Of a DNA stretch of 64,000 nt, positions 1 through 64,000 are shown one piece after another. The stretch is from NCBI RefSeq assembly GCF_009683175.1, contig NZ_WKKW01000001.1:806001-870000 (forward strand), written 5' to 3'. This DNA comes from Bifidobacterium asteroides. Lineage in GTDB: Bacteria; Actinomycetota; Actinomycetes; Actinomycetales; Bifidobacteriaceae. Position numbers and translations under genes: made by a program. The notes beneath the pieces were generated by a model. The model worked only from the letters and a program-made list of their open reading frames with translations, was not told the DNA's origin and ran no database searches. The first letter of the stretch is position 1. Each line of letters opens with the position of its first letter.

Positions 1-264
1 AACAAGACCAATTTTGAGAACAGTGATCCCCAGTCCATACTTCAATTGACTACTCAGCCCCGCATGCTTGACCGTAAATACCGTGTTCAACCTTTCGGCG
101 GAATGCTTGACGCATTCGCTGTAGCATGCAAGGATGTCACCAATGCGACGTTTGATGATCCTGCTCTTAAATCGTGGGACGAGCTTTGGAGCGCAGTAAA
201 CAAGAGCAAGCACTATCTAAACACCGACGAGACCAATAAAGGTTATTTGGAGGTGAAGCAGTAA
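1..264 (+). CDS. Hypothetical protein, 5'-truncated by the window edge
   Basis: The reading frame is open from base 1 to the TAA at 262-264, so this is the C-terminal 87 residues of a longer protein that begins outside the window. I do not recognise the family. The visible part is hydrophilic, with no membrane segment and no metal or nucleotide motif. The last A of its stop codon is the first base of the next gene's ATG (TAATG), so the two are almost certainly co-transcribed and translationally coupled. Base composition is clearly more AT-rich than the operons further right, which suggests an acquired pair of genes. An internal TTG at 46 could in principle be a start, but the open frame upstream argues for a longer product. 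Confidence 0.6.
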   Translation, partial: NKTNFENSDPQSILQLTTQPRMLDRKYRVQPFGGMLDAFAVACKDVTNATFDDPALKSWDELWSAVNKSKHYLNTDETNKGYLEVKQ

Positions 265-1256
265 TGAAATCAATAGCCTCAGCCAGAGAAGACGATCGCC
301 AGCGGAACTTTACAAGCATGGTGAACAGCATTCTAACGATAGAAAATGATACGACGCGCATGTTGGCTTTGGACAACCTACATATGGCGGTACAAGGTCT
401 ATCTGAGGAGCAATTGTTAATTTCTTTAACGGACCCAGAGCAGGCAAAGGCCGTCATTCATATCAATGAACCAAAAACCGAGAATCATGCTGCAACAGCT
501 GTTAATGTCGGCAAATTCCTGCAATTGATATCAAAAACGGTAAATGAAGTAGCAAAAACTCAGCTACGCGCACAACGGAGGTCTCCACAACTGCTTGTTA
601 CAGCCTTCACGCCGGGCTCGCTCGCTGTGACGATAGAGGCGCCTAGAGATATTACTGATAGCCGTGACATATTAGAAAATGTGCAAGACGCTGAAAGTGT
701 CGAGAGCACTGCTTTAAAAAAAGTGTCTATGGTTCTTACAACGGCCTCGGACATAGATGGCGACGACAATAATTCAACACTGGACGCACAATTGTCAGCA
801 CTATCACCGAAGGCAAGGAAGACACTCAATTCACTGGTAAATACCGTGAAGAAATCAGATTGGACTTTAAGCGGCATTATCATCCAAAAGAATATGAAAC
901 CGATGCAGTTAAGCTTCACGCAGGATGGCGTTACACGAATAATAGAAGCAATGGAAGCGAATCCCGAAAAGCCAGAAGAGGAAGAGTTGCACGGATACTT
1001 AGATGGTTATAAACGCAGTGAAGGCATACTGTTCGTAAACCCAGCTGCTGGTGACACAAAAAGCTCATATAAAATAGCGGTTAGCGATATGAATCTCATC
1101 CAGCAAGTTGCGATTTATGCTACACATAGCGAACAAAGATATGTGATCAGAACAGATGTTTACAAGACACTCGACAAATTAGGCGATGTCAAACGAACTT
1201 CGCGACTACTAAAGAGCATAAAGCCCGAGAAGGTGTATACCCAAGGTACCCTTTAA
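264..1256 (+). CDS. Hypothetical 330-residue protein, low-GC accessory gene
   Basis: Unrecognised soluble protein. The ATG overlaps the preceding stop codon by one base, giving a coupled two-gene unit. No signal peptide, membrane segment, Walker motif or zinc ligand set is visible. The middle (about residues 145-190) is acidic and serine-rich and looks like a linker. The C-terminal third contains an alternating charged/hydrophobic stretch and ends in a basic segment. Codon use is AT-rich compared with the rest of the window. The pair lies next to a damaged toxin-antitoxin locus and a large orphan helicase, an arrangement often seen in defence or mobile islands. That neighbourhood is the only hint of function, and it is inference. 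Confidence 0.6.
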   Translation: MKSIASAREDDRQRNFTSMVNSILTIENDTTRMLALDNLHMAVQGLSEEQLLISLTDPEQAKAVIHINEPKTENHAATAVNVGKFLQLISKTVNEVAKTQLRAQRRSPQLLVTAFTPGSLAVTIEAPRDITDSRDILENVQDAESVESTALKKVSMVLTTASDIDGDDNNSTLDAQLSALSPKARKTLNSLVNTVKKSDWTLSGIIIQKNMKPMQLSFTQDGVTRIIEAMEANPEKPEEEELHGYLDGYKRSEGILFVNPAAGDTKSSYKIAVSDMNLIQQVAIYATHSEQRYVIRTDVYKTLDKLGDVKRTSRLLKSIKPEKVYTQGTL

Positions 1257-1866
1257 AGACTCGTTTGCCGACTTTTCTCGTAACTGTATATCATTTTAAG
1301 ATTAGTGGCGTTATAAGTTCATAGGCTCCCGTGATTTTGAGGCAGATAAAGAGTTTGCAATTACTAGGGCCGTCATGAACACATAATGCCGCTTTTGTCT
1401 CGACCTCTCGTTTTAACGATTTGTGATACCCTATAAAATATATTCAACAATAACTGTAGATTTGCTATATCACTCATCGGTTGTGCCTGTACCTTGTAAT
1501 GAGGCAAAGAGCCTACTCCTTTCATGCCTTAACGGACTATAAGCGTGCGTAAGATATTATCCCCAGTTCACGCGGAGCAATATCTCAAGCCTCCCCTGGA
1601 TATGTGGGTCGGGGAAATATGGCCTTACGATATACCGACTTTCATGGCTGTTTTGCCGGAAAAGAACACGCTAGTTAGACAGTCTTATAAATTCCAATAA
1701 GCAGCATTATTGACATTATTATCGAAGAGGGCTGTATCGTGTCTATCAGGCTCTGATTGGCAAGGAACTAGTCGGGGATAAAGTTGCAGGACTGCTTCCA
1801 GTAACAAGTCTCGGTGCTGCATGCAAAGGCTTCATACACAGCTGCATAACCTTGCAGAATATGCAT
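1257..1866. other. AT-rich stretch with no convincing gene
   Basis: About 600 bases between the hypothetical pair and the toxin remnant. No tRNA cloverleaf or transposase fragment was recognised. The best short frame is 1545-1700 (+): a GTG start, 51 residues, a tryptophan- and proline-containing peptide that might be a fragment of a lost gene. It lacks a clear ribosome binding site. The part nearest 1867 (about 1718-1866) probably contains the decayed 3' portion of the minus-strand toxin gene. Confidence 0.5.
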
Positions 1867-2019
1867 CTAATGACACGCCTCCAATATATGAATCAACGCT
1901 TCGGAATTCTCTGCTATCAGATCAAGCACCTCCTCGACCGACTCCAATGGGACGTGCCTGCAAGCCACGCGCTTCAGATCTCTCGCGAAAGCACCAGTGG
2001 GAACCAGCGCCCGCCTCAT
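1867..2019 (-). pseudogene. Truncated YafQ-family toxin remnant
   Basis: Directly downstream of the antitoxin, an ATG at 2019-2017 overlaps the antitoxin TGA in the ATGA arrangement typical of toxin-antitoxin operons. The frame encodes 50 residues including LVPTGAFARDLKR and VEEVLDLIAEN. These correspond to the N-terminal half of YafQ/RelE-superfamily ribosome-dependent mRNA endonucleases, which are usually about 90-100 residues. The frame stops at TAG (1869-1867). Beyond it, fragments resembling the missing C-terminal half (MHILQG, then HDTALFD in another frame) appear only with stops and shifts. The catalytic C-terminal residues are therefore not translated, and I infer loss of toxin activity. 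The family call rests on motif recall rather than a database search. Confidence 0.7.
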
Positions 2020-2306
2020 TGGTCCACGCCAGCAGTTGCTAGCACGCCATCCACCAAATCCTTTCCTGTTTCGTACCCCTTAGTCTTTCCCCTCATGGCC
2101 AGACGGCGCGATTCCTCCAAGGCCTCCTCGGTTTCGGCAGGTAGATCCAAGCTGAAGTCCAAGGGGATCCGCTGCTCCCGAATGATCTGCTTGTAAAAGG
2201 CTCTGGTGACCGTAGTCATATCCAGACCAAGCTCCTTCACGATATAATCCACCTGTTGCTTGTCTGCATCGGATATACGCACCGTAACCTGAGACATCTT
2301 CTCCAT
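2016..2306 (-). CDS. RelB/DinJ-family antitoxin
   Basis: A 96-residue protein with an N-terminal ribbon-helix-helix segment (QVTVRISDADKQQVDYIVKE, followed by GLDMTTVTRAFYKQII). This matches DinJ/RelB antitoxins, which dimerise, bind the operon operator and neutralise a YafQ or RelE toxin through their C-terminus. The start at 2306 follows a GAGGAAGG-like ribosome binding site; an alternative ATG lies nine bases downstream at 2297. The TGA overlaps the ATG of the toxin stump. The antitoxin is full length although its toxin is broken, so it may persist as a DNA-binding autorepressor or as an anti-addiction module against related toxins. The latter role is inference. Confidence 0.85.
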   Translation of the reverse strand: MEKMSQVTVRISDADKQQVDYIVKELGLDMTTVTRAFYKQIIREQRIPLDFSLDLPAETEEALEESRRLAMRGKTKGYETGKDLVDGVLATAGVDQ

Positions 2307-2328
2307 CGGAACCCACCTTCCTCGTTGT

Positions 2329-2390
2329 CTGTAATTTTGCATTAAAGTGCAAAATTACAGCTAATTTCTTATTTTAATGCAAAATTGCAG
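2329..2390. promoter_or_regulatory. Palindromic operator upstream of the antitoxin gene
   Basis: A perfect inverted repeat with 12-base arms, CTGTAATTTTGC (2329-2340) and GCAAAATTACAG (2349-2360), separated by 8 bases. A near-identical third half-site, GCAAAATTGCAG, lies at 2379-2390. It ends about 23 bases upstream of the chosen antitoxin start. This position and symmetry fit the autoregulatory operator bound by a ribbon-helix-helix antitoxin. The core promoter probably overlaps this AT-rich block. Confidence 0.75.
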
Positions 2391-2843
2391 TGCATGGTAA
2401 GGCATCAATGTGCATAACTGACAGCAATAACACATGTCCATTACTTCATGACGCGCTGGGCGATTCCAACCACTCATGCTTCCACGCCAACTTTGACGAA
2501 GCGGATCTCTACGAAAGCGATACCCAACCGGTCTTCTACTACAACCCAATCACCCGAACGAAAATGACACTGAACTCAGCTGAGCTCACATCTTAACAGC
2601 AACAGCCTTAAAGCCACACAGCTGATCGTTGACAGCCACGCTACGCCAGAGGTTTAGGCCGATTTCCGTTTCAGCCCTATCCTGAATACTTGCGAACAAG
2701 AGCAAAAAAGCAGCTAAAACGTAAGGCAAAGTTACTAACCCTGCCTTACTTTTTAATCAGCAGCAAAAGTATTGGCCTTACAGACCAGGGATGATGACGT
2801 GCTGTATCTAAAAGGAATTCTGGCCGTAGCTTTCCCGCTCCGC
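2391..2843. other. Intergenic stretch, no gene recognised
   Basis: About 450 bases between the antitoxin promoter and the 3' end of the helicase gene. Short frames on both strands lack ribosome binding sites and recognisable motifs. No inverted repeat strong enough to call a terminator was seen. Confidence 0.5.
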
Positions 2844-5800
2844 TTAGGCTCTCGTGCTCGCCTCCACCGGCAGGTCCTTGGCGATCCTGGACGTATAGGT
2901 TCCATTCTTCCAATCAGCAAGGTTGCCAACCACGTAGACACGGCGCTTGGCTCGCGACACAGCGACGTTGAGCAGGTTGGGCGAACCATTAACCCATGAA
3001 CGAGAGCCTTCTCCACGCTTGCCCGCTCTGCTGCCAAGAACGATGAAGACCACGTCGGCTTCGCGCCCCTGAGAGGTGTGGACAGTTCCGGCCTGGCTTG
3101 ATGCCAGCCGGCTCGCTTCGCTGCCATTGCAACCAGTGCATTGCCGCAAGGCATCCGCGAAGGTGTCACGCACCTGGTTGGCCACAGCCCTGAACGGAGC
3201 GATGACCAGAATATTGGTGGGGTCAATCCCGCCCCGGAAGAGCCCGCACAGACGCTTGTGAAGTTCGTAGCCCTCCTGCGGCCTCCATTGCGTTCTCCCG
3301 GTTTCGCCGGAATTCGGCGGCACATCGTACCAACAGGAGGCCGGCAGCTCATCTCCCGCATGAGGACCGGACGGATAGCCACAGGGCTGATGCTCCGGCC
3401 CTACACGAACCATCCTGCCGGAGTAGGCTATATCGTTGCATATGGAAAACATGGGTTCATCACAGCGCCGATGAACCACCAGAGGCATCCCCAGCCAGTG
3501 GTCATCCGTCTCGTCCAACAGACCGCAAGGCGTCTGGTAATCAACCAAGGCCTGCATGTTTTCGGACTCCAGCCCCAGGCGCTGGAGGTGATGAGTGCTC
3601 GCCAGGAGTTCTCGCATTGGCTTAGGCATGGTATCCACGGGCTGGAGCTGCATAGGGTCGCCAACTGCAACCGCATGTTTCACGCGCTGCAATAGACCAG
3701 CAGCGGCCTGGGGCAGGGCCTGTCCGGCCTCATCCACAATCGCCCAGCCGAGCGCCTCCTTGCCTATCCCCGAAAACATTCTGGATATTGATGCAAAGGA
3801 TGAGGAGACAACCGGGACCACCAGGAAGAAAGTCTGCCAAGCCACCAGCCTCTCGTCATCCGTAAAGCCATTCGACTGCATTACAGCGCAAGCCAGGGAC
3901 AGATTGCACATGAACTGGCGGGCAGCACCCATGACGGCCTGCTGATGAAGAGCCAGCGCCTTGATGTAGACCTCCGTCCGCGCCTTGCTCCATTCCTGGT
4001 CCATCCACGCAACATGGTCATCGCCAATGTCGGGCCTGGGCCACTGAATCTGCTCGGCCTCAGCAACCTGCTGTTCAAGGGCAGCAAGTTGCTTGTTCAA
4101 AGTAGCAATCTGTGTTTGGCATTCCCCTAACTTACGATCACCGACTTCCAACCCTCCATAGAAGGATTGCAACCGCTGATGGACCCTGCTGGCCTGCTCG
4201 TCAAAATGCTGCTTTGCACGACGCGCCTGCTCCAGATCAGTACGTACCTTAAGCTCGTCCTGCTGCCTTTCGCGGCTGTGGAAAAACGACCTTAGTGGAT
4301 GCGCCTTCCAGTAAGACAAGTGAACCTGACAAATGCTATCAGCCTGCTCCCAAGCAGCTTGCGCATTATTGGCAGCCTGGCCAGCATCCGACATCTGCCG
4401 TTCCATTGATTGAATCTGTCCGACATACCTTGAGCGGCTTGCCTTCATGCCACGAAGTTGTTCATTGAGGGTTTTCAGCTCGGCTGACAGATCGGATCGC
4501 TGATTGCACAGGCCTGAATAAGAACGCACAAGATTGTACTGGACAATTTTCCTGGCGCGGATGCTCTCTTCCTTCTTCAGCGCAGCATTAAAGTCGTTCC
4601 TGGCCTTTGCCCAATTGGTCCTACTGCCTCTTTCACCTGGCATGTATTTCAATGATTTATAGATAAATTCGTTTTTGAAGGGCCACAGGAATCGGTTTTT
4701 GTTGCTCATGTTCCCCAAGACCGCCGATATAAGAGCCCAGGCGGAGGAGGTATTTGAAGGACTGCTCTCCTTATCCTGACTCTTGCGATCGGCAATTTGC
4801 CCGGCAAAGTCTCGAAAAGCGAATCCACAGGGAACCTGTTTGAATTCACTGTCAATATAGGTTTCCCACTCGGTGTCTATAGCATCGGCACTGGGCAGAT
4901 CCTGGCTGACGTTTTCAACAGCCTTGTTGTTACTGGAAGCAACGACAATCTCAAAACCGGTCACCGACGGATCAAGCGTCCAGTAGACATAGTCCTTGTC
5001 CTCGTCTGAGGCGGCTCTGGCCACCCTCCGGGATGTGAAAATATCCTGAGGACGGGAGAATCCTGCCAACCGACGAGCCCTGGCCACAATAATCTCGGCC
5101 ACCACATCCTTGAGCAGGGTGGTCTTGCCGGTTCCAGGAGGACCATTGACACCTAGCAGCGAAGAGCTGCCATATCCTTCCAAGGCCGCCCGTATTTGAT
5201 TGATCGCCAGCTGCTGACCAGTTGACTGAAATTGATTGGAAGCACTCGGCCATCGCCCGAACGGCATGTCGGCAGGTTCCGTGAGGTCGCCGACCAGATG
5301 CCCTTCAGGGTCCTTCTGCAGATTGAACCGTCGAGGATGACCAACCGATAGATATTGCCTGACCGGTTCAGAAAATATTTCAGTCCCATTTTGATAAAGG
5401 TCTTCAAGATCTTCTAGGAAGAAGGAATCCATCATTTCGCCATTCAATGATTCTGAGCTGGCTTCCAGATGGCAATTGACATAATCCCTGATCAGTGGTG
5501 AGCCGTCAGCGCGAGCGAAAAGAGGAGATCTACTCACCGCGCGGTCATCCAGTCCCATCCGATCCGCTACATGCTCAATGAGGCTTTCGATCTCATATCT
5601 GCCGACCGGACCTGCCTTGTACATCGGTCGGCCTGCTCCATCTTCAGAGTCTTCCCCAGCCAGACGATTGAATTCGGACTTGAGTTTGCTTTCCGTATCG
5701 TCAAATACTTCGATATGCGGCCACCCAGCCGGGCAATCAGGCCAGCCTTCATGATTGAACAGACAGGAAACCGCCTTGGCATATTGAGAGAGCGTCAATG

Positions 5801-6680
5801 ATCTTGGGACCAGACAGCCATCATCCCCTACGCAGAACTCCATAAGGGAAGCCACGGTAGAAGGACCGCCGGCGCGCCTACTCTGCCGATGGGCTAGCTC
5901 CTGCAACACCTCGTCCTGAGCAGTCTCCTCGGCTGGCGAGAGCTCTCGAACAAGCTTGGCGGCTTTCAACAGCGCATTCGTGACTACACGCTGGGAGAGC
6001 CCGACTGCTATTCGAAAACGTTCATGCTTAAGCCACCGATTTTGTCGTCCCACCCCTTCTTGCTGCTCCGAGCTCTCGTCGGGTTTTACCGCCTGGTGGA
6101 CGGGGCGACGCGCAAATCGACGGTTATAGTCCTTGCGGTAAACAGCACAGGCTGAGCCAGGCCGATTGGCCGTTGCTGACAGCTTTCCCGACACCTGCAG
6201 AAGGCGCGAAATCATGGAATCCGTCAGTTCAGTACCTGCCGGCAGAGGATCGGGCTGCTTAGCCACCTCTAGCCATAGCTGGTTCGTCTCCCCAAGCAGA
6301 CCGGTTATAGTCTGTTCGTCAAGTCCTGATCTGACCGCCTGCACGCGCAGCCAGTTCTCAGTATCTTCTGCAAACGAGAAAGGTTTGGTCAGCCGGGCGT
6401 TCATGTCTGTCTGCAACCGGTATATTTTCCTGCTCTGCAGGTCGTTATAGAGGTTTGTATAGGAACGATGCTCATTGTCAACCGGCCCGATGAGAAGATC
6501 AGCATGAATGTCATTCCATGGAAGTCGCTCCTGCTCAGAAACGCTTACCCTTTGGTCGTCGTTGCGGGAGGAGGATAAAGCAATGAGCTGGTTATCCCTC
6601 CAATTTTGTGGCGAGAACAGTTCAACCGCGCACCAATATGACAAAACATCCATTGCATGCTGTTGCTCATCGTTCCCCAT
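2844..6680 (-). CDS. Large UPF1/DNA2-like superfamily 1 helicase
   Basis: A 1278-residue cytoplasmic protein. Walker A is GPPGTGKTT at about residue 515, after roughly 500 residues of unassigned N-terminal sequence beginning with a WCAVELFSPQ-type segment. A coiled-coil, Gln/Glu/Ala-rich insertion occupies about residues 690-870. Walker B is VDEAGQA near residue 980, followed by GDPMQLQPV. Motifs VIAPFRAVA, VHTSQGREADVVF (about 1200) and NVAVSRAKRRVYVVG form the second RecA-like domain. This motif set defines the UPF1-like SF1 group, 5'-to-3' nucleic-acid translocases. The gene stands alone, with hairpins and unrelated genes on either side. The ATG at 6680 has only a weak ribosome binding site; an internal ATG at 6653 is an alternative. 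The substrate is unknown. Large orphan helicases of this type occur in defence islands, but no partner is visible. Confidence 0.85.
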   Translation of the reverse strand: MGNDEQQHAMDVLSYWCAVELFSPQNWRDNQLIALSSSRNDDQRVSVSEQERLPWNDIHADLLIGPVDNEHRSYTNLYNDLQSRKIYRLQTDMNARLTKPFSFAEDTENWLRVQAVRSGLDEQTITGLLGETNQLWLEVAKQPDPLPAGTELTDSMISRLLQVSGKLSATANRPGSACAVYRKDYNRRFARRPVHQAVKPDESSEQQEGVGRQNRWLKHERFRIAVGLSQRVVTNALLKAAKLVRELSPAEETAQDEVLQELAHRQSRRAGGPSTVASLMEFCVGDDGCLVPRSLTLSQYAKAVSCLFNHEGWPDCPAGWPHIEVFDDTESKLKSEFNRLAGEDSEDGAGRPMYKAGPVGRYEIESLIEHVADRMGLDDRAVSRSPLFARADGSPLIRDYVNCHLEASSESLNGEMMDSFFLEDLEDLYQNGTEIFSEPVRQYLSVGHPRRFNLQKDPEGHLVGDLTEPADMPFGRWPSASNQFQSTGQQLAINQIRAALEGYGSSSLLGVNGPPGTGKTTLLKDVVAEIIVARARRLAGFSRPQDIFTSRRVARAASDEDKDYVYWTLDPSVTGFEIVVASSNNKAVENVSQDLPSADAIDTEWETYIDSEFKQVPCGFAFRDFAGQIADRKSQDKESSPSNTSSAWALISAVLGNMSNKNRFLWPFKNEFIYKSLKYMPGERGSRTNWAKARNDFNAALKKEESIRARKIVQYNLVRSYSGLCNQRSDLSAELKTLNEQLRGMKASRSRYVGQIQSMERQMSDAGQAANNAQAAWEQADSICQVHLSYWKAHPLRSFFHSRERQQDELKVRTDLEQARRAKQHFDEQASRVHQRLQSFYGGLEVGDRKLGECQTQIATLNKQLAALEQQVAEAEQIQWPRPDIGDDHVAWMDQEWSKARTEVYIKALALHQQAVMGAARQFMCNLSLACAVMQSNGFTDDERLVAWQTFFLVVPVVSSSFASISRMFSGIGKEALGWAIVDEAGQALPQAAAGLLQRVKHAVAVGDPMQLQPVDTMPKPMRELLASTHHLQRLGLESENMQALVDYQTPCGLLDETDDHWLGMPLVVHRRCDEPMFSICNDIAYSGRMVRVGPEHQPCGYPSGPHAGDELPASCWYDVPPNSGETGRTQWRPQEGYELHKRLCGLFRGGIDPTNILVIAPFRAVANQVRDTFADALRQCTGCNGSEASRLASSQAGTVHTSQGREADVVFIVLGSRAGKRGEGSRSWVNGSPNLLNVAVSRAKRRVYVVGNLADWKNGTYTSRIAKDLPVEASTRA

Positions 6681-6756
6681 ATTTGCCAGTATGCGGATAA
6701 GCGGGGACAGGTGCAGGAACAGGTTCGAGCCACGGATGAGGCCATAGGAGACAATC

Positions 6757-6792
6757 CCGATGCGGCATTGTCCAGTCCAATCACCGCATCGG
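6757..6792 (-). terminator. Hairpin downstream of the P-type ATPase gene
   Basis: Perfect 9-base arms CCGATGCGG (6757-6765) and CCGCATCGG (6784-6792) with an 18-base loop, starting 10 bases after the ATPase stop. There is no following T-run, so it is a weak terminator or an mRNA-stabilising stem. Confidence 0.5.
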
Positions 6793-6801
6793 AATAAGCA
6801 T

Positions 6802-9800
6802 TCATGCCCGTATCCGTCTGACCGCCCAGTTGAGTAGTTTTCGCAGCTCCGAAGCGATCAGGACCAGGGAAGCCAGCGCGATGCACTCCAGCCAGGCCTG
6901 GGGCTGGAGGGGGACGGTGCCGAAGGCCTCGCCCAGGAAGGGCACGTAGATCACCAGGAGCTGCAGCAGGATGGAGATGCCGATGGCGCCCCAGAGCCAT
7001 GGGTTGCTGAAGAGCCCCTGGAAGGCCGACTTGCGGGAGGAGCGGGAGGCCAGCGCGTTGAAGAGCTGGGCGAAGACCAGGATGGTGAAGCCCATGGTCC
7101 GCGCCTCCCTGATCTGCGCCTCGTGGCCGATCGCCTGGACGGACCTGTCGGTGAAGAGGCCGCCGCTCAGGTGCATGTCCATGCCGATCAGGGTGACCAG
7201 GGCCATGACCAGGCCTATGTAGATGATGTCAACCCACATGTCCCGGTCGATGACCCGGTCGCTGACGGATCGGGGCGGGCGGTCCATCAGATCGTCGGTC
7301 TGCGGATCCACGCCCATGGCCAGCGCGGGCGCCGCGTCGGTCAGGAGGTTGATCCAGAGCAGCTGGGTGGCCAGCAGCGGCACGGTCACGCCCGCCATGC
7401 CGGGCTGCGATATGCCCAGAAGACCAGCGAAGACCACGCCGCCGAAGACCGTGAAGACCTCGCCCATGTTGGAGCTGAGCAGGTAGCGCAGGAACTTGCG
7501 AATGTTGTCGAAGATGCCCCGGCCCTCTCGCACGGCCTGGACGATGGTGGCGAAATTGTCGTCCGCCAGGATCATCTTGGCCGATTCCTTGGTGACCTCG
7601 GCCCCGGTGATGCCCATGGCCACGCCGATGTCTGCGGTCTTGACAGCAGGGGCATCATTGACGCCGTCGCCGGTCATGGCCACGACCTTGCCCTGGTCCT
7701 GGAGCGATTCGACGATCTTCAGCTTGTGCTCGGGGGCCACGCGGGCGTAGACGGAGACCTTGGAGGTGGTCTCCCGAAGCTGGTCCGAGTCCATGGCATC
7801 CAGCTGCTCGCCAGTGCAGGCCGGCTGTCCGGGCTTGATGATGCCCAGGTCCCCTGCGATTCTGGCTGCAGTAAGCGGATGGTCGCCGGTGATCATGATC
7901 GTTCTGATGCCGGCCTTGTGAGCCTGATCCACCGCATGGCGGACCTCAGTGCGGGGCGGGTCAATGATGCCGACCATGCCCGTCCAGATCAGATTGCTCT
8001 CCAGTCGGGTGCTTTCCTGGATCACCTTGTCGGCAGACAAGCGAATTGCAGGAGCATGCTGAGACTTTTCAGGCAACCGGTCCGTCTGATCCGTCCCGAC
8101 CGTGCTTGACGGCCACTCCCCCGCGTCAGCTTCGGCCAGCGCCGACAGCTCCTGGTCGGATACAGGCCGGAAAGCCTGTCCCAAGGTCCTGTAGGCATCC
8201 GCCGAGAGACTGCTGACCTGAGCAAGTATCCTTTCCCGATCGGCACTGGTCATAGGTCTGACCTGGCCGCCATCGAGAATCCGGTCGCATCGGCCAAGCA
8301 GCACGTCGGGAGCGCCCTTGCAGAAGAGACGTGATTCCCTTTCGTTGTCATCATTCGGGGCAGCCAGAACCGACATGAGCTTGCGCTCGGACGTGAAAGG
8401 AATCTCGGCCAGACGACGGTAGCTATCAGCCTTGGCATCAGCGCCGACTTTACGGGCGGCAACAATCAGCGAAACCTCCGTGGGATCGCCGACGCTCTGC
8501 CAGTGACCCTGCCCGGATCCAGACTGGGCCTGGGAATCAGGTTCGGCCTCGACCGGCTGCCAATGCAGGTCTCCGTCGTTGGCGATGGCCCCGACCATCA
8601 GGGTCTCTTCCACTGCCTCAGCCAGAGATGAACCAATGGTATCTGTCAGTTGTTGATCATCTGACCCACTGGCCTCGAACGGCTGCATGGTTCCCTCCGG
8701 AGCGTACCCGGTGCCAGTGAGCCTGACCTGCCCCGAGGGGACGACCACCCGTTCAACGGTCATTTCATTGCGTGTAAGAGTTCCTGTCTTGTCGGAGCAG
8801 ATGACTGATGCCGATCCCAGGGTCTCCACCGAGCTGAGCTTCTTGACGATGGCATGATGCTTGGCCATGCGCTGCACGCCCAGGGCGAGAACCACAGTCA
8901 GGATGGCCGTCAGCCCCTCCGGCACAGCAGCTACGGCCAGAGATACGGCCATGAGCAGGGAATCAATCAGATCCTGGGTTGTCTGAAAGCCTTCCATCAG
9001 GGCCAAAGCAGCCAAAACCAGGGCGGCAATCAAGCAGACGGCCAGTCCGAGGAGCTTGGAGACGCGGGCCATCTCCTTCTGTAGGGGCGTGGGTTCCTCC
9101 TGGGTATCAGCCAGCATGTCGGCGATCTTCCCGACCTGGGTGTCCATACCAGTAGAGGTGACGATCATGCGCCCGTTCCCCTGGGTCACTGCGGTGCCGT
9201 TGAAGACCATGTTGGTTCTGTCACCCAGAGCCTTGGGCTGGTCAAGCCGACCGGGCCGCTTGCCCACCGGCAGCGACTCGCCGGTCAGCGATGCCTCGGC
9301 CACGCGCAGACCCGCGGCCTGGAACAGTCTTCCGTCGGCGCCGACCGAATCGCCTTCAGCCAGGACTACTACATCACCAGGCACGATCCTGCTGGTCTCC
9401 AGGCTGACCACCCGGCCGCATCGCAGCACCGAGGCGTGCGGGGCCGTCATGCTCGCCAGAGCATCCACAGCCCGCTCGGCCTTAGCCTCCTGAGCGTACC
9501 CCAGGGCGGCATTAAGGATGAGGATGATCATGATGACGATGGCATCAAAGGGCAGGGGCTCCCCGCCTCCTGATGCCGGATGTGAGCGTTCCACCACCCA
9601 GGGCACCAACGAAATGGCCGTGGCTGCCAGAAGCAGATAGACCAAGGGGTCCTTGAACTGTTGAAGGAATTCCCTCCATGCAGGAACGGGAGGCGCTCCA
9701 GCCAGCTCATTAGGACCGAACCTGTCCAGCCGACGCGCCGCCTCGGCCTCATCCAGGCCCCGGTCGGGGTCCACATTCAGAGCAAGGGCAACCTGATCGA

Positions 9801-9933
9801 CACCTACTATAGAAGGGTCCTTGAGGACGGGGCCATTCACTCTGCGCCTCTGCTCATGGCCCTGCCCTGCAGTCGGGATCACGCCGGTATCTGTCGATTT
9901 CTCATGCTTGGGATCGCTGGTCAACCCAGTCAT
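6802..9933 (-). CDS. P2A-type (calcium-like) cation-transporting ATPase
   Basis: A 1043-residue P-type ATPase. Features in order are an N-terminal cation-ATPase domain (DEAEAARRLDRFGPNEL), TM1-2, the actuator motif LTGES, and TM3-4 with PEGLTAILTVVLALG. The phosphorylation loop SDKTGTLTRNEMT has its catalytic Asp near residue 381. The nucleotide-binding domain contains KGAPD, the hinge is MTGDGVNDAPAVK, and a six-helix C-terminal cation-ATPase domain follows. The PEGL motif and the overall architecture match bacterial SERCA/PMCA-like Ca2+ (sometimes Mn2+) exporters of the plasma membrane. The start at 9933 follows AGGAG. Upstream in-frame codons run into the duplicated promoter region and are probably untranslated leader. 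The insertion at about residues 460-510 and the acidic N-terminal tail vary in this family. Ion specificity cannot be read from the sequence with certainty. Confidence 0.93.
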   Translation of the reverse strand: MTGLTSDPKHEKSTDTGVIPTAGQGHEQRRRVNGPVLKDPSIVGVDQVALALNVDPDRGLDEAEAARRLDRFGPNELAGAPPVPAWREFLQQFKDPLVYLLLAATAISLVPWVVERSHPASGGGEPLPFDAIVIMIILILNAALGYAQEAKAERAVDALASMTAPHASVLRCGRVVSLETSRIVPGDVVVLAEGDSVGADGRLFQAAGLRVAEASLTGESLPVGKRPGRLDQPKALGDRTNMVFNGTAVTQGNGRMIVTSTGMDTQVGKIADMLADTQEEPTPLQKEMARVSKLLGLAVCLIAALVLAALALMEGFQTTQDLIDSLLMAVSLAVAAVPEGLTAILTVVLALGVQRMAKHHAIVKKLSSVETLGSASVICSDKTGTLTRNEMTVERVVVPSGQVRLTGTGYAPEGTMQPFEASGSDDQQLTDTIGSSLAEAVEETLMVGAIANDGDLHWQPVEAEPDSQAQSGSGQGHWQSVGDPTEVSLIVAARKVGADAKADSYRRLAEIPFTSERKLMSVLAAPNDDNERESRLFCKGAPDVLLGRCDRILDGGQVRPMTSADRERILAQVSSLSADAYRTLGQAFRPVSDQELSALAEADAGEWPSSTVGTDQTDRLPEKSQHAPAIRLSADKVIQESTRLESNLIWTGMVGIIDPPRTEVRHAVDQAHKAGIRTIMITGDHPLTAARIAGDLGIIKPGQPACTGEQLDAMDSDQLRETTSKVSVYARVAPEHKLKIVESLQDQGKVVAMTGDGVNDAPAVKTADIGVAMGITGAEVTKESAKMILADDNFATIVQAVREGRGIFDNIRKFLRYLLSSNMGEVFTVFGGVVFAGLLGISQPGMAGVTVPLLATQLLWINLLTDAAPALAMGVDPQTDDLMDRPPRSVSDRVIDRDMWVDIIYIGLVMALVTLIGMDMHLSGGLFTDRSVQAIGHEAQIREARTMGFTILVFAQLFNALASRSSRKSAFQGLFSNPWLWGAIGISILLQLLVIYVPFLGEAFGTVPLQPQAWLECIALASLVLIASELRKLLNWAVRRIRA

Positions 9934-9953
9934 GCCACTCTCCTGCTTATGCC

Positions 9954-10088
9954 ACGGAGTAGTCAACGCTTCAGAGGCCCGTTGGAAGAAATCAGAGGCG
10001 GCCAGACCAAAACGCTGCGTGGATGCTTGCCAAGTTGAACCAATAATATACATAAACACGGCCGAAGTCGTCAAGGCCTTTGCTTCAG
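9954..10088. repeat. 135-bp direct repeat, left copy
   Basis: This segment matches 15070-15204 in the same orientation without gaps; I count about 19 mismatches in 135 positions (roughly 86% identity). It contains the promoter and leader of the P-type ATPase gene. The two copies bracket the peptide/ABC-transporter island. Confidence 0.9.
10045..10074 (-). promoter_or_regulatory. Predicted promoter of the P-type ATPase gene
   Basis: Minus strand: -35 TTGACG (10074-10069), an 18-base spacer, -10 TATATT (10050-10045). This predicts a transcript start near 10038 and a leader of about 100 bases. Both hexamers and the spacing are conserved in the second repeat copy. Confidence 0.65.
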
Positions 10089-10166
10089 TATGCATTCTCA
10101 GGCCTGTCTCATGACAGAGACGGTATCTTTGCTGCACTTAACTTGGCAGCGCCCTAGTTGCCGAAT

Positions 10167-10184
10167 CCCCCCCCCCAAAAAAAA
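10167..10184. repeat. Homopolymer tract C10-A8
   Basis: Ten C followed directly by eight A, in the intergenic region at the left edge of the peptide island. Such a tract is prone to slippage and to sequencing error. It lies outside any gene I can support. Confidence 0.9.
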
Positions 10185-10438
10185 TACTAGATCTTCATTA
10201 GAAAAGCTTTAATCAATTTGGGCTCATCTGGCATAAAAACCCTTATCTGCCCTGAGAATCCTATTTAAGACCCTCTTGTGATTATTCGACAGGCTCAGCT
10301 GGCGTTATCTGAGCAGTAAATAGTCTTATAGGCCAACCATGGTAGTTCTTGCCAGCCGTCTGCCCTAACGATCCTTTCAGTGGAGACACCATTGGAAATA
10401 GCACTAAACACGAGAAAGAGAGGAGAGAGACGGACAAA

Positions 10439-10558
10439 ATGCACAACATTATCGATCTGCAGAATAGTAATATCGCCATGAATGATGAAGCCGCTCATCA
10501 TAGCGGCGTCAGCATATTTGCATGCCACGGCGGTGGGCATGATAATATCTGGAGTTGA
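10439..10558 (+). CDS. Class III lanthipeptide-like precursor peptide
   Basis: A 39-residue peptide with ATG at 10439, preceded by a purine-rich GAGAGGAGAGAGA ribosome binding region. The N-terminal leader carries IIDLQ at residues 4-8; class III lanthipeptide leaders have a comparable (I/L)(L/F)(D/E)LQ helix that docks on the LanKC synthetase (labyrinthopeptin ILELQ, RamS LFDLQ). A short polar, acidic segment precedes a core starting at Ser22. That core contains SGVSIFAC, which is Ser-x2-Ser-x3-Cys, the labionin-forming spacing seen in labyrinthopeptin. A GGG-containing tail ending in Trp-Ser follows. The ABC ATPase and FtsX-type permease downstream could provide immunity, and the broken exporter could once have secreted it. 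No LanKC gene is visible within the window. The assignment is from motifs and context; the frame is short enough that chance coding cannot be excluded. Confidence 0.6.
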   Translation: MHNIIDLQNSNIAMNDEAAHHSGVSIFACHGGGHDNIWS

Positions 10559-10756
10559 TGGACCTGCAGCTAATCCACAAAAATATGCCACTGCGATGAC
10601 GCATTCATCAAAATGGCATGGGCTGTCATTTTTGCCCTGATGACGGCAGGGACAACAGTCATGTAAGTCTATGGGCGCCATCCTTGTATGGCATCCATAG
10701 CAATATTCTGATGAAGATTTATAAGTCGCGAGAACGGCGATGATGGGAGAACGGTG

Positions 10757-11458
10757 ATGAGTGGTGCTTCAGTGAGTTCAAATGGATTGACAATGACGGT
10801 GACTCCGAGGAAGGATGATTCGATCACCATCCTCGACCATGTCGACTTCCATGCTGAGCCCGGAAGAATCACGGGGATTGTCGGCCCCTCAGGCAGCGGA
10901 AAGTCCACCTTGCTGTACTGCCTTTCGGGGTTGGAACGTGCGACATCCGGAAGCATCTCCCTTCTAGGGCATGACATCACACATATGCGAGCGTCCGCGC
11001 TCACTCGGTTTCGGCGTCGACATCTGGGATTCGTGTTTCAATCCTACAACCTGATCACGAGCATGACGGTGGAGGAGAACCTCGCGCTGCCATTCACCCT
11101 GCGCGGCCGTCGACTCCCCAAGCAAAAAGCGGATGAGATGTTGCGGTACTTCGGATTGGCAAACGAGAAAAAAAGGAGCGTGACGATGCTCTCAGGCGGA
11201 GAGCAGCAACGTGTCGCGCTTGCACGAGTGCTGCTCTCCGATGCAGATATCATTTTCGCCGACGAGCCGACTGGAGCCTTGGATCAGGAATCTGGCGCCA
11301 AGGTCATGCAGGTGTTCAAAAGCCTGGCTATGGATGCGGGCAGGACCGTAGTAATAGTGACCCACAGTGGAGAGGTAGCCGGACAGTGCGACCAGATCGT
11401 TGAGGTCCGTGATGGCCACGTGCTGAACGCTGATACGGAGAGCGGGGCCCGCATATGA
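10757..11458 (+). CDS. ABC transporter ATP-binding protein, MacB/LolD type
   Basis: A 233-residue nucleotide-binding subunit with Walker A GPSGSGKST near residue 45, the Q-loop in FVFQSYNLI, signature LSGGEQQRVALARVL, Walker B DIIFADEPTGALD and a switch His in VIVTHSG. The EPTGALD and FQSYNL motifs are typical of the MacB/LolD/BceA group that pairs with FtsX-type permeases. The ATG at 10757 follows GGGAG; a GTG three bases earlier is the alternative. The TGA overlaps the permease ATG by four bases. Members of this group expel or detach antimicrobial peptides. Position just after the lanthipeptide-like gene suggests self-immunity, which is inference. Confidence 0.92.
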   Translation: MSGASVSSNGLTMTVTPRKDDSITILDHVDFHAEPGRITGIVGPSGSGKSTLLYCLSGLERATSGSISLLGHDITHMRASALTRFRRRHLGFVFQSYNLITSMTVEENLALPFTLRGRRLPKQKADEMLRYFGLANEKKRSVTMLSGGEQQRVALARVLLSDADIIFADEPTGALDQESGAKVMQVFKSLAMDAGRTVVIVTHSGEVAGQCDQIVEVRDGHVLNADTESGARI

Positions 11459-12885
11459 GGGGCGCACTCTCTGATCTGAAAGCAGCCCCGGCCGTATGGG
11501 CCGGCGTATGGCTGTCACTAATCGTTTCCCAGACCGCTGTGTGCACTATCGTCGCCGCGCGCAGGGCTATTGATGCCGCTTACCACGGACCGGATGCCGG
11601 GTTAGGCGCCAACCTTTCCGGCCCAGCAATGCTGTTCAGCGTGGTCATAGCCGTGTTCGTGATGCTGTGGGTCGTGACCGCCGCTCTGAACCAGCGCAGG
11701 CACCAACTAGCATTGCTGGTCCTTCAAGGCGCCACGCCCTGGCAGCTGCTCTTCGGGAATCTGGCTATCATCATCGTCCTATTCATCTTGGCAGCAGTAG
11801 CGTCATCCCTCCTGACGCCGCTGGCAGCACCATATCTGTTCGACCTCCTGGCCAGAGCATTCGAGCTGAAACTGACGTATCAAGCAACCCAGCTGCTGGC
11901 ATCCATCGGCACTGGGTTGGCCATTGCCGGAGTCGCCGTCCTTGCAGGCACAGTGCTGACCGTGCGCACACTATCCAAGATCAGGCCGATAGAGGCGCTT
12001 CGGCAGTCACAAAACCCGCCGAGACAAGTGAACGCATTCCGTGTTCTGCTAGGCGCATCGTTGCTCGTGGGAGCGATATGCGCGCTCATCATCCCGGGGA
12101 CAGCTACACGCAAGATAGACTCTGGCGAGCTCGCCACGCACATTTCCGGCAGGAATCCCATAGAGTCCAGAGTGACAGGATTCATTGGGTTCTCCATGGG
12201 AGGCATGTTCCTCCTGATCTTCGCATTGGCTGTTCTGGCTCCCTATGTCATGCACTGGTTCACCAAAGGATGGACGCATCTTCTCCCCCTGCCATTCAGC
12301 ACCTGGAAACTCGCTAGGCAGCAGGCCGTTGGGAGGATCCAACGACAGAACGCGACCATCATTCCCATGACGGCCGGCTTGTCGTTGCTCATGACTTTCT
12401 CTGGTGTGTTGCATACGCTGACCGACAGCCTCAAGAATTTCGCCAGTAACGGCCATTCCATGAACGTGAACCCACACATGCTGACGAACCTGATGGCCAT
12501 GCTCGGCCCTGCGCTCATCATCGCTTTGGTGGGCGCAATCTCCGGACTGATGATCACCGCACGAGGGCGACGCCTGGATCTGGCGCTGACATACGTATCC
12601 GGTGCCAGTACCGGACAGTTGCGCATTTTGGGAGCCCTCGATGGTCTCATTTCGATGGTCACCTCGGTGCTGCTCGCCTTCGTCATCACACTGCTCAGCA
12701 CCTGCGGCACCGCCTTCATGCTGCAACGATATCTGGGAAGCGCAAAGATAAGCGTTCAATGGGGATATTGGGCGGTCATCGCACTCCTCGCTATTGTCGT
12801 AGGCGCCCTCGTCACAGGCGTGCAGGCGCTGTGCGCGCGTTCCGAGGATTCTGTGAGGGTCATATCACGTGCAGTCGGTGAGTAA
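11455..12885 (+). CDS. FtsX-family ABC permease
   Basis: A 476-residue integral membrane protein with about eight to ten predicted helices arranged as two FtsX-like repeats. The first, around residues 55-180, ends in the cytoplasmic LRTLSKIRPIEALRQ segment typical of FtsX domains. The second, around 300-470, includes a helical hairpin near TARGRRLDLALTYVSGAS. It starts in the ATGA overlap with the ATPase gene, so the two subunits form one transporter. There is no large extracellular sensing domain like that of BceB. Likely substrates are peptides or lipids at the outer membrane face. Given the preceding small gene, immunity to the cognate peptide is the simplest suggestion. It appears intact. 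Confidence 0.88.
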   Translation: MRGALSDLKAAPAVWAGVWLSLIVSQTAVCTIVAARRAIDAAYHGPDAGLGANLSGPAMLFSVVIAVFVMLWVVTAALNQRRHQLALLVLQGATPWQLLFGNLAIIIVLFILAAVASSLLTPLAAPYLFDLLARAFELKLTYQATQLLASIGTGLAIAGVAVLAGTVLTVRTLSKIRPIEALRQSQNPPRQVNAFRVLLGASLLVGAICALIIPGTATRKIDSGELATHISGRNPIESRVTGFIGFSMGGMFLLIFALAVLAPYVMHWFTKGWTHLLPLPFSTWKLARQQAVGRIQRQNATIIPMTAGLSLLMTFSGVLHTLTDSLKNFASNGHSMNVNPHMLTNLMAMLGPALIIALVGAISGLMITARGRRLDLALTYVSGASTGQLRILGALDGLISMVTSVLLAFVITLLSTCGTAFMLQRYLGSAKISVQWGYWAVIALLAIVVGALVTGVQALCARSEDSVRVISRAVGE

Positions 12886-12907
12886 CCACCCCCAACAAAG
12901 GACGAAA

Positions 12908-14837
12908 ATGTCGCCACACAAGCGGAATAGTAATGAGAAAACCGCATCTTTGATAGACGTGCCCCGCCTTTTGAAATCCATAAGGGTGTTTTATTCACGG
13001 TTAGTCTGCTAAGTATAGCGAGCGCCCTCTTAAATCTGGCTCAGCCACAGCTTGTCAATGTCATTCTTGGACGCGTGCAGCATAACATGCGATCCGCAGT
13101 GCCCCTCTAATAGCGTTGGCAGGAGTGTTTCTGTCCGGCGCAGCAATCACTTCTTTTGACGCTTACCTGCTGTTGAACGATATGAGACGGTCTCTAGTAA
13201 TGCATATTCTGCATTTGCCGTTCAAAGATCTGGACCAGTCGCATACAGGCAACGTAATTTCTATTATTTCATCTGATACAAATGAACTGAAGCGATTGCT
13301 GACCGATAATTGCCAGAAGTGTTTGGCACTTTACTGGTGTTCATAGGCGCGTGTGTGGGAATGGTCATAATCAGTCCCGTCATGTTCGTTATCTCTCTTT
13401 CGACCTGTCTTGTTACTGTCGGTTTACTGGTAGTCTTATCCGGAAAATTACGAGACTGCTCCAGAGGGGCTCAAACGGCCATAGGAGATATGACGTCTGC
13501 AGCCACTGATGCTTTGATGAGTTTGAAAAGGATCAGGGCCTTCAACGCCACGGAGCGTGAGACCAATAAAATCGGCGAGAAGCCAGGCAAGCGTGCACAT
13601 CCGGTCGTCTAATTTCAAAGAAGCAGTCACTGATATGGCCATCAGGAATGGCCTTAATGCAGTTGTGCCTGATGGTTGTATCGGGAATCGGCGCTTTCCA
13701 AGTGGCCAAAGGAGTGATGACTGTTCAGCAACTGGTAACTTCTCTATGTACCTAGAAATGATGCCCACGCCTATGGCGACACTTTCTTCGACATATAGCA
13801 GACTGTTCAGAGCGTTGGGCGCGAACTCCAGCATTCAAGCGATAATGAGAATGCCGACCGAAGATGCGACATCAGCATGAGCAGTATCCAGTAGGGTCCA
13901 AAGGAAGGTCACCAACTCCGATCAGATTGACATCGATCTTGACCATGCTGATATTCCGTATGATGACGCACGGAACAATCGTGGCGGGCTCCAATTGAAT
14001 GAAGCGGGCGTGCATATGAAAGGCGGTGTCGTCTACGCGATAGTCGGACCATCCGAAGCGGGCAAATCAACCATGCTGGCCCTTATAAGGGTATTCTATA
14101 AGCCAAATCATGGCCATGTTCTCTTTAATGGTATTGATCTTTCAACTCTCAGCTCCTCTTATGTACGTTCTCTGATCGGCTATATAGAACACGATGCCCC
14201 CATATATTCCGGTTCTTCCAGAACGAATCTGGCGATGAACAAGAACGGCGTATCCGATGAAGGCTGCTGGAATGCCTTAAATAAGGTGAACCTCACGCCA
14301 AAGTGAGAGACACCTTCGATGGATTGGATACCCCAGCAGGCAACGCGGTGTATTGCTGAGTAGCGGTGAACGCTATCGCTTGGCCCTGGCAAGGCTGTTG
14401 TCCATAAGGCGGCCGATCATGCTGCTTGACGAAACAACATACCATTTAGACGCTAAAAACGAGGAGCTCGTCGCACAAGTCATTCATGCCAATTCCCCGG
14501 AGCAGACAATAGTCATGGCGGCACAGAGAATACAATCAATCGCTTCGTCAAATAGAATCATGGTTTTGGCCAATAGAACTATCAATGGTTTCCTTTGGAA
14601 AATATTGTCTGCCAATTCTACTCTCCTATATGTATTGCTGTTAATAAACTTGATACCAATGTGAATAATTTGGCTATATATAAATATGCGCGGAAAATAC
14701 GATCCACCGGCAGCAAGGTTCTCACCTCAACAAAGGAACAGACGATTCAAACTATCGTCTTGCCCTCTAAAGATATCTTTAATGACATTTATTGGCTGCT
14801 TGGTTTCCAGCATGATATGCAGTCATTACTAGACTGA
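12908..14837 (+). pseudogene. Multiply frameshifted ABC exporter (fused TMD-NBD)
   Basis: The ATG at 12908 has an AAAGGA site. Reading across frames reconstructs one ABC-type exporter of about 600 residues. The first pieces are LLKSIR, then VSLLSIASALLNLAQPQLV, then GVFLSGAAITSFDAYLL and RRSLVMHILHLPFKDLD. Next come GTLLVFIGACVGMVIISPV and a long cytoplasmic loop (GDMTSAATDALMSLKRIRA). The ATPase half has Walker A GPSEAGKST, D-loop region FYKPNHGHVLFNGIDLS, signature LSSGERYRLALARLL and Walker B PIMLLDETTYHLD. At least six frame changes separate the pieces, with breaks near 13000, 13110, 13310, 13600, 13750-13990, 14310 and 14600. No intact product is possible. The C-terminal KLDTNVNN piece lies in a further frame after 14600. 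It was probably the exporter of the adjacent peptide cluster. Confidence 0.85.
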
Positions 14838-15069
14838 CCACGGGATATCTAGCAGTAAAGTTTAGCTGGGAGTACAGCACGTGAACCTTACACAGGGCAC
14901 GCAGGAATAAATCTTGGAATTGCTCATTGTCAAGACATGACCCTCGCTGTTCCGCACAGTCAATCAGCTATCTGTTTTTTGATGACTATATGATCACGAC
15001 GATGTTGATCGCCTACGGGCTTAAGGAGCCGGACCGGGCATCAGACCGCTGGTTAATAGCCTAAACGAG
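14838..15069. other. Degenerate remnant, possible end of a lost biosynthetic gene
   Basis: No intact gene. One plus frame (14859-14984 region) gives TGHAGINLGIAHC, faintly reminiscent of a LanC-like cyclase motif. A second frame gives a continuous peptide ending at the TAA near 15064. Either could be the tail of a deleted synthetase gene, but the resemblance is weak and is recorded only because of the context. Confidence 0.25.
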
Positions 15070-15204
15070 ACGGAGTAGTCAACGCTTCGAGGGCCTGTTG
15101 AAAGAAATCAGAGGCGGCCAAACCAAAACGCTGCGTGGATGTTTACCAAGTTGAACCAAGAATATACATAAATCAGGCTATGCTCGTCAAGTTCTTTGCT
15201 TCAG
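15070..15204. repeat. 135-bp direct repeat, right copy
   Basis: Ungapped counterpart of 9954-10088 with about 19 mismatches. In this copy the frame that reads into the ATPase leader is broken by stops, and no ATPase gene follows on the minus strand. Confidence 0.9.
15161..15190 (-). promoter_or_regulatory. Orphan promoter copy within the right repeat
   Basis: Minus strand TTGACG (15190-15185), 18-base spacer, TATATT (15166-15161), identical hexamers to the ATPase promoter. It points leftward into the decayed island, antisense to the exporter pseudogene, where no minus-strand gene is seen. Confidence 0.5.
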
Positions 15205-15252
15205 GGCGTATCAGCCGACTTTCCATGCCGATACGCCCGAAGACAGACGACC

Positions 15253-16578
15253 CTACTTGACCGAGCGGATCAGCATGATGACCGCCGCGCCGATCAGCAC
15301 CATGACGATGGCCACGGGGAAGATGAACACATACCCGGCACGGATCACCAGGACCGAGACCAGTACTGGGGCGATGACCTGTCCTAGGGTATTGGCCAGG
15401 TTCAGGATGCCCAGATCCTTACCAGCTTCGTTCTTGTTCGGCAGCACATCAACATTCAGGGCCTGGTCCACCGAGGTATAGATGCCATTGCCCAAGCCAG
15501 CGATGCCCGCGTAGCACATCATGCCCACTGCCGTCGGGAACACCCACGGAAGTGCAATGCCCAGGGCCAGGATGCAGGAGCTGACCGCCACGATGGCCTT
15601 GCGACGGCGAAGCTTGTCCGATATGGGACCAGAGATTATCGAAGCAAGGAAAGTGACCACCATCGAAATGACGGACATCGTAGAAATTGTACTGGCCGAC
15701 TCCGCCACTGAAAGCCCGCAATACTTTTGCAGAATGTAAAGCTGATAAGTAGCGACCATCGACGAACCTATCATCATAAAGAGCCTGCCACCGAGAGCCA
15801 GGTAGAAGTCACGACTCCCCTTGGTCGGCGGAGTGAAGGAGACCCGCAGCCGGTGCCAAAGCCCTTGCTTCTGGTTACCCTTTCCATTACGCGCAGCCGT
15901 TGCTGCGGCACTTTCAACAGCGGAATGCTCACGCGGCCAAATGATGACGGTGAGAATGCCGGTGACCGCAAACAGGCAGATACCGAGGATGAAGCCCACC
16001 TGCATGTGACCAATGAATCGGGCTCCTATCAGGGTGCCTAGGGACTGCCCTACGATGCTACCGCCTCCATAGAAGGCAGAGAAAGTGCCGCGAGTGGACT
16101 CGGGTATCCGGTCCGAGAGCACCGCAACAGCCGGCGCAATCATCATGTTGACGCCCACCTGCACCAGGCACCAGCCGGCCACGATGGTAGGAATAGTCAC
16201 TGCCTGTGCCGTGTAGAGATAGCCCAGCGCAGTGACAATTCCGCCGGCCACAACCCAGGGTGTGCGCTTGCCCAGCCGCGAGTGCGACATATCAGACAGG
16301 GCGCCGAATATCACATTGGACACCAAAGCGAATACGCATCCGACTGAATTCATCGTGCCCAGTATGGCCTCGGGAACGCCGATGCCAAGATCCGTGAACC
16401 GCTGCGGCAGGAGGACCTGGGAGCCGGAGGTGCCGGCGGTCATCCACAGTACTGAAAACAGGCAGAAGCCTACGCCGAAGCGGATTTTCTCTGCTCGTGT
16501 CAGAGGACGACCCGTATCCGGCGCCAATGCATCCGACGACGATGTCGCCTTCTGAACCTGCTCAACCGTATCAACCAT
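15253..16578 (-). CDS. MFS transporter, third gene of the rhamnoside operon
   Basis: A 441-residue major facilitator protein with about 12 helices, an N-terminal half containing GALSDMSHSRLGKRTPWV (loop 2-3 motif) and a C-terminal repeat with GPISDKLRRRKAI. The long hydrophilic central loop follows IIWPREHS. The SRLGKRTPW segment resembles glycoside/sucrose-type sugar symporters, so uptake of a sugar or glycoside is likely. It lies 185 bases downstream of the alpha-L-rhamnosidase gene, past a strong hairpin, and in the same direction. This suggests import of rhamnose-containing substrates or their products. The start at 16578 is preceded by a GGAG site. The gene ends just before the right-hand 135-bp repeat. 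Confidence 0.88.
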   Translation of the reverse strand: MVDTVEQVQKATSSSDALAPDTGRPLTRAEKIRFGVGFCLFSVLWMTAGTSGSQVLLPQRFTDLGIGVPEAILGTMNSVGCVFALVSNVIFGALSDMSHSRLGKRTPWVVAGGIVTALGYLYTAQAVTIPTIVAGWCLVQVGVNMMIAPAVAVLSDRIPESTRGTFSAFYGGGSIVGQSLGTLIGARFIGHMQVGFILGICLFAVTGILTVIIWPREHSAVESAAATAARNGKGNQKQGLWHRLRVSFTPPTKGSRDFYLALGGRLFMMIGSSMVATYQLYILQKYCGLSVAESASTISTMSVISMVVTFLASIISGPISDKLRRRKAIVAVSSCILALGIALPWVFPTAVGMMCYAGIAGLGNGIYTSVDQALNVDVLPNKNEAGKDLGILNLANTLGQVIAPVLVSVLVIRAGYVFIFPVAIVMVLIGAAVIMLIRSVK

Positions 16579-16714
16579 TTCACATACTCCAATCCTTTAC
16601 AGGGGAGCACCATGCTCCATCCGAGCTTCTTTGCTCTTCCGCAGACGTACAGCTGTGTTGTTGCTCCGCTTCTACGAGGATCAGCCACGACAGAATGCGT
16701 CATGCATAGCTTTC

Positions 16715-16755
16715 TGGGCCGACCAGTTCCAAACAGTCAGGACCTGGTCGGCCCA
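16715..16755 (-). terminator. Intercistronic hairpin after the rhamnosidase gene
   Basis: Perfect 12-base arms TGGGCCGACCAG (16715-16726) and CTGGTCGGCCCA (16744-16755) with a 17-base loop, 7 bases past the GH78 stop. There is no T-run on the minus strand, so it more likely attenuates read-through or stabilises the upstream mRNA than fully terminates. Confidence 0.6.
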
Positions 16756-16762
16756 GCAGCAG

Positions 16763-19429
16763 TCAGCGTTCAACCACCAGATCGTAGGTTCCTGCAGGGT
16801 AATCCTTGCTGGATCGTTTGCCAGGGGCTGCAGGGGAACCAATCAGCACCCGCGCCACGGAACCGGCAGGGACGACCAGACGAAGCCTGACCCGGCCATC
16901 TTCTTCGAGCCGCCAGGACGATTCAGCCATGCCATGTGGCGTCAGATGGCGTGTCGAGGCTTTCGTCAACCCGCCACCGATTCGAGGATCGACCTCGAAA
17001 AGGCTCCACCCTGGTTCGAGAGCTCTTAAACCGCCGATTCGCTCGTGCATCCACTCGGCCACAGACCCCAGGGCATAGTGGTTGAAGGAGGTCATGCCGC
17101 CCGGGTTGATGGATCCGTCGGGCTGCATGGAATCCCAGCGCTCCCAAGTGGTCGTTGCTCCCATCTTCACTTGGTAGAGCCAGGAGGGGCACTCGGTCGA
17201 CAGCAGCAGGGAGTATGCCTCGGCATCATGCCCGGTCTCGCTCAAAGCTGGCAGGACGAATGGAGTGCCGGCGAAACCAGTGGAGACCTTGCCGCCTGAT
17301 TCGCGCACCAGTTCCGCCAGCCGTTGGCCGGCAGCCTGCTTGAGTCCAGGCTCGGCATCGAACAACCCGAAAGCAATCGAAATCGCATAGGCGCACTGAG
17401 TATCGGAGGTCATGCGCATGTCTGGGCCATCGCCGACCACAAACCGGTTCCGATAGCCGGTGACCATCCGCTCATGCAAGGAGCGGTAGTCGGCTGCCTC
17501 TGTCGGCTTCCCCAGAGCCTGGGCAATGCGGGAGGCATAGTCAACCGAACGGGCGAAGTAGGCAGTGGCCACCAGCTCCTTCTGTGTCATAGCCTGAGCA
17601 GGATCATCCGGCGGAGCGGTGGGATCCAGCCAGTCTCCAAGCTGACCCAGCACATAGTCCGGCCGACGATCCCAGACTCCGTCCGGCGATAGGTAAGCGC
17701 GCACTTCGTCTATCCATCCCCGCACCAGATCCCAGGATTCATCCAGAATATGCCGATCACCGCCCTCCATATAGAGGGTCCAAGGGACCGCTACGGCCGC
17801 ATCTCCCCAGATAGCAATGGCTGACGGCTTGGCCCAGACGCCCAGCGGTACAAAGGGTACGAAGAACGGTATGGTTCCATGAGCCTCCTGCTCAATGCGC
17901 ACATCCTTCAACCAAGAGGAGAGGAAAGCCTGCACATCGTACAGGTAAGCGGCCGTCGGCGCGAAAAGATCGATATCTCCGGTCCAGCCCATGCGCTCGT
18001 CCCGCTGAGGGCAGTCCGTGGGAATGGAGAGGAAATTGGAACGCATGGACCACAGGACGTTGTCGTGGAGCTTGTTCAGAAGCGGATTTGAGCTGTCGAA
18101 CCAGCCGGTCCGCTCCATGGTGGAGTGGTAGACCCGGCAGTCGATGTCCTCGGCGGTCAGTTCTCCGGGCCAGCCCTCAATGCTGGCATAGCGGAAGGCA
18201 TGCATGGCGAAGCGTGGCTCCCACCAAGCATCCTGACCATTCGAGATGTACTGGTCATGCTCCTGCCCCCGGCGCAGGGTCCGTGTAGCCAGGGTGCCGT
18301 CCTTCTCCAGCACCTCGGCATGGCGGATGGAGATCCGAGCCCCCTCTGCCAACCCATGCATGTGCAGGCGCATCCGCTGACTGCAGTTCTGACCGAAGTC
18401 GATCAGCCAGGAGGAGGACTTCCCCGAGCCTCCGGTACGGGTAATGGACACCGGCTGGTTCCGCCCTTGCATGCGTACGGCCTGGAGCTGTGGATTCTCA
18501 ATCTTCGCCGGATCATAGGAAACCTCAGCCACTGGCCGCCATGCCGAGTCGTCGAAACCCGGACTTGACCAGCCAGGCTCCTCCAACCTGGCATCGTAGG
18601 TCTCCCCCTCATACAGGTCCGAGCACACGATCGGCCCCAGAGTGGTTTTCCAGGTGCGGTCCCAGGAGTTGGAGTAGATGTGAGTGATCGAGCCGTCCTC
18701 GCCCTCCACCTCCAGCTGGGCGAACATGCCTATCCTGTCGCCATAGAAGTTAGCCATGCCGCCGTCGAACCCCAATCGGCCACGATACCAGCCGTCGCCC
18801 AGCCAGAAGCCCATGGCATTAGCACCCTGCGACAACTGCTCTGTCACATCGTAGGTCCAGCACTCCAGACGGCGGCCATAAACAGTCCAGCCAGGCGTAA
18901 GCTCGTCTGATCCGACCCGAGCGCCGTTGATTTCAGCCTGGACCAGGCCCAGAGCAGACAGATAAAGCCTGGCGGACCTAGGCGCTGCAGGCAGCTCGAA
19001 CTCCGCACGCACCAAGGGCAGATGACGATGGTCCGTTTCGGCCTCTGGCCAGGAGGGACCGACGAAGTCGGCGATGCGGTCCGTCACATCCAACCCGACA
19101 TCAAAGTGGCGCTCCGGCGATGGCGCTCCAAGAGGCGCTCCGTCAGCATTGAGCATGGCAAGTGTCACAAGCGCCCGTTCCCGCGAACGCAGGGGCTCAA
19201 AAGGCCAATCCAGAAACATATTGTCGCCTGCGTCGACTTCGGCTTCCTGCTGTACAGGATCACTGCCCGGCATCCTCCTGGTTAGGTTGATCGCTACCTG
19301 TGTCCCTTGGGGCGGCTGTTCCGAGTATGTCCAGGAAAGCCTCGGCTTGTGGCTGCCGATCCCCAGTACGTCACCGTGGTAATGCTCCACCTCAGGGGCA
19401 CTGATGGCGATTGTCTGATCCGTATTCAT
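16763..19429 (-). CDS. Alpha-L-rhamnosidase, GH78
   Basis: An 888-residue enzyme with no signal peptide, so it is probably cytoplasmic. The N-terminal beta-sandwich region includes RLSWTYSEQPPQGTQVAI and the carbohydrate-binding-like LGDGWYRGRLGF segment. The (alpha/alpha)6 barrel contains the GH78 signature IPTDCPQRDERMGWTGD at about residues 469-486, which holds the conserved acidic residues. Further family segments are TIPFFVPFVPLG..WGDAAV and TTWERWD, and a C-terminal beta domain follows. It hydrolyses terminal alpha-L-rhamnosyl residues from glycosides such as plant flavonoids or pectic fragments. The start at 19429 follows a strong AAGGAGGTC site; a longer ATG at 19462 overlaps the preceding MFS stop and is less likely. 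The transporters on either side and the divergent LacI gene support a rhamnoside utilisation operon. Confidence 0.93.
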   Translation of the reverse strand: MNTDQTIAISAPEVEHYHGDVLGIGSHKPRLSWTYSEQPPQGTQVAINLTRRMPGSDPVQQEAEVDAGDNMFLDWPFEPLRSRERALVTLAMLNADGAPLGAPSPERHFDVGLDVTDRIADFVGPSWPEAETDHRHLPLVRAEFELPAAPRSARLYLSALGLVQAEINGARVGSDELTPGWTVYGRRLECWTYDVTEQLSQGANAMGFWLGDGWYRGRLGFDGGMANFYGDRIGMFAQLEVEGEDGSITHIYSNSWDRTWKTTLGPIVCSDLYEGETYDARLEEPGWSSPGFDDSAWRPVAEVSYDPAKIENPQLQAVRMQGRNQPVSITRTGGSGKSSSWLIDFGQNCSQRMRLHMHGLAEGARISIRHAEVLEKDGTLATRTLRRGQEHDQYISNGQDAWWEPRFAMHAFRYASIEGWPGELTAEDIDCRVYHSTMERTGWFDSSNPLLNKLHDNVLWSMRSNFLSIPTDCPQRDERMGWTGDIDLFAPTAAYLYDVQAFLSSWLKDVRIEQEAHGTIPFFVPFVPLGVWAKPSAIAIWGDAAVAVPWTLYMEGGDRHILDESWDLVRGWIDEVRAYLSPDGVWDRRPDYVLGQLGDWLDPTAPPDDPAQAMTQKELVATAYFARSVDYASRIAQALGKPTEAADYRSLHERMVTGYRNRFVVGDGPDMRMTSDTQCAYAISIAFGLFDAEPGLKQAAGQRLAELVRESGGKVSTGFAGTPFVLPALSETGHDAEAYSLLLSTECPSWLYQVKMGATTTWERWDSMQPDGSINPGGMTSFNHYALGSVAEWMHERIGGLRALEPGWSLFEVDPRIGGGLTKASTRHLTPHGMAESSWRLEEDGRVRLRLVVPAGSVARVLIGSPAAPGKRSSKDYPAGTYDLVVER

Positions 19430-19461
19430 ATAATTTGACCTCCTTGTCTTGTATCTGTGCA

Positions 19462-20760
19462 TTACCGCTGGGACCGTTCCCTGCGTTCCTCATCTGTGCC
19501 ATACCGTGCCTGGAGCCTGATCATGATGGTTCCGGCGATGGCCTCGATGATCACCACCCCTGCGAAGCCCCACATGGTGGTTCGAATGGCAGAAGGCACG
19601 ACCAGGGCAGGTGTAACCAGGGCGAACAGGCCGCAGCACAGACGGGAGAAGCCGTTGATGAAACCCTGGATGGAGGCACGTATCTCGATGGGGAAGGATT
19701 CCTGAGTCCAGACCTTGTAGAGGGCTTCACCGGCCAGAGGGCTGCCCAGATTCATGAAGGCGGTGGCGCCGACGATTACCCACAGGTTGGTGCCGCCAAG
19801 GGAAAGAGCGACCATGGCGATGAAGGTGATGATGATGCCTGCTACGAAGGCCTTGTTGCGGTATTTACCCCCGGCGATCGAAGCGAAGACGATGTTGAGG
19901 ATCAGAGTCACGAAGTTGAGGATGATGCCCATACCGGTGGCCAGGGTCTGGGAGGCATGGGCATTGACCAGCATGAAAGTCTGGAACTGACCCCAGGTGT
20001 TGGCCAGCAGATTCCATCCCACATAGAAGATCAGGATGGCAGCAAAGAAACTCAGATACATCTTTTTGTTCGCGCCCATCATCACCTTGATCACCGAGAC
20101 CTTTGCCCCGGTCTCAACCCCGGGCTCGGCTGCGTCGCGGCGATCAGCGGCCTCGTGGAAGGCACGGAAGGTGGGCGAGCATGTGCGCCAGAGCCAGGCG
20201 ATCACGGCAAAAACAGCTAGAATCACGAAGACCACACGGCCTCCTGCCGCCCCTTGCATTCTGGAAACCAGAAAAGCGCAGATGAAGGAGATGAACACGC
20301 CGACCTGCCAGTAGACCTGAGTGGTGGATACCAGGCGAGCCGCCAGCGAATCATTGGGAGCATCATGAGAGACGACGGTCATCGACACCGGCAGATCCGC
20401 GCCTGAGGCCACGCCTGCAATGACCACTCCGACCAGAAGCATGGCATAGGAGCCGGAGAATACGACGATGGCGGCCCCCACCGCATAGAGCAGATTGATC
20501 CAGTTGAAAAAGCGGACCCTGCCCACAGCGTCAGCGATGCGACCTCCGAAAAGGGACCCGAAGGCGATGGCGAAGGTCAAGGCACCCGACAGGACCCCCA
20601 CCTGGCCATTGCTCAGCCCGAAACCCTGCTGCCAGACCGTGATGGTCGATGAGAGGCCCACAATGATGCCTGATCCCAGCATGGACCCGATGCCGGCGGC
20701 AACAGCCAGGGAGCCATAGCCTCCCAGCCCCTTGTCCGCATTAGAAGTGCTGTCTGCCAT
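19462..20760 (-). CDS. MFS sugar transporter, first gene of the rhamnoside operon
   Basis: A 432-residue protein with 12 predicted helices. The loop 2-3 motif is GGRIADAVGRVRFFNW and a conserved acidic/arginine segment follows helix 6. The C-terminal half has FPIEIRASIQGFINGFSR, in place of the PAEIRG motif of sugar-porter-type proteins. It most resembles sugar-proton symporters of the sugar porter family. The start at 20760 is chosen for its AGAGGAG site; upstream in-frame ATGs lie in the regulatory region. It is followed by the rhamnosidase gene 32 bases downstream. A LacI-type operator sits about 150 bases upstream, so repression by the divergent regulator is likely. The substrate is inferred to be a rhamnoside or rhamnose. 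Confidence 0.88.
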   Translation of the reverse strand: MADSTSNADKGLGGYGSLAVAAGIGSMLGSGIIVGLSSTITVWQQGFGLSNGQVGVLSGALTFAIAFGSLFGGRIADAVGRVRFFNWINLLYAVGAAIVVFSGSYAMLLVGVVIAGVASGADLPVSMTVVSHDAPNDSLAARLVSTTQVYWQVGVFISFICAFLVSRMQGAAGGRVVFVILAVFAVIAWLWRTCSPTFRAFHEAADRRDAAEPGVETGAKVSVIKVMMGANKKMYLSFFAAILIFYVGWNLLANTWGQFQTFMLVNAHASQTLATGMGIILNFVTLILNIVFASIAGGKYRNKAFVAGIIITFIAMVALSLGGTNLWVIVGATAFMNLGSPLAGEALYKVWTQESFPIEIRASIQGFINGFSRLCCGLFALVTPALVVPSAIRTTMWGFAGVVIIEAIAGTIMIRLQARYGTDEERRERSQR

Positions 20761-20911
20761 ATTTTTCTCCTCTGTCATTGAGGCGAGCGCCGGGCGCGAC
20801 CTTGCATATCGAAGCCCGACACCGGTCATTTTTTATTTTTCATTCCATATATAAGGCGAGAGACTGCCTTGTCATGGATTAATACTAACTCACTTTTTGA
20901 AAATTTCAATC

Positions 20912-20927
20912 CTTGTTTCCAAACAAG
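20912..20927. promoter_or_regulatory. LacI-type operator of the rhamnoside operon
   Basis: The palindrome CTTGTTT-CC-AAACAAG lies between the divergent MFS gene (start 20760) and the LacI regulator (start 21004), the expected place for an operator controlling both. Confidence 0.6.
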
Positions 20928-21003
20928 ACTCGGTACTGCCGGAAGCTAAGCGTTAGGCTGGTTTTACGCGATAATCATGGTCAGCAGGAAGGAATCCGAC
21001 ACA

Positions 21004-22056
21004 ATGTCGTCCGCACAAGACGCAGCCGTCCCGTCAGGCAGAGGCAAGGTGGGCGTTGCAGACATCGCCCAGAAAGCCGGAGTCTCGCTGGGCACTGTCT
21101 CTAATTATCTGAACTATCCCGACCGCGTCTCGCAGACTCTGAAAGAACGCATCAGCGCAGCAATAGACGAACTCGGCTATGTGCCCCGCCCAGCTCGTGG
21201 AGCCGCGGCCCTGACCGGACAGTCCACCATCGGCATCATCATGACCGATATCGAGCATTCCCTGTTCACCTCCGTATTCGAAGGGGCTCAGGAAATCTGC
21301 GAAGACAAGGACATGCAGCTGATAGGCACCAATGCTTATTCCGATTCGAAACGCCAGACCAGCCTGCTCAAGCTCTTCTACTCACTGGGCGTCAAGGGGG
21401 TTATTCTCTGCAGCGTAGTGGACTGCACCGCTGACTTGGAGTGGGCGGCCTCGGTCAAGCTGCCCGTAGTGCTGGTCGATCATGTGGAGCCCAGCAGCAA
21501 AACCAAAAACTGCAGCGTCCTGGAGAACAACCTCGCCGTAGGGCAGATGGCGACCAGGCATTTGCTGGAAGCTGGATGCCAACACATCGCCTTCGTATCC
21601 CACTCCTTCGACTATCAGTCCATATACGACCGCTATACGGGGGTTCAGCGGGCCATGCGAGAGCAGTCCCAGGCCAAGTTGTCAATCATCGACTCACACG
21701 GAATCATGATAGAAGACGGCTATGAGGTCGGCTGCGAGATCAGCCAGCTCCCGCCTACGACAGTCCCTGACGGCATCATTGCCGGCACCGATGTGCTCGG
21801 GGTGGGAATCATCAATGCCCTGCAGGAGAAGCACAGATATCGCGTACCCGACGACATCAAAATCATCGGCACCGAAGGTGCCCGCACGGGCAACTATCCC
21901 AAGGTCCCCTTGTCAGTCGTCGCTGCGCCCGGCGTCGACATGGGCCGCAAGGCCGCAGCCCTATTGATGGACGAGTTCAGCAACTCCCGGCATGTACACG
22001 GCTCTGTATTGATTGAACCGATTCTGGTGGAGCGGGATTCAAGCCGGGCGGCATAA
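21004..22056 (+). CDS. LacI-family transcriptional regulator of the rhamnoside operon
   Basis: A 350-residue regulator. The helix-turn-helix is VGVADIAQKAGVSLGTVSNYLNYPDRVSQTLKERI (about residues 17-50), followed by the hinge ELGYVPRPAARGAA-type segment. The periplasmic-binding-protein-like effector domain begins at STIGIIMTDIEHSLFTSV and includes DGIIAGTDVLGVGIINAL. It is transcribed divergently from the rhamnosidase operon across a palindromic operator, so local control with a rhamnose-related effector is inferred. The start at 21004 has AGGAAGG eleven bases upstream; the in-frame ATG at 20977 is less well placed. Length and domain order are typical for the family. It faces the AlbA_2-type gene convergently. 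Confidence 0.92.
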   Translation: MSSAQDAAVPSGRGKVGVADIAQKAGVSLGTVSNYLNYPDRVSQTLKERISAAIDELGYVPRPARGAAALTGQSTIGIIMTDIEHSLFTSVFEGAQEICEDKDMQLIGTNAYSDSKRQTSLLKLFYSLGVKGVILCSVVDCTADLEWAASVKLPVVLVDHVEPSSKTKNCSVLENNLAVGQMATRHLLEAGCQHIAFVSHSFDYQSIYDRYTGVQRAMREQSQAKLSIIDSHGIMIEDGYEVGCEISQLPPTTVPDGIIAGTDVLGVGIINALQEKHRYRVPDDIKIIGTEGARTGNYPKVPLSVVAAPGVDMGRKAAALLMDEFSNSRHVHGSVLIEPILVERDSSRAA

Positions 22057-22137
22057 TCTCGAGAAAAAGACATTCACCATGTTATGACCCTGCTTCATCA
22101 TGGCCGCCCGGCAATGCCTGCCCTTACGGTATGCCAT

Positions 22138-23670
22138 TCACGGCTGCTTCCCCGAAGACACTTCAGAGAAGGAATCATTGGCCACATATCGTTGGTACTT
22201 GCTCCGGGGTCTATCGGGAAGCGTCATGGAGAGTGCATTTTCTACGAGCAGCGGCTCGATGTACCGCCTGCGGACATAGTACTTGCCTAATCCCAGCGCA
22301 TGCGCAACACTCTCGAGCGATTGGGGCTCCTTGCAGAAATCGAGAATCCTGTCTCGTATTCCAATGCTCTTCTTCGCAGGATCTGATACTGCGGTTCCGG
22401 ACCAAGGAACGGTTGCTTCCGCCGCACCAGCACGCTCCGGCACAGAGTAGAAGCGCACAGTGAAGGAAGCCTGCCGATCCTGAAACTCTACAGGCTTATA
22501 TCCACACTGTTTGGCCTCCTCGCGGATAGCCGGAATCCCTGAGTGCCGATTCTCGGCAATACCCTCAATCTCCAGCAGACTGACCAGGGTAGGGTTCCTG
22601 GTCTGACTGTTGGCAAAGCCCAAGTCGTTGATGCTCTGACCGCCATATACACCACCAGGATTCCAGCATTCAAGACGATCGGCAAAGAGCGTCAATCTGA
22701 CCGGCGTTCCGTTGCAGTATGGGCCATAGTCACGATGCATCAATGCGTTGGTCAGGATTTCCCTGACTGCGGTTTCGGGATACTCAGGAATATCAGTGCG
22801 CACCCCATCCCTGATCACCGTCCTGGTTCTGCTGTTGCGCCGCACAAAGGCCATGGCATCCTCAAGCATGCGGTCAATGGTCCCTTCAAAGCGCTGATTG
22901 TCAAGGAACCGCTCTCCCCCAAGACCAGTTCCGGCCTTGGTTCCCGGCACAACCACGGCGGTAATGCAGAGGTTCGGATACACCTGCTGCGGGTATTCGC
23001 CAAGGGTCATCAGACCTGCAAGAGTGGGAGATCCACGACGGCAGACACCTGATAGCTCCAGGATCTCGTCCTCATTCCTTCTGGCCAGGAGCGGGCGTTC
23101 CCGCTGTGCGCGACTAATGAAATCATGACGTTTTCCTGGGTTCAACATATCGGAATCGGCCTGAGGGTCTACCGATACATCGTCGCGCCGACCGTCCTTG
23201 AAAGTCTCGATCTCATACAGCTGCGTAGGCGTCATGCGGGCATCGGCATCCCCGATCCGGGTGTAGCTGCCTGCGCTGATGCCTGCTGTCTTACGGTAGA
23301 CAGGCCTCTCGCCCATGGGTTTGCCGTTGATGTAAGCCGACACCACGGTCTTGCCGTCAATCAGGCTTTCGCTATAGACCGGTCTGACCTCGGGATACAT
23401 CTCTTTGCCCTGTGCCGTTACCGCCTTTTCCAGCTCCTGCGCGTCATGGACGCCGACAACCTCAAATCCAAGACTTTCATCCAGCCCGAATACGATGATG
23501 CCGCCCTCGTTTTGGTTGGAAAACGACGACAGCGAGTCATACACCTTCGGAGTCCCCTGGCTGGCGGCTTTGACTTCTATCGATTGGCCTTCGCAACCCT
23601 TGCGCTGAATCGAACGCACAACCTCCTCCAGCGACAGATCGTTTTGTTCAGCGTCATCTGATTGTTGCAT
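22138..23670 (-). CDS. AlbA_2-domain / HATPase-like ATP-binding regulator
   Basis: A 510-residue protein. The N-terminal Schlafen-type AlbA_2 domain (residues about 15-150) includes EGQSIEVKAASQG and LSSFSNQNEGGIIVFGLDE. The centre contains PETAVREILTNALMHRDY and LECWNPGGVYGGQSI, which resemble the ATPase fold found in COG2865 RecG-related regulators. The C-terminus (about 430-490) looks like a winged helix. Proteins of this type are usually annotated as ATP-binding or putative transcriptional regulators; their physiological role is poorly defined. No operon partner is evident: it stands between a convergent LacI gene and a histidine-kinase gene. The AT-rich upstream region carries three copies of an operator-like half-site, suggesting autoregulation. 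The start at 23670 has only a modest ribosome binding site. Confidence 0.8.
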   Translation of the reverse strand: MQQSDDAEQNDLSLEEVVRSIQRKGCEGQSIEVKAASQGTPKVYDSLSSFSNQNEGGIIVFGLDESLGFEVVGVHDAQELEKAVTAQGKEMYPEVRPVYSESLIDGKTVVSAYINGKPMGERPVYRKTAGISAGSYTRIGDADARMTPTQLYEIETFKDGRRDDVSVDPQADSDMLNPGKRHDFISRAQRERPLLARRNEDEILELSGVCRRGSPTLAGLMTLGEYPQQVYPNLCITAVVVPGTKAGTGLGGERFLDNQRFEGTIDRMLEDAMAFVRRNSRTRTVIRDGVRTDIPEYPETAVREILTNALMHRDYGPYCNGTPVRLTLFADRLECWNPGGVYGGQSINDLGFANSQTRNPTLVSLLEIEGIAENRHSGIPAIREEAKQCGYKPVEFQDRQASFTVRFYSVPERAGAAEATVPWSGTAVSDPAKKSIGIRDRILDFCKEPQSLESVAHALGLGKYYVRRRYIEPLLVENALSMTLPDRPRSKYQRYVANDSFSEVSSGKQP

Positions 23671-23717
23671 ACAGGCCCCTACAAATTGATAATCTCTGTT
23701 ATCTTTATCATACAGAT

Positions 23718-23756
23718 TTACTAAAGAATGGCAAACTTTAGTAATTGATTACTAAA
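23718..23756. promoter_or_regulatory. Operator-like repeat array upstream of the AlbA_2 gene
   Basis: TTACTAAAG (23718-23726) and its exact inverse CTTTAGTAA (23736-23744) form a 9-base inverted repeat with a 9-base gap. A third copy, TTACTAAA, lies at 23749-23756. It sits 48-86 bases upstream of the start codon in a strongly AT-rich stretch (about 23690-23830). Confidence 0.6.
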
Positions 23757-23883
23757 ATAATCGCTAAAAATTGATGTTTTTATAATTATCAATCCATGAT
23801 TAACACTATTTCCAGATCTTTATCACTGTGCAATTTTTAGTCGGACACCGAGTTGGCCGTGGCCGATATTCACCCCGCCTCAT

Positions 23884-25392
23884 TCACTGCACCGGCAAAG
23901 ATACCGTGACTACTGCGCCATTGCCATCGGTTGCATTCCCCAGGGTCAGGCGGCCTCCTGCACTCTCGACAGTTGACCGGGCGGCAGCCAGGCCGATGCC
24001 ATGGTGGCCGCCGGAGCCGTGCCGACTGCTGTCAGCCTGATAGAGCCATTCCGTGGCGTGGGCCAGAGCCCGGCTGCTAAATCCTGGACCCTGGTCATGC
24101 ACGGTCACGACCAAGGCTCGCCCGCCCTCCTGGCCATACTCCAGCTTCCATGTCAGCGTCACCAGACCATGGTCCGGCGAGTAGTCAGCCGCGTTGGCCA
24201 CGATGTTCATGATCGCCCGGGCAAGGTCAACAGCATTACCGGAAACCTGGCCAGTCTCTGAACCCAGGCGGTCATCCCTCTCGAGTCGCAGACCCCGAGC
24301 ATTGAGGTACCCCTGGGCCTGGTTGTCGACCATATCCCTCAAGGCAACTGTCGTGACCCCGGATCGCTCTGAAGCGGTGCCCATGGAACCCTGGCTGATG
24401 GCCTGGGCATAGTCGGCCATCTCACGGATGGCATCCTCAATGGAGTCCAGGTAGGACTGCTGCTCCTGGCTGAGCCCGGTCTCCCCCAGCAGGTCGGCGT
24501 TGCCTCGCATGATGGTCAGCGGCGTCTTCAAGTCGTGAGCCAGAGCCGCCACCTGCCGACGCTGGGACTCCTGGGCCGTCCAGGTCTTCTCCAGCGATTC
24601 CCTCAACGTGACGCGCATCCTGTCGAAGGACCCCAGCACCCGGTTGATCTCCAGCACGTTGCTGCAGGGCAGTGAGGCGTCCAGGTCCTGCCGCCCTATG
24701 TCGTCAGCCACCTGGTTGAAGACCTTGAGCTTGGACGATATGACATGGGCCGCCCGCAGCCCGACCAACAGGAGGGTGAGCAGCAAAGCGATCCCGTAAG
24801 ACGCGAGCAGCAGGTTCTGGGGATTGGGATAGCGGTCCCGGGTCTGCCTTGACGCCCACTGCGGCTGAATCCGATAGGCCAGAACGCATGGCCGCCCATC
24901 GGCTGTGGCATAGACGACATAGGTCGCATCCGGCTTTGCGCGAGTGGCAAGGGGCCGTCCCGTCTTCTCTCTCCGCTCTTCCGATGGCTTAGATACGCTA
25001 TGCGCCCGATGGTCGGCGGCCAGCTGATCGGCCTCGCTGGCCATGCCGCCCTTCATATCGCCCCCCACGGGATGCCCTTGACTGTCATAGGTTCGGTACC
25101 AGTAGGCGGCGGGAATCAGGGATTCGACAACAGTGGTCGTACGGCCAATGGAGCGCCCCACCTTCTCCAGATGCTGCTCGCCATAGTTGGCCCAGAAGAA
25201 GTCGCCCCTGGCCCCCAGGTTTATCCAGACCATATATATGCCGGCGAACAGCAGAGCCAGAATCAGCAGCACGTAGAGAAAGTATCTGATGATCAGCAGA
25301 ACGATGGGCATTCCCCTGCGGCTTGGCCGGCCCCTGCCGTCGAGGCTCTGCTCCATCGGCGACTCGGGCGCGCCGTCAGTCAGGCCACCCAT
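23884..25392 (-). CDS. Sensor histidine kinase of the peptide-response two-component system
   Basis: A 502-residue membrane kinase. TM1 is near residues 30-52 and an extracellular region covers about 55-185. TM2 is near 195-220, followed by a HAMP-like linker. The H-box AALAHDLKTPLT has its phospho-acceptor His near residue 286. The N-box is IMNIVANAADYSPDHG (about 395-410), with DQGPGFS and GHHGIGLAAARSTVE as G-boxes. Its start lies inside the 3' end of the response-regulator gene (13-base overlap), so the pair is co-translated. With the upstream ABC genes it matches NisRK/CprRK-type systems, in which a kinase senses lantibiotics and drives immunity-transporter expression. The actual ligand is unknown. 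Confidence 0.92.
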   Translation of the reverse strand: MGGLTDGAPESPMEQSLDGRGRPSRRGMPIVLLIIRYFLYVLLILALLFAGIYMVWINLGARGDFFWANYGEQHLEKVGRSIGRTTTVVESLIPAAYWYRTYDSQGHPVGGDMKGGMASEADQLAADHRAHSVSKPSEERREKTGRPLATRAKPDATYVVYATADGRPCVLAYRIQPQWASRQTRDRYPNPQNLLLASYGIALLLTLLLVGLRAAHVISSKLKVFNQVADDIGRQDLDASLPCSNVLEINRVLGSFDRMRVTLRESLEKTWTAQESQRRQVAALAHDLKTPLTIMRGNADLLGETGLSQEQQSYLDSIEDAIREMADYAQAISQGSMGTASERSGVTTVALRDMVDNQAQGYLNARGLRLERDDRLGSETGQVSGNAVDLARAIMNIVANAADYSPDHGLVTLTWKLEYGQEGGRALVVTVHDQGPGFSSRALAHATEWLYQADSSRHGSGGHHGIGLAAARSTVESAGGRLTLGNATDGNGAVVTVSLPVQ

Positions 25393-26111
25393 TGGTACCC
25401 CACTGACCAGATGGTCCTGATGGGGTCCACCCCCAGGGCTTTGAGCTTGCGCCGGGCATTGCTCAGATGCACTCTTACCGAAGCCGTGGCATCGCTGTCC
25501 GCATCGTCGGCGGCCGGATCATCCTCTGCGGCCAGGCAGGCCTCCCATATCTGCATGGGCGCGTAGGCCCGACCGGGATGTTCTGCCAGCAGGGCGCATA
25601 TGCGGTATTCCGCATCCGTCAGATTGGCGTTGTGCCCGTCCACCCTGATCTGCCGCGCCTGAAGGTCCATGTCCAAGGATCCGAAATGCAAGAGCGGGCG
25701 CCCGCGCCGACTGCCCTGGGAAAGCCTCGCCCTGACCTTGGCTCGGAGCTCGGCAATGCCGAAGGGCTTGCGTATATAGTCGTCGGCACCCAGACCATAG
25801 GCCAGGACCGCACTGTCCTCATCGGTCTTGGCCGTCAGAAAGATGATCGGGCAGGACACCCGTTCCCTGATGGCAGCCAGGAGGGCAAAGCCGTCCATGT
25901 GAGGCATCATGACATCGCAGAGAATCAGGTCGACCGAGGACAGGTCCATGCTTACAACTTTCCGCGACTCGTTGACCACGGTCACGGCATAGCCGTCCTT
26001 GGACAGGGCCGCCATCAGCAGGGTGGTGATCCTTGGATCGTCATCCACCACCAGGATGGAGGCCCGATACCGATCGTCCCCGGGGGAACCTCCGGCGTGC
26101 ACGTCAGCCAC
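25380..26111 (-). CDS. OmpR/PhoB-family response regulator
   Basis: A 243-residue regulator. The receiver domain (about residues 15-130) has the acidic pocket VVDDDP, phospho-acceptor Asp in DLILCDVMMP, the conserved Thr in FLTAKTDED and Lys in YIRKPFG. The C-terminal winged helix ends in TIWSVGYQWVA. A GTG start at 26111 is preferred because AAAAGGAG lies just upstream; longer in-frame starts would translate the 16-base tandem repeats and are unlikely. It is followed by the overlapping kinase gene. The six tandem repeats immediately upstream could be its binding sites, which would allow local autoregulation. A short Ala/Asp-rich insertion (EDDPAADDADSD) sits in the DNA-binding domain. Confidence 0.92.
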   Translation of the reverse strand: MADVHAGGSPGDDRYRASILVVDDDPRITTLLMAALSKDGYAVTVVNESRKVVSMDLSSVDLILCDVMMPHMDGFALLAAIRERVSCPIIFLTAKTDEDSAVLAYGLGADDYIRKPFGIAELRAKVRARLSQGSRRGRPLLHFGSLDMDLQARQIRVDGHNANLTDAEYRICALLAEHPGRAYAPMQIWEACLAAEDDPAADDADSDATASVRVHLSNARRKLKALGVDPIRTIWSVGYQWVA

Positions 26112-26169
26112 GATTGGCTCCTTTTCTGCGCTTAGCGACCCGGCCCAGCAACGTTTGAGAATGGACCTT

Positions 26170-26265
26170 TTGCAGGCCAGGATTCTTGTAAGCCTGATTT
26201 CTTGCAGGACGATTTTCTTGCAGGACAGATTCCTTACGGACCGGATGCCCTGCAATCCAGTCTAA
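26170..26265. repeat. Six imperfect 16-bp tandem repeats
   Basis: Contiguous 16-base units: TTGCAGGCCAGGATTC, TTGTAAGCCTGATTTC, TTGCAGGACGATTTTC, TTGCAGGACAGATTCC, TTACGGACCGGATGCC, CTGCAATCCAGTCTAA. The array runs from the stop of the MutG-like permease gene to about 59 bases before the response-regulator GTG. Confidence 0.8.
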
Positions 26266-27086
26266 TCGCTGGCCTTTCGCCGATCCTCGAACCTGCCGAT
26301 CCAGAGCAAGAGGGCCAGGCCCAAGGTCAGGGTGAGGACCAGACAGGGAACCAGATTATCCACAGCCGTCACGCCGATTGAGGCACGCAGGCCCTCCCCT
26401 CCCGGCATGGTCAAGGCCAGGGCCTGCTCGATCCCCAGGGAGCCGAACCTGGTAGGCCAGGTAAAGGGTATCCACCGGCTGATCCCGGGCGTGCTCGCGA
26501 CACCGGATAAAGTACGGCTGTACAGGCCGTTGAAGAGGCCACCAAGGGAACTGATGGATACCCCGGTGCCAAGGACACCAATGGCGATGGTCGCATTCCG
26601 GCCGAAGCTCAGGGCCAGGGCGATGGAGAAAAGGTAGAGGCAGAGGGAACCGCCTGCCATGCCCAGGGTGGCGAGCGCGACGGCCGAGATTGGTGCGCCC
26701 AGTCCGCCAGCCAGAGCCATGGGCAGGCAGAATGCCAGAGCCGCCAAGGCCAGGGCCAGCAGACCCAGAAGCCAGAGCACCAGGACCTTGGCTGCCAGAC
26801 CCAGACGGCGGCTGGGAATCCCCAGAAGGTTGGCCATGTCGCCGGCCTCACGCTCAGTCTCGATGTTTATGGCAACTACGATGGCAGCCATTAGGGGCAT
26901 GAAAGCGCCTAGGACCTGAAAGAAGGCATCGGTCTCCAACCCGGGATCATAGGGGGCTGCGGCGAAGTAGGCACCGCAGACGAGTCCGGCCGCCAACCCG
27001 CAGACGACATGGATGGCGATAAGCACAGATCCGTGCAATCTCACGACTTCCGAGGCCACGACCCGGCCGACTGTCATCCCAGCCAT
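26262..27086 (-). CDS. Lantibiotic-immunity ABC permease, MutG/NisG-like
   Basis: A 274-residue membrane protein with six predicted helices. It contains the INIETEREAGDMANLLGIPSRR loop after helix 2, a feature of the ABC-2 immunity permeases (LanE/LanG). It starts one base after the preceding permease stop, so LanF-, LanE- and LanG-like subunits form one operon. The complex would expel lantibiotic-type peptides from the membrane. The C-terminus ends in a basic cytoplasmic tail. The E/G distinction is from gene order and general resemblance, not a profile score. It is followed by the tandem-repeat array and the two-component genes. Confidence 0.8.
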   Translation of the reverse strand: MAGMTVGRVVASEVVRLHGSVLIAIHVVCGLAAGLVCGAYFAAAPYDPGLETDAFFQVLGAFMPLMAAIVVAINIETEREAGDMANLLGIPSRRLGLAAKVLVLWLLGLLALALAALAFCLPMALAGGLGAPISAVALATLGMAGGSLCLYLFSIALALSFGRNATIAIGVLGTGVSISSLGGLFNGLYSRTLSGVASTPGISRWIPFTWPTRFGSLGIEQALALTMPGGEGLRASIGVTAVDNLVPCLVLTLTLGLALLLWIGRFEDRRKASD

Positions 27087-27087
27087 G

Positions 27088-27924
27088 TCAGTTGGTCTCC
27101 TTCCGCGAGAACCAGATGCCCGTCAGGACGGACAGAAGCAGGAACCAGACCAGACCGGCCACCAAGGCCGTCAGGCTTTGCCCGCCGAAGACAGACAGCG
27201 CAGCCTTGATGGGGCTGTTGTCTTCAGTCTCCAGGGGCACACCATCAGGCATGACCTTCATGAAGGGCACCGGCAGGTTGATCATGGCGGCGGGTGGCAG
27301 GAAGGGCCATAGCCGTTGGTTTCCCCAGAAGATGATTGAGACCAGCAGGTCCACCATGTAAGGCAGGCCGAACCCGATCAGAACGCCGAACCGGGCGGTC
27401 AGGGCAAGTCCCGCCGGTATCATCCAGGAGCAGGCCAGAACCAGCATCAGAGCACTGACTACGAAGTCGACTACAGACGGTCCCCCGACCCCGGAAACGG
27501 CCACTATGAGTGCCGAAAGACCCAGAGCCAGCAGGGTTGCGATGCCGATCAGAAGCAGGCAGTAGACAATCTTGGCCCACCAGATCAGAGCGGGCGCGGC
27601 GGGCAGGGCCAGAGTGGTTCTCCACTGCTGTTTGCCGTCAATGTTGGCCACGGCGACGCTTATCAGGGCAGTCATGGCCGGAAGGAGCAGGACATACCAG
27701 TAGTTGATCCAGGAGGGCATCCAGACATGCAGTCTGAAGGCGAAGCAAGCCACGATGGCAATGAGCACCAGAGGGAAAGCCAAGGCCATCCGTCTGGGCG
27801 CGGCCGACCGACCCTTCATGATCTCCGCTGCCAGGATCCTGCCAAAGGGGATGCCGTTGCCCCTGGTTCCGAATTCTTCAGCCGTATCCTGCTGGATGAG
27901 TTCGTTGGCATTCCCGCTGCTCAT
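27088..27924 (-). CDS. Lantibiotic-immunity ABC permease, MutE/EpiE-like
   Basis: A 278-residue protein with about six helices after a hydrophilic 30-residue N-terminus. The segment NIDGKQQWRTTLALPAAPALIWWAK after helix 2 is characteristic of MutE/EpiE immunity permeases. Its ATG overlaps the ATPase stop (ATGA). It pairs with the MutG-like permease to form the channel of a three-component peptide exporter. Gene order (ATPase, permease, permease, regulator, kinase) is that of nisFEG-RK and cprABC-RK type loci. No precursor peptide or LanBC/LanM gene lies beside it, so it is more likely resistance to foreign lantibiotics than self-immunity. Confidence 0.82.
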   Translation of the reverse strand: MSSGNANELIQQDTAEEFGTRGNGIPFGRILAAEIMKGRSAAPRRMALAFPLVLIAIVACFAFRLHVWMPSWINYWYVLLLPAMTALISVAVANIDGKQQWRTTLALPAAPALIWWAKIVYCLLLIGIATLLALGLSALIVAVSGVGGPSVVDFVVSALMLVLACSWMIPAGLALTARFGVLIGFGLPYMVDLLVSIIFWGNQRLWPFLPPAAMINLPVPFMKVMPDGVPLETEDNSPIKAALSVFGGQSLTALVAGLVWFLLLSVLTGIWFSRKETN

Positions 27925-28616
27925 CGTGACCTCCTGAGCACGTCCATGAACAGCCCTTCCAGGTCCTCCCCAGCGTGCAGTTCATTCTCATAAGCCAGGC
28001 GACCGTCAGCGATGATGCCGATATGATCCGCCAGGATTGACACCTCGGAGAGGATATGGCTGGAGACGATCACGCTCATCCCCTGCTGCGGAAAGCTGCG
28101 GATCATCCCCCTCAGCTCCTCGATGCCCAGCGGATCCAACCCGTTGGTGGGCTCGTCCAGGATCAGCAGACGAGGTTTGGTCAGAATGGCGTTCGCTATC
28201 CCCAGGCGCTGCTTCATGCCCATGGAAAACTGTCCAGCCTTCTTGGAACCCGTATCGCTCAGCCCGGCAATGGAGAGCGCCTGGTCGATCCGCTCATCAG
28301 GCAGGCCGAAGAGGGTTGTGCGCACCTTGAGGTTCTGACGGGCCGTCAGGTTGGAGTAGACGGGCGGCTGCTCGATCAGGGCGCCGATGTCGTAAAGATC
28401 CCGGCGCGACCAGGGGTGCCCATTCAGAATCATGGATCCGCCAGTGGGGTGCAGCATGCCTGTGACCATCTTTAAGGTAGTGGATTTGCCAGCCCCATTT
28501 GGCCCCAAGAGCCCGTAGACTCCGCCCTCGGGGACATGCAGGGACACCTGGTCGACGGCCCGCTGTCCGTGGCCGAAAACCTTGGTCAGCCCCTCGGTCC
28601 GCAATATGTAACGCAT
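27921..28616 (-). CDS. Lantibiotic-immunity ABC ATPase, LanF/BcrA-like
   Basis: A 231-residue ATPase with Walker A GPNGAGKSTTLK, Q-loop in IGALIEQPPVYSNLTARQNL, signature FSMGMKQRLGIANAIL, Walker B RLLILDEPTNGLDP and switch His in SSHIL. The E in place of the first Q of the Q-loop region (ALIEQPP) and the FSMGMKQRLG signature are hallmarks of the BcrA/NisF group of peptide exporters. It is the first gene of the five-gene operon. The ATG at 28616 is preceded by AGGAG, which is buried in a hairpin. The ATGA junction couples it to the first permease gene. Confidence 0.92.
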   Translation of the reverse strand: MRYILRTEGLTKVFGHGQRAVDQVSLHVPEGGVYGLLGPNGAGKSTTLKMVTGMLHPTGGSMILNGHPWSRRDLYDIGALIEQPPVYSNLTARQNLKVRTTLFGLPDERIDQALSIAGLSDTGSKKAGQFSMGMKQRLGIANAILTKPRLLILDEPTNGLDPLGIEELRGMIRSFPQQGMSVIVSSHILSEVSILADHIGIIADGRLAYENELHAGEDLEGLFMDVLRRSR

Positions 28617-28620
28617 GGTC

Positions 28621-28651
28621 GGCTCCTATTCATTTCCGTGTGGCAGGAGCC
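28621..28651 (-). promoter_or_regulatory. Leader hairpin sequestering the ribosome binding site of the ABC operon
   Basis: Minus strand arms GGCTCCT and AGGAGCC (28651-28645 and 28627-28621) flank a 17-base loop. The downstream arm contains the AGGAG that serves the ATPase gene at 28616, so folding would hide the initiation region. Confidence 0.5.
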
Positions 28652-29044
28652 AGACTAAAGACCGAAAATAAAGAAAGATAAAGGAGCGAGCAGAGCCCTG
28701 TTGCAATCCTAGGAAGGCACTGTGAAGGGTGAAGGTCTGAGAGACCTGGAACAGTCAGAACCCTACGTCTGCCGAACCTTGACATCCGACAGGATCCGCG
28801 GCAAGCCGGCAGAGCAAGAGGCCAGCAAAGCAAGGGTTTTGCTAGATGGTTTCGACAAAGGCTATAAAGGTGCCGATCTGAGCCGACCCTCGTCTTTTCC
28901 TTGCCATCTCCTCGATTTCGCAGCGCGCTAATTAACACATGCGGCCAGGGAAATCAACTCTTTTCTTCCCATCGCGCCGATGCTACATCTGGTACCTGGC
29001 TCTGGTGCACCATGCCAATTCGACAGCACGATCAAAGGAACCAC
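28652..29044. other. Divergent intergenic region between peptide-immunity and siderophore operons
   Basis: About 390 bases that must contain both promoters. An isolated TTGACA occurs at 28780-28785 without a good -10 at standard spacing. I looked for a DtxR/IdeR-type iron box and found no convincing match. No gene is supported here. Confidence 0.5.
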
Positions 29045-30115
29045 ATGCACATTCGACCACTCCTTTCCCTCACCCGATTCAAGCGCGCTATCGCAGTAAT
29101 CCTGGTACTGGCAAGCGCCCTGTTCTTCCTGGGCGCCTGCGGATCGGACCCGCAGACAAACCCATCCAGCCAGTCAAAGGCCTCGGAAGGGCAAGGCTCC
29201 TTCCCCGTCAAGATCGATCATGTTTACGGCACCACCTCGATCCCTTCCAAGCCCAAGCGCATCGCCACCGTCGGATGGGCCACTCCCGACAACCTCATCG
29301 CCTTGGGGGTCGTGCCGGTCAGCATCCAGAAGAACTCCTTCGGCAAGACCGTGGATGGAGGGTATCTGCCCTGGACCAAGGATGCCCTGGATGAGATGCA
29401 TGTGGCCAAGGCGGATATGCCCAAGCTGCATGACGAATCGGACGGCATCGATGTCGAGGCCATCGCCGCGTCCAAGCCCGATCTGATCATCGGCCTGCTC
29501 TCCGGCATGACCAAGAAACAGTATGACACCTTGAGCAAGATCGCGCCGACAATCGCCTATCAAGAGGTTGCCTGGGGCGACCCCTGGCGCAAGGTCATCA
29601 CGTCCACGGCCAAGGCCATCGGAGAACCCGAAAAGGGCAAGCAGCTGATATCCGACCTGGAGGAGCGCATCTCAAAGGCCGGAGAGACCCAACCGGGCAT
29701 CAAGGGCAAGACCGCGGCAGTTATGTATTTCGATGCCTCCAAGCTCTCTAAGTTCAGCGTCTACACCACCTCCGACGCCCGGCCTCAGTTCCTGAACGAC
29801 CTCGGTATGGAGACTCCGGAGTCCATCAAGGAGGACTCCAAGAGCACCAAGAACTTCTACAAGGAGATCTCCTCCGAGCATGCCGACAGGTACAAGGATG
29901 TCGACATCATCGTTACCTACGGCACCCCGGACCTGCTTGAAGCGATGCGCAGGGACCCGCTCCTCTCCAAGATTCCCGCAGTTGAGCGCGGATCCGTCGT
30001 GGTCATCGACAGTGACGGCGAGATGGCCAATGCCCTTGACCCCTCGGCCCTGTCCGTCCAGAAGACGACCGACGCATACGCCCAACTTCTGGGCGAGGCT
30101 GCCGCCAAGGTCTGA
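29045..30115 (+). CDS. Iron-siderophore ABC transporter substrate-binding lipoprotein
   Basis: A 356-residue lipoprotein with signal peptide RFKRAIAVILVLASALFF and lipobox LGAC (Cys near residue 30), then a Ser/Gln-rich linker. The body is an FepB/FecB-type class III binding protein: PKRIATVGWATPDNLIALGV near the start of lobe one, DVEAIAASKPDLIIG, and a long connecting helix. It would be anchored on the outer membrane face and deliver ferric siderophores to the FecCD-type permeases encoded next. The start at 29045 follows AAGGAACC; longer in-frame starts would place the signal peptide internally. The operon continues with two permeases and an ATPase, and ends near a siderophore-interacting reductase. 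Confidence 0.92.
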   Translation: MHIRPLLSLTRFKRAIAVILVLASALFFLGACGSDPQTNPSSQSKASEGQGSFPVKIDHVYGTTSIPSKPKRIATVGWATPDNLIALGVVPVSIQKNSFGKTVDGGYLPWTKDALDEMHVAKADMPKLHDESDGIDVEAIAASKPDLIIGLLSGMTKKQYDTLSKIAPTIAYQEVAWGDPWRKVITSTAKAIGEPEKGKQLISDLEERISKAGETQPGIKGKTAAVMYFDASKLSKFSVYTTSDARPQFLNDLGMETPESIKEDSKSTKNFYKEISSEHADRYKDVDIIVTYGTPDLLEAMRRDPLLSKIPAVERGSVVVIDSDGEMANALDPSALSVQKTTDAYAQLLGEAAAKV

Positions 30116-30134
30116 TCAGGCCGCAGGTGAGGGG

Positions 30135-31184
30135 ATGAAAGAGGGGGAGGTGGCGCATATATGCGGTCGGCGAGCAACCATGCATCGCAATGGAAACGGA
30201 CCCATGGTCCTGTCCGGGCTGATTCTGGCGGTCTGCCTGGTCATGGTCTGCGCCCTGTCCCTGGTTTTCGGATCCCGTTCCGTCAGCCCTTCCGACATCC
30301 TCCACGCCCTGTCCGCCTCCTCGGATGACATCGCGGTCTCGGCCATCCGCCTGAGAATCCCTCGCACCGTCCTCGGCCTCCTGGTCGGTGCCGGGCTCGG
30401 GGTGGCCGGGACCCTGATGCAGGGCATATCACGCAATCCACTGGCGGACCCGTCGATTCTGGGTTTCAATACGGGGGCGGCCCTGGCGATCGTCTGCTCC
30501 ATAGCCTTCTTCTCCCTATCGACCCCGGCCCAGTATGTCTGGGTGGGACTGCTGGGCAGTGCGACGACCGCACTGGTCGTCTGGGCCATAGGCTCCCTGG
30601 GGCCATCCGGTCCATCTCCGCTACGGCTGACCCTGGCCGGTGTCGTGATCAGTTCGGTACTGGGGTCTCTTACCTCCGCCGTCCTTCTGCCGCGCGTCAA
30701 TGTCATCAGCTCTTATCGCTTCTGGCAGGTGGGCGGAATCTCCGGCGCCCGGTTCGACCTCATGATGCCGGTCCTGCCTCTTCTCACTCTTGGGTTGATA
30801 CTCGCCTTCTGCCTGACGCCCGGGATCAACGCCTTGACCCTGGGTGATCAGATGGCCGAAGGACTGGGTATGCACGTCGGACGTGTCCGCAGCCTGGCCT
30901 GGCTTGCGGCGATACTCCTCTGCGCCTCCTGTACGGCACTGGCGGGTCCGATTGGCTTCGTCGGGTTGGTGGTCCCCCATGTGGCACGACTGCTTATAGG
31001 ACCCGACTACAGGCGAATCATGGCTCTGAGCATCCTCATCGGCCCCCTTCTGGTGGTTGGCGCCGACGTGGTGGGCAGGATAATCACCCGTCCATCCGAT
31101 GTGGAGGTCGGCATCGTCACGGCACTGATTGGGGCTCCCGTATTCGTGATTCTGGCCGGGCGCAGAAGAACCGCGGAGGTATAG
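30135..31184 (+). CDS. Iron-siderophore ABC permease, FecCD family (first)
   Basis: A 349-residue permease with about nine to ten helices. The family segments are RIPRTVLGLLVGAGLGVAG near residue 60, GISRNPLADPSILGFNTGAAL, and GPIGFVGLVVPHVARLLIG with the coupling-helix GxxxP motif near the C-terminus. It forms a heterodimeric channel with the next gene product. The start codon is uncertain: the ATG at 30135 gives a hydrophilic 25-residue extension, while an ATG at 30180 would begin just before helix 1. It begins 19 bases after the binding-protein stop and ends 2 bases before the second permease. Confidence 0.92.
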   Translation: MKEGEVAHICGRRATMHRNGNGPMVLSGLILAVCLVMVCALSLVFGSRSVSPSDILHALSASSDDIAVSAIRLRIPRTVLGLLVGAGLGVAGTLMQGISRNPLADPSILGFNTGAALAIVCSIAFFSLSTPAQYVWVGLLGSATTALVVWAIGSLGPSGPSPLRLTLAGVVISSVLGSLTSAVLLPRVNVISSYRFWQVGGISGARFDLMMPVLPLLTLGLILAFCLTPGINALTLGDQMAEGLGMHVGRVRSLAWLAAILLCASCTALAGPIGFVGLVVPHVARLLIGPDYRRIMALSILIGPLLVVGADVVGRIITRPSDVEVGIVTALIGAPVFVILAGRRRTAEV

Positions 31185-31186
31185 GC

Positions 31187-32245
31187 ATGGATGCTTGCCT
31201 CCTTCATGATTCGCATAGACCCGATGCGATGACCGACCTGCAACGGATACGACGGACCCATACCGTTCGTTCACTGGCAGTCACCATCCTGCTTGTGGTA
31301 CTCCTGGTTGCTCTCGCGCTGTCCGACCTGGTTCTGGGACACCGCACATACTCCATGAGCGACCTGATTGGAGCACTTCTGGGGCAGGGAGACGAAGGGA
31401 CCAGGTTCGTGATTCTCCAACTGCGCATGCCCAGGGCACTGATCGGCTGCGCCGCCGGCATCGCATTCGGCATGGCCGGAATTGGTTTCCAGCACCTCCT
31501 GCGCAACATGATGGCCAGCCCGGATATCATCGGCATCACGGCAGGAGCCAACGCGGCCGCCATCTTCGGCATTGTCGTATTGGGCCTGTCGGGCATGCCC
31601 TTGGCCTGCCTGGCGGTCATGTGCGGTCTCCTGACAGCCCTCCTGGTCATGGCCCTGGCCTGGCGCGGTTCGTTCGATCCGACCAGGCTGATACTGATCG
31701 GAATCGGAGTGGCCGCAGGGTTCAATGCTCTGGGTTCCTGGCTGATGGTTCGCAGCAACCAATGGGACATCCAGGCAGCAACCCGATGGCTGACGGGCAG
31801 CCTGGCCGATGCCCAGTGGTCCGATCTACCCATACTGGCAACAACAACCCTGGTCGGCGCCATGCTCCTGCTGGCACTCGACAGGAATGTCAGCACACTG
31901 CAGCTGGGACCGGAGATGGCCGCCGGACTGGGAGTCAGGGTAAGCCGTGTCCAGTTCGAGGTGATTATCGTGGGTGTGCTGCTCCTGGCTGTCGCAACGG
32001 CGACCACCGGTCCCATCTCCTTTGTTTCATTCCTCTCCGGTCCCATCGCCGCAGTCCTGGTTGGTCGGGGAACATCGGCCCTTATCCAGTCGGGCCTGGT
32101 GGGAGGTTGCCTGGTTCTGGGGTCGGACATCGTCGCCCAACATCTGCCCACAACCCAGGTGCCGGTCGGCATCATCACCAGCATTGTGGGCGGACCCGTC
32201 CTCATCCTGATCATGGTCCTTATGACCCGCAGACAGGAGCTCTGA
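31187..32245 (+). CDS. Iron-siderophore ABC permease, FecCD family (second)
   Basis: A 352-residue permease, paralogous to its neighbour. LRMPRALIGCAAGIAFGMAG and LLRNMMASPDIIGITAGANAA correspond to the first-permease motifs, and GPISFVSFLSGPIAAVLVG is the coupling region. The second half of that motif deviates from the usual VGLxxPHxxR pattern (SFLSGPIAAVL). Such deviation is common in the FepG-like partner subunit. The ATG at 31187 follows GGAGG; an internal ATG at 31229 is possible. The following ATPase gene starts 5 bases after its stop. Confidence 0.92.
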   Translation: MDACLLHDSHRPDAMTDLQRIRRTHTVRSLAVTILLVVLLVALALSDLVLGHRTYSMSDLIGALLGQGDEGTRFVILQLRMPRALIGCAAGIAFGMAGIGFQHLLRNMMASPDIIGITAGANAAAIFGIVVLGLSGMPLACLAVMCGLLTALLVMALAWRGSFDPTRLILIGIGVAAGFNALGSWLMVRSNQWDIQAATRWLTGSLADAQWSDLPILATTTLVGAMLLLALDRNVSTLQLGPEMAAGLGVRVSRVQFEVIIVGVLLLAVATATTGPISFVSFLSGPIAAVLVGRGTSALIQSGLVGGCLVLGSDIVAQHLPTTQVPVGIITSIVGGPVLILIMVLMTRRQEL

Positions 32246-32250
32246 CCATC

Positions 32251-33132
32251 ATGACATCATCTCCGGCATACGACGCTTGGAGCAGCGCCCATAAGCTGAC
32301 TGCCTCGCACCTTCGCCTCACCTATGGCGGGCGTACGGTCATCGAGGACCTGAGTCTGGATATACCCCCACACACGATGGGGTCCATCATCGGACCCAAC
32401 GGGTGCGGAAAATCAACCTTCCTCAAGGCTATGGCCAGGATACTGAAACCAGCCTCGGGGACCGTCATGATGGACGGAGAGCCCATCACCAGCATGCCCA
32501 CCCGCAAGGTTGCAACGATTCTGGGGTTACTGCCGCAGAACCCGTCAGCACCCGCAGGCATCACCATCGCCGACCTGGTCGCTCGCGGTCGATACCCCCA
32601 CCACCACTTCGTCGAGCGGTGGACGACCAAGGACGAAAAGGCGGTGGAACGGGCCCTCGCCCTGACCGGACTGACCGATATGGCGGGGTGCCCAATCGAC
32701 CGCCTGTCCGGAGGCCAACGCCAGCGCGCCTGGATTGCCTTGACCCTCGCCCAGCAGACCGACATACTCCTTCTTGACGAACCGACCACTTATCTCGACA
32801 TCGCCTACCAGCTTGAGGTACTTGACCTGCTGAGCACCCTGAACAGGCAGGAGGGCGTCACGGTGGTCATGGTTCTCCACGACCTGAACATGGCCGCCAG
32901 ATACTCGGATTGGATTCTGGCCATCAAGGATGGCAGGAGGTTCGCCTTGGGCACCCCCGATGAGGTCATGACCGAGAACCTGGTCAGAGAGGTATTCGAC
33001 ATCGCATCCACCGTGGTGACCGATGGGACCACCGGCGCCCCCTTGATGACCCCGGCGCCCCTCCATAGTCTCGAAGCCCACTCTGGCGAGGCTTGTAATG
33101 CACACGTACACTGGGATGACTCGGCAGGATGA
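32251..33132 (+). CDS. Iron-siderophore ABC transporter ATPase, FepC-like
   Basis: A 293-residue ATPase with Walker A GPNGCGKSTFLK near residue 50, Q-loop in LGLLPQNPSAP, signature LSGGQRQRAWIALTLAQ, Walker B ILLLDEPTTYLDIAYQ and switch His in VLHDLNMAARYSD. The TTYLDIAYQ and HDLNMAARY motifs are diagnostic for the FepC/FhuC group of iron-chelate importers. The ATG at 32251 has CAGGAG upstream. It completes the binding-protein/permease/permease/ATPase transporter. The C-terminal tail extends about 30 residues past the usual fold and is His/Glu-containing. Confidence 0.94.
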   Translation: MTSSPAYDAWSSAHKLTASHLRLTYGGRTVIEDLSLDIPPHTMGSIIGPNGCGKSTFLKAMARILKPASGTVMMDGEPITSMPTRKVATILGLLPQNPSAPAGITIADLVARGRYPHHHFVERWTTKDEKAVERALALTGLTDMAGCPIDRLSGGQRQRAWIALTLAQQTDILLLDEPTTYLDIAYQLEVLDLLSTLNRQEGVTVVMVLHDLNMAARYSDWILAIKDGRRFALGTPDEVMTENLVREVFDIASTVVTDGTTGAPLMTPAPLHSLEAHSGEACNAHVHWDDSAG

Positions 33133-33317
33133 CACCAGATAGTCCAATGATGTAAAACCTCTCGTCCCGCTCCCCACATCGCTTACCCCAACGTTCCCAA
33201 CCCCGACCTCCCGAACCGCAAAACCTCAAACCACAAAGTCTCAAACCACCACAACCCGAGCGCCTACAGCCCGACACCACGGTCAACCCATGAACCCCAA
33301 CCGAAAGAGAGCCAGCC
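33133..33317. other. Guanine-poor C/A-rich spacer before the siderophore-interacting protein gene
   Basis: About 33185-33310 is composed largely of C and A, with short recurring CAAACC, CCACAA and TCAAACCAC elements. No hairpin terminator is apparent. It may act as an unstructured leader or a Rho-loading stretch. Confidence 0.4.
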
Positions 33318-34292
33318 ATGGAACAACAAGCCACCAGTCATCCTGTACCCTTGATTCCCTTCCGTGTCTCCGTAGCCAGAGCGGAAACGCTCTCGCCCCA
33401 CTTCAAGCGGATTGTCTTCCAGGGACCGGATCTGAGGGTTTTTGCAGACGCGGGCTACGATGAGCGAATCAAAATCCTCTTGCCCCTCCCCGACGGATCC
33501 GTGCCGCCCCCTTCCTTCTTCGAGGCGACCCCTGAAGATCCGCTTGCCTGGTACCAACAGTGGAGGACCCTGCCCGCAGAGAGCCGCAATCCTCTGCGCA
33601 CCTATACGGTTCGCAAGGTCAGACCCGAGAGCGAGCAAATAGATGTGGACTTCGTCATCCACGATCATGCCGGCCCGGCTGGAGCCTTCGCAGAGGCTGC
33701 CAGACCTGGCGACCAAGCCATCATCATCGGTCCCAACGCACAGGCCGGAGGACCAGTCGCAGGGATGGACTTTCACCCAGGTCAATCCAGACATCTTCTC
33801 CTAGTTGGCGATGAGACGGCAGTGCCAGCCATCGCCGCCATAATGGACAGCCTGATCCGAGACCACTGGCAGGGCGACGGGGTGGCAATGATCGAAGTCC
33901 CGACCGAAGAGGATCGTCTTCCGCTGCCCGAGCACGCAGGAATCCGCGTAATTTGGACGACCTGCGACGAATCCGGACATGGACATGCCCTTATCGAAGC
34001 CATGCGCAATCTCCTGGAGGACCTGCCAATCCATTCGTCTATATCGGCTACGGCCGCTCAATCTTCCAAGGAATTCACAGAGATCGATATCGACAAAGAG
34101 CTGCTCTGGGAGACTGCCGATGCCGCCCAGGCCGATGCCTCCATTCATGCCGACGACCTGTATGCCTGGATTGCCGGAGAGGCAGCCACTGTCCGCGAGC
34201 TAAGGCGCATGCTGGTCAGAGACCGGGGAATGGACCGGCGTAGCGTCTCTTTCATGGGATATTGGCGTCAGGGACGCAGCGAGATGTCCTGA
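33318..34292 (+). CDS. Siderophore-interacting protein (FAD-dependent ferric-siderophore reductase)
   Basis: A 324-residue soluble flavoprotein of the SIP/ViuB family. The FAD-binding domain covers about residues 12-150 and has RTYTVRKVR near 94 as the flavin-contacting motif; HDHAGPAGAFAEAARPGD follows. The NAD(P)H domain starts near 155 with HLLLVGDETAVPAIAAI, and the closing AWIAGEAATVRELRRMLV..VSFMGYWRQG segment is typical. It reduces Fe3+ in imported siderophores so that iron is released in the cytoplasm. It lies 185 bases behind the ferric-siderophore transporter on the same strand. The N-terminal Met is the only start near a GA-rich site. Together these genes provide uptake and reductive release but no siderophore biosynthesis. 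Confidence 0.93.
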   Translation: MEQQATSHPVPLIPFRVSVARAETLSPHFKRIVFQGPDLRVFADAGYDERIKILLPLPDGSVPPPSFFEATPEDPLAWYQQWRTLPAESRNPLRTYTVRKVRPESEQIDVDFVIHDHAGPAGAFAEAARPGDQAIIIGPNAQAGGPVAGMDFHPGQSRHLLLVGDETAVPAIAAIMDSLIRDHWQGDGVAMIEVPTEEDRLPLPEHAGIRVIWTTCDESGHGHALIEAMRNLLEDLPIHSSISATAAQSSKEFTEIDIDKELLWETADAAQADASIHADDLYAWIAGEAATVRELRRMLVRDRGMDRRSVSFMGYWRQGRSEMS

Positions 34293-34390
34293 CCAGCTAC
34301 GATGACGGGGTCGCTGTGGAGCAGCAGAAGCTTAATTCGCGATGTCACGAAAGGCCTGCCCGCAATTCCGCTCCGGCTTTTCATATCAAA

Positions 34391-34426
34391 AGAACCGGGC
34401 CAGGGGCAAACCCGGGACCCGGTTCT
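34391..34426. terminator. Bidirectional terminator between SIP and MFS genes
   Basis: Arms AGAACCGGG (34391-34399) and CCCGGTTCT (34418-34426), perfectly complementary. On the minus strand the stem is followed by TTTTGATATG, which fits Rho-independent termination of the MFS gene ending at 34448. It also faces the SIP gene. Confidence 0.75.
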
Positions 34427-34447
34427 CTCAATCAGCAGCTCGGAAGA

Positions 34448-35896
34448 TCAGTCCTCATCCTCAGCCACGCGGGAGTGGCTGTAGATCATCTTCATGGAGC
34501 AGATGAAGAGCACCAAGCCCAGCAGGATGATCACGCCGCCGATCATGAAGACATTGGCGTAGGTCGAAGCCAGGCCCTGCGCAGTGCCGGCCAGGCTGCC
34601 CGAACCCATGGATCCGTTGGCCATGAGCTGGCCGAAGAGGGCAACGCCGATGGAGCCGGTGATGGCCTGCAGGAGGTCGTTGAAGCCGAGCACGCGCCCG
34701 GACTCCTCAGGAGCCACGGTCAGGGTCGCGGTGTCAACGATGGGCTGGTAGAAGAAGGAGGTGCCGAAGTAGTAGATGCAGGGCGCCACAGCCAGGGCCC
34801 AGATCTTACCGGCAGGAATCAGGAAGGCGATGGCGATCAGACCGCCGCCCATGCAGGCCAGAGCTAGGATGACCGAAGCCTTGCGCCCGATCTTCTGGAT
34901 GATCGGCCCGGCAGCGAATCCCATGATGCCGGCCAGGATGATGGACCAGACCAGCAGGTTGGAGACCTTGGAGGAGTCGATGCCGTAGACGTTCAGACCA
35001 ATGGCGTTGACGCCCGCGTTCAGGGTGTAGCTGAAGAAGTAGCCGACGAAAATGACGGTCATGGTCATGGCGAAGGCCGGGTTGGTCAGCATCTTCGGAG
35101 TGATGAAGGGGTTGCTGGCCTTGTTGACATAGACCAGGAAGGCCACCAGGGTCACGATGCAGGCGATGCCCCAGCCCCAGTTGATGTCGGTGAAGAACAT
35201 GGTCACCGAAGCGGCGAACAGTCCGATCAGCGTGAAGCCGATTCCGTCGATCTTGACGCCAGCGGCATGCTGGTCGGGCAGGTTCTTGGCCAGGACGGGA
35301 ATGAAGAAGACGGCCAGGATGCCCACGCCGAAGAGCCAGCGCCAGTCAAGCAGGGTCATGTAGCCGGCCAGGAAGACGCCCAGGGCGGCGGCGAAGCGGA
35401 AGACCGCGACGAAGACGCCATACCAGAGCACGCGCTTCTTCTTCTCCACATACTTGGAGACCAGAACCAGGAAGATGGATCCGGAAACCTGCCAGCCGGC
35501 CGACTGAACCACGCGGGCCGCGATGACGATCCAGATGCTGAAGGTGCCGAAGCAGCCCAGAATCGACCCCAGCACGAAGACGATCGTGCCCAGGATCATC
35601 ATCTTCTTCAGGGAGACGAAATCGCCCAGGGAGCCGTAGATGACGCAGACGATTCCCAGGATGATGCCCGGCAGGGAGGTGATCAGCGGAGCCAGATTGG
35701 CCTGGTTGAGCTGCTTGCCGATGTTCACGTAGATCATGCCGAAGGCCTGCTGCTGGAGCACGCCCAGGGTGAAGATGATCAGGACCACCGGGATGGCCAC
35801 GCGGGCCATCTTGTTCATTTTCGCGAACTCGGGAGTCCCCTCCTCGGGAACGGGTATGCCGTTCTTCTGCTCCTCGGAGACAGTTGACTCACTCAT
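34448..35896 (-). CDS. MFS transporter (DHA2-like) of the nucleoside operon
   Basis: A 482-residue membrane protein with about 14 predicted helices after a 30-residue acidic N-terminus. The loop 2-3 motif is YGSLGDFVSLKKMMILG and motif C-like RVVQSAGWQVSGSIFLVL lies near helix 5. The 14-helix layout suggests the DHA2 drug:H+ antiporter group. The gene is last in the ecf-nucleoside hydrolase operon, 40 bases after the hydrolase stop, so transport of a nucleobase or other nucleoside breakdown product is a reasonable alternative to drug efflux. That is inference from context. The start at 35896 follows AAGGA; a longer frame upstream overlaps the hydrolase gene and is not supported. A strong terminator follows. 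Confidence 0.82.
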   Translation of the reverse strand: MSESTVSEEQKNGIPVPEEGTPEFAKMNKMARVAIPVVLIIFTLGVLQQQAFGMIYVNIGKQLNQANLAPLITSLPGIILGIVCVIYGSLGDFVSLKKMMILGTIVFVLGSILGCFGTFSIWIVIAARVVQSAGWQVSGSIFLVLVSKYVEKKKRVLWYGVFVAVFRFAAALGVFLAGYMTLLDWRWLFGVGILAVFFIPVLAKNLPDQHAAGVKIDGIGFTLIGLFAASVTMFFTDINWGWGIACIVTLVAFLVYVNKASNPFITPKMLTNPAFAMTMTVIFVGYFFSYTLNAGVNAIGLNVYGIDSSKVSNLLVWSIILAGIMGFAAGPIIQKIGRKASVILALACMGGGLIAIAFLIPAGKIWALAVAPCIYYFGTSFFYQPIVDTATLTVAPEESGRVLGFNDLLQAITGSIGVALFGQLMANGSMGSGSLAGTAQGLASTYANVFMIGGVIILLGLVLFICSMKMIYSHSRVAEDED

Positions 35897-35936
35897 TTTT
35901 TCCTTAGTTTCCTTTCGGTTCTTCTCAATGCGGAAG

Positions 35937-36860
35937 CTAGTGGCGGCGGACCCGGCCGACCCTGTCGACAAAGGCGGAGCGGAATCCGTCCACATCCACG
36001 TCCACGCAGACGCTGGCGTTGGCCTTGCCGCCCAGGATGCCGTCGTAATCGACCACCGTGGCACCCAGAGTGAGCGGACTGGAGATCTCGACATCCACAA
36101 AGGCCTCGCGCATGGTGAACAGGTCGGGCTGGAGCAGGACCATGGCGGCAGAGGGATCGTACATCTTGATCCCCTCCTCGATGTGTCCGCCATCGTAGGA
36201 CCGGAAGAGGGAGGCGACCATACCGCCCACTTCGCCGGCTGCGTCCAGATCGTCCAGGTCGCCGGCCACCAGATGGGCCTTGCGGCCGATGTCCAAGCCG
36301 ACCATGGTCACAGGCAGCCCACTGCGGAAGACCATCTTGGCAGCCTCAGGATCGACGGAAATGTTGAACTCGCCATAAACCCCGATGTTGCCGCGTCCGG
36401 TGGAGCCTCCCATCATGACGATCCGATCGATGTGGTCCTTGACCTCCGGGAAGGTGGCCAACAGCAGGGCGATGTTGGTCAGAGGACCCAGGGTCAGGAT
36501 GGTGACTGGCTCATCGCTCTCCAGAAGCACCCGCCGCTCCTCCAGGACCGCATTGTTCTCGGTCAGCAGGCTGGTGTCCGGCTCAGGAAAGACGAATGAC
36601 CCCATCCCCGACTTGCCGTGGGCTTCGGTGGCGAATCTGTTGTCACGCATGAGCGGGGCCGCCGCGCCACGGGCCACGGGGATGCGCCGGCCCAGGAAGG
36701 TCAGCAGCTTCAGGGCATTGTTGGTGGTGTGGCCGATGCCCACATTGCCGGACACCGAGGCTATCAGCCTGATGTCGAAGCCGGGCTCGTCGACCAGCAT
36801 CGTGATGGCCGCAGCATCATCGATGCCGGGGTCTGTGTCGATGATCAGAGGTTTGGTCAT
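35937..36860 (-). CDS. Inosine-uridine preferring nucleoside hydrolase
   Basis: A 307-residue IUNH-family enzyme. The N-terminal Ca2+-binding cluster IIDTDPGIDDAAAI is at residues 6-19, LGPLTNIALLL and RIVMMGGST lie mid-protein, and EFNISVDPEAAKMVF contains the family Asn and Asp residues. A late Asp (MYDPSAAMVLL) completes the metal site. It cleaves the N-glycosidic bond of ribonucleosides to a free base plus ribose. It sits between the ECF ATPase gene and an MFS gene, opposite a regulator fused to ribokinase. Import, cleavage and ribose phosphorylation would thus be encoded together. The start at 36860 has AAAGGAG upstream. Cytoplasmic, with no signal peptide. Confidence 0.93.
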   Translation of the reverse strand: MTKPLIIDTDPGIDDAAAITMLVDEPGFDIRLIASVSGNVGIGHTTNNALKLLTFLGRRIPVARGAAAPLMRDNRFATEAHGKSGMGSFVFPEPDTSLLTENNAVLEERRVLLESDEPVTILTLGPLTNIALLLATFPEVKDHIDRIVMMGGSTGRGNIGVYGEFNISVDPEAAKMVFRSGLPVTMVGLDIGRKAHLVAGDLDDLDAAGEVGGMVASLFRSYDGGHIEEGIKMYDPSAAMVLLQPDLFTMREAFVDVEISSPLTLGATVVDYDGILGGKANASVCVDVDVDGFRSAFVDRVGRVRRH

Positions 36861-36894
36861 TGCTTCACTCCTTTTCCTCGTGTCGTATCCAAAC

Positions 36895-37713
36895 TCAAAT
36901 TCCTGCCCCTGCTCTGGCCCGCCGGGCTGCATCAACAAAGGCAGAGACGGTGAAGACCGGGCCATGCAGGCCGACCTGCCGGGCCACCCGGGTGATGGGC
37001 GGAGGCGTCACATAGGCCTGCTTGAGCACATCCTCCCGGGCGAAGACCTCCTCGCGGCTGCCATCCAGCAGGACCCGGCCATGTTGCATGAGCATGACCC
37101 TGGGGAAGTTGCGGGTGACGAACTTCATGTCGTGGGAAATCGTGATGCAGAGCCTGCCTTGGTCCCGCAGCCGGGCGATGATGGCAGCCAGCCGATCATT
37201 GCCGGCCTTGTCCTGCCCGCATGTGGGCTCGTCGAAGACCACGGCACCCGTATCCATCATGAGGACTGAACCGATGGCACAGAACTTCTTCTCGGTGGGG
37301 CTCAGGTCGAAAGGATGATCGTCCAGCCGGTCCGCCAGGCCCACCAACCCAGCCACCTGCTCCATACGTCGCCCTATCAGATCCTGATCGAACCCCAGCT
37401 GCCGGGGACCGAACTCGAATTCCTTGCGCACGCTGTCCAGAAAGAGCTGATCGTCGGGATTCTGGAAGACGTACCCCACCTTCCGGGCCCACTGGGCCGT
37501 GTCCGCCGTGGCCAAATCGACGCCGTCGATCAGGATCCGGCCGTTGGTCGGCCTGAGGATGCCGTTCAGATGCTTGGCCAGGGTGGTCTTGCCAGCGCCG
37601 TTCTGACCAATCAGCGCCACGGGCTGATCACCTTCGAGGGTCAGGTTCACTCCGTCCAGGGCACGATGGCCATGCGGGTAGACGTACTCCAGATGCTCCA
37701 GGTCGATCCTCAT
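36895..37713 (-). CDS. ECF transporter ATPase (second A component)
   Basis: A 272-residue ATPase with Walker A GQNGAGKTTLAKHLNG, Q-loop VFQNPDDQLFLDSVRKEFEFGP (the QNPDxQ motif is characteristic of EcfA/CbiO), Walker B GAVVFDEPTCGQD and switch His TISHDM. The signature is altered to LSPTEKKFCAIGSVL, lacking the canonical LSGGQ. If this call is right, ATP hydrolysis in the A-A' dimer may be asymmetric, because this subunit contributes a non-canonical signature to one of the two composite sites. The start overlaps the preceding ATPase stop (ATGA). It is the fourth gene of the ecfS-T-A-A' operon. Confidence 0.9.
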   Translation of the reverse strand: MRIDLEHLEYVYPHGHRALDGVNLTLEGDQPVALIGQNGAGKTTLAKHLNGILRPTNGRILIDGVDLATADTAQWARKVGYVFQNPDDQLFLDSVRKEFEFGPRQLGFDQDLIGRRMEQVAGLVGLADRLDDHPFDLSPTEKKFCAIGSVLMMDTGAVVFDEPTCGQDKAGNDRLAAIIARLRDQGRLCITISHDMKFVTRNFPRVMLMQHGRVLLDGSREEVFAREDVLKQAYVTPPPITRVARQVGLHGPVFTVSAFVDAARRARAGAGI

Positions 37714-38558
37714 CGCAGTGCCTCCCGAATCATGCCTACCGCCTGGTCCTCGCGTACGGGCAGATCCGACAGGCCGAATCCTGCGTCCTCCAGACCTCTG
37801 CCGAGCTTGACGTAGTCCGGTATGTCAATCCCCCACTTCTCGGCATCGGGATCGGTGAAGACCTCCTCGGGTGTGCCCAGGGCGCGGACCCGGCCTGCAC
37901 CCAGGACCATGACCTGGTCGGCGCATCGGGCGACCCGCTCCATATCGTGATCGACCATGACTACGGTGATCCCCTCCTGGTTGAGCCGCTTGACAATGTC
38001 GAAGATCTCCTCGCTGCCAAGCGGGTCCAGCTGGGCCGTGCATTCGTCCAGGACCAGGATGTCCGGCTCCATGATCAAGGTCGAGCCAAGGGCCACCCGC
38101 TGCACCTGTCCGCCGGAAAGCTCCAGGGGGTTCTTGTCGAGCAGGTCCTCGATATGCATAAGAGCAGCCACCCGGGCCACCTTGGCATGCATGGTTTCAC
38201 GTGAAACCCCATGATTGCCCAGCCCGAAGGCCAGTTCCTCGGCCACGGTCCCGGCCGTATAGGAAAGCTGATTGAAGGGATTCTGAAAGACCAGGCCCAC
38301 CTGTCTGGACAGATCGGCAATGGTCGAAGCGGCTACGTCCCTGTCCTCGATCCTGACGCTTCCCCTGGATTTGCCTACAAAATAGTGCGGAATCAGACCG
38401 ACCAGGGCATTGCACAGGGTCGATTTGCCCGACCCGTTGGCTCCGACGATACAGAAGAAGCTGCCCTGCTCAACGCTGAAACTCACCCGCTTCAAGGTGG
38501 TCCGATCGGCGTCACGGTATCTGAAGGAGAAGTCGTCCACTCGTATGACCTCGGTCAT
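37710..38558 (-). CDS. ECF transporter ATPase (first A component)
   Basis: A 282-residue ATPase with Walker A GANGSGKSTLCNALVG, Q-loop VFQNPFNQLSYTAGTVAEEL, canonical signature LSGGQVQRVALGSTL, Walker B DILVLDECTAQLDP (Cys replacing the usual Pro after Glu) and switch His MVDHDM. It is the canonical partner of the degenerate A' subunit encoded next. The start at 38558 follows GGGAGG and overlaps the EcfT stop; a start five codons upstream is possible. Energises substrate uptake by the S component. Confidence 0.92.
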   Translation of the reverse strand: MTEVIRVDDFSFRYRDADRTTLKRVSFSVEQGSFFCIVGANGSGKSTLCNALVGLIPHYFVGKSRGSVRIEDRDVAASTIADLSRQVGLVFQNPFNQLSYTAGTVAEELAFGLGNHGVSRETMHAKVARVAALMHIEDLLDKNPLELSGGQVQRVALGSTLIMEPDILVLDECTAQLDPLGSEEIFDIVKRLNQEGITVVMVDHDMERVARCADQVMVLGAGRVRALGTPEEVFTDPDAEKWGIDIPDYVKLGRGLEDAGFGLSDLPVREDQAVGMIREALR

Positions 38559-39373
38559 GCCCGGCCTCCCCACTGGATTGCGAAGGTGATCAGACCTGCG
38601 CGCGAGAGGCAGCTGAGCACCAGGGCCAACACCAAAAACACGGTGAACAGGATGGTCACCACGGTGTCACTGCGCCGCCAGACCACCTCAAGGTAGCTGG
38701 TCTGCCGCACCCCCCGGATGCCGAATCCCCGGGTCTCCAGGGTCATCCCGCGCTCCTGCGAATCCGTCAGGGAAGAAAGGACAACCGGCCCAAGCAGGGG
38801 CAGGAAGGCCCGCACCCGGGAAATCAGGCTGCCGCCGGTCTCCAGGCCACGCGCGTGCTGTGACTGCTCAATGACCGCAATCCTGCGCTGCATCTGCGGG
38901 ACCACATTGAGGCTGGCCAGAATCAGGTAGCCTACCTTCGATGGAACGCCAATCTGTGTCAGAGCCGCAACCAGGCGACCCATGTAGGTGGTTTTATTGG
39001 TCAGGTAGAAAGACCCCAGGAAGACCAAAAGTGTCACTACGATTTTGGCCGCATAGAGGCTGCCTTCGAGGCCCAGTTGCGCGAATCCCAGGTCAAGAAT
39101 GACCCTGGTATTCCTTGGGCTGTAGCACCCCTGGATGAACAGCAGCATGAGCGTGACGGGAATGCCAAACCCAAGCATGACCCCGGAAAAGGGCCTGAGC
39201 ACCCGAGCCAGAGCCGCTGCGATAAAAAGCGCGACGATAATCCCCAGGCCCAGAGTGAAGTCCGGCCAGACCAAGGTCGCCAGGCCCAAGGAGCACACGC
39301 CGGCGATCTTGGCCATGGGATGCATGCGGGCCAGTGGAGAATCAGGAATCCGGTTCGAAGCAGGGCCAGGCAT
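38555..39373 (-). CDS. ECF transporter transmembrane T component
   Basis: A 272-residue protein with four to six predicted helices. It has the long cytoplasmic coupling helices with the Ala-Arg-Gly motif: QHARGLETGG near residue 172 and TLETRGFG near 215. These two xRG motifs insert into the ATPases in all EcfT proteins. It lies between the S-component gene and the ATPase genes with one- to four-base overlaps. Acts as the energy-coupling scaffold in the membrane. Confidence 0.92.
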   Translation of the reverse strand: MPGPASNRIPDSPLARMHPMAKIAGVCSLGLATLVWPDFTLGLGIIVALFIAAALARVLRPFSGVMLGFGIPVTLMLLFIQGCYSPRNTRVILDLGFAQLGLEGSLYAAKIVVTLLVFLGSFYLTNKTTYMGRLVAALTQIGVPSKVGYLILASLNVVPQMQRRIAVIEQSQHARGLETGGSLISRVRAFLPLLGPVVLSSLTDSQERGMTLETRGFGIRGVRQTSYLEVVWRRSDTVVTILFTVFLVLALVLSCLSRAGLITFAIQWGGRA

Positions 39374-40170
39374 CAGCGTTCAGACCTTTGGGTACGTTCA
39401 CAGGCCAAGTCCGCTGGGTCGCCTGTCGATGGGTCCCGCTCAGATTCCATCGCGCCGTCGATCTTCCCCGGCCGTGCCGAACTCTCCCGACTGGACGCCC
39501 CAGTCGCTTCGCGTTCGTCCTCGTCTTCGTCCTCATCCAGGTCATCCAAATCGTCCAGATCGGCCTGGTCCTCGCTGCCATCCAGAGCGTACTGGCTCAG
39601 GAAGCGTTTGGGGATTCGTCGCACGATCACATAAGCGATCAGGACGGTGATTCCCTTGTCAATCAGATTCTCCAGCATGGAGGAGGACAGCACCGAGATG
39701 ACGATGTTCTTGACAGCCACCACCAGTGCAGCCGTGAGGACCGAGGTGCCGTTGACTCCGGTGGCACCTCCATAGACGAACACGGTGATCAGAGAGGCGG
39801 TGACCGTGTTGACCAGGGCGCAGGCCAGCCAGACCAGGACCACTCCCCATATCCGTTTGAAGAGCCCGGCCTTGACCATGTACCCAATCACCAGGCCACA
39901 CAGAACACTGGAGAGCGCATAGGGCAGATAGACCGGATTGGCCACCAGGGCGAGGAAGACGTTGGTCAGCAGCCCGCACAGGGCGGCCACCCAGGGGCCG
40001 GACAGACAGGCGATGACCGTGGTGCCGATCATATCCAGGAAGAGCGGCAGTTTGAGGGTAGAGCTCAGGGTCCCGCCGATGAGGTTGATGCCCACCGCGA
40101 TGGGTATCAGCACCAAGGATTTTGTCGAGAACTGCGCAGTGATCCCTCTCCACAACGATCGCGCGCTCAT
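39373..40170 (-). CDS. ECF transporter S component, probably nucleoside-specific
   Basis: A 265-residue membrane protein with six helices in residues 15-190, including a conserved N-terminal region (KSLVLIPIAVGINLIGG, LPLFLDMIGTTVIA). A hydrophilic C-terminal tail of about 65 residues follows. It is highly acidic in one run (DLDDLDDLDEDEDEDER) and probably disordered in the cytoplasm. S components bind the substrate; here the nucleoside hydrolase in the same operon and the ribokinase fusion opposite point to nucleosides. The acidic tail is unusual for this small family. The start at 40170 follows AAAGGCGG. It is the first gene of a six-gene operon. Confidence 0.85.
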   Translation of the reverse strand: MSARSLWRGITAQFSTKSLVLIPIAVGINLIGGTLSSTLKLPLFLDMIGTTVIACLSGPWVAALCGLLTNVFLALVANPVYLPYALSSVLCGLVIGYMVKAGLFKRIWGVVLVWLACALVNTVTASLITVFVYGGATGVNGTSVLTAALVVAVKNIVISVLSSSMLENLIDKGITVLIAYVIVRRIPKRFLSQYALDGSEDQADLDDLDDLDEDEDEDEREATGASSRESSARPGKIDGAMESERDPSTGDPADLACERTQRSER

Positions 40171-40259
40171 AATCCGTACCGCCTTTGGTCCTTGAATGTC
40201 GATTTCTGCGGATGGCCGTCGCTCACAGACAGATCCGCATCACCGCTTTGAGAAACCAC

Positions 40260-40313
40260 TTTAGTAAACAACTTTCATTGACAGAGACTATCAACAGCCG
40301 CATGGGGTGTCAA
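40260..40313 (-). promoter_or_regulatory. Promoter and operator of the ECF-nucleoside hydrolase operon
   Basis: Minus strand: -35 TTGACA (40313-40308), 17-base spacer, -10 TAGTCT (40290-40285). Downstream, just past the expected transcript start, is the palindrome TTTAGTAAA (40260-40268), a LacI-like core. The arrangement fits repression by the divergent LacI-ribokinase protein. Confidence 0.55.
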
Positions 40314-40421
40314 ATGCGAAACCTCCGACGACGATCCCTCAGGTAAGCTTGATTCGCTAGATCCAGCAGGTCGACAAAGCCGTTCGCCGGAGCTTCAGAG
40401 ATGAGGAGGACAGGAAACCCC

Positions 40422-42293
40422 ATGAACATCAAGGACATTGCTCAGCTTGCCGGCGTATCCACATCGACGGTCTCCAAGATTGTGAATCACAAGGACGCGA
40501 GCATCACAGCCGCCACGCGCGACAGGGTCCTAGAACTGGTCAGGAAGTACCACTACACGCCCTACGGATCCTCCAAGCCCAACACCACCACCTGGAGAAT
40601 CGGAGTCCTGTTGAGGTCTTCCATCTCCATGGACTCCACCTTGGATGGGATCATCCAGCAGGCACAGAAGTCGGGGTACGGCACCCTGGTCTTCAACAGT
40701 TACGGCAATCATGACCAGGAGGAGCGCAACATTCTGTCCGCTCTGGAGCATCGGGTGGATGGCATGGTCTGGGAGCCGATCGACCAGACAAGCCTGGCTT
40801 TGAAAAGCAGGATCGAGGCAGGAGGGATCCCCGAACTCACCATTGGACCCCTTGGAGACGACCGGACCGCGCTCATGCCCTACGAGGAGGCTGCTTACAG
40901 TCTCACCGAAGAGCTGATCAAGCGCCACCACACCAGCATCGCCTGCCTGCTCTCGCCGGGCAGACGGACCCAGAGCTTCCTGCATGGCTATCGACGCTGC
41001 TTGTTCGACCACAACCTCCAGTACCACACCGACATGGTCCTGGAAACCATCGGTGAGGACCTGACCCGGGTCCTGGAGAACCGGCAGGTCACCGGAGTCG
41101 TGGCATCCCACTACCACCACGCCCTGGAATTCCTCCAATTCGCCGAATCCATGCATTACCGCCTGCCCCAGGACCTCTCCCTGGTCTCCCTGATGAACGA
41201 CACCAACGTGCATCTGCGCTACCCGGGCAGCCCGGAGATATCGTCCTACGTGATGCGCAATGCCGATTTCGGCGCCTACCTGTGCCGACGAATCATCCGC
41301 TCCATCGAGCATGAGTCCGATCCAAGCGAGACCTTCGAGCACGTCTTCACCCTGGACGGCGAGAAGACCATCGGTCGGCCCCCGGACCAACAATGCAAGA
41401 AAATCGTGGTGGTCGGCAGCATCAACGTGGACACCTACCTGACCGCCCCCAGCCTGCCCAAGGCGGGTATGACCACCACGACCAGGAACTTCGCCTCCAC
41501 ACCGGGGGGCAAGGCCACCAACCAGGCCGTAGGCGTGGCCAGGCTACAGCATCAGGTTTCCCTGATCGGCAATGTCGGCAGTGATCCGGCCGCTGACTAC
41601 ATCTACAAAACCATGAGGCAAGCCCATGTGGATGCCACTGGTGTGCACAGAGTCAGCGGGGCGGACACGGGCAAAGCCTACATCTTCGTCGACAGCAAGG
41701 GCGAGTCGATGATCTCCCTGGTGGCGGGTGCCAACGAATCCCTGACCCCGGACGACATCACCGAGCGCGACCAGATCTTCCGGGACACCGGCTACTGCCT
41801 GATTCAGACAGAGATCCCCATGGACACCGTCATTGAGGCCTGTAGAACAGCCAAGCGCCACCATGCCACCACCATCGTCAAACCGTCATCCTGTGGCCAC
41901 CTGCCTGAAGACCTGCTGGCTTCGATCGACATCCTGATCCCGAATCTCAACGAGCTGAACACCCTGATACCAGGGCCAGGATCCGTGGTGGACAAGGCGA
42001 AGCAGTTCATCGACGGCGGGGTGGACAAGGTCATCATCACCCTGGGCGAGCGCGGCTGCACCCTGGTCACTGCCAGCGGGCACAAGGACTTCCCAGCCCA
42101 CGAAACCCGAACGATCGACGACACCGGCGCCAGCGATGCCTTCATCAGCGCCCTGGCCTCCTATCTGTGCAGCGGATGCTCCCTGGACAAAGCCGCTCAT
42201 ATCGCCAATCTGGCCGCCGGCTTCAGCGTCGCCCACGAAGGCGTCATCCCCTCCCTAATCAACCGCCGTCAGCTGGAGGGCCTGATCGACTGA
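40422..42293 (+). CDS. LacI-type regulator fused to a ribokinase (PfkB) domain
   Basis: A 623-residue fusion. The LacI helix-turn-helix is IKDIAQLAGVSTSTVSKIVN at residues 3-22. The sugar-binding-protein-like effector domain spans about 60-315. A short linker leads to a complete ribokinase fold from about residue 325: KKIVVVGSINVDTYLTAPSLPK, signature GGKATNQAVGVARL, and a C-terminal DDTGASDAF (about 565-573). The last motif keeps the catalytic Asp but reads GASD where ribokinases usually have GAGD or AAGD. The protein could repress the divergent operon and phosphorylate ribose released by the nucleoside hydrolase, coupling regulation to flux. The start at 40422 lies behind GAGGAGGACAGG; an ATG at 40401 would include that site. 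Such fusions are known in bifidobacteria, to my recollection. Confidence 0.9.
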   Translation: MNIKDIAQLAGVSTSTVSKIVNHKDASITAATRDRVLELVRKYHYTPYGSSKPNTTTWRIGVLLRSSISMDSTLDGIIQQAQKSGYGTLVFNSYGNHDQEERNILSALEHRVDGMVWEPIDQTSLALKSRIEAGGIPELTIGPLGDDRTALMPYEEAAYSLTEELIKRHHTSIACLLSPGRRTQSFLHGYRRCLFDHNLQYHTDMVLETIGEDLTRVLENRQVTGVVASHYHHALEFLQFAESMHYRLPQDLSLVSLMNDTNVHLRYPGSPEISSYVMRNADFGAYLCRRIIRSIEHESDPSETFEHVFTLDGEKTIGRPPDQQCKKIVVVGSINVDTYLTAPSLPKAGMTTTTRNFASTPGGKATNQAVGVARLQHQVSLIGNVGSDPAADYIYKTMRQAHVDATGVHRVSGADTGKAYIFVDSKGESMISLVAGANESLTPDDITERDQIFRDTGYCLIQTEIPMDTVIEACRTAKRHHATTIVKPSSCGHLPEDLLASIDILIPNLNELNTLIPGPGSVVDKAKQFIDGGVDKVIITLGERGCTLVTASGHKDFPAHETRTIDDTGASDAFISALASYLCSGCSLDKAAHIANLAAGFSVAHEGVIPSLINRRQLEGLID

Positions 42294-42650
42294 GCGGCCC
42301 AGGCGCAAGTACGGACGGAGGGCTATGATTGTCTGCCGTGCCTATCATCAAGGTCTATAGCTTCTGAAGATATGCGCGTCAACCCGACACAGTGATTAAG
42401 GGCTGCACGCCTTACGAACTTTGCAGACAGTTGCCCATGGATACAGCTATGACCGGATCCTTTCGTAACCCGGCTCTTCCTCAGCGAGCGATTGTTTATC
42501 CGATAATACTGATGGCAGCAAAGTGAAGCGACTTAACTTATTCAATCTCTGAGTACCATATAAATAGCTAATGAGGGGTGGACATTTTTGCCCTGATGCC
42601 TTGCGTGTTATACCCGCCAGGGACTACGCAGACCAAAAGGAGGGTAAAAG
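42294..42650. other. Intergenic stretch, no gene found
   Basis: About 357 bases between the LacI-ribokinase gene and the next LacI gene. No convincing terminator, RNA gene or conserved frame was recognised. The last 100 bases become AT-rich and presumably hold the promoter of the downstream regulator. Confidence 0.5.
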
Positions 42651-43655
42651 GTGGATAAAGTAGTGACGATTTCTGACGTAGCCCAAGCGGCTGGAGTCTC
42701 CAAAGCCACTGTTTCTTACGTACTCTCCAATGACAAAAGAATAAGCAAACAGACAGCAGAGAAGGTACGGCGCACAATAGACGATCTGGGGTATACCGTC
42801 AATCACGCGGCCAGAGCCCTGTCAACTAAGAAAAGCAACGTACTGGGAATTGTGTCTCCTACTCACCATGGTGTCTACTTATCGTCCTTTTTCGGGCTGC
42901 ACATTTATCTATTGTCTGAGTATGCAGCACAATCCGGCTACGACAGCATGTTCATCGGTTCTGATGACGGCTGCGACGCCATGAGGAAAGCCGCTGCCTC
43001 GCATAAAGTGGATGGCTTCATACTTATGGATGTATGCGACAACGATTCGCGCATGACTACTGCCAACGAGATTGGAATCCCCACTGTCGTCTTCGGATCG
43101 CCGACTTCATCTTTTGGTTTGGACACAGTGGACTCAGACTTTCGCTCAGAGGCCACACGGTGCATGCAGTGCATGGCTACCAATAATCATAAGGAGGTGA
43201 TCTTGTACTCCTGGTCTAAGAGTGTTTTTGAGAAGCGAATGGGCTTCGCCTTACGATTCAGAGACCAAATCGTACAAAGCGCCAAAGATCTAGGAATTAT
43301 TCTGCATATCTATTCACCCGACAACGACGAATCGGATCCAGCCGGAGAACTGTTGCACGCATTACATCTGTATCCTCATGCCACAGCGATGATCATCCAC
43401 AATGAAAGTGCGTCGATTATAGCCCCGCAGGCCTTTTCTGCAAGAGGCATTCAGATACCAGACGACCTGTACGTGATCTCCGTTTTCCCCAAACAAATGC
43501 AGTGGTCAGTTCTAGCCTCATTCGCCTTCATACAAACCGATATAGACCAGTTGGCTCAGAAAATCGTGAGTACATTGGTAGCTCGCATTCAGGACCCGGA
43601 TGCCCCCATCACAAAATCATTATTGGATTTTACCTTACAGCAGCCAGTCAGCTAA
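42651..43655 (+). CDS. LacI-family regulator of the first GH31/ABC operon
   Basis: A 334-residue regulator. The HTH is VTISDVAQAAGVSKATVSYVLSNDKRISKQTAEKV, then the hinge GYTVNHAARALSTKKS and the effector domain from VLGIVSPTHHG. The GTG start at 42651 is set by an AAAAGGAGGG site just upstream. It precedes the solute-binding-protein gene by about 220 bases, with a promoter and a perfect palindrome between them, and probably represses that operon. The effector domain is lower in GC and more divergent than that of the other regulators, with several Cys residues (CMQCM). Confidence 0.9.
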   Translation: MDKVVTISDVAQAAGVSKATVSYVLSNDKRISKQTAEKVRRTIDDLGYTVNHAARALSTKKSNVLGIVSPTHHGVYLSSFFGLHIYLLSEYAAQSGYDSMFIGSDDGCDAMRKAAASHKVDGFILMDVCDNDSRMTTANEIGIPTVVFGSPTSSFGLDTVDSDFRSEATRCMQCMATNNHKEVILYSWSKSVFEKRMGFALRFRDQIVQSAKDLGIILHIYSPDNDESDPAGELLHALHLYPHATAMIIHNESASIIAPQAFSARGIQIPDDLYVISVFPKQMQWSVLASFAFIQTDIDQLAQKIVSTLVARIQDPDAPITKSLLDFTLQQPVS

Positions 43656-43744
43656 TAGCCCTAATACAATCGCTTGGCCATCTCCAGTAGAGTTCTACCT
43701 GCAATCCCGTATACATAGTTCCACATGGCCAATAATTAATTGAT

Positions 43745-43789
43745 TTGACCTACTGCTCGGATATTATATAATGTTGGTGAACCGGTTCA
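43745..43789 (+). promoter_or_regulatory. Promoter and LacI operator of the first GH31/ABC operon
   Basis: -35 TTGACC (43745-43750), 16-base spacer, -10 TATAAT (43767-43772). The perfect 12-base palindrome TGAACCGGTTCA (43778-43789) overlaps the expected transcript start, 86 bases before the binding-protein ATG. CpG-centred palindromes of this type are typical LacI-family operators. Confidence 0.75.
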
Positions 43790-43874
43790 ATAACTAATGA
43801 TTCGAATCCGGGGCTCGAGTCATACCAGCTTGGATGAAGATGCCACACTGTAGCGGCATCGCAGAAAGGAAATC

Positions 43875-45044
43875 ATGCACAACCTATTCATCAAACGCTT
43901 CGCGACCATCTGTTCAGCTGTCGCCATTGTGGCAAGTCTCGCTGCATGCGGAAGCTCGAATCAGAGTGCGAATACCATTGGTTTTTGGGATCCCTATCCA
44001 CAGAAAAATGCCTCCAGCACATGGGAGGCATTCGTCAAGCGCTGTGCTCCCGAGGGTTACAAAATAAAGCGTACCGGGTATCCCCAGTCTGATCTGCTGA
44101 ATAATCTCACCACCGCCGTAAAGGCCGGAAACGCCCCACAAATCGCCTTGATAGATAATCCAAAAATGCCTACCGCAGTTGATGCTGGCCTCGTTACCGA
44201 CATCAAAGCTGCCGGCATCAACACCAAGGGATACGACAGCAACATCGAGGCACCTGGAATCATCGACCACGTCCAATACGGCATCTCTTACGGATCCAAT
44301 GCACTGGGGCTTTACTATAACCCGAAAATACTGGAAAAAGCAGGCGTCGATCCTGCGTCCATAAAAGATTGGGCGAGCCTGAACAAGGCTATAGAACAAG
44401 TGGTGGCATCAGGGAGCAAAGGCATTACCTTCGCAGGCATCTCCGGCGAGGAGGGTACATTCCAGTTCCTGCCTTGGTTTTGGGGAGCAGAGGGAGATCT
44501 GAAGCATCCAAAATCACAAGCCGAAACCGATGCTTTGAACCTGGTCTCTGATTGGGTCCGAAAAGGTTGGGCGCCAAAATCCGTATCCACCGACAACCAA
44601 TCTGCAGCCTGGGATGCTTTCCTGACTGATCAGTACGGATTCTCCGAAAATGGCTCATGGCAGGCCGAATCCGCCAAGGAAAAGGGATACGGAATGATAC
44701 CGATTCCTGGTAAATCCGGTGGAGTCGCCCCCGTGCCGACCGGAGGCGAATTCATCACTATACCTACCCAGAAAAAGGCTGACAAGGATCTCAGCAAAGC
44801 AACGGCTAAAGTCATTAACTGTCTGGTTGACGGGGATAATCTAAAAAAGACCAATGATGAGATGGTCTATTTAGCAGCGAAACGCTCCGTAAGAAACCAA
44901 CAGGTCCAAGAGAACCAGATCTGGGCCCCGTGGGTAAAGCCGATAGAGCAGGCCAAGGGCAGAACTTCTGACATTGGCCTCAAATATGAGGATGTTTCAG
45001 CGCAGCTCTCCGAAGATTTGCAAGAAGCGCTGAACCAGCGCTGA
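43875..45044 (+). CDS. ABC sugar transporter solute-binding lipoprotein (first cluster)
   Basis: A 389-residue family-1 extracellular solute-binding protein. The signal peptide ends in lipobox SLAAC with the lipidated Cys near residue 25. FWDPYPQKNASSTWEAFVKRC, LTTAVKAGNAPQIALID and ALGLYYNPKILEKAGVDPASI are typical of the maltose-type fold. It would bind an oligosaccharide outside the cell for the two permeases encoded downstream. No ATPase gene is in the cluster, so a shared MsmK-type ATPase elsewhere is expected. The start follows GAAAGGAAATC. Expression should be controlled by the palindrome at 43778. Confidence 0.92.
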   Translation: MHNLFIKRFATICSAVAIVASLAACGSSNQSANTIGFWDPYPQKNASSTWEAFVKRCAPEGYKIKRTGYPQSDLLNNLTTAVKAGNAPQIALIDNPKMPTAVDAGLVTDIKAAGINTKGYDSNIEAPGIIDHVQYGISYGSNALGLYYNPKILEKAGVDPASIKDWASLNKAIEQVVASGSKGITFAGISGEEGTFQFLPWFWGAEGDLKHPKSQAETDALNLVSDWVRKGWAPKSVSTDNQSAAWDAFLTDQYGFSENGSWQAESAKEKGYGMIPIPGKSGGVAPVPTGGEFITIPTQKKADKDLSKATAKVINCLVDGDNLKKTNDEMVYLAAKRSVRNQQVQENQIWAPWVKPIEQAKGRTSDIGLKYEDVSAQLSEDLQEALNQR

Positions 45045-45141
45045 ACCAGCTGAGAAGTCGGCAGAGATGCTCGACTTCTCAGCACCTCTTGCCTCAAGGC
45101 AATTTCCAATAATCATATTTCTTGCGTTGATCAGGTGAACG

Positions 45142-46092
45142 ATGTCATTCAATATTCATCCACTACAGGACTCCGACGGGAGTATCCGGAACTCAAAAAA
45201 ACGCGGCATTCATTCGACGACACTGGCGGCCTGGGGCTTTGCTATGCCTCTCATCGTGTATCTGGCCGTCTTCTACGTAACACCACTTATCCAAAATATT
45301 TTCATGAGTCTACACCGTTTCACTCGCCGGACTTTCGTCACCGGTGACGCACCATGGTCCGGCATTCAGGTATACCAGGAGGTTCTAGGAAATCCGAAGT
45401 TCTGGACGATACTCGTGCAGACCTTATTATTTGTGGTGCTCTCAATCATTTTTCAATACAGCCTGGGGCTGGCACTGGCAGTATTCTTCAACCAGAATTT
45501 TCGACTATCGGCTGTACTCCGTGGCGCTTTCCTGGTCCCTTGGCTCTTGCCTCCAATGATTTCGGGCACTATCTGGCAATGGATGATGGATGCAGATACT
45601 GGTGTCATCAACAAAGTCATCGGCTTTTTCGGAGGCTCCCCTATCTGGTGGCTACAGGCTGATCACTCCCTATGGTCAGTTATCATTGCAAACATCTGGT
45701 TAGGTATTCCATTCAATATGGTCATTCTGTATTCAGGATTGCAAAACATTAACCAAGACCTATACGAAGCTGCGTCCTTGGATGGATGCAACTATTGGCA
45801 GCGATTCTGGAAAATCACTTTTCCCTTGCTGAAACCCGTTACTATGATCACTCTTCTGCTCGGATTCGTGTACACACTCAAAACCGTAGACATTATTTGG
45901 ATAATGACCAAAGGGACAGGCACTTCGCGCACCCTTGCCACATGGGCTTATGAGATGGCATTCGGCAAGGGAACATCCGCAACCATCCGATACTCAGAGG
46001 CATCCGTCGTGGGCACCATCCTGATCGCCATCGCCCTGATATTCGCTTTTGCCTATCTACGAGCACAGGGTTCAGAGAGGAGCAAGCAATAA
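45142..46092 (+). CDS. ABC sugar permease, MalF type (first cluster)
   Basis: A 316-residue permease with six helices after a 35-residue cytoplasmic N-terminus. The coupling motif YEAASLDGCNYWQRFWKITFPLLKP near residue 215 is the EAA loop that docks to the ATPase. It lies 97 bases downstream of the binding-protein gene, and its TAA overlaps the next ATG by one base (TAATG). With the MalG-type partner it forms the translocation channel for an oligosaccharide, presumably one processed by the GH31 enzyme encoded next. Confidence 0.92.
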   Translation: MSFNIHPLQDSDGSIRNSKKRGIHSTTLAAWGFAMPLIVYLAVFYVTPLIQNIFMSLHRFTRRTFVTGDAPWSGIQVYQEVLGNPKFWTILVQTLLFVVLSIIFQYSLGLALAVFFNQNFRLSAVLRGAFLVPWLLPPMISGTIWQWMMDADTGVINKVIGFFGGSPIWWLQADHSLWSVIIANIWLGIPFNMVILYSGLQNINQDLYEAASLDGCNYWQRFWKITFPLLKPVTMITLLLGFVYTLKTVDIIWIMTKGTGTSRTLATWAYEMAFGKGTSATIRYSEASVVGTILIAIALIFAFAYLRAQGSERSKQ

Positions 46093-46907
46093 TGAGGCAT
46101 CGTTCGACCTGGTGGAAAACGCTGATCGCCGTTGTACTAACGCTGATCATGCTTTTCCCAATTTATTGGATGATCAACATCTCTCTGACCAAAAGGCGGT
46201 CGATTCGATCAGGAGATCTATACCCACGCGATTTCACGCTGACGAACTTCTCTTCAGCCTTCCACACCGAAATGACATACCTGGGCACATCCCTGCTTAT
46301 CGCCGTCGGTGTAGTTCTGCTGACACTCGTCATCGCACTTCCGTCTTCTTATGCCATCGCTTTTCTTGAACTCAAAGGCCGTAGAACAATCAATTTCCTT
46401 CTAATTGTGGCTCAAATGATCCCCGCTGTAGTCATGGCCCTGGGCTTTTATCAGATCTACAATCGTATCGGCCTTTTGGACAGCATCCCTGGCCTTATCA
46501 TTGCGGATTCCACAGTAGCTGTGCCATTCGCCGTCATGCTTCTATCGAGCTTCATGACCGGCATGCCGCATTCAATTATTGAAGCAGCAGAAATCGATGG
46601 CGCTTCACGTTGGCGCGTATTCACAACCATTGTGGTTCCGTTAAGCCGAAACTCCATCGTGACGACTTCGCTATTCTCATTCCTCTGGGCATGGTCTGAC
46701 TTCATGTTTGCGTCAACGTTGGATTCCGGTGGAGGTCGTATGCGTCCCATCACGATGGGCCTTTATGATTTTATAGGGGCACAGAATCAGGAATGGGGAC
46801 CATTGATGGCTACCGCCGTCCTGGCTTCAGTGCCAACCGCAATACTGCTGATCGTCGCACAGAAATATGTCGCCGCAGGAGTTACAGCAGGCGCGATAAA
46901 GGACTGA
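46092..46907 (+). CDS. ABC sugar permease, MalG type (first cluster)
   Basis: A 271-residue permease with six helices and EAA loop IEAAEIDGASRWRVFTTIVVPLSR near residue 170. It is translationally coupled to the MalF-type gene through TAATG. It ends 40 bases before the GH31 gene, consistent with a single transcript from the promoter at 43745. The N-terminal MINISLTKRRSIRSGDLYPRDFTLTNF region is the usual periplasmic-facing loop after helix 1. Confidence 0.92.
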   Translation: MRHRSTWWKTLIAVVLTLIMLFPIYWMINISLTKRRSIRSGDLYPRDFTLTNFSSAFHTEMTYLGTSLLIAVGVVLLTLVIALPSSYAIAFLELKGRRTINFLLIVAQMIPAVVMALGFYQIYNRIGLLDSIPGLIIADSTVAVPFAVMLLSSFMTGMPHSIIEAAEIDGASRWRVFTTIVVPLSRNSIVTTSLFSFLWAWSDFMFASTLDSGGGRMRPITMGLYDFIGAQNQEWGPLMATAVLASVPTAILLIVAQKYVAAGVTAGAIKD

Positions 46908-46947
46908 AGCCAAAAGTGAATCAACCAATTGAAAGGGTACTGGATCA

Positions 46948-49020
46948 ATGCAACATTCAACATTTACCACCGACGGCCAGGCACTGAAGTGGACAGGTGA
47001 CGGCGAATACCTTCGCATCGAGCCCTGGGGAACGGATTCGATACGCGTCCGATCCTCGCAGATGCACGAGCCCGAAGACCCAGACTGGGCACTTTTACGT
47101 GATCACCACGAGCCTGCAGCAGGAGTGCATATAAGCATCGATGACCAGCAGGGCCAGGCAACCGTAATCAATGGAACCCTGATGGTCAAAGCACAGGCCT
47201 CAGATGGCGTTTACGGAGGTAGCGGCTATACCGAGCCAAAATGTCTCCTCAGCTTTTGGCGCACCGATGGTACGCTGCTCTTCAGCGAGATGAACGATGG
47301 CGGCTCCCTGAATTTAAGGGCGCGTTCTTTCGCCCCCATCGTGGGAGGCGACCACCAGGTCAAGGTAACATTCGTGCCTCCGGAAAACGAACGCCTGTAT
47401 GGCATGGGCGAATATCAACAGAACATCATGAATCTGAAAGGCTGCACGCTCGAACTGGCCCACAGGAACTCACAAATCTCCATACCCTTCGTCGTCTCCA
47501 GCTGCGGATACGGATTCCTATGGAACAATCCAGCTGTTGGATCCGTCAGTTTCGGAAAAAATAAAACCCAATGGTCGGCGGACAGCACTCGGCAGATTGA
47601 TTATTGGATTACAGTCGGTGCCGATTATCGCTCGATTATGGCCCATTACGCAGACGCTACCGGTCATGCCCCTCAGATGCCTGAATGGGGTCTTGGATTT
47701 TGGCAGAGCAAGCTTCGCTACTGGAACCAGAATCAATTGATGGAAGTTGCCAGAGAGTTCAAAAAGCGCAACATCCCTCTGGACCTCATTGTCATCGACT
47801 TCTTCCATTGGCCTCACATGGGTGATTTCAGATTCGAAGACGAATTCTGGCCAGATCCAGCCAGCATGAGCAACGAATTGCACAAGATGGGGATCCGGCT
47901 CATGGTGTCAGTCTGGCCGCAGATAGCGCTGACTTCTGAAAACTATCCAGAGATGAAAGCCAAGAATCTGCTGGTACGAGCAGACCACGGCGAAGACATC
48001 GGCATGATGTTCGAGGGACCCAGCCAGTTCTTTGATGCCACCAACCCTCGAGCCCGCCAATATGTATGGGAGAAATGCCGTGAGCACTACGCCGATGTCG
48101 GTGTCGATGCCTTCTGGCTGGATGAAGCCGAACCAGAGTATGGCACTTACGATTTCAGCAATTACCGCTACTGGGCCGGACCCGCTCAGCAGACAGCCAA
48201 TCTGTATCCGCGGGAATACAACAAGGGATTCTACGAGGGGCAGCTGGCCTACGGACGCCAGGGGCAAATCGTCAACCTCACCAGATGCGCATGGGCCGGA
48301 TCCCAACAATATGCGGCTCTTGTATGGTCGGGCGATGTCGCATCCACCTTCGAGGCGTTCAGAGCACAAATTACCTGCGCCATCCATATGGGCATGGCCG
48401 GCATTCCTTGGTTCACCACTGATCTGGGAGGATTCCACGATGGCGATATCGACAATCCCACCTTCCGTGAACTGCTGTTGCGATGGGCGCAATTCTCCTG
48501 CTTCTCGCCCGTCATGCGCAACCACGGTGACCGTAGCCAGCATCACCCCGATGGGACCACCAAGATCGCCATCACTACAGCGCAAGGAGAACGGCGATTA
48601 CCGTCCGGAGCGAACAATGAACCGTGGAGCTATGGAAAGTCCGTCGAAGACATCTATGTCAAGTTCATCAAGATCCGAGAGCATCTTCGCCCTTATCTGC
48701 GTGAGCTATTTGCACAAGCGCATGAGGATGGGCAGCCGCTCATCAGGGGGCTGTTCTACGAATTCCCCCATGACGACGCTGCCTCCGATATCGCCGACGA
48801 GTATATGCTCGGACCTGATCTGCTGGTAGCCCCTGTGGTAGAGGAAGGAGCCAGATCTCGACAGGTCTACTTGCCTGGGGATGCGACTACACAGTGGCAG
48901 GATCTTCGCGACGGAGCCATGTACGACGGAGGTCAGACGATCACCGCAGAGGCCCCGCTGGATACCCTGCCGGTATTCGCCAGGGACAGCAGAAACCACG
49001 AGCTGCTGGGCATACTCTGA
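46948..49020 (+). CDS. GH31 glycosidase, alpha-xylosidase/alpha-glucosidase type (first cluster)
   Basis: A 690-residue cytoplasmic enzyme without signal peptide. An N-terminal beta-sandwich of about 220 residues leads into the TIM barrel (PEWGLGFWQSKLRYWNQ). The nucleophile motif is VDAFWLDEAEPEYG, with its Asp near residue 391, and the acid/base motif is VWSGDVAS near 462. A C-terminal beta domain (LLVAPVVEEGARSRQVYLPG) closes the fold. The FWLDEAEPE form differs from the WNDMNE of classical alpha-glucosidases and is nearer to COG1501 alpha-xylosidase-like members. It would hydrolyse the alpha-linked sugar imported by the preceding ABC transporter. Substrate assignment needs more than motifs; xyloglucan- or isoprimeverose-type and isomalto-type substrates are both possible. 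Confidence 0.9.
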   Translation: MQHSTFTTDGQALKWTGDGEYLRIEPWGTDSIRVRSSQMHEPEDPDWALLRDHHEPAAGVHISIDDQQGQATVINGTLMVKAQASDGVYGGSGYTEPKCLLSFWRTDGTLLFSEMNDGGSLNLRARSFAPIVGGDHQVKVTFVPPENERLYGMGEYQQNIMNLKGCTLELAHRNSQISIPFVVSSCGYGFLWNNPAVGSVSFGKNKTQWSADSTRQIDYWITVGADYRSIMAHYADATGHAPQMPEWGLGFWQSKLRYWNQNQLMEVAREFKKRNIPLDLIVIDFFHWPHMGDFRFEDEFWPDPASMSNELHKMGIRLMVSVWPQIALTSENYPEMKAKNLLVRADHGEDIGMMFEGPSQFFDATNPRARQYVWEKCREHYADVGVDAFWLDEAEPEYGTYDFSNYRYWAGPAQQTANLYPREYNKGFYEGQLAYGRQGQIVNLTRCAWAGSQQYAALVWSGDVASTFEAFRAQITCAIHMGMAGIPWFTTDLGGFHDGDIDNPTFRELLLRWAQFSCFSPVMRNHGDRSQHHPDGTTKIAITTAQGERRLPSGANNEPWSYGKSVEDIYVKFIKIREHLRPYLRELFAQAHEDGQPLIRGLFYEFPHDDAASDIADEYMLGPDLLVAPVVEEGARSRQVYLPGDATTQWQDLRDGAMYDGGQTITAEAPLDTLPVFARDSRNHELLGIL

Positions 49021-49038
49021 TACATCCGTCATTCGCAT

Positions 49039-49065
49039 CGGGTCAGGACCGCTCGTCCTGGCCCG
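49039..49065 (+). terminator. Terminator-like hairpin after the first GH31 gene
   Basis: Arms CGGGTCAGGAC (49039-49049) and GTCCTGGCCCG (49055-49065) pair with one G-T wobble around a 5-base loop, 18 bases past the stop and followed by ACTTCTTA. Confidence 0.7.
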
Positions 49066-49090
49066 ACTTCTTAGTCAATCAAGACATGAT

Positions 49091-49102
49091 TCAACCGGTT
49101 CC
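49091..49102. promoter_or_regulatory. Second CpG-centred operator-like site upstream of the VOC gene
   Basis: TCAACCGGTTCC shares the AACCGGTT core with the operator at 43778-43789 and lies about 160 bases before the VOC gene. It may extend the same LacI regulon to that gene. Confidence 0.4.
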
Positions 49103-49261
49103 CAGTTCCGTTGAACCTCCAAGCAGAGCGATGTAGGCTTCTGAAAATTCAAACTACGAAGTTGGTTGCTCTTTTTATCTCACTCCATCTTCAGGTGCAC
49201 CACAGCCTAGAGTGGACAACAGGAAGCATCGCAGCATCAAGGTACCAAAGGAGCAGCCATC

Positions 49262-49657
49262 ATGAGACCAATGTCGGACTATGCCAAGGACCTGCAGCAC
49301 TCGGGCATGATCGCCCGCGATCTGGACGAGACCATCGACTTCTACACCAACAAACTCGGGTTCGAGCTGGTCGGCATCTACCCCAACGGAGCGAACCGCT
49401 GCGCCTTCCTGCGCCTGGGCCATCTGACCATCGAGACCTGGGAGGGCGAACCTGCGCCCATGCGCACCGGAGCCATCAACCACTGGGCGTTGGACACGCC
49501 AGACATCGATGCCGCTTATGAGCACGCCCTGGAGATGGGATTGAAGATCAGAGAGAAGTCCATCCAGTCCATTCCCACTTTCTGGCAGCACGGAATCCGC
49601 TATTTCAACGTCATTGGCCCCAACCAGGAGACCATCGAGTTCTGCCAGATTCTCTGA
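49262..49657 (+). CDS. VOC-family (glyoxalase/dioxygenase fold) protein
   Basis: A 131-residue single VOC module. Metal-ligand candidates are the His in LQHSGMIARDLDETIDFYTNKLGFELVG, Glu in TIETWEGE, His in INHWALDTPDI and Glu in GPNQETIEFCQIL. The spacing matches glyoxalase I-like beta-alpha-beta-beta-beta repeats. One copy per chain implies a dimer. The ATG follows AAAGGAG. It lies between a glycosidase operon and two dehydrogenase genes on the same strand, and could act on a sugar-derived aldehyde or keto intermediate. The substrate cannot be deduced from the sequence. Confidence 0.88.
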   Translation: MRPMSDYAKDLQHSGMIARDLDETIDFYTNKLGFELVGIYPNGANRCAFLRLGHLTIETWEGEPAPMRTGAINHWALDTPDIDAAYEHALEMGLKIREKSIQSIPTFWQHGIRYFNVIGPNQETIEFCQIL

Positions 49658-49959
49658 TTGTCCTCTCAGAGTCCGGCGACTCTTCCCTCTCGTGTATACC
49701 GAGGAATGGAGATGACCAATCGCGTAATATAGCAGCTCGCAACCCCGCCCCAACGACGACTGCTGCTTACCACTCATGTGAGCAAAGCGACAAAATTCTC
49801 AGTGCCCCACAAAATTAATTAACCAGACGAATAAACCGTGATTTCGGGCGTTATTTCAGGCTTCCAACAATCATGGAACACCCAGAATAATCCCAGACAC
49901 TGCCAGTAGTATGGAATAAGTATCCAAAGATGGATGCATTGCGACGAAAAGAGGTTTCT
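49658..49959. other. Intergenic stretch before the first dehydrogenase gene
   Basis: About 300 bases. AT-rich around 49790-49850, where the promoter of the dehydrogenase gene may lie. No gene, RNA or clear hairpin was recognised. Confidence 0.45.
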
Positions 49960-50853
49960 ATGACGAACATTCATAATGTCACGGTTGCCGGCGGTGGGGT
50001 GCTTGGCAGCCAGATCGCCTATCAATCAGCCTTCAAGGGTAAGAAGGTAACAATCTACGATATCAACGACCAGGCTGTGGCGGCCGCCGAGGAGCGCGTC
50101 AGGAACCTGCGCGATTCCTACAAGCACGACATCAATGCTACTGATGAGCAATTCGACGCCGGACTAAACAACATGTCCTTTACCGCCGACATGGCCGAAG
50201 CCGTCAAGAACGCTGACTTGGTCATCGAAGCAGTCCCTGAGAAGCCCTCGATCAAGCATGACCTTTATCAGAATCTGGCCAAGCTGGCTCCCAAGGACAC
50301 CATCTTCACCAGCAACTCCTCCACCTACGTGCCCAGCACCTTCGCAGCTGACACGGGCAGGCCGGACAAGTTCCTGAACATGCACTTCGCCAACCAGGTT
50401 TGGCTGTACAACACGGCTGAGATCATGGGTACCGATCAGACCGACCCTAAGGTCTTCGATGAAATCGTGGACTATGCCAGGGAGATCGGCATGGTTCCCA
50501 TCGTCCTGAAGAAGGAACAGCCTGGATACGTCCTGAACACCCTCCTCATCCCCCTGCTCGAAGCCGCCTCCTATCTTTGGGGTCAGGGCATCGCGGATCC
50601 GGAGACCGTGGACAAGACCTGGATGATCGCGACAGGCGCACCCATGGGACCCTTTGCCATCTTTGACGTTGTGGGACTGCGGACCGCTTACAACATCACC
50701 AAGGAGCAGCGGGGAGACAACCCTGACTTCAAGCCCTTCCTGGAGAAGATCCAAAAGATGATGGACGAGGGCAAGACCGGCAAGGATTCAGGAGAAGGGT
50801 TCTACACCTATCCCAACCCCGCCTTTGCTGATCCTGACTTCCTGAAGGCCTGA
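49960..50853 (+). CDS. 3-hydroxyacyl-CoA dehydrogenase-like oxidoreductase (first of a tandem pair)
   Basis: A 297-residue NAD-dependent dehydrogenase. The Rossmann motif VAGGGVLGSQIAYQSAFKG is at residues 8-26, with Asp ending beta-2 (TIYDIND) for NAD preference. VIEAVPEKPSIKHDLY is followed by SNSSTYVPSTFA. The catalytic pair is His in NMHFANQ and Glu in NTAEIMG, and a helical C-terminal dimerisation domain follows. Bifidobacteria are not known for beta-oxidation, so a hydroxy-acid or sugar-acid substrate is as likely as an acyl-CoA. The start at 49960 follows AAAAGAGG; an upstream ATG at 49930 is less likely because the paralogue begins at the equivalent of 49960. A strong terminator separates it from its duplicate. 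Confidence 0.85.
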   Translation: MTNIHNVTVAGGGVLGSQIAYQSAFKGKKVTIYDINDQAVAAAEERVRNLRDSYKHDINATDEQFDAGLNNMSFTADMAEAVKNADLVIEAVPEKPSIKHDLYQNLAKLAPKDTIFTSNSSTYVPSTFAADTGRPDKFLNMHFANQVWLYNTAEIMGTDQTDPKVFDEIVDYAREIGMVPIVLKKEQPGYVLNTLLIPLLEAASYLWGQGIADPETVDKTWMIATGAPMGPFAIFDVVGLRTAYNITKEQRGDNPDFKPFLEKIQKMMDEGKTGKDSGEGFYTYPNPAFADPDFLKA

Positions 50854-50874
50854 GAGAACCGTTTCCACCAGACA

Positions 50875-50932
50875 GGACCCGTCCGTTGCGGGGGACCACA
50901 ACGCAAATCGCCTCCCCGCAATAGGCGGGTCC
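50875..50932 (+). terminator. Terminator between the tandem dehydrogenase genes
   Basis: A long interrupted stem pairs GGACCCG (50875-50881) with CGGGTCC (50926-50932) and TTGCGGGG (50886-50893) with CCCCGCAA (50914-50921). It is followed by ATTTTCATTG, a fair Rho-independent tail. Confidence 0.75.
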
Positions 50933-51068
50933 ATTTTCATTGTTAACTTTCAAGCGGATCTAAACGTCAAGCTGCTCGTCAACCTTTGCAAATCGCCGGC
51001 TGCGCCTCTTTACTACCATTGAATCAGGCATCCAAGGAAGGATGCCGACACAATGAAAGAGGTCATTC

Positions 51069-51962
51069 ATGACAAATATTGAACAGGTCACCGTCGCCGG
51101 TGGCGGTGTTTTGGGCAGTCAGATCGCCTATCAATGTGCATTCAAGGGCAAAAATGTCACGGTCTACGACATCGGAGACGATGCCGTAGCAGCGGCCAGA
51201 GAGCGAGTCAAGGCGCTTCGCACCGCCTATAAGCGCGACATAAAAGCAACAGACGAACAGTTCGATGCCGGATTAGGCCGAATGAGCTTCACCACCGACC
51301 TGAGCGAGGCAGTCAAGAACGCGAATCTGGTCATCGAGGCAATCCCCGAGAAGCCCTCCATCAAGCACGACTTCTATCAGAGCCTGGCCAAGCTGGCGCC
51401 CGAGAACACCATCTTCGCCAGTAACTCCTCCACCTACGTGCCCAGCACTTTCGCATCCGACACAGGCAGGCCAGACAAATTCCTGAACTTGCACTTCGCC
51501 AACCAGATCTGGCTGATGAATACCGCTGAAATCATGGGAACCGATCAAACCGACCCAGACATCTACAACCAAATCGTTTCCTTTGCCCGGGAGATTGGTA
51601 TGGTCCCCATCCAGCTGCACAAGGAACAGCCCGGCTATGTGCTCAACACGTTGCTGATGCCGCTCATGGGCGCTGCCGGCATGCTATGGGCGCACGATGT
51701 GGCCGATCCACAGACTATCGACAAAACCTGGATGATCGCCACTGGCGCGCCCAAGGGACCCTTCGGTTTCTACGACATGGTCGGCCTTCGGACCGCCTAC
51801 AACATCCTCAGCCAGCGTCAGGGTGACAATCCTCAAGCCAAGCCCCTCCTGGACAAGCTCAATGCCATGATCGAGCAAGGCAAGCTGGGCGAAGAGACCG
51901 GTCAGGGCTTCTACCAGTATCCTGATCCCGACTACCGAGATCCCGGATTCCTCAAGGCCTAA
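51069..51962 (+). CDS. 3-hydroxyacyl-CoA dehydrogenase-like oxidoreductase (second of a tandem pair)
   Basis: A 297-residue paralogue of the preceding gene product, the same length and closely similar throughout (VAGGGVLGSQIAYQCAFKG, EAIPEKPSIKHDFY, LHFANQIWLMNTAEIMG, GAPKGPFGFYDMVGLRTAYNI). Catalytic His and Glu are kept. Differences cluster in the C-terminal helical domain (LLMPLMGAAGMLWAHDVADPQT against LLIPLLEAASYLWGQGIADPET), which lines the substrate site. This suggests divergence in substrate or regulation. It has its own ribosome binding site (GAAAGAGG) and a separate upstream region after the terminator, so independent expression is likely. Confidence 0.85.
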   Translation: MTNIEQVTVAGGGVLGSQIAYQCAFKGKNVTVYDIGDDAVAAARERVKALRTAYKRDIKATDEQFDAGLGRMSFTTDLSEAVKNANLVIEAIPEKPSIKHDFYQSLAKLAPENTIFASNSSTYVPSTFASDTGRPDKFLNLHFANQIWLMNTAEIMGTDQTDPDIYNQIVSFAREIGMVPIQLHKEQPGYVLNTLLMPLMGAAGMLWAHDVADPQTIDKTWMIATGAPKGPFGFYDMVGLRTAYNILSQRQGDNPQAKPLLDKLNAMIEQGKLGEETGQGFYQYPDPDYRDPGFLKA

Positions 51963-51976
51963 TTAAATCCGACCAA

Positions 51977-52027
51977 GAGGGCTGTGGAGGGCCAGATAAG
52001 GGTCCGCCACAGCCCTCATCATGAGGC
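51977..52027 (+). terminator. Hairpin after the second dehydrogenase gene
   Basis: Perfect 11-base arms GAGGGCTGTGG (51977-51987) and CCACAGCCCTC (52017-52027), 15 bases after the stop, with a 29-base loop. No T-run follows. Confidence 0.6.
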
Positions 52028-52141
52028 GTGGTAAGCTGTGTATTTATGGCATTTTTGTGAAAACCGCTAAAGGAAGAGGCAGACAGGGAAATCACAAAGG
52101 CGGAAAAGACGAACAACGGCCTAGTGGCCGGAGAAGGAATA

Positions 52142-53797
52142 ATGGCAGAGGACGATAAAATTTCGGCTGCAGCTAGCGGCCAGCACGAGCAGAAACAGCG
52201 TGATCGACAGACAGCCAAGCAGCTGAAGAAGCAGCAGGCCGCGGAAAAACGCAAGGCCCGCAAGCAGAATCCCAGACCGCATAGGGGCTGGAGCGAGCGC
52301 CTGCATCTGACCGACATCAACGTGGTGGACAGGTCCACCCTGAAGCGGGCCATTGCCGGCACCGTGGTCGGCAACTTCATGGAATGGTATGACGTGGGGG
52401 TCTACGGCTACCTGGCGGTGACCATCGGCCGCGTCTTCCTGTCCGACGCATCCGATGCCGTACAGCGGCTCTTCTCCTTGGGCGTCTTCGCCGTCACCTT
52501 CGTCGCCCGCCCCCTGGGTGGAGTGGTCCTGGGCCAGCTGGGCGACAAGATCGGCCGCCAACGCATTCTGGCCTTCACCCTGCTGAGCATGTCCGCAGCC
52601 ACCCTGCTGATCGGCCTTCTGCCCAGCTATGCGGCCGTCGGCCCGCTGGCACCTATTCTGCTTATCCTGCTCAAGCTGATCCAGGGCTTCTCCACTGGAG
52701 GCGAGTACGCGGGAGCCTCGACCATGGTCACGGAATATTCTCCGGACCGGCATCGCGGCTTCTTCGCCTCTCTGCTGGACGTGGGATCCTACCTGGGCTA
52801 CGCCTTCGGAGCAGCCTTGGTCTCCCTGCTGGAGTTTTCCATTTCCCCGGAAGCCATGCTGGCCTGGGGCTGGCGCATCCCCTTCATCATCGCCCTGCCG
52901 CTGGCTGCCATCGCGGTCTACTTCCGGGCCAAGGTCCAGGACACACCTGCCTTCCGTCAGGCCCAGGATGCCAGCGACGAGAAGACCAAGAGCCAGCACA
53001 AGAGCCTACTGGACCTGATCCGTGGCTATTGGCGGGAACTGCTCATGGCCTTCATCCTGGTGGCTGCGGCCAACACCCTGAGCTACACGCTGACCGCCTA
53101 TATGCCCACCTACCTATCGGGCACCCTGCATTACAACACGGCCCAGGCCAACCTGCTCTCCCTGCCGGTCCTGCTTATGGTGGCCTGCTGCATCCCCATC
53201 ACCGGAGCCCTTTCCGACCGCTTCGGCCGCAAGAAGGTCTTGTTCATGGGAGCGCTCACCGGGCTGTGCCTGTCCCTGCCGGCCTTCCGACTGCTGGAGC
53301 ACGAGACCACGGGTGCCGTCTTCGGCGGATTGGTTCTGCTGGCCATCCCGGTCATCTTCTTCGTAGCCAACCTGGCATCCACCCTGCCGGCCCTCTTCCC
53401 CACCGCTTCCCGTTACGGCGGCATGGGACTGTCATACAACCTGGCAGTAGCCGTCTTCGGCGGGACAGCGCCTGTCATCATGGAAGGGCTGGTGACCGCG
53501 ACCGGCAAGTCCCTGGCACCCGCCTACTGGATCATGTTCACTTCGACCTGCGGTCTTGTTACCGTGCTCTTCCTGGCGGAGACCGCCCGGCGCCCCATGC
53601 CGGGTACCCTGCCCACAGTGCTCAACCGACAGGAGGCACGCGACCTGGTGGCCACCCAGGACCGCAATCCCGACCTGGACGTGAAGACCATCATCAAGGA
53701 TGCCGAAGAGAGTGGCGTGCGCAAGACGCCGAAAAAGCTGGCTGCTGAAATTATGAAAAAACTGGGCGGCAACAAATCGACTAAAGGAACCAGATAG
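52142..53797 (+). CDS. ProP-like MFS metabolite:proton symporter
   Basis: A 551-residue transporter with 12 helices. A basic, Gln/Lys-rich N-terminal tail of about 65 residues precedes helix 1. NFMEWYDVGVYGYLAV is the hallmark of the metabolite:H+ symporter (MHS) family. GGVVLGQLGDKIGRQRIL is the loop 2-3 motif, and LIQGFSTGGEYAGASTMVTEYSPDRHRGF is the MHS helix 4-5 region. The family takes up osmolytes (proline, betaine) or organic acids such as citrate and ketoglutarate. The C-terminus carries a roughly 60-residue charged tail ending in Lys-rich sequence, which in ProP-type proteins can be involved in osmosensing. The start at 52142 follows GAGAAGGA. The substrate is not resolved. Confidence 0.9.
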   Translation: MAEDDKISAAASGQHEQKQRDRQTAKQLKKQQAAEKRKARKQNPRPHRGWSERLHLTDINVVDRSTLKRAIAGTVVGNFMEWYDVGVYGYLAVTIGRVFLSDASDAVQRLFSLGVFAVTFVARPLGGVVLGQLGDKIGRQRILAFTLLSMSAATLLIGLLPSYAAVGPLAPILLILLKLIQGFSTGGEYAGASTMVTEYSPDRHRGFFASLLDVGSYLGYAFGAALVSLLEFSISPEAMLAWGWRIPFIIALPLAAIAVYFRAKVQDTPAFRQAQDASDEKTKSQHKSLLDLIRGYWRELLMAFILVAAANTLSYTLTAYMPTYLSGTLHYNTAQANLLSLPVLLMVACCIPITGALSDRFGRKKVLFMGALTGLCLSLPAFRLLEHETTGAVFGGLVLLAIPVIFFVANLASTLPALFPTASRYGGMGLSYNLAVAVFGGTAPVIMEGLVTATGKSLAPAYWIMFTSTCGLVTVLFLAETARRPMPGTLPTVLNRQEARDLVATQDRNPDLDVKTIIKDAEESGVRKTPKKLAAEIMKKLGGNKSTKGTR

Positions 53798-53829
53798 AAG
53801 GACGCGAAAGCTTCTCTATCCTGATACAA

Positions 53830-53875
53830 AATGGATTGTCGGCTCCGGAGACAACCCTGGAGCCGACAATCCATT
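53830..53875. terminator. Bidirectional terminator between convergent genes
   Basis: A perfect 17-base inverted repeat, AATGGATTGTCGGCTCC (53830-53846) and GGAGCCGACAATCCATT (53859-53875), with a 12-base loop. It sits between the plus-strand transporter and the minus-strand GH31 gene and serves both. Confidence 0.85.
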
Positions 53876-53888
53876 AGCCTCAATAAGC

Positions 53889-56504
53889 TCAAGAACGCAA
53901 CAGTATCTCAGTCAAAGCTGATTGAACCGACCGTGGCACTGCTGATGACGGCGTCCCCTGTTCGCCGCCGGGGAATCCAGCTTGCAAGGTATCCAAACCC
54001 GCAAGCGCATCCACTCCTTGCCTAGACACCATATCCGCCAGCCGATCTTTAACTTCAAAAGAGATCTGAGCTCTCTTTAAGACTTCGCCTGAGTCATTCA
54101 TCACCGGGTTGCTGGCCAGTTCAGCCCGGTCAGGTAGTATTTCAACCTTGGAGCCCACTGGTACCTTACCCAGGTCAAGCCAGATGGTCAGTGTGGATTC
54201 GTCATAATTTGTTGCGACTTTCCTTTCGCTCCCATCAATCCGCACCTTGCAATCCGTAGGTGCCCAACCGCGCAAAGCTACTTTCCAATGCCTGTGAGAT
54301 GGCAAGGCTTCAACGCATCCATTAACAGCATCTATCGTGACTACGCCGCCGGAAGACCAATTAAGGCGGATGGCGGTCCTTGCAGCACCCGCCTCCCGCT
54401 CAGCTTTGTCAAGATTGGGAGAAACAGGGAAACGTCCAGCATCCTCGATCAAGGTGAAGCAACCGTCTGCACCAGGGAAAACCATCAGGACCATCTGTTC
54501 GGGGTTGCCAGACAGAGGATGGCAACCGACCGATAGTTCCTTCCTAGTTTCCGCCCTAGGTTTGCAACGTCCAACAGAATAGCTGTCAGGAGAGGAAACA
54601 CTCTCTCCACCCGGGGCTTCATAGGCAGGCCCTAAAGGAATAATTCCTCCGGCTTTTGCCAAGACCGGTACCCTGTCGATTGTCCGCCACAGGCTCAACC
54701 TGCGACCTTGCGGATCACCAGCTTGGTAATGACGACCGTCCATGCAATCAAACCAGTCCCCAGAAGGCAGCCAGGTTAGGCTCTCCCCCATTCTGGTAAT
54801 GGCATCAACAGGCTGCAAGATCGGAGAAACCAGAATCTGGCTGCCAAACCAATATTCGCCGGGAAACGCATAAGCATCTTCGCATTCTGGATCTTCCCAG
54901 TAAAGAGGCTGGACCAAGGGGAGCCCTTCATATGCCGCCCGCCAGTTCATTGTATAGAGATAGGGTATCAGCGCCTGTCGTAAGCGCAAGGCACTCTCCA
55001 TAGCGCCTCGGTAGGGCTGAGGATATTCCCAGGGCTCCTTCCCCTCAAAGGGCGAAGCTGATGAGTGCAGACGGTTGATGGGACTAAAGGTACCCAACTG
55101 ATACCATCTGGCCTCCAGCTCGTCATCCCGACACCCTTTCATATGGCCGCCAATATCATGACTCCACCAGCCAAAACCGATGTTGCTGGCAGTCGCAGTG
55201 AAGTAAGGCTGGAACTTCAGTGAATTCCAAGTGACAATGGTGTCGCCAGAGAATCCTATAGGGTACCGATGCGACCCAGGGCCGGCATACCTGGAAAGAA
55301 TCAGGGGCCAATGACCGGAACGCGCGCTGTCTAAGTAATGGAAGTGATTAAGCATCCACAAGGGGTCCAGCCCTGGCACCCGAGTCACACCCCCCTGCTG
55401 CCAGTCCAGCCACCAAAAATCTACCCCCTGGGACTCCAGCTGATGATGCATTTGCAGGTAAGCCTTGAGGAAGCGGATATTCGTGAGATCGAACATAATC
55501 GGATCTCCCTTGTCTGCGTCCACCCCCAATGTCCGTGCCATATCAGCATATGGCTTCTCGAATGCTCTAATCCCATCTCTAGGATGAACATTGAGAGAAA
55601 CGCGCAAATCCCGCTTATGAAGAGAATGGAGGAAACTCTCAGGGTCCGGAATCAGCTGTCGATTCCAGGTATATCCAGTCCATCCGGACCCGTACTTGGG
55701 ATCAACTGAATCCGTCAAATGCCAATCCATGTCCATGACGGCGACGGTGAATGGTAACCTAGATGCTCGGAAACGATCCATAAGACCTAGATACTCCGCT
55801 GAAGTATAGGGGTGGAAACGGCTCCACCAGTTTCCAAGAGCCCACCGTGGAAGAAGCGGAACAGGTCCGGTTAACTGGTAAAAATCCGCCAGGGCCTCCC
55901 GATAACGATGGCCATAGGCAAACAGATAGATATCTATCTCCTTGTTTTCCCTGGGGGTGATCCAATGACCATACGGATCTTTCTCCCCCCCAGCCTGGTC
56001 AGTACGAACAATAAGGTTCGAAGATGAATCGTCCAGAATGGCCCACCCATCGCGGGAAATGACACCGTCTCCCAATTCGATTGATCCATCAGCCTCGTCA
56101 AGAGTTCTCGCTGTCCCACGCAGGTTATGCAGGGAATCATCACCGAAATGCCAAGTGTTGAACTGATTGGAAACCCCTTTCACCATGGCACTGAGCCCCT
56201 CCTTGGCAAAGGAGTTGTAATCATATTCCAGCCTTAGTGCTGGCGTATCAATGACAAGCTGTTCATCTCCTTTTATTACACGTGCATGAATTTGGTCCGG
56301 ATCGATGAAGTCTCTGTTGATTACGGCTTGAGTGGCCTGGTCTTCAAAGATCCCGTTCGCAGACCACTCCAGCCTGATCAGGGAATCGCTCAGGATCCCT
56401 ATCCTCCAGCGATCTCCACAGATAGTCCACCTTGCATTCATGGTTGGCCTAAGCCTGTTATTAAACGTAGAGAAGCCTCGATATGAGTCATCTTTCCCCC
56501 GCAT
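53889..56504 (-). CDS. GH31 glycosidase (second cluster)
   Basis: An 871-residue enzyme, distinct from the first GH31. The N-terminal sandwich covers residues 20-210 and the barrel starts at PRWALGNWWSRFHPYTSAEY. The nucleophile motif is VDFWWLDWQQGG, Asp near residue 367, and the acid/base motif is GFSGDTIVTW, Asp near 421. SNIGFGWWSHDIGGH and SPINRLHSS follow, then two C-terminal beta regions and an additional C-terminal domain beyond about residue 740. The WWLDWQQ form marks a separate GH31 subgroup from the first enzyme, so different linkage or sugar specificity is expected. No signal peptide. It ends an operon of binding protein, two permeases and glycosidase. The start at 56504 follows AAAGGAA. 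Confidence 0.9.
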   Translation of the reverse strand: MRGKDDSYRGFSTFNNRLRPTMNARWTICGDRWRIGILSDSLIRLEWSANGIFEDQATQAVINRDFIDPDQIHARVIKGDEQLVIDTPALRLEYDYNSFAKEGLSAMVKGVSNQFNTWHFGDDSLHNLRGTARTLDEADGSIELGDGVISRDGWAILDDSSSNLIVRTDQAGGEKDPYGHWITPRENKEIDIYLFAYGHRYREALADFYQLTGPVPLLPRWALGNWWSRFHPYTSAEYLGLMDRFRASRLPFTVAVMDMDWHLTDSVDPKYGSGWTGYTWNRQLIPDPESFLHSLHKRDLRVSLNVHPRDGIRAFEKPYADMARTLGVDADKGDPIMFDLTNIRFLKAYLQMHHQLESQGVDFWWLDWQQGGVTRVPGLDPLWMLNHFHYLDSARSGHWPLILSRYAGPGSHRYPIGFSGDTIVTWNSLKFQPYFTATASNIGFGWWSHDIGGHMKGCRDDELEARWYQLGTFSPINRLHSSASPFEGKEPWEYPQPYRGAMESALRLRQALIPYLYTMNWRAAYEGLPLVQPLYWEDPECEDAYAFPGEYWFGSQILVSPILQPVDAITRMGESLTWLPSGDWFDCMDGRHYQAGDPQGRRLSLWRTIDRVPVLAKAGGIIPLGPAYEAPGGESVSSPDSYSVGRCKPRAETRKELSVGCHPLSGNPEQMVLMVFPGADGCFTLIEDAGRFPVSPNLDKAEREAGAARTAIRLNWSSGGVVTIDAVNGCVEALPSHRHWKVALRGWAPTDCKVRIDGSERKVATNYDESTLTIWLDLGKVPVGSKVEILPDRAELASNPVMNDSGEVLKRAQISFEVKDRLADMVSRQGVDALAGLDTLQAGFPGGEQGTPSSAVPRSVQSALTEILLRS

Positions 56505-56610
56505 AGAATAATTCCTTTCTCTGTTTTGTCATATCCAGACCCGCATCAAGAAAGCCTCCATGGAAGGAACCAGAAAACTGTCCCATTTCGGAGATCATCT
56601 TGACCATTGC

Positions 56611-57432
56611 TTACTTGCCGCTCCCGCTGGCTACTCCAGCTATGAATTGCTTCTGGAAAACCACATACACCACCAGCACCGGGATAATGGCGATAGAGGT
56701 TGCAGCGAACAAGCCACCGTAATCGGTCCCGTATCGCCCACTGAACATCTTCAAACCTACGGAGAGCAGCTGTTTCTTCTCATCGGTAATCATCAAGAAT
56801 GGCCAGAGGTAATCCTCCCAATTCCACAGGAAGGTAAATATGGCCAAGGCGGATATGGAGTTCCTGCTCATGGGCAGAATGATGCGGTGGAAGATTACTG
56901 CGTCCCCGGCACCATCCAATTTGGCCGCTTCCACGATCTCGTCCGGTATTCCTCCAATCGACTGGCGGAAAAGAAAGACGCCGAAAGCGTTGACGAGGCC
57001 TGGTGCCAGCAGAGCCTTGTAGGTATCCAGCCAACCAAACTTGGTCATCATCTCATATTGAGGGATGATGGTGACTGCCCACGGTACCATCATGGTGCTA
57101 AGCACAATACCGAATATCAAATTGCGCCCTCTGAACCTCATCTTCGAAAACACATATCCCAAGGCTGCGCTTGTGTATATGATCACGACGGTTTTGAACG
57201 ATGACACGAACAAAGAATTCAGAAAGAGACGGAGAAAATCGAACTTCTCCTGTATGCCCCGGTAATTGCTCAGAGTTGTAGGTTTGGGGAAGATACCGCC
57301 TGACACTTTCACGATCTCGCTGTTAGGCGCAAATGACGAAATGAACATCCAGACAAATGGAATGATTGTGATCAGAGCAAGGATGAAAAGCATCCCAGTC
57401 AGGATCCAGGACCACATTTTCCTTGCTCTCAT
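56611..57432 (-). CDS. ABC sugar permease, MalG type (second cluster)
   Basis: A 273-residue permease with six helices and EAA loop VEAAKLDGAGDAVIFHRIILPMSR near residue 180. It overlaps the MalF-type gene by four bases (ATGA) and precedes the GH31 gene by 106 bases. The N-terminal FISSFAPNSEIVKVSGGIFPKPTTLSNY region is typical. It forms the channel with the MalF-type partner. As in the first cluster, no ATPase gene is present, so a shared ATPase is presumed. Confidence 0.92.
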   Translation of the reverse strand: MRARKMWSWILTGMLFILALITIIPFVWMFISSFAPNSEIVKVSGGIFPKPTTLSNYRGIQEKFDFLRLFLNSLFVSSFKTVVIIYTSAALGYVFSKMRFRGRNLIFGIVLSTMMVPWAVTIIPQYEMMTKFGWLDTYKALLAPGLVNAFGVFLFRQSIGGIPDEIVEAAKLDGAGDAVIFHRIILPMSRNSISALAIFTFLWNWEDYLWPFLMITDEKKQLLSVGLKMFSGRYGTDYGGLFAATSIAIIPVLVVYVVFQKQFIAGVASGSGK

Positions 57433-58352
57433 GATTCCTCCATATTCATATCACCCGAGGCCTTGAACATCAGAATCGTGAGTATTCCTGTCATGAGGAA
57501 GAGAAGAACACTCATGGCCGAAGCCGTGCCGAACTTGTATTTCTGGAAGGCCTCATCAAAGATGAGATAGCTAATTGTGTATGTCTGCGTTCCAGGTCCA
57601 CCGCCAGTCATGATCATGATCTGCACATAAGCCTGAAGATAACTGATCAGGGAAGTGATAACGATAAAGAGAGTCATCGGCTTAAGCAGCGGAAGCGTGA
57701 TCTTCCAGAAAGTCTGCCAGGCATTGGCTCCGTCGATAGCAGCGGCTTCGTAAACGCTTCTCGGCAAACTCATCAGTGCTCCCAGATAGAGCACGACTGC
57801 GTACCCGAAATCCTTCCATATTGTCATGATGATCACAGCCGGCAAGGCCCAGTTAGGATCCTTGAGCCAGTTGATGTCCAGCCCAAGAACCCGGTCGATC
57901 ATGCCGAACTGCGGGTCAAACATCCAAACCCATACAAAGGCCACCGCCACCATGGGAGTGATGGTCGGCATATAGAAGAGACCACGTAGCGTATCCTTGG
58001 CCTTGACCAACTTCGAACTGAGCAAGAGCGCCAAGCCCAAACCGAGAACGATACGAAACACAACCGATACCAGGCAAAAGACAGCCGTGTTCCCTATGGA
58101 CTTCCAAAACAGACCGTCGGAAAGCACCAGACGGAAATTATCAAAACCGACCCATTTATAGGTCCCTATCAGGGGATTCCAATCATGCATGCTACCTGCG
58201 AATGCCTTGAATATCGGGTAGATCATGAACACGCTGAAATATATGACCAGGGCCGCAAGAGATACGTTCCTCATCGTGAATACACGACCGAGGCCCTTAC
58301 CAGTCTGGATGGTCTTGCTGCCTGTGTGACCTGTTTTCGTCACTGCCTTCAT
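57429..58352 (-). CDS. ABC sugar permease, MalF type (second cluster)
   Basis: A 307-residue permease. A basic N-terminus (TKTGHTGSKTIQTGKGLGR) precedes six helices; the EAA loop YEAAAIDGANAWQTFWKITLPLLKP is near residue 210. It starts 29 bases after the binding-protein stop. The MalG-type gene overlaps its end. Likely imports an alpha-linked oligosaccharide for the second GH31 enzyme. Confidence 0.92.
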   Translation of the reverse strand: MKAVTKTGHTGSKTIQTGKGLGRVFTMRNVSLAALVIYFSVFMIYPIFKAFAGSMHDWNPLIGTYKWVGFDNFRLVLSDGLFWKSIGNTAVFCLVSVVFRIVLGLGLALLLSSKLVKAKDTLRGLFYMPTITPMVAVAFVWVWMFDPQFGMIDRVLGLDINWLKDPNWALPAVIIMTIWKDFGYAVVLYLGALMSLPRSVYEAAAIDGANAWQTFWKITLPLLKPMTLFIVITSLISYLQAYVQIMIMTGGGPGTQTYTISYLIFDEAFQKYKFGTASAMSVLLFLMTGILTILMFKASGDMNMEES

Positions 58353-58381
58353 AGCTGTGCCTTCCGACGTCCATCCATGGT

Positions 58382-59785
58382 CTATCGCCTTGCCTCCTTA
58401 TAGAAGGCATAGGCAGGCTCAAGTGATTTGAATCCGGTGCCTTTGATGTCTTTCTCCATCAGAGCCTGGGTCGAGTCCAGGGCGCTATCAATCGATTTAT
58501 GGTTCTGGAAAACGTCCTGGAAAGACTTCTTGGCGCTCGATTCCATAGTTGATGGCGTGGGTCCGGGCCAAATCAAACGGTCGATTCTCGGCTTGATAGC
58601 AGCCATGATCGGCATGGAAAGAATCTCTGGATCATTCTGCAGGGATTTCTTAGCCGGGAACGAATTAAAGGCCTTTGCATCATCCTTGATGAACTTGTCA
58701 TTGGCGAGGATGTATTTGAGGAAGTCCTGTGCCGCCTCTTGCTGATCTTTGGACTGGTTCTTGTTGACGCCGGGGGTTGATTCTCCGTTGTAACGATCGT
58801 AGGCAAAAGGCGTCTGCTCAGAGAAGGTCGGGGTTGCGAAGACGCCGTAATCGATATCCGGATACTTCAGCTTCAGTGTGCCGGCAAAGCCTCCCCACTG
58901 GTAGACCATGGCTGTCTGTCCGTTACCGAAACTCTGCCCCATATCTACACCGAACGCTGTTGAAGCCACTTTATATTTGTCATACAGGTCCTTGATGAAC
59001 TGCATGTTCTCTTTGGTCGTTTCATTTTTATAATTGGGTTTCGTCCCTGAGGAATCAAACATGAGCTCACCTTTTTGATAATTGAGCCCTTGCCAAAGAC
59101 CGGGATAGCCCGCGCTTGCTTCGTCCCCATTGAGGTTAAAACCGGATTGCACCATCTTGGAACCATCCCATTTGGTGAGCTTCTGGGCGACTGTAACCAA
59201 CTGATCCCAAGTCTTCGGAATGTCGGAATCCGTCAAATTGGCTTCTTTCCAAAGCTTCTTGTTGTAATAGATGTTCCCCGTATTGATGACCGTATCGATG
59301 TAATAAGCCTTGCCATTCTCAAGGTGGGCGGGGACCCCGGTGTAATCGGCTTTGAGCTGGTCTGCTGGTATGTCAATCGGGGCCATATAGGGCTTCAAGA
59401 GGGCATCTTGTGAATTATGGACAGCAAATAGAGCAGGTCCATTCTTGCCTTTCAAGGCTAGTGGAACCTTCGTCCAGTAATCGGCCCAAGCAACATTCAC
59501 AATTTTAAAGGTGACATTGGGGTGAATCTTTTGATAATCACGAGTCATAGCACTGATAGGGTCCTGTTCCTTGTCGACCCAAGACCAGTACTCGAGCTGA
59601 ATAGGCTTGCCTTTATTCACAAGATGATTCGGGTCGTACTTGACATTCACTCCAAGAGTTTTCAATCCCTTGTCGGCTTTAGTGTCCGTCTGGCCCTCCC
59701 CTTGGCCTCCATTGGCACCACATGCTGATAAAGCTATTATGCTAACGGTCGCAACAAATGTAGCCAATACGCGTCTTATTCGCAT
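58382..59785 (-). CDS. ABC sugar transporter solute-binding lipoprotein (second cluster)
   Basis: A 467-residue family-1 solute-binding protein with a signal peptide and lipobox IALSAC (Cys near residue 22), followed by a Gly/Gln-rich linker. LEYWSWVDKEQDPISAMTRDYQKIHPNVTFKIVNV opens the mature fold, and YYNKKLWKEANLTDSDIPKTWDQLV is characteristic. First gene of the second GH31 operon. The start follows AAGGAGGTAGG. A LacI gene is divergent, so repression at the shared 260-base intergenic region is expected, although I could not identify a clear palindrome there. Confidence 0.92.
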   Translation of the reverse strand: MRIRRVLATFVATVSIIALSACGANGGQGEGQTDTKADKGLKTLGVNVKYDPNHLVNKGKPIQLEYWSWVDKEQDPISAMTRDYQKIHPNVTFKIVNVAWADYWTKVPLALKGKNGPALFAVHNSQDALLKPYMAPIDIPADQLKADYTGVPAHLENGKAYYIDTVINTGNIYYNKKLWKEANLTDSDIPKTWDQLVTVAQKLTKWDGSKMVQSGFNLNGDEASAGYPGLWQGLNYQKGELMFDSSGTKPNYKNETTKENMQFIKDLYDKYKVASTAFGVDMGQSFGNGQTAMVYQWGGFAGTLKLKYPDIDYGVFATPTFSEQTPFAYDRYNGESTPGVNKNQSKDQQEAAQDFLKYILANDKFIKDDAKAFNSFPAKKSLQNDPEILSMPIMAAIKPRIDRLIWPGPTPSTMESSAKKSFQDVFQNHKSIDSALDSTQALMEKDIKGTGFKSLEPAYAFYKEARR

Positions 59786-60045
59786 TGCTTTTCCTACCTC
59801 CTTGTAAGATACTCACTTGCGAAACCTATTGTATATCAAAGAATCAGGCTTTATATTCAATCATTCATAACAAATTATCAGATTATGCGACCCTTAGCAT
59901 TATTTAGCTATTCTTCCTGAGTCAATTACCGCTCGCTACATCCCAATATGCGGCGTGTCGATCTAATCCATCTGCAAGCGAGGATAAAGTGAGCGATTGT
60001 TATACTTACAGAGTTGGTTGCATTTTCTCCGCATTGAGGTGGCAA

Positions 60046-61092
60046 GTGTCCAAAGCCAGCGTTTACGACGTTGCTCGCGAAGCAGGGGTGTCGATTTCGA
60101 CAGTATCGAGATCTTTCACCAGTCCAGAAAAGGTGTCAGCGAAAACACGGGCGAAGGTGATGAAGGCCGCTGAGGCCATGAATTTTACCGTTACGCACAC
60201 GGCAGCAAGCCTTAAAACCGGCCGGACATTCCGCGCCGCACTGCTGGTTGGCAACGAACGCTTGGATTGGTTCGGCTCCTTGGTACGCGAAGGGCTGGAT
60301 TCCATCCTCCATCCGGCTGGCTACGACACCTCCATCTATCCCATCGGCGACTCCGAAGAACAAGAGCATTTCTTTGCCGAACTGCCTATCAGGAGAAACG
60401 TTGATCTGGTTTTCGTGTCCTCTTTCGACATCACTTCCAAGGAAACCAGCCGCTTGAGTAGTATCAATGTACCGATTATCGGCATCAACGTGGAATCGAA
60501 CCATGACCTGGACGGTTCAGTGAAAATCGATGACGCAAAGGGTATCCAGCTGGCGGTCAATCATTTACTTACACTTGGTCACCGGAACATCGCGTATATG
60601 CACATCTCGCCAAAATCGTCCCTGCACTTCAGTTCCTTGAACCGTTTGCAAGGTTTCCTGGAAGCTTGCAGACAGTGGCCGGAACCAGTGAAAACCGAAT
60701 TAATAAAGCTGCAGCCCGGACAAGACGTATTCAGCTCCTTTATTTCTCAGCTACAAAGCATGGAAAGCCGCCCTACTGCTCTCTGCTGCCAGGATGATTC
60801 GGTCGCTATCCCGTTACTTTTCAAACTCAATCGTTTTAGGCTCACCGTCCCAGGTAACCTTTCCCTGGTTGGTTTCGATGACAGCACTTACGCAGATAAA
60901 ATTGGGCTGACAACAATTCGTCAGGATCCTTTTGATCTGGGCGCCAAGGCTGGTTCGCTCGCATTGGAATTTCTGAAGAAAACCCCACCAAAGAACCCAT
61001 ACATAACCTTGGACACCCAGATCATGATTCGTAATACGACTGCCCCGATTGAAGACACCCGCCCCTTGGATAAATGGGCCTGCAATTCATGA
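60046..61092 (+). CDS. LacI-family regulator of the second GH31/ABC operon
   Basis: A 348-residue regulator. The HTH is KASVYDVAREAGVSISTVSRSFTSPEKVSAKTRAKV at residues 3-38, the hinge MNFTVTHTAASLKTGRT, and the effector domain starts FRAALLVGNERLDWFG and includes FDDSTYADKIGLTTIRQDP. A GTG start at 60046 is chosen because GAGGTGG lies just upstream and the product then begins like other LacI proteins; a GTG at 59989 would add 19 residues. Divergent from the binding-protein gene, so it probably regulates that operon. Confidence 0.92.
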   Translation: MSKASVYDVAREAGVSISTVSRSFTSPEKVSAKTRAKVMKAAEAMNFTVTHTAASLKTGRTFRAALLVGNERLDWFGSLVREGLDSILHPAGYDTSIYPIGDSEEQEHFFAELPIRRNVDLVFVSSFDITSKETSRLSSINVPIIGINVESNHDLDGSVKIDDAKGIQLAVNHLLTLGHRNIAYMHISPKSSLHFSSLNRLQGFLEACRQWPEPVKTELIKLQPGQDVFSSFISQLQSMESRPTALCCQDDSVAIPLLFKLNRFRLTVPGNLSLVGFDDSTYADKIGLTTIRQDPFDLGAKAGSLALEFLKKTPPKNPYITLDTQIMIRNTTAPIEDTRPLDKWACNS

Positions 61093-61207
61093 TTTCACAC
61101 CGTCGTAAGTGTGATACGAAAATATTTCCTTGGAAACACCAGAAACACGACATTAGTGGGCAGGTCACCAAATATTTATCGGACCGGATCATGCAACCAA
61201 AATCAGT

Positions 61208-61627
61208 TTAAAGCAATGCTGGGGCAGATACCGGGTGGTTCACCAAATCCCGCTCGATCCAGGCCATGACCAGCCTGGCCAGGGCATCCACCTCCGCATC
61301 GGTCAGAGCCCGGCCACGCGGGATGTGATGCCAGCGCTCGATGCACCCCCGGCAGCAGGTGGCCGTGGCATGCTGGGCCGTGAAGACCGGATGCCCACGA
61401 TAGGGGGTCTGTTTACCGTCCTTCAAAGGATGAGCAGGCCCCACACGCTTGGCCAGCATCTCATGAGCGTGGCGGTCGATGGTTTCCTTGCCCTTGGCAC
61501 GGGCGTAGGCGCGATCCTTGGCCGACAGGGAGAAGCCGGCCCGGAAGCGCGAATGCCCCAATCTGGCAAGAGTGTCCTGGGTCCAGGCCTCATCCGCCCC
61601 GGCCGCCGCTGATCCGCTGCTGGTCAT
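61208..61627 (-). CDS. DUF4186 family protein
   Basis: A 139-residue small protein matching my memory of the DUF4186 family. LARLGHSRFRAGFSLSAKDRAYARAKGKETIDRHA is followed by the core GKQTPYRGHPVFTAQHATATCCRGC..RWHHIPRGR. The CCxxC plus HH cluster could bind a metal. The C-terminal helix ends MAWIERDLV. Function is unknown. The start at 61627 is supported by GGAGG; an upstream in-frame ATG at 61717 would run into the divergent promoter region. It is divergent from the cyclopropane synthase gene. Confidence 0.82.
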   Translation of the reverse strand: MTSSGSAAAGADEAWTQDTLARLGHSRFRAGFSLSAKDRAYARAKGKETIDRHAHEMLAKRVGPAHPLKDGKQTPYRGHPVFTAQHATATCCRGCIERWHHIPRGRALTDAEVDALARLVMAWIERDLVNHPVSAPALL

Positions 61628-61816
61628 TCCCTGCTCGCCTCCATGTTCAGCCTTACCAAAGAGTCTGTACCCAGGCAAGGTTTCCCATGCGGAATAATTC
61701 ACCAAACATGGACCCAACGGGGACCAGTGTCAGGGGTAGGGTGAAGACAGTACTTGTATCCACTAACTACCAGACCCGCCATGTTCGGTCATGTCCGGGT
61801 CACACAAGGGGGCTTC

Positions 61817-63106
61817 ATGGCCAAAAGCAAGATGACTGTAGCCGAGATGATCGGGCTCTTCCTCACCCCCGACGCGCCTGTACAGGTGACCGCCTTCGAT
61901 GGGTCGGTCTTCGGACAGGACCAAGCGCCGCTGCATCTGGAAGTCAAGAATTCCCGTGCCATGTACTACATCACGGAAAATCCCAACGACCTGGGTCTGG
62001 CCCGCGCCTACCTGCAGGGCGACCTGGATTCTCCCGAGCTGCTGCCAGGCAACCCCTACCAGGTTCTCAAGGAACTGATGGGCCTCAAGCACTTCGTCAA
62101 GCACCCCGGCAAGATGGAGCTGGCGCGGGCGGCCGGAGCCGTCTTCTCCCACGGGGTGCGCGTGCCCGAACCGCCGGCCATCGAAGGGCCTTCCCTGGCC
62201 AAGCGACTGACCGAGGGCATCCGCCCCCACACTCGCCGGGGCGACGCGGCCACCGTCAGCTACCACTACGACCAGTCCAACGACTTCTACCGGCTCTTCC
62301 TTGGGTCCTCCATGACCTACACCTGCGCCGTCTTCGAGAAGGAGGACGACAGCCTGGAGGACGCCCAATGGCATAAGCTCAACATGGTCCTGGACAAGAT
62401 GCACCTGAACAAGGGCGACCGCCTGCTGGACGTGGGCTGCGGCTGGGGCTCCATGGAGATCGCGGCCGCACGCCGCGGCATCCATGTCATCGGCGTGACC
62501 CTGGCCGAGGAGCAGGTCGAGTGGGCCCAGAACTGGATCCGTCAGGAGGGCCTGCAGGATCTGGCCGAGGTCAGGCTGATGGATTACCGTGACGTGCCCG
62601 AGTCCGGCTTCGACGGGATCTGCTCCATCGGCATGATGGAGCATGTGGGCTACAAGCAGTACCCCTCCTACTTCAAGGAGATGATGGACAAGCTGCGTCC
62701 GGGTGGCATCCTGCTCAACCATCAGATCACCCGCACCAATTCCCACGACCACAAGCGGGCCGGCGGATTCATCGACCGCTACATCTTCCCCGATGGCGAG
62801 CTGGCCAGCCCGGCCGAGATCGAACTGGCCATCCAGGACACCGGCTTCGAGGTCATCACCCAGGAGAACCTGCGTCAGCACTATGCGCTGACCCTCAAGC
62901 ACTGGACCGAGAACCTCCAGGAGCATTGGGGCCAGGCCAAGCCCATGGTGGGCGAGCCCAAGGCGCGTCTCTGGGGCCTGTACATGGCCGGCGCGCGGCT
63001 CAACTTCGAGCTCGACAACATTCAGATACACCAGTTCCAGTGCATCAAGCCCGATCCCGAGACCGGAACGGACACCTATCCGCTACGGCCCTGGTGGGAC
63101 CGGTAG
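61817..63106 (+). CDS. cfa: Cyclopropane-fatty-acyl-phospholipid synthase
   Basis: A 429-residue SAM-dependent methyltransferase of the Cfa family. An N-terminal lipid-binding domain (about 1-130) precedes SYHYDQSNDFYRLFLGSSMTYTCAVF. The SAM-binding motif is LLDVGCGWGSMEIAAARRG near residue 200, then GVTLAEEQ, LMDYRDV and SIGMMEHVG with the conserved His-Val-Gly. NHQITR and RYIFPDGELAS follow, and the C-terminal Tyr-containing YALTLKHWTENL holds residues near the bicarbonate site. It methylenates double bonds of membrane phospholipid acyl chains, a stress and acid adaptation. The start at 61817 follows AAGGGGG; an upstream ATG at 61754 is less plausible. A bidirectional terminator follows. 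Confidence 0.95.
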   Translation: MAKSKMTVAEMIGLFLTPDAPVQVTAFDGSVFGQDQAPLHLEVKNSRAMYYITENPNDLGLARAYLQGDLDSPELLPGNPYQVLKELMGLKHFVKHPGKMELARAAGAVFSHGVRVPEPPAIEGPSLAKRLTEGIRPHTRRGDAATVSYHYDQSNDFYRLFLGSSMTYTCAVFEKEDDSLEDAQWHKLNMVLDKMHLNKGDRLLDVGCGWGSMEIAAARRGIHVIGVTLAEEQVEWAQNWIRQEGLQDLAEVRLMDYRDVPESGFDGICSIGMMEHVGYKQYPSYFKEMMDKLRPGGILLNHQITRTNSHDHKRAGGFIDRYIFPDGELASPAEIELAIQDTGFEVITQENLRQHYALTLKHWTENLQEHWGQAKPMVGEPKARLWGLYMAGARLNFELDNIQIHQFQCIKPDPETGTDTYPLRPWWDR

Positions 63107-63157
63107 TTGGTCCGAGGCGACCGATAACTACGCGACCGGTAAAACCATAAAGGCCTG

Positions 63158-63191
63158 AAAAGGGGCGGGGAGCCAAATCCTCGCCCCTTTT
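63158..63191. terminator. Bidirectional Rho-independent terminator
   Basis: AAAAGGGGCG (63158-63167) and CGCCCCTTTT (63182-63191) form a 10-base stem with a 14-base loop. A-run and T-run flanks serve the convergent cfa and FMN-binding genes. Confidence 0.85.
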
Positions 63192-63219
63192 CGTTTCCGC
63201 AACCCTTACAGCCAGGTCC

Positions 63220-63765
63220 TCAGGACGACCTGTCCGCCGAAGCCTCCAGCCGGGCCAGGTCCAGAGCCTTATTGAAGGCATCCGAAGTCCAGCTGGCCCC
63301 GGCCACCTTGTCCACCTTGAGGTCCTTAAGAGGGCGCCCCTGGACTACTCCAGGCACAGCCCGAGCGAAGCGTTCCATGTGGCCGCGTGATATGGGCGAA
63401 TCCGAATGCCCCTGGACCTGGACCCGGGTCACCTGACCTCCCGACAGGTCCAGATCCACATCGATGCTGTCAGCCCCGTCATGGCCATACTTGCCCGTCA
63501 GAGCGTAAGTGCCATCGTGATAGTTGCCCGTATCAGCCGGAGCGGTCGGCAGCCCATCACGGGAGACAGCCGTGGGCGTGCCCTCGCCCGCAGAGCCGGC
63601 TCCCGACTCTGGAGCAGAGCTGGACTCGGCGCCCGATCCGGCGAATTCGTCGTCCATGGGCTTGGCCTGCTGGCTTCCGCAGCCGCCCAGGAGGGAGCCG
63701 ACCGCCACCAGGGTCGCCAGGGTTGCCGAGGCCGTGGCCAGTCCCCGAGACTTGCTTGTGGCCAT
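63220..63765 (-). CDS. FMN-binding domain lipoprotein
   Basis: A 181-residue lipoprotein. The signal peptide has lipobox LLGGC near residue 29, a Ser/Ala/Glu-rich linker covers about 35-75, and an FMN_bind domain covers residues about 80-180: YHDGTYALTGKYGHDGADSIDVDLDLSGGQVTRVQVQGHS and a C-terminal ASWTSDAFNKALDLA. The Ser/Thr in the AGASWTS region corresponds to the covalent FMN attachment site (SGAT/S motif) of the family. It is probably a membrane-anchored electron carrier in extracytoplasmic flavin-dependent electron transfer. The start at 63765 has GAAGGAGG inside the end of the upstream gene, so the two are translationally coupled. Confidence 0.85.
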   Translation of the reverse strand: MATSKSRGLATASATLATLVAVGSLLGGCGSQQAKPMDDEFAGSGAESSSAPESGAGSAGEGTPTAVSRDGLPTAPADTGNYHDGTYALTGKYGHDGADSIDVDLDLSGGQVTRVQVQGHSDSPISRGHMERFARAVPGVVQGRPLKDLKVDKVAGASWTSDAFNKALDLARLEASADRSS

Positions 63766-63766
63766 T

Positions 63767-64000
63767 TCAACGCCCTCCTTCTGCATCAGCAGCCGATCCC
63801 GGCAGGGAGCCGCCGGTCTTGGCCGTCTTGGTGGGGTCATGGAAGCCCACCGGAATATCCTGGCCCCCGGTATCGCCAGGAGCCCCACTGAAGGCCGGCC
63901 GACCCCCGGCTGCCAGGTAGGCCTGCTTGGCCTCCTCATCGTTCCACTGCTCACCGGCCAGTACACCGTGGTTGAGCATGATCTCCCGCTGGGCGCATGA
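63767..64000 (-). CDS. 3' end of an unrecognised gene, 5' part outside the window
   Basis: The minus-strand frame is open from the right edge of the window to the TGA at 63767-63769, giving the last 77 residues of a protein whose start is beyond 64000. The tail is hydrophilic, Gly/Ala-rich and apparently disordered after GVLAGEQWNDEEAKQAYLAAGG. The stop lies one base before the FMN-binding gene's ATG, so they share an operon. Neighbouring oxidoreductases are common beside FMN-binding lipoproteins, but I cannot assign this fragment. Confidence 0.6.
   Translation of the reverse strand, partial: SCAQREIMLNHGVLAGEQWNDEEAKQAYLAAGGRPAFSGAPGDTGGQDIPVGFHDPTKTAKTGGSLPGSAADAEGGR

Follow-up and report, generated by a model that had tools for sequence, protein, structure and literature searches.

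The window, by which we mean the whole stretch of 64,000 nucleotides that was analysed (G000:C1:806001-870000, from a Bifidobacterium asteroides genome of 2.14 Mb), contained an intact short precursor gene (A) and an intact ABC transporter pair (ATPase, E; permease, F), together with decayed pieces of a LanKC synthetase, an exporter (T) and an S9 peptidase, all lying between two direct repeats (Table 1). The precursor frame extended from ATG 10439 to TGA 10558 and its product was MHNIIDLQNSNIAMNDEAAHHSGVSIFACHGGGHDNIWS (39 aa). As an earlier sequence-only reading had described, IIDLQ occupied residues 4-8, SGVSIFAC residues 22-29, and Cys occurred once; the leader motif (L/I)xLQ was present in the former and the core motif Ser/Thr-x2-Ser/Thr-x(2-5)-Cys in the latter. 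The purine-rich ribosome binding region of that reading was located as GAGGAGAGAG, 10-19 nt 5' of the ATG. The frame has an alternative start at TTG 10349, giving 69 aa; the purine-rich stretch belongs to the ATG. The peptide had no match in Pfam or NCBIfam.

Table 1. Features of the locus, in window coordinates
Feature	Position	Strand	Remarks
Left ~135-bp direct repeat	9954..10088	.	88% identical to 15070-15204; upstream region of P-type ATPase gene
Decayed LanKC C-terminal scrap	10089..10393	+	In-frame stops and a frame change; starts at repeat junction, ends 45 nt before precursor ATG
Class III lanthipeptide precursor gene (A)	10439..10558	+	39 aa, intact; leader MHNIIDLQ..., core with SGVSIFAC
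ABC transporter ATPase (E)	10754..11458	+	234 aa, intact; probable immunity
FtsX-type ABC permease (F)	11455..12885	+	476 aa, intact; Pfam FtsX; probable immunity
Exporter remnant (LanT-like peptide-exporting ABC transporter)	13116..14589	+	Found by tblastn with 532-aa G011 frame
S9 prolyl-oligopeptidase C-terminal remnant	14586..14816	+	Residues 530-606 of 607
Right ~135-bp direct repeat	15070..15204	.	Right end of island

When the C-terminus of the LanKC of G009, another genome of the genus, was compared with the window by tblastn, it matched 10181-10393 (43.7% over 71 aa, E 1.2e-12; E 4.3e-12 in a larger sequence set and 6.7e-13 in the whole-genome search). The best of 1 reversed and 20 shuffled control queries scored 25.0 bits, compared with 57.8 bits for the true query. 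The query itself (L055:5301-5876) was recognised as LanKC by NF038151 (E 1.8e-29, positions 679-832 of 833), and among 10 plasmid records listed as matching it, lanKC was annotated in 7 and no feature was listed in 3. The full-length LanKC of G056 (Bifidobacteriaceae) matched the same place in the window (E 0.026); three other full-length LanKC proteins gave no window match at E 0.05. Among 396 genomes drawn from the order, 13 matched the LanKC C-terminus at E 1e-10 or better, and eight of these lay outside the genus, seven in LanKC-sized frames (859-972 aa), the eighth in a 234-aa frame. The scrap match, the shuffled controls, the G056 LanKC at the same place and the LanKC-sized frames in the order together identify, by similarity, the gene upstream of the peptide as a former LanKC. 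The first piece of the scrap (10089-10130, in another frame) was weak when searched alone (E 2.1); in G011 and G019 it runs on into the remainder without a break (102 aa). Positions 10167-10184 within the scrap read ten C then eight A; G011 and G019 have one extra C at this run, altering the reading frame. The scrap was present in exactly the seven peptide carriers described below and in G009 (8 of 27 genus genomes), the last belonging to a different class III operon. Carriers differed from the window at 0-3 of 299 bases of the scrap, and its stop codons were equal in number in the five genomes with the same stretch aligned; the two genomes aligned over a longer stretch had one additional stop.

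The bifidobacterial origin and the downstream ABC pair suited to immunity, both proposed by the sequence-only reading, were confirmed. The best NCBIfam match of the ATPase was L_ocin_972_ABC, at 196.7 bits, below the cut-off of 254.85; PADLOC gave eight matches to the ATPase, taken as generic ATPase similarity, and none to three other proteins, and one relative (37%) was found in IMG/VR. The permease was identical or one residue different in the seven genomes. In the window the exporter remained as six aligned pieces over five frame changes, and the peptidase as its last 77 residues only. In G011 the permease was followed by a 532-aa exporter frame, related to the G009 exporter, and then by a 607-aa S9 prolyl-oligopeptidase; the exporter start is out of frame there also, with 12886-13116 identical to the window. 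The peptidase was whole only in G011, and the other five carriers shared the remnant. In G056, exporter, LanKC, precursor, S9 peptidase, ATPase and permease stood in one run. Based on the G011 downstream genes and the G056-type run, the locus is read as the remainder of an operon of LanKC, precursor, ATPase, permease, exporter and peptidase. A promoter scan of 9900-10800 gave 2 sites against 1.5 expected, and the only site on the + strand fell inside the peptide gene, so no clear promoter for A-E-F was recognised.

A working cluster is contradicted by these results: full-length LanKC and intact exporter were absent from the window and the leader peptidase was reduced to a remnant, although unclustered host proteases may serve as leader peptidase. 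The precursor adjoins LanKC by descent only, through the scrap ending 45 nt 5' of its ATG. The sequence-only reading had suggested looking for LanKC elsewhere in the genome, and none over the curated NF038151 cut-off was found; besides the window scrap there was only an N-terminal LanKC scrap on contig C12. No LanC-like domain was found in this genome with the Pfam LanC-like model, and within the genus only G009 had one. This model is too insensitive, missing even the window scrap, and NF038151 and the G009 C-terminus query were needed. Kinase-domain matches to NF038151 occurred in 189 of 189 family genomes and were read as ordinary protein kinases; LanKC was accepted only when over the cut-off or matching the lyase or cyclase ends. 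LanKC exceeded the cut-off in 6 of the 189 family genomes and in none of the 27 genomes of this genus (at most four candidates scored per genome); it might occur in further strains beyond those searched. Since LanKC was a scrap only, exporter and peptidase were remnants, and neither a LanC-like domain nor a LanKC over cut-off was found, a dehydrated, ringed product is unlikely here. The peptide probably lacks a ring today, no LanKC over cut-off having been found in any of the 27 genus genomes.

The motif pair alone was weak evidence for a precursor. In 60 simulated windows with the neighbour-base frequencies of the real one, the strict pair occurred 11 times (about 0.18 per window), compared with once among 1730 short frames in the window; a looser pair occurred 134 times in the simulations and once in the window. 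A home-made HMM from 7 Bifidobacteriaceae precursors did not discriminate, placing the peptide third among 1907 frames of the window (E 0.53). The precursor was raised above chance by the LanKC scrap upstream, the exporter and peptidase remnants downstream, and the recurrence of the peptide, 100% identical and always 3' of the same scrap, in 7 of the 27 genus genomes. The homologue search recommended in the sequence-only reading succeeded in related strains, and the assignment of the peptide to class III lanthipeptide precursors held: by descent it truly belongs to them, but it is now orphaned and its pathway is broken. When 189 family genomes were searched, 14 further genomes gave weak peptide matches only (E 0.035 to 0.5), which were treated as noise rather than as distant homologues; the best (L011) lay, by eye, upstream of a metK-like gene. 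A second weak match in G008 (E 0.52) was set aside, and the single match in plasmid records (E 8), inside casB, was noise.

The carriers of the peptide were the window genome (G000), G004, G008, G011, G018, G019 and G020. Among them were Bifidobacterium mellis Bin7N (G019), B. apousia W8102 (G004), B. choladohabitans B14384H11 (G011), B. mizhiense S053-2 (G020) and B. asteroides ESL0199 (G008), species which we take to be bee-gut bifidobacteria. The locus formed an island at 10089-15069 between the two repeat copies, and homology to island-free relatives stopped at or just before 10088. In G022 the site was empty, its flanks joined through a single repeat copy; the left flank was 86% identical to the window up to 10088 and the right flank 92% from 15070. 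In four of the six other carriers (G011, G004, G019, G018) the far part of the P-type ATPase gene differed from the window by 4-16% per stretch. In G008 the farthest flanking stretch alone differed (5%), and G020 was near-identical throughout, flank included, making it uninformative on transfer. Beginning at a point that was strain-specific (between about 7500 and 9000), divergence stayed low across the island (0-1.4%), G011 excepted, whose island differed by up to 3.6% as far as 13.1 kb and by 4.5-14% beyond. The drop was sharp and lay within the P-type ATPase gene (window 7500-9000), with recombination break points varying by strain. The island was far less divergent than the flanking gene in most comparisons and the scrap was shared, suggesting that the cassette moved already broken; apparently recombination carried it from one Bifidobacterium species to another once LanKC had been lost.

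A second class III operon, of the G009 type, was examined in seven genomes, six of the genus (contig C12 of the window genome included) and G052 of another genus. Its order on the 10.5-kb contig of G009 was ATPase, permease, 600-aa exporter, LanKC C-terminal fragment and, directly 3' of that fragment, a precursor-like frame (MNVLNLQ..., core SNHSYFLC); an A-like frame is therewith retained in G009, elsewhere on the contig. N-terminal LanKC pieces of 211, 179, 179, 109 and 33 residues were found in G000, G018, G022, G025 and G052, a C-terminal piece in G009 and none in G026, in the stretches read. Three of the seven loci were contigs of 4.4-4.7 kb ending inside the exporter. Compared with the G009 reference, ATPase (237 aa, 98.7-100%) and permease (481 aa, 96.7-100%) were full length in the six others. 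Searched against plasmid records, the permease of this type had no match at E 1e-20. Junctions just upstream of the ATPase were of six kinds among the seven genomes, G022 and G018 sharing one; in G000 and G052 the junction fell within the precursor core as known from G009, and G052 had pieces matching S9 peptidase upstream of its LanKC piece. With six junction kinds and both E and F full length in 7/7 genomes examined, loss of the synthetase with the ABC pair kept seems to have happened repeatedly. In ATPase and permease, G052 and G009 were separated by 76 synonymous and 20 nonsynonymous changes, some of them possibly older than the losses.

Several details of these loci were also recorded. 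On C12 (L119, 4665 bp) an N-terminal LanKC piece at 388-1023 (NF038151 positions 11-187, E 6.4e-61) was fused to the core of the lost precursor; ATPase and permease, both intact, came next, and then an exporter truncated close to where the contig ends. G009 encodes a 175-aa protein (L055 311-838), its start resembling a signal peptide by eye, immediately 5' of the ABC pair, a place taken in relatives by pieces of LanKC and precursor; it had no Pfam or NCBIfam match and is possibly another secreted peptide replacing the lanthipeptide. In G026 (L158) a 79-codon frame just upstream of the ATPase at 8324 ended, by eye, like the N-terminus of the G011 S9 peptidase; the genes of the second operon would then have stood in the order peptidase-LanKC-precursor-ATPase-permease-exporter. 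Three copies of a transposase-looking frame (by eye) were seen in L127 (1103-1714, 11343-12059 and 15630-16337), two of them flanking the second class III remnant in G018.

The ABC genes of the island are supported as still being under purifying selection by the changes between G011 and the window, both of which share the LanKC scrap: ATPase and permease showed 17 synonymous and 2 nonsynonymous differences (binomial P 1.2e-8, ignoring mutation bias). G004 contributed 5 synonymous and 0 nonsynonymous further changes. Some of the G011 changes could have been imported by recombination from an intact-operon lineage. The peptide had 1 synonymous and 0 nonsynonymous changes across the seven genomes, too few to prove selection. 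From the gene company and the substitution pattern we infer an immunity role for E-F, and resistance is the likeliest function of the remaining genes. E-F may have another job, because permeases 53-55% identical to that of the window occurred in 12 of 27 genus genomes, and the neighbours of two full-length and one partial such loci (L118, L122, L125) included no LanKC and no convincing precursor. Three loose precursor-pattern matches were present in L122, 2 kb or more away. No BLAST similarity was detectable between the window permease and that of the intact G056 cluster.

We consider it fairly probable that the locus belongs to a disarmed producer, that is, a class III operon remnant from which LanKC was lost, which moved in the broken state and whose E-F pair was kept as an immunity cassette. 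By analogy with the family, LanKC would have bound the LxLQ leader of the ancestral precursor and, by phosphorylation, elimination and cyclisation, joined Ser22/Ser25 to Cys29 in a single ring (labionin or lanthionine); the product would have left through exporter T, the S9 peptidase would have trimmed the leader, and E-F would have protected the cell. Of LanKC the last ~100 codons are left, exporter and peptidase have decayed to remnants in the window, and A, E and F have stayed intact. After LanKC loss the cassette would have passed from species to species, with recombination taking place in the P-type ATPase gene beside it, and E-F would have been kept as self-standing immunity against related lanthipeptides from other bacteria. 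A may now yield a peptide that stays unmodified, or may be carried as a passenger ahead of the immunity genes.

Alternatively, the operon may simply be decaying, with precursor, ATPase and permease unbroken so far and shared between strains by hitchhiking. The youth of the island (mostly 0-1.4% divergence), the peptide changes too few to show selection and the three of six genes already broken would agree with such a neutral relic. However, the E-F substitution pattern between scrap-sharing carriers weakens this explanation, and the second operon, with its six kinds of junction at LanKC and full-length E and F throughout, also argues against it; we regard it as unlikely. Still harder to accept is a new task for the unmodified precursor, for example inducing or regulating the adjacent ABC pair as a peptide, or controlling translation of the pair as a leader ORF. 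Although A is intact, has its purine-rich site and stands directly upstream of E in 7/7 carriers, the second operon keeps E-F where A is cut to its tail or gone upstream of E. The RNA fold between peptide and ATPase was not significant (z -0.91) and an Rfam search gave no element there, making such a role improbable. We give very little credence to a pathway that still works, in which a LanKC elsewhere in the genome or from a neighbour modifies the peptide in trans. An intact precursor identical in seven genomes would fit, and unclustered enzymes are known for lanthipeptide proteases, according to the accessible portion of PMC8960859. Yet the genome lacks a LanC-like domain and, besides the window scrap, holds only the N-terminal LanKC piece, none of the 27 genus genomes has a LanKC over cut-off, and the exporter is broken too. 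That the frame is a chance one with two short motifs, as the motif frequency in simulated windows and the HMM rank would allow, was rejected as having next to no probability, since the LanKC scrap, the remnants of exporter and S9 peptidase, and the ABC pair all adjoin it as in a class III operon, although the motif pair is not rare enough alone.

With the disarmed producer as the preferred explanation, the picture shifts from a 'new lanthipeptide' to a disarmed lanthipeptide operon with surviving ABC genes, and the whereabouts of the missing enzyme are shown by the scrap upstream of the peptide. The available part of a survey of bee-gut biosynthetic clusters reports RiPP clusters for Bifidobacterium, assigns class III lanthipeptides to Lactobacillus Firm5 and says that products of classes III and IV are often without antibacterial activity; no mention of the window operon was found there (PMC10673953). 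Classes II and IV are listed for Bifidobacterium longum in the accessible part of PMC4289311, and no description of a class III cluster in bifidobacteria was found in the accessible parts of PMC8535415, PMC4289311 and PMC10673953. A wider picture, which we put forward tentatively and rate below an even chance, is that class III lanthipeptides act as weapons among bifidobacteria and resistance outweighs production, so that two operons would have shed the synthetase, one once and the other several times, and kept an ABC immunity pair of the same kind, with at least one disarmed cassette sweeping across several Bifidobacterium species by recombination. The named strains allow a test of antibacterial roles of class III lanthipeptides among bee-gut bifidobacteria.

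Class III clusters that combine a full-length LanKC with candidate precursors were of four kinds in Bifidobacteriaceae (G077, G056-type, G028 and G100). One of the six LanKC-positive family genomes has an internal stop codon in the gene, and a seventh, G107, has two frames just below the cut-off; all seven LanKC loci hold short leader-motif frames, MKNILDLQ, MKDLLSLQ, MKWILELQ, MNEILQMQ and MGNNVLDFQ among them. G077 has three different precursor frames beside one LanKC. The loci with full-length LanKC and candidate precursor (L128 7905-10941, L130 8869-11536, L132 3031-8324 and L133 7460-12942) resembled the window locus in their N-terminal LxLQ/LxFQ-type leaders and, in several, in Ser-x2-Ser-x(2-5)-Cys cores and an ABC exporter; the G056-type also shared the S9 peptidase and the ATPase-permease pair. 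By contrast, their LanKC is full length (850-917 aa), whereas the window has a scrap only and a core with a single Cys.

The plasmid-like G009-type operon (L055, L119, L127, L158-L161) was related to the window locus through its ATPase (47% over 196 aa), permease (30%) and exporter (36%), and its precursor core SNHSYFLC has the same Ser-x2-Ser-x3-Cys spacing as SGVSIFAC. Its LanKC is broken too, but at other places, and it is a separate operon with its own precursor (MNVLNLQ...). With the flavipeptin type, in which the prolyl oligopeptidase FlaP is encoded in the cluster, the operon of G011 and G056 shares an S9 peptidase; in the window this gene is cut to its C-terminal 77 residues, and the likeness is one of gene content. 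FlaP, an S9 peptidase, removes the leader of a class III lanthipeptide, according to the available part of PMC10885120. The comparison with labyrinthopeptins made in the sequence-only reading stands for the Ser-x2-Ser-x3-Cys spacing only (the labyrinthopeptin letters being taken from that reading); the window peptide has one Cys, hence one possible ring, intact LanKC is absent, and the nearer relatives are the Bifidobacteriaceae class III precursors, such as that of G009. Finally, the locus resembles orphan bacteriocin immunity genes in that immunity would be kept without production, a known idea in the accessible parts of PMC12546727 and PMC10598978, but here the system concerned is a class III lanthipeptide and the synthetase scrap still adjoins.
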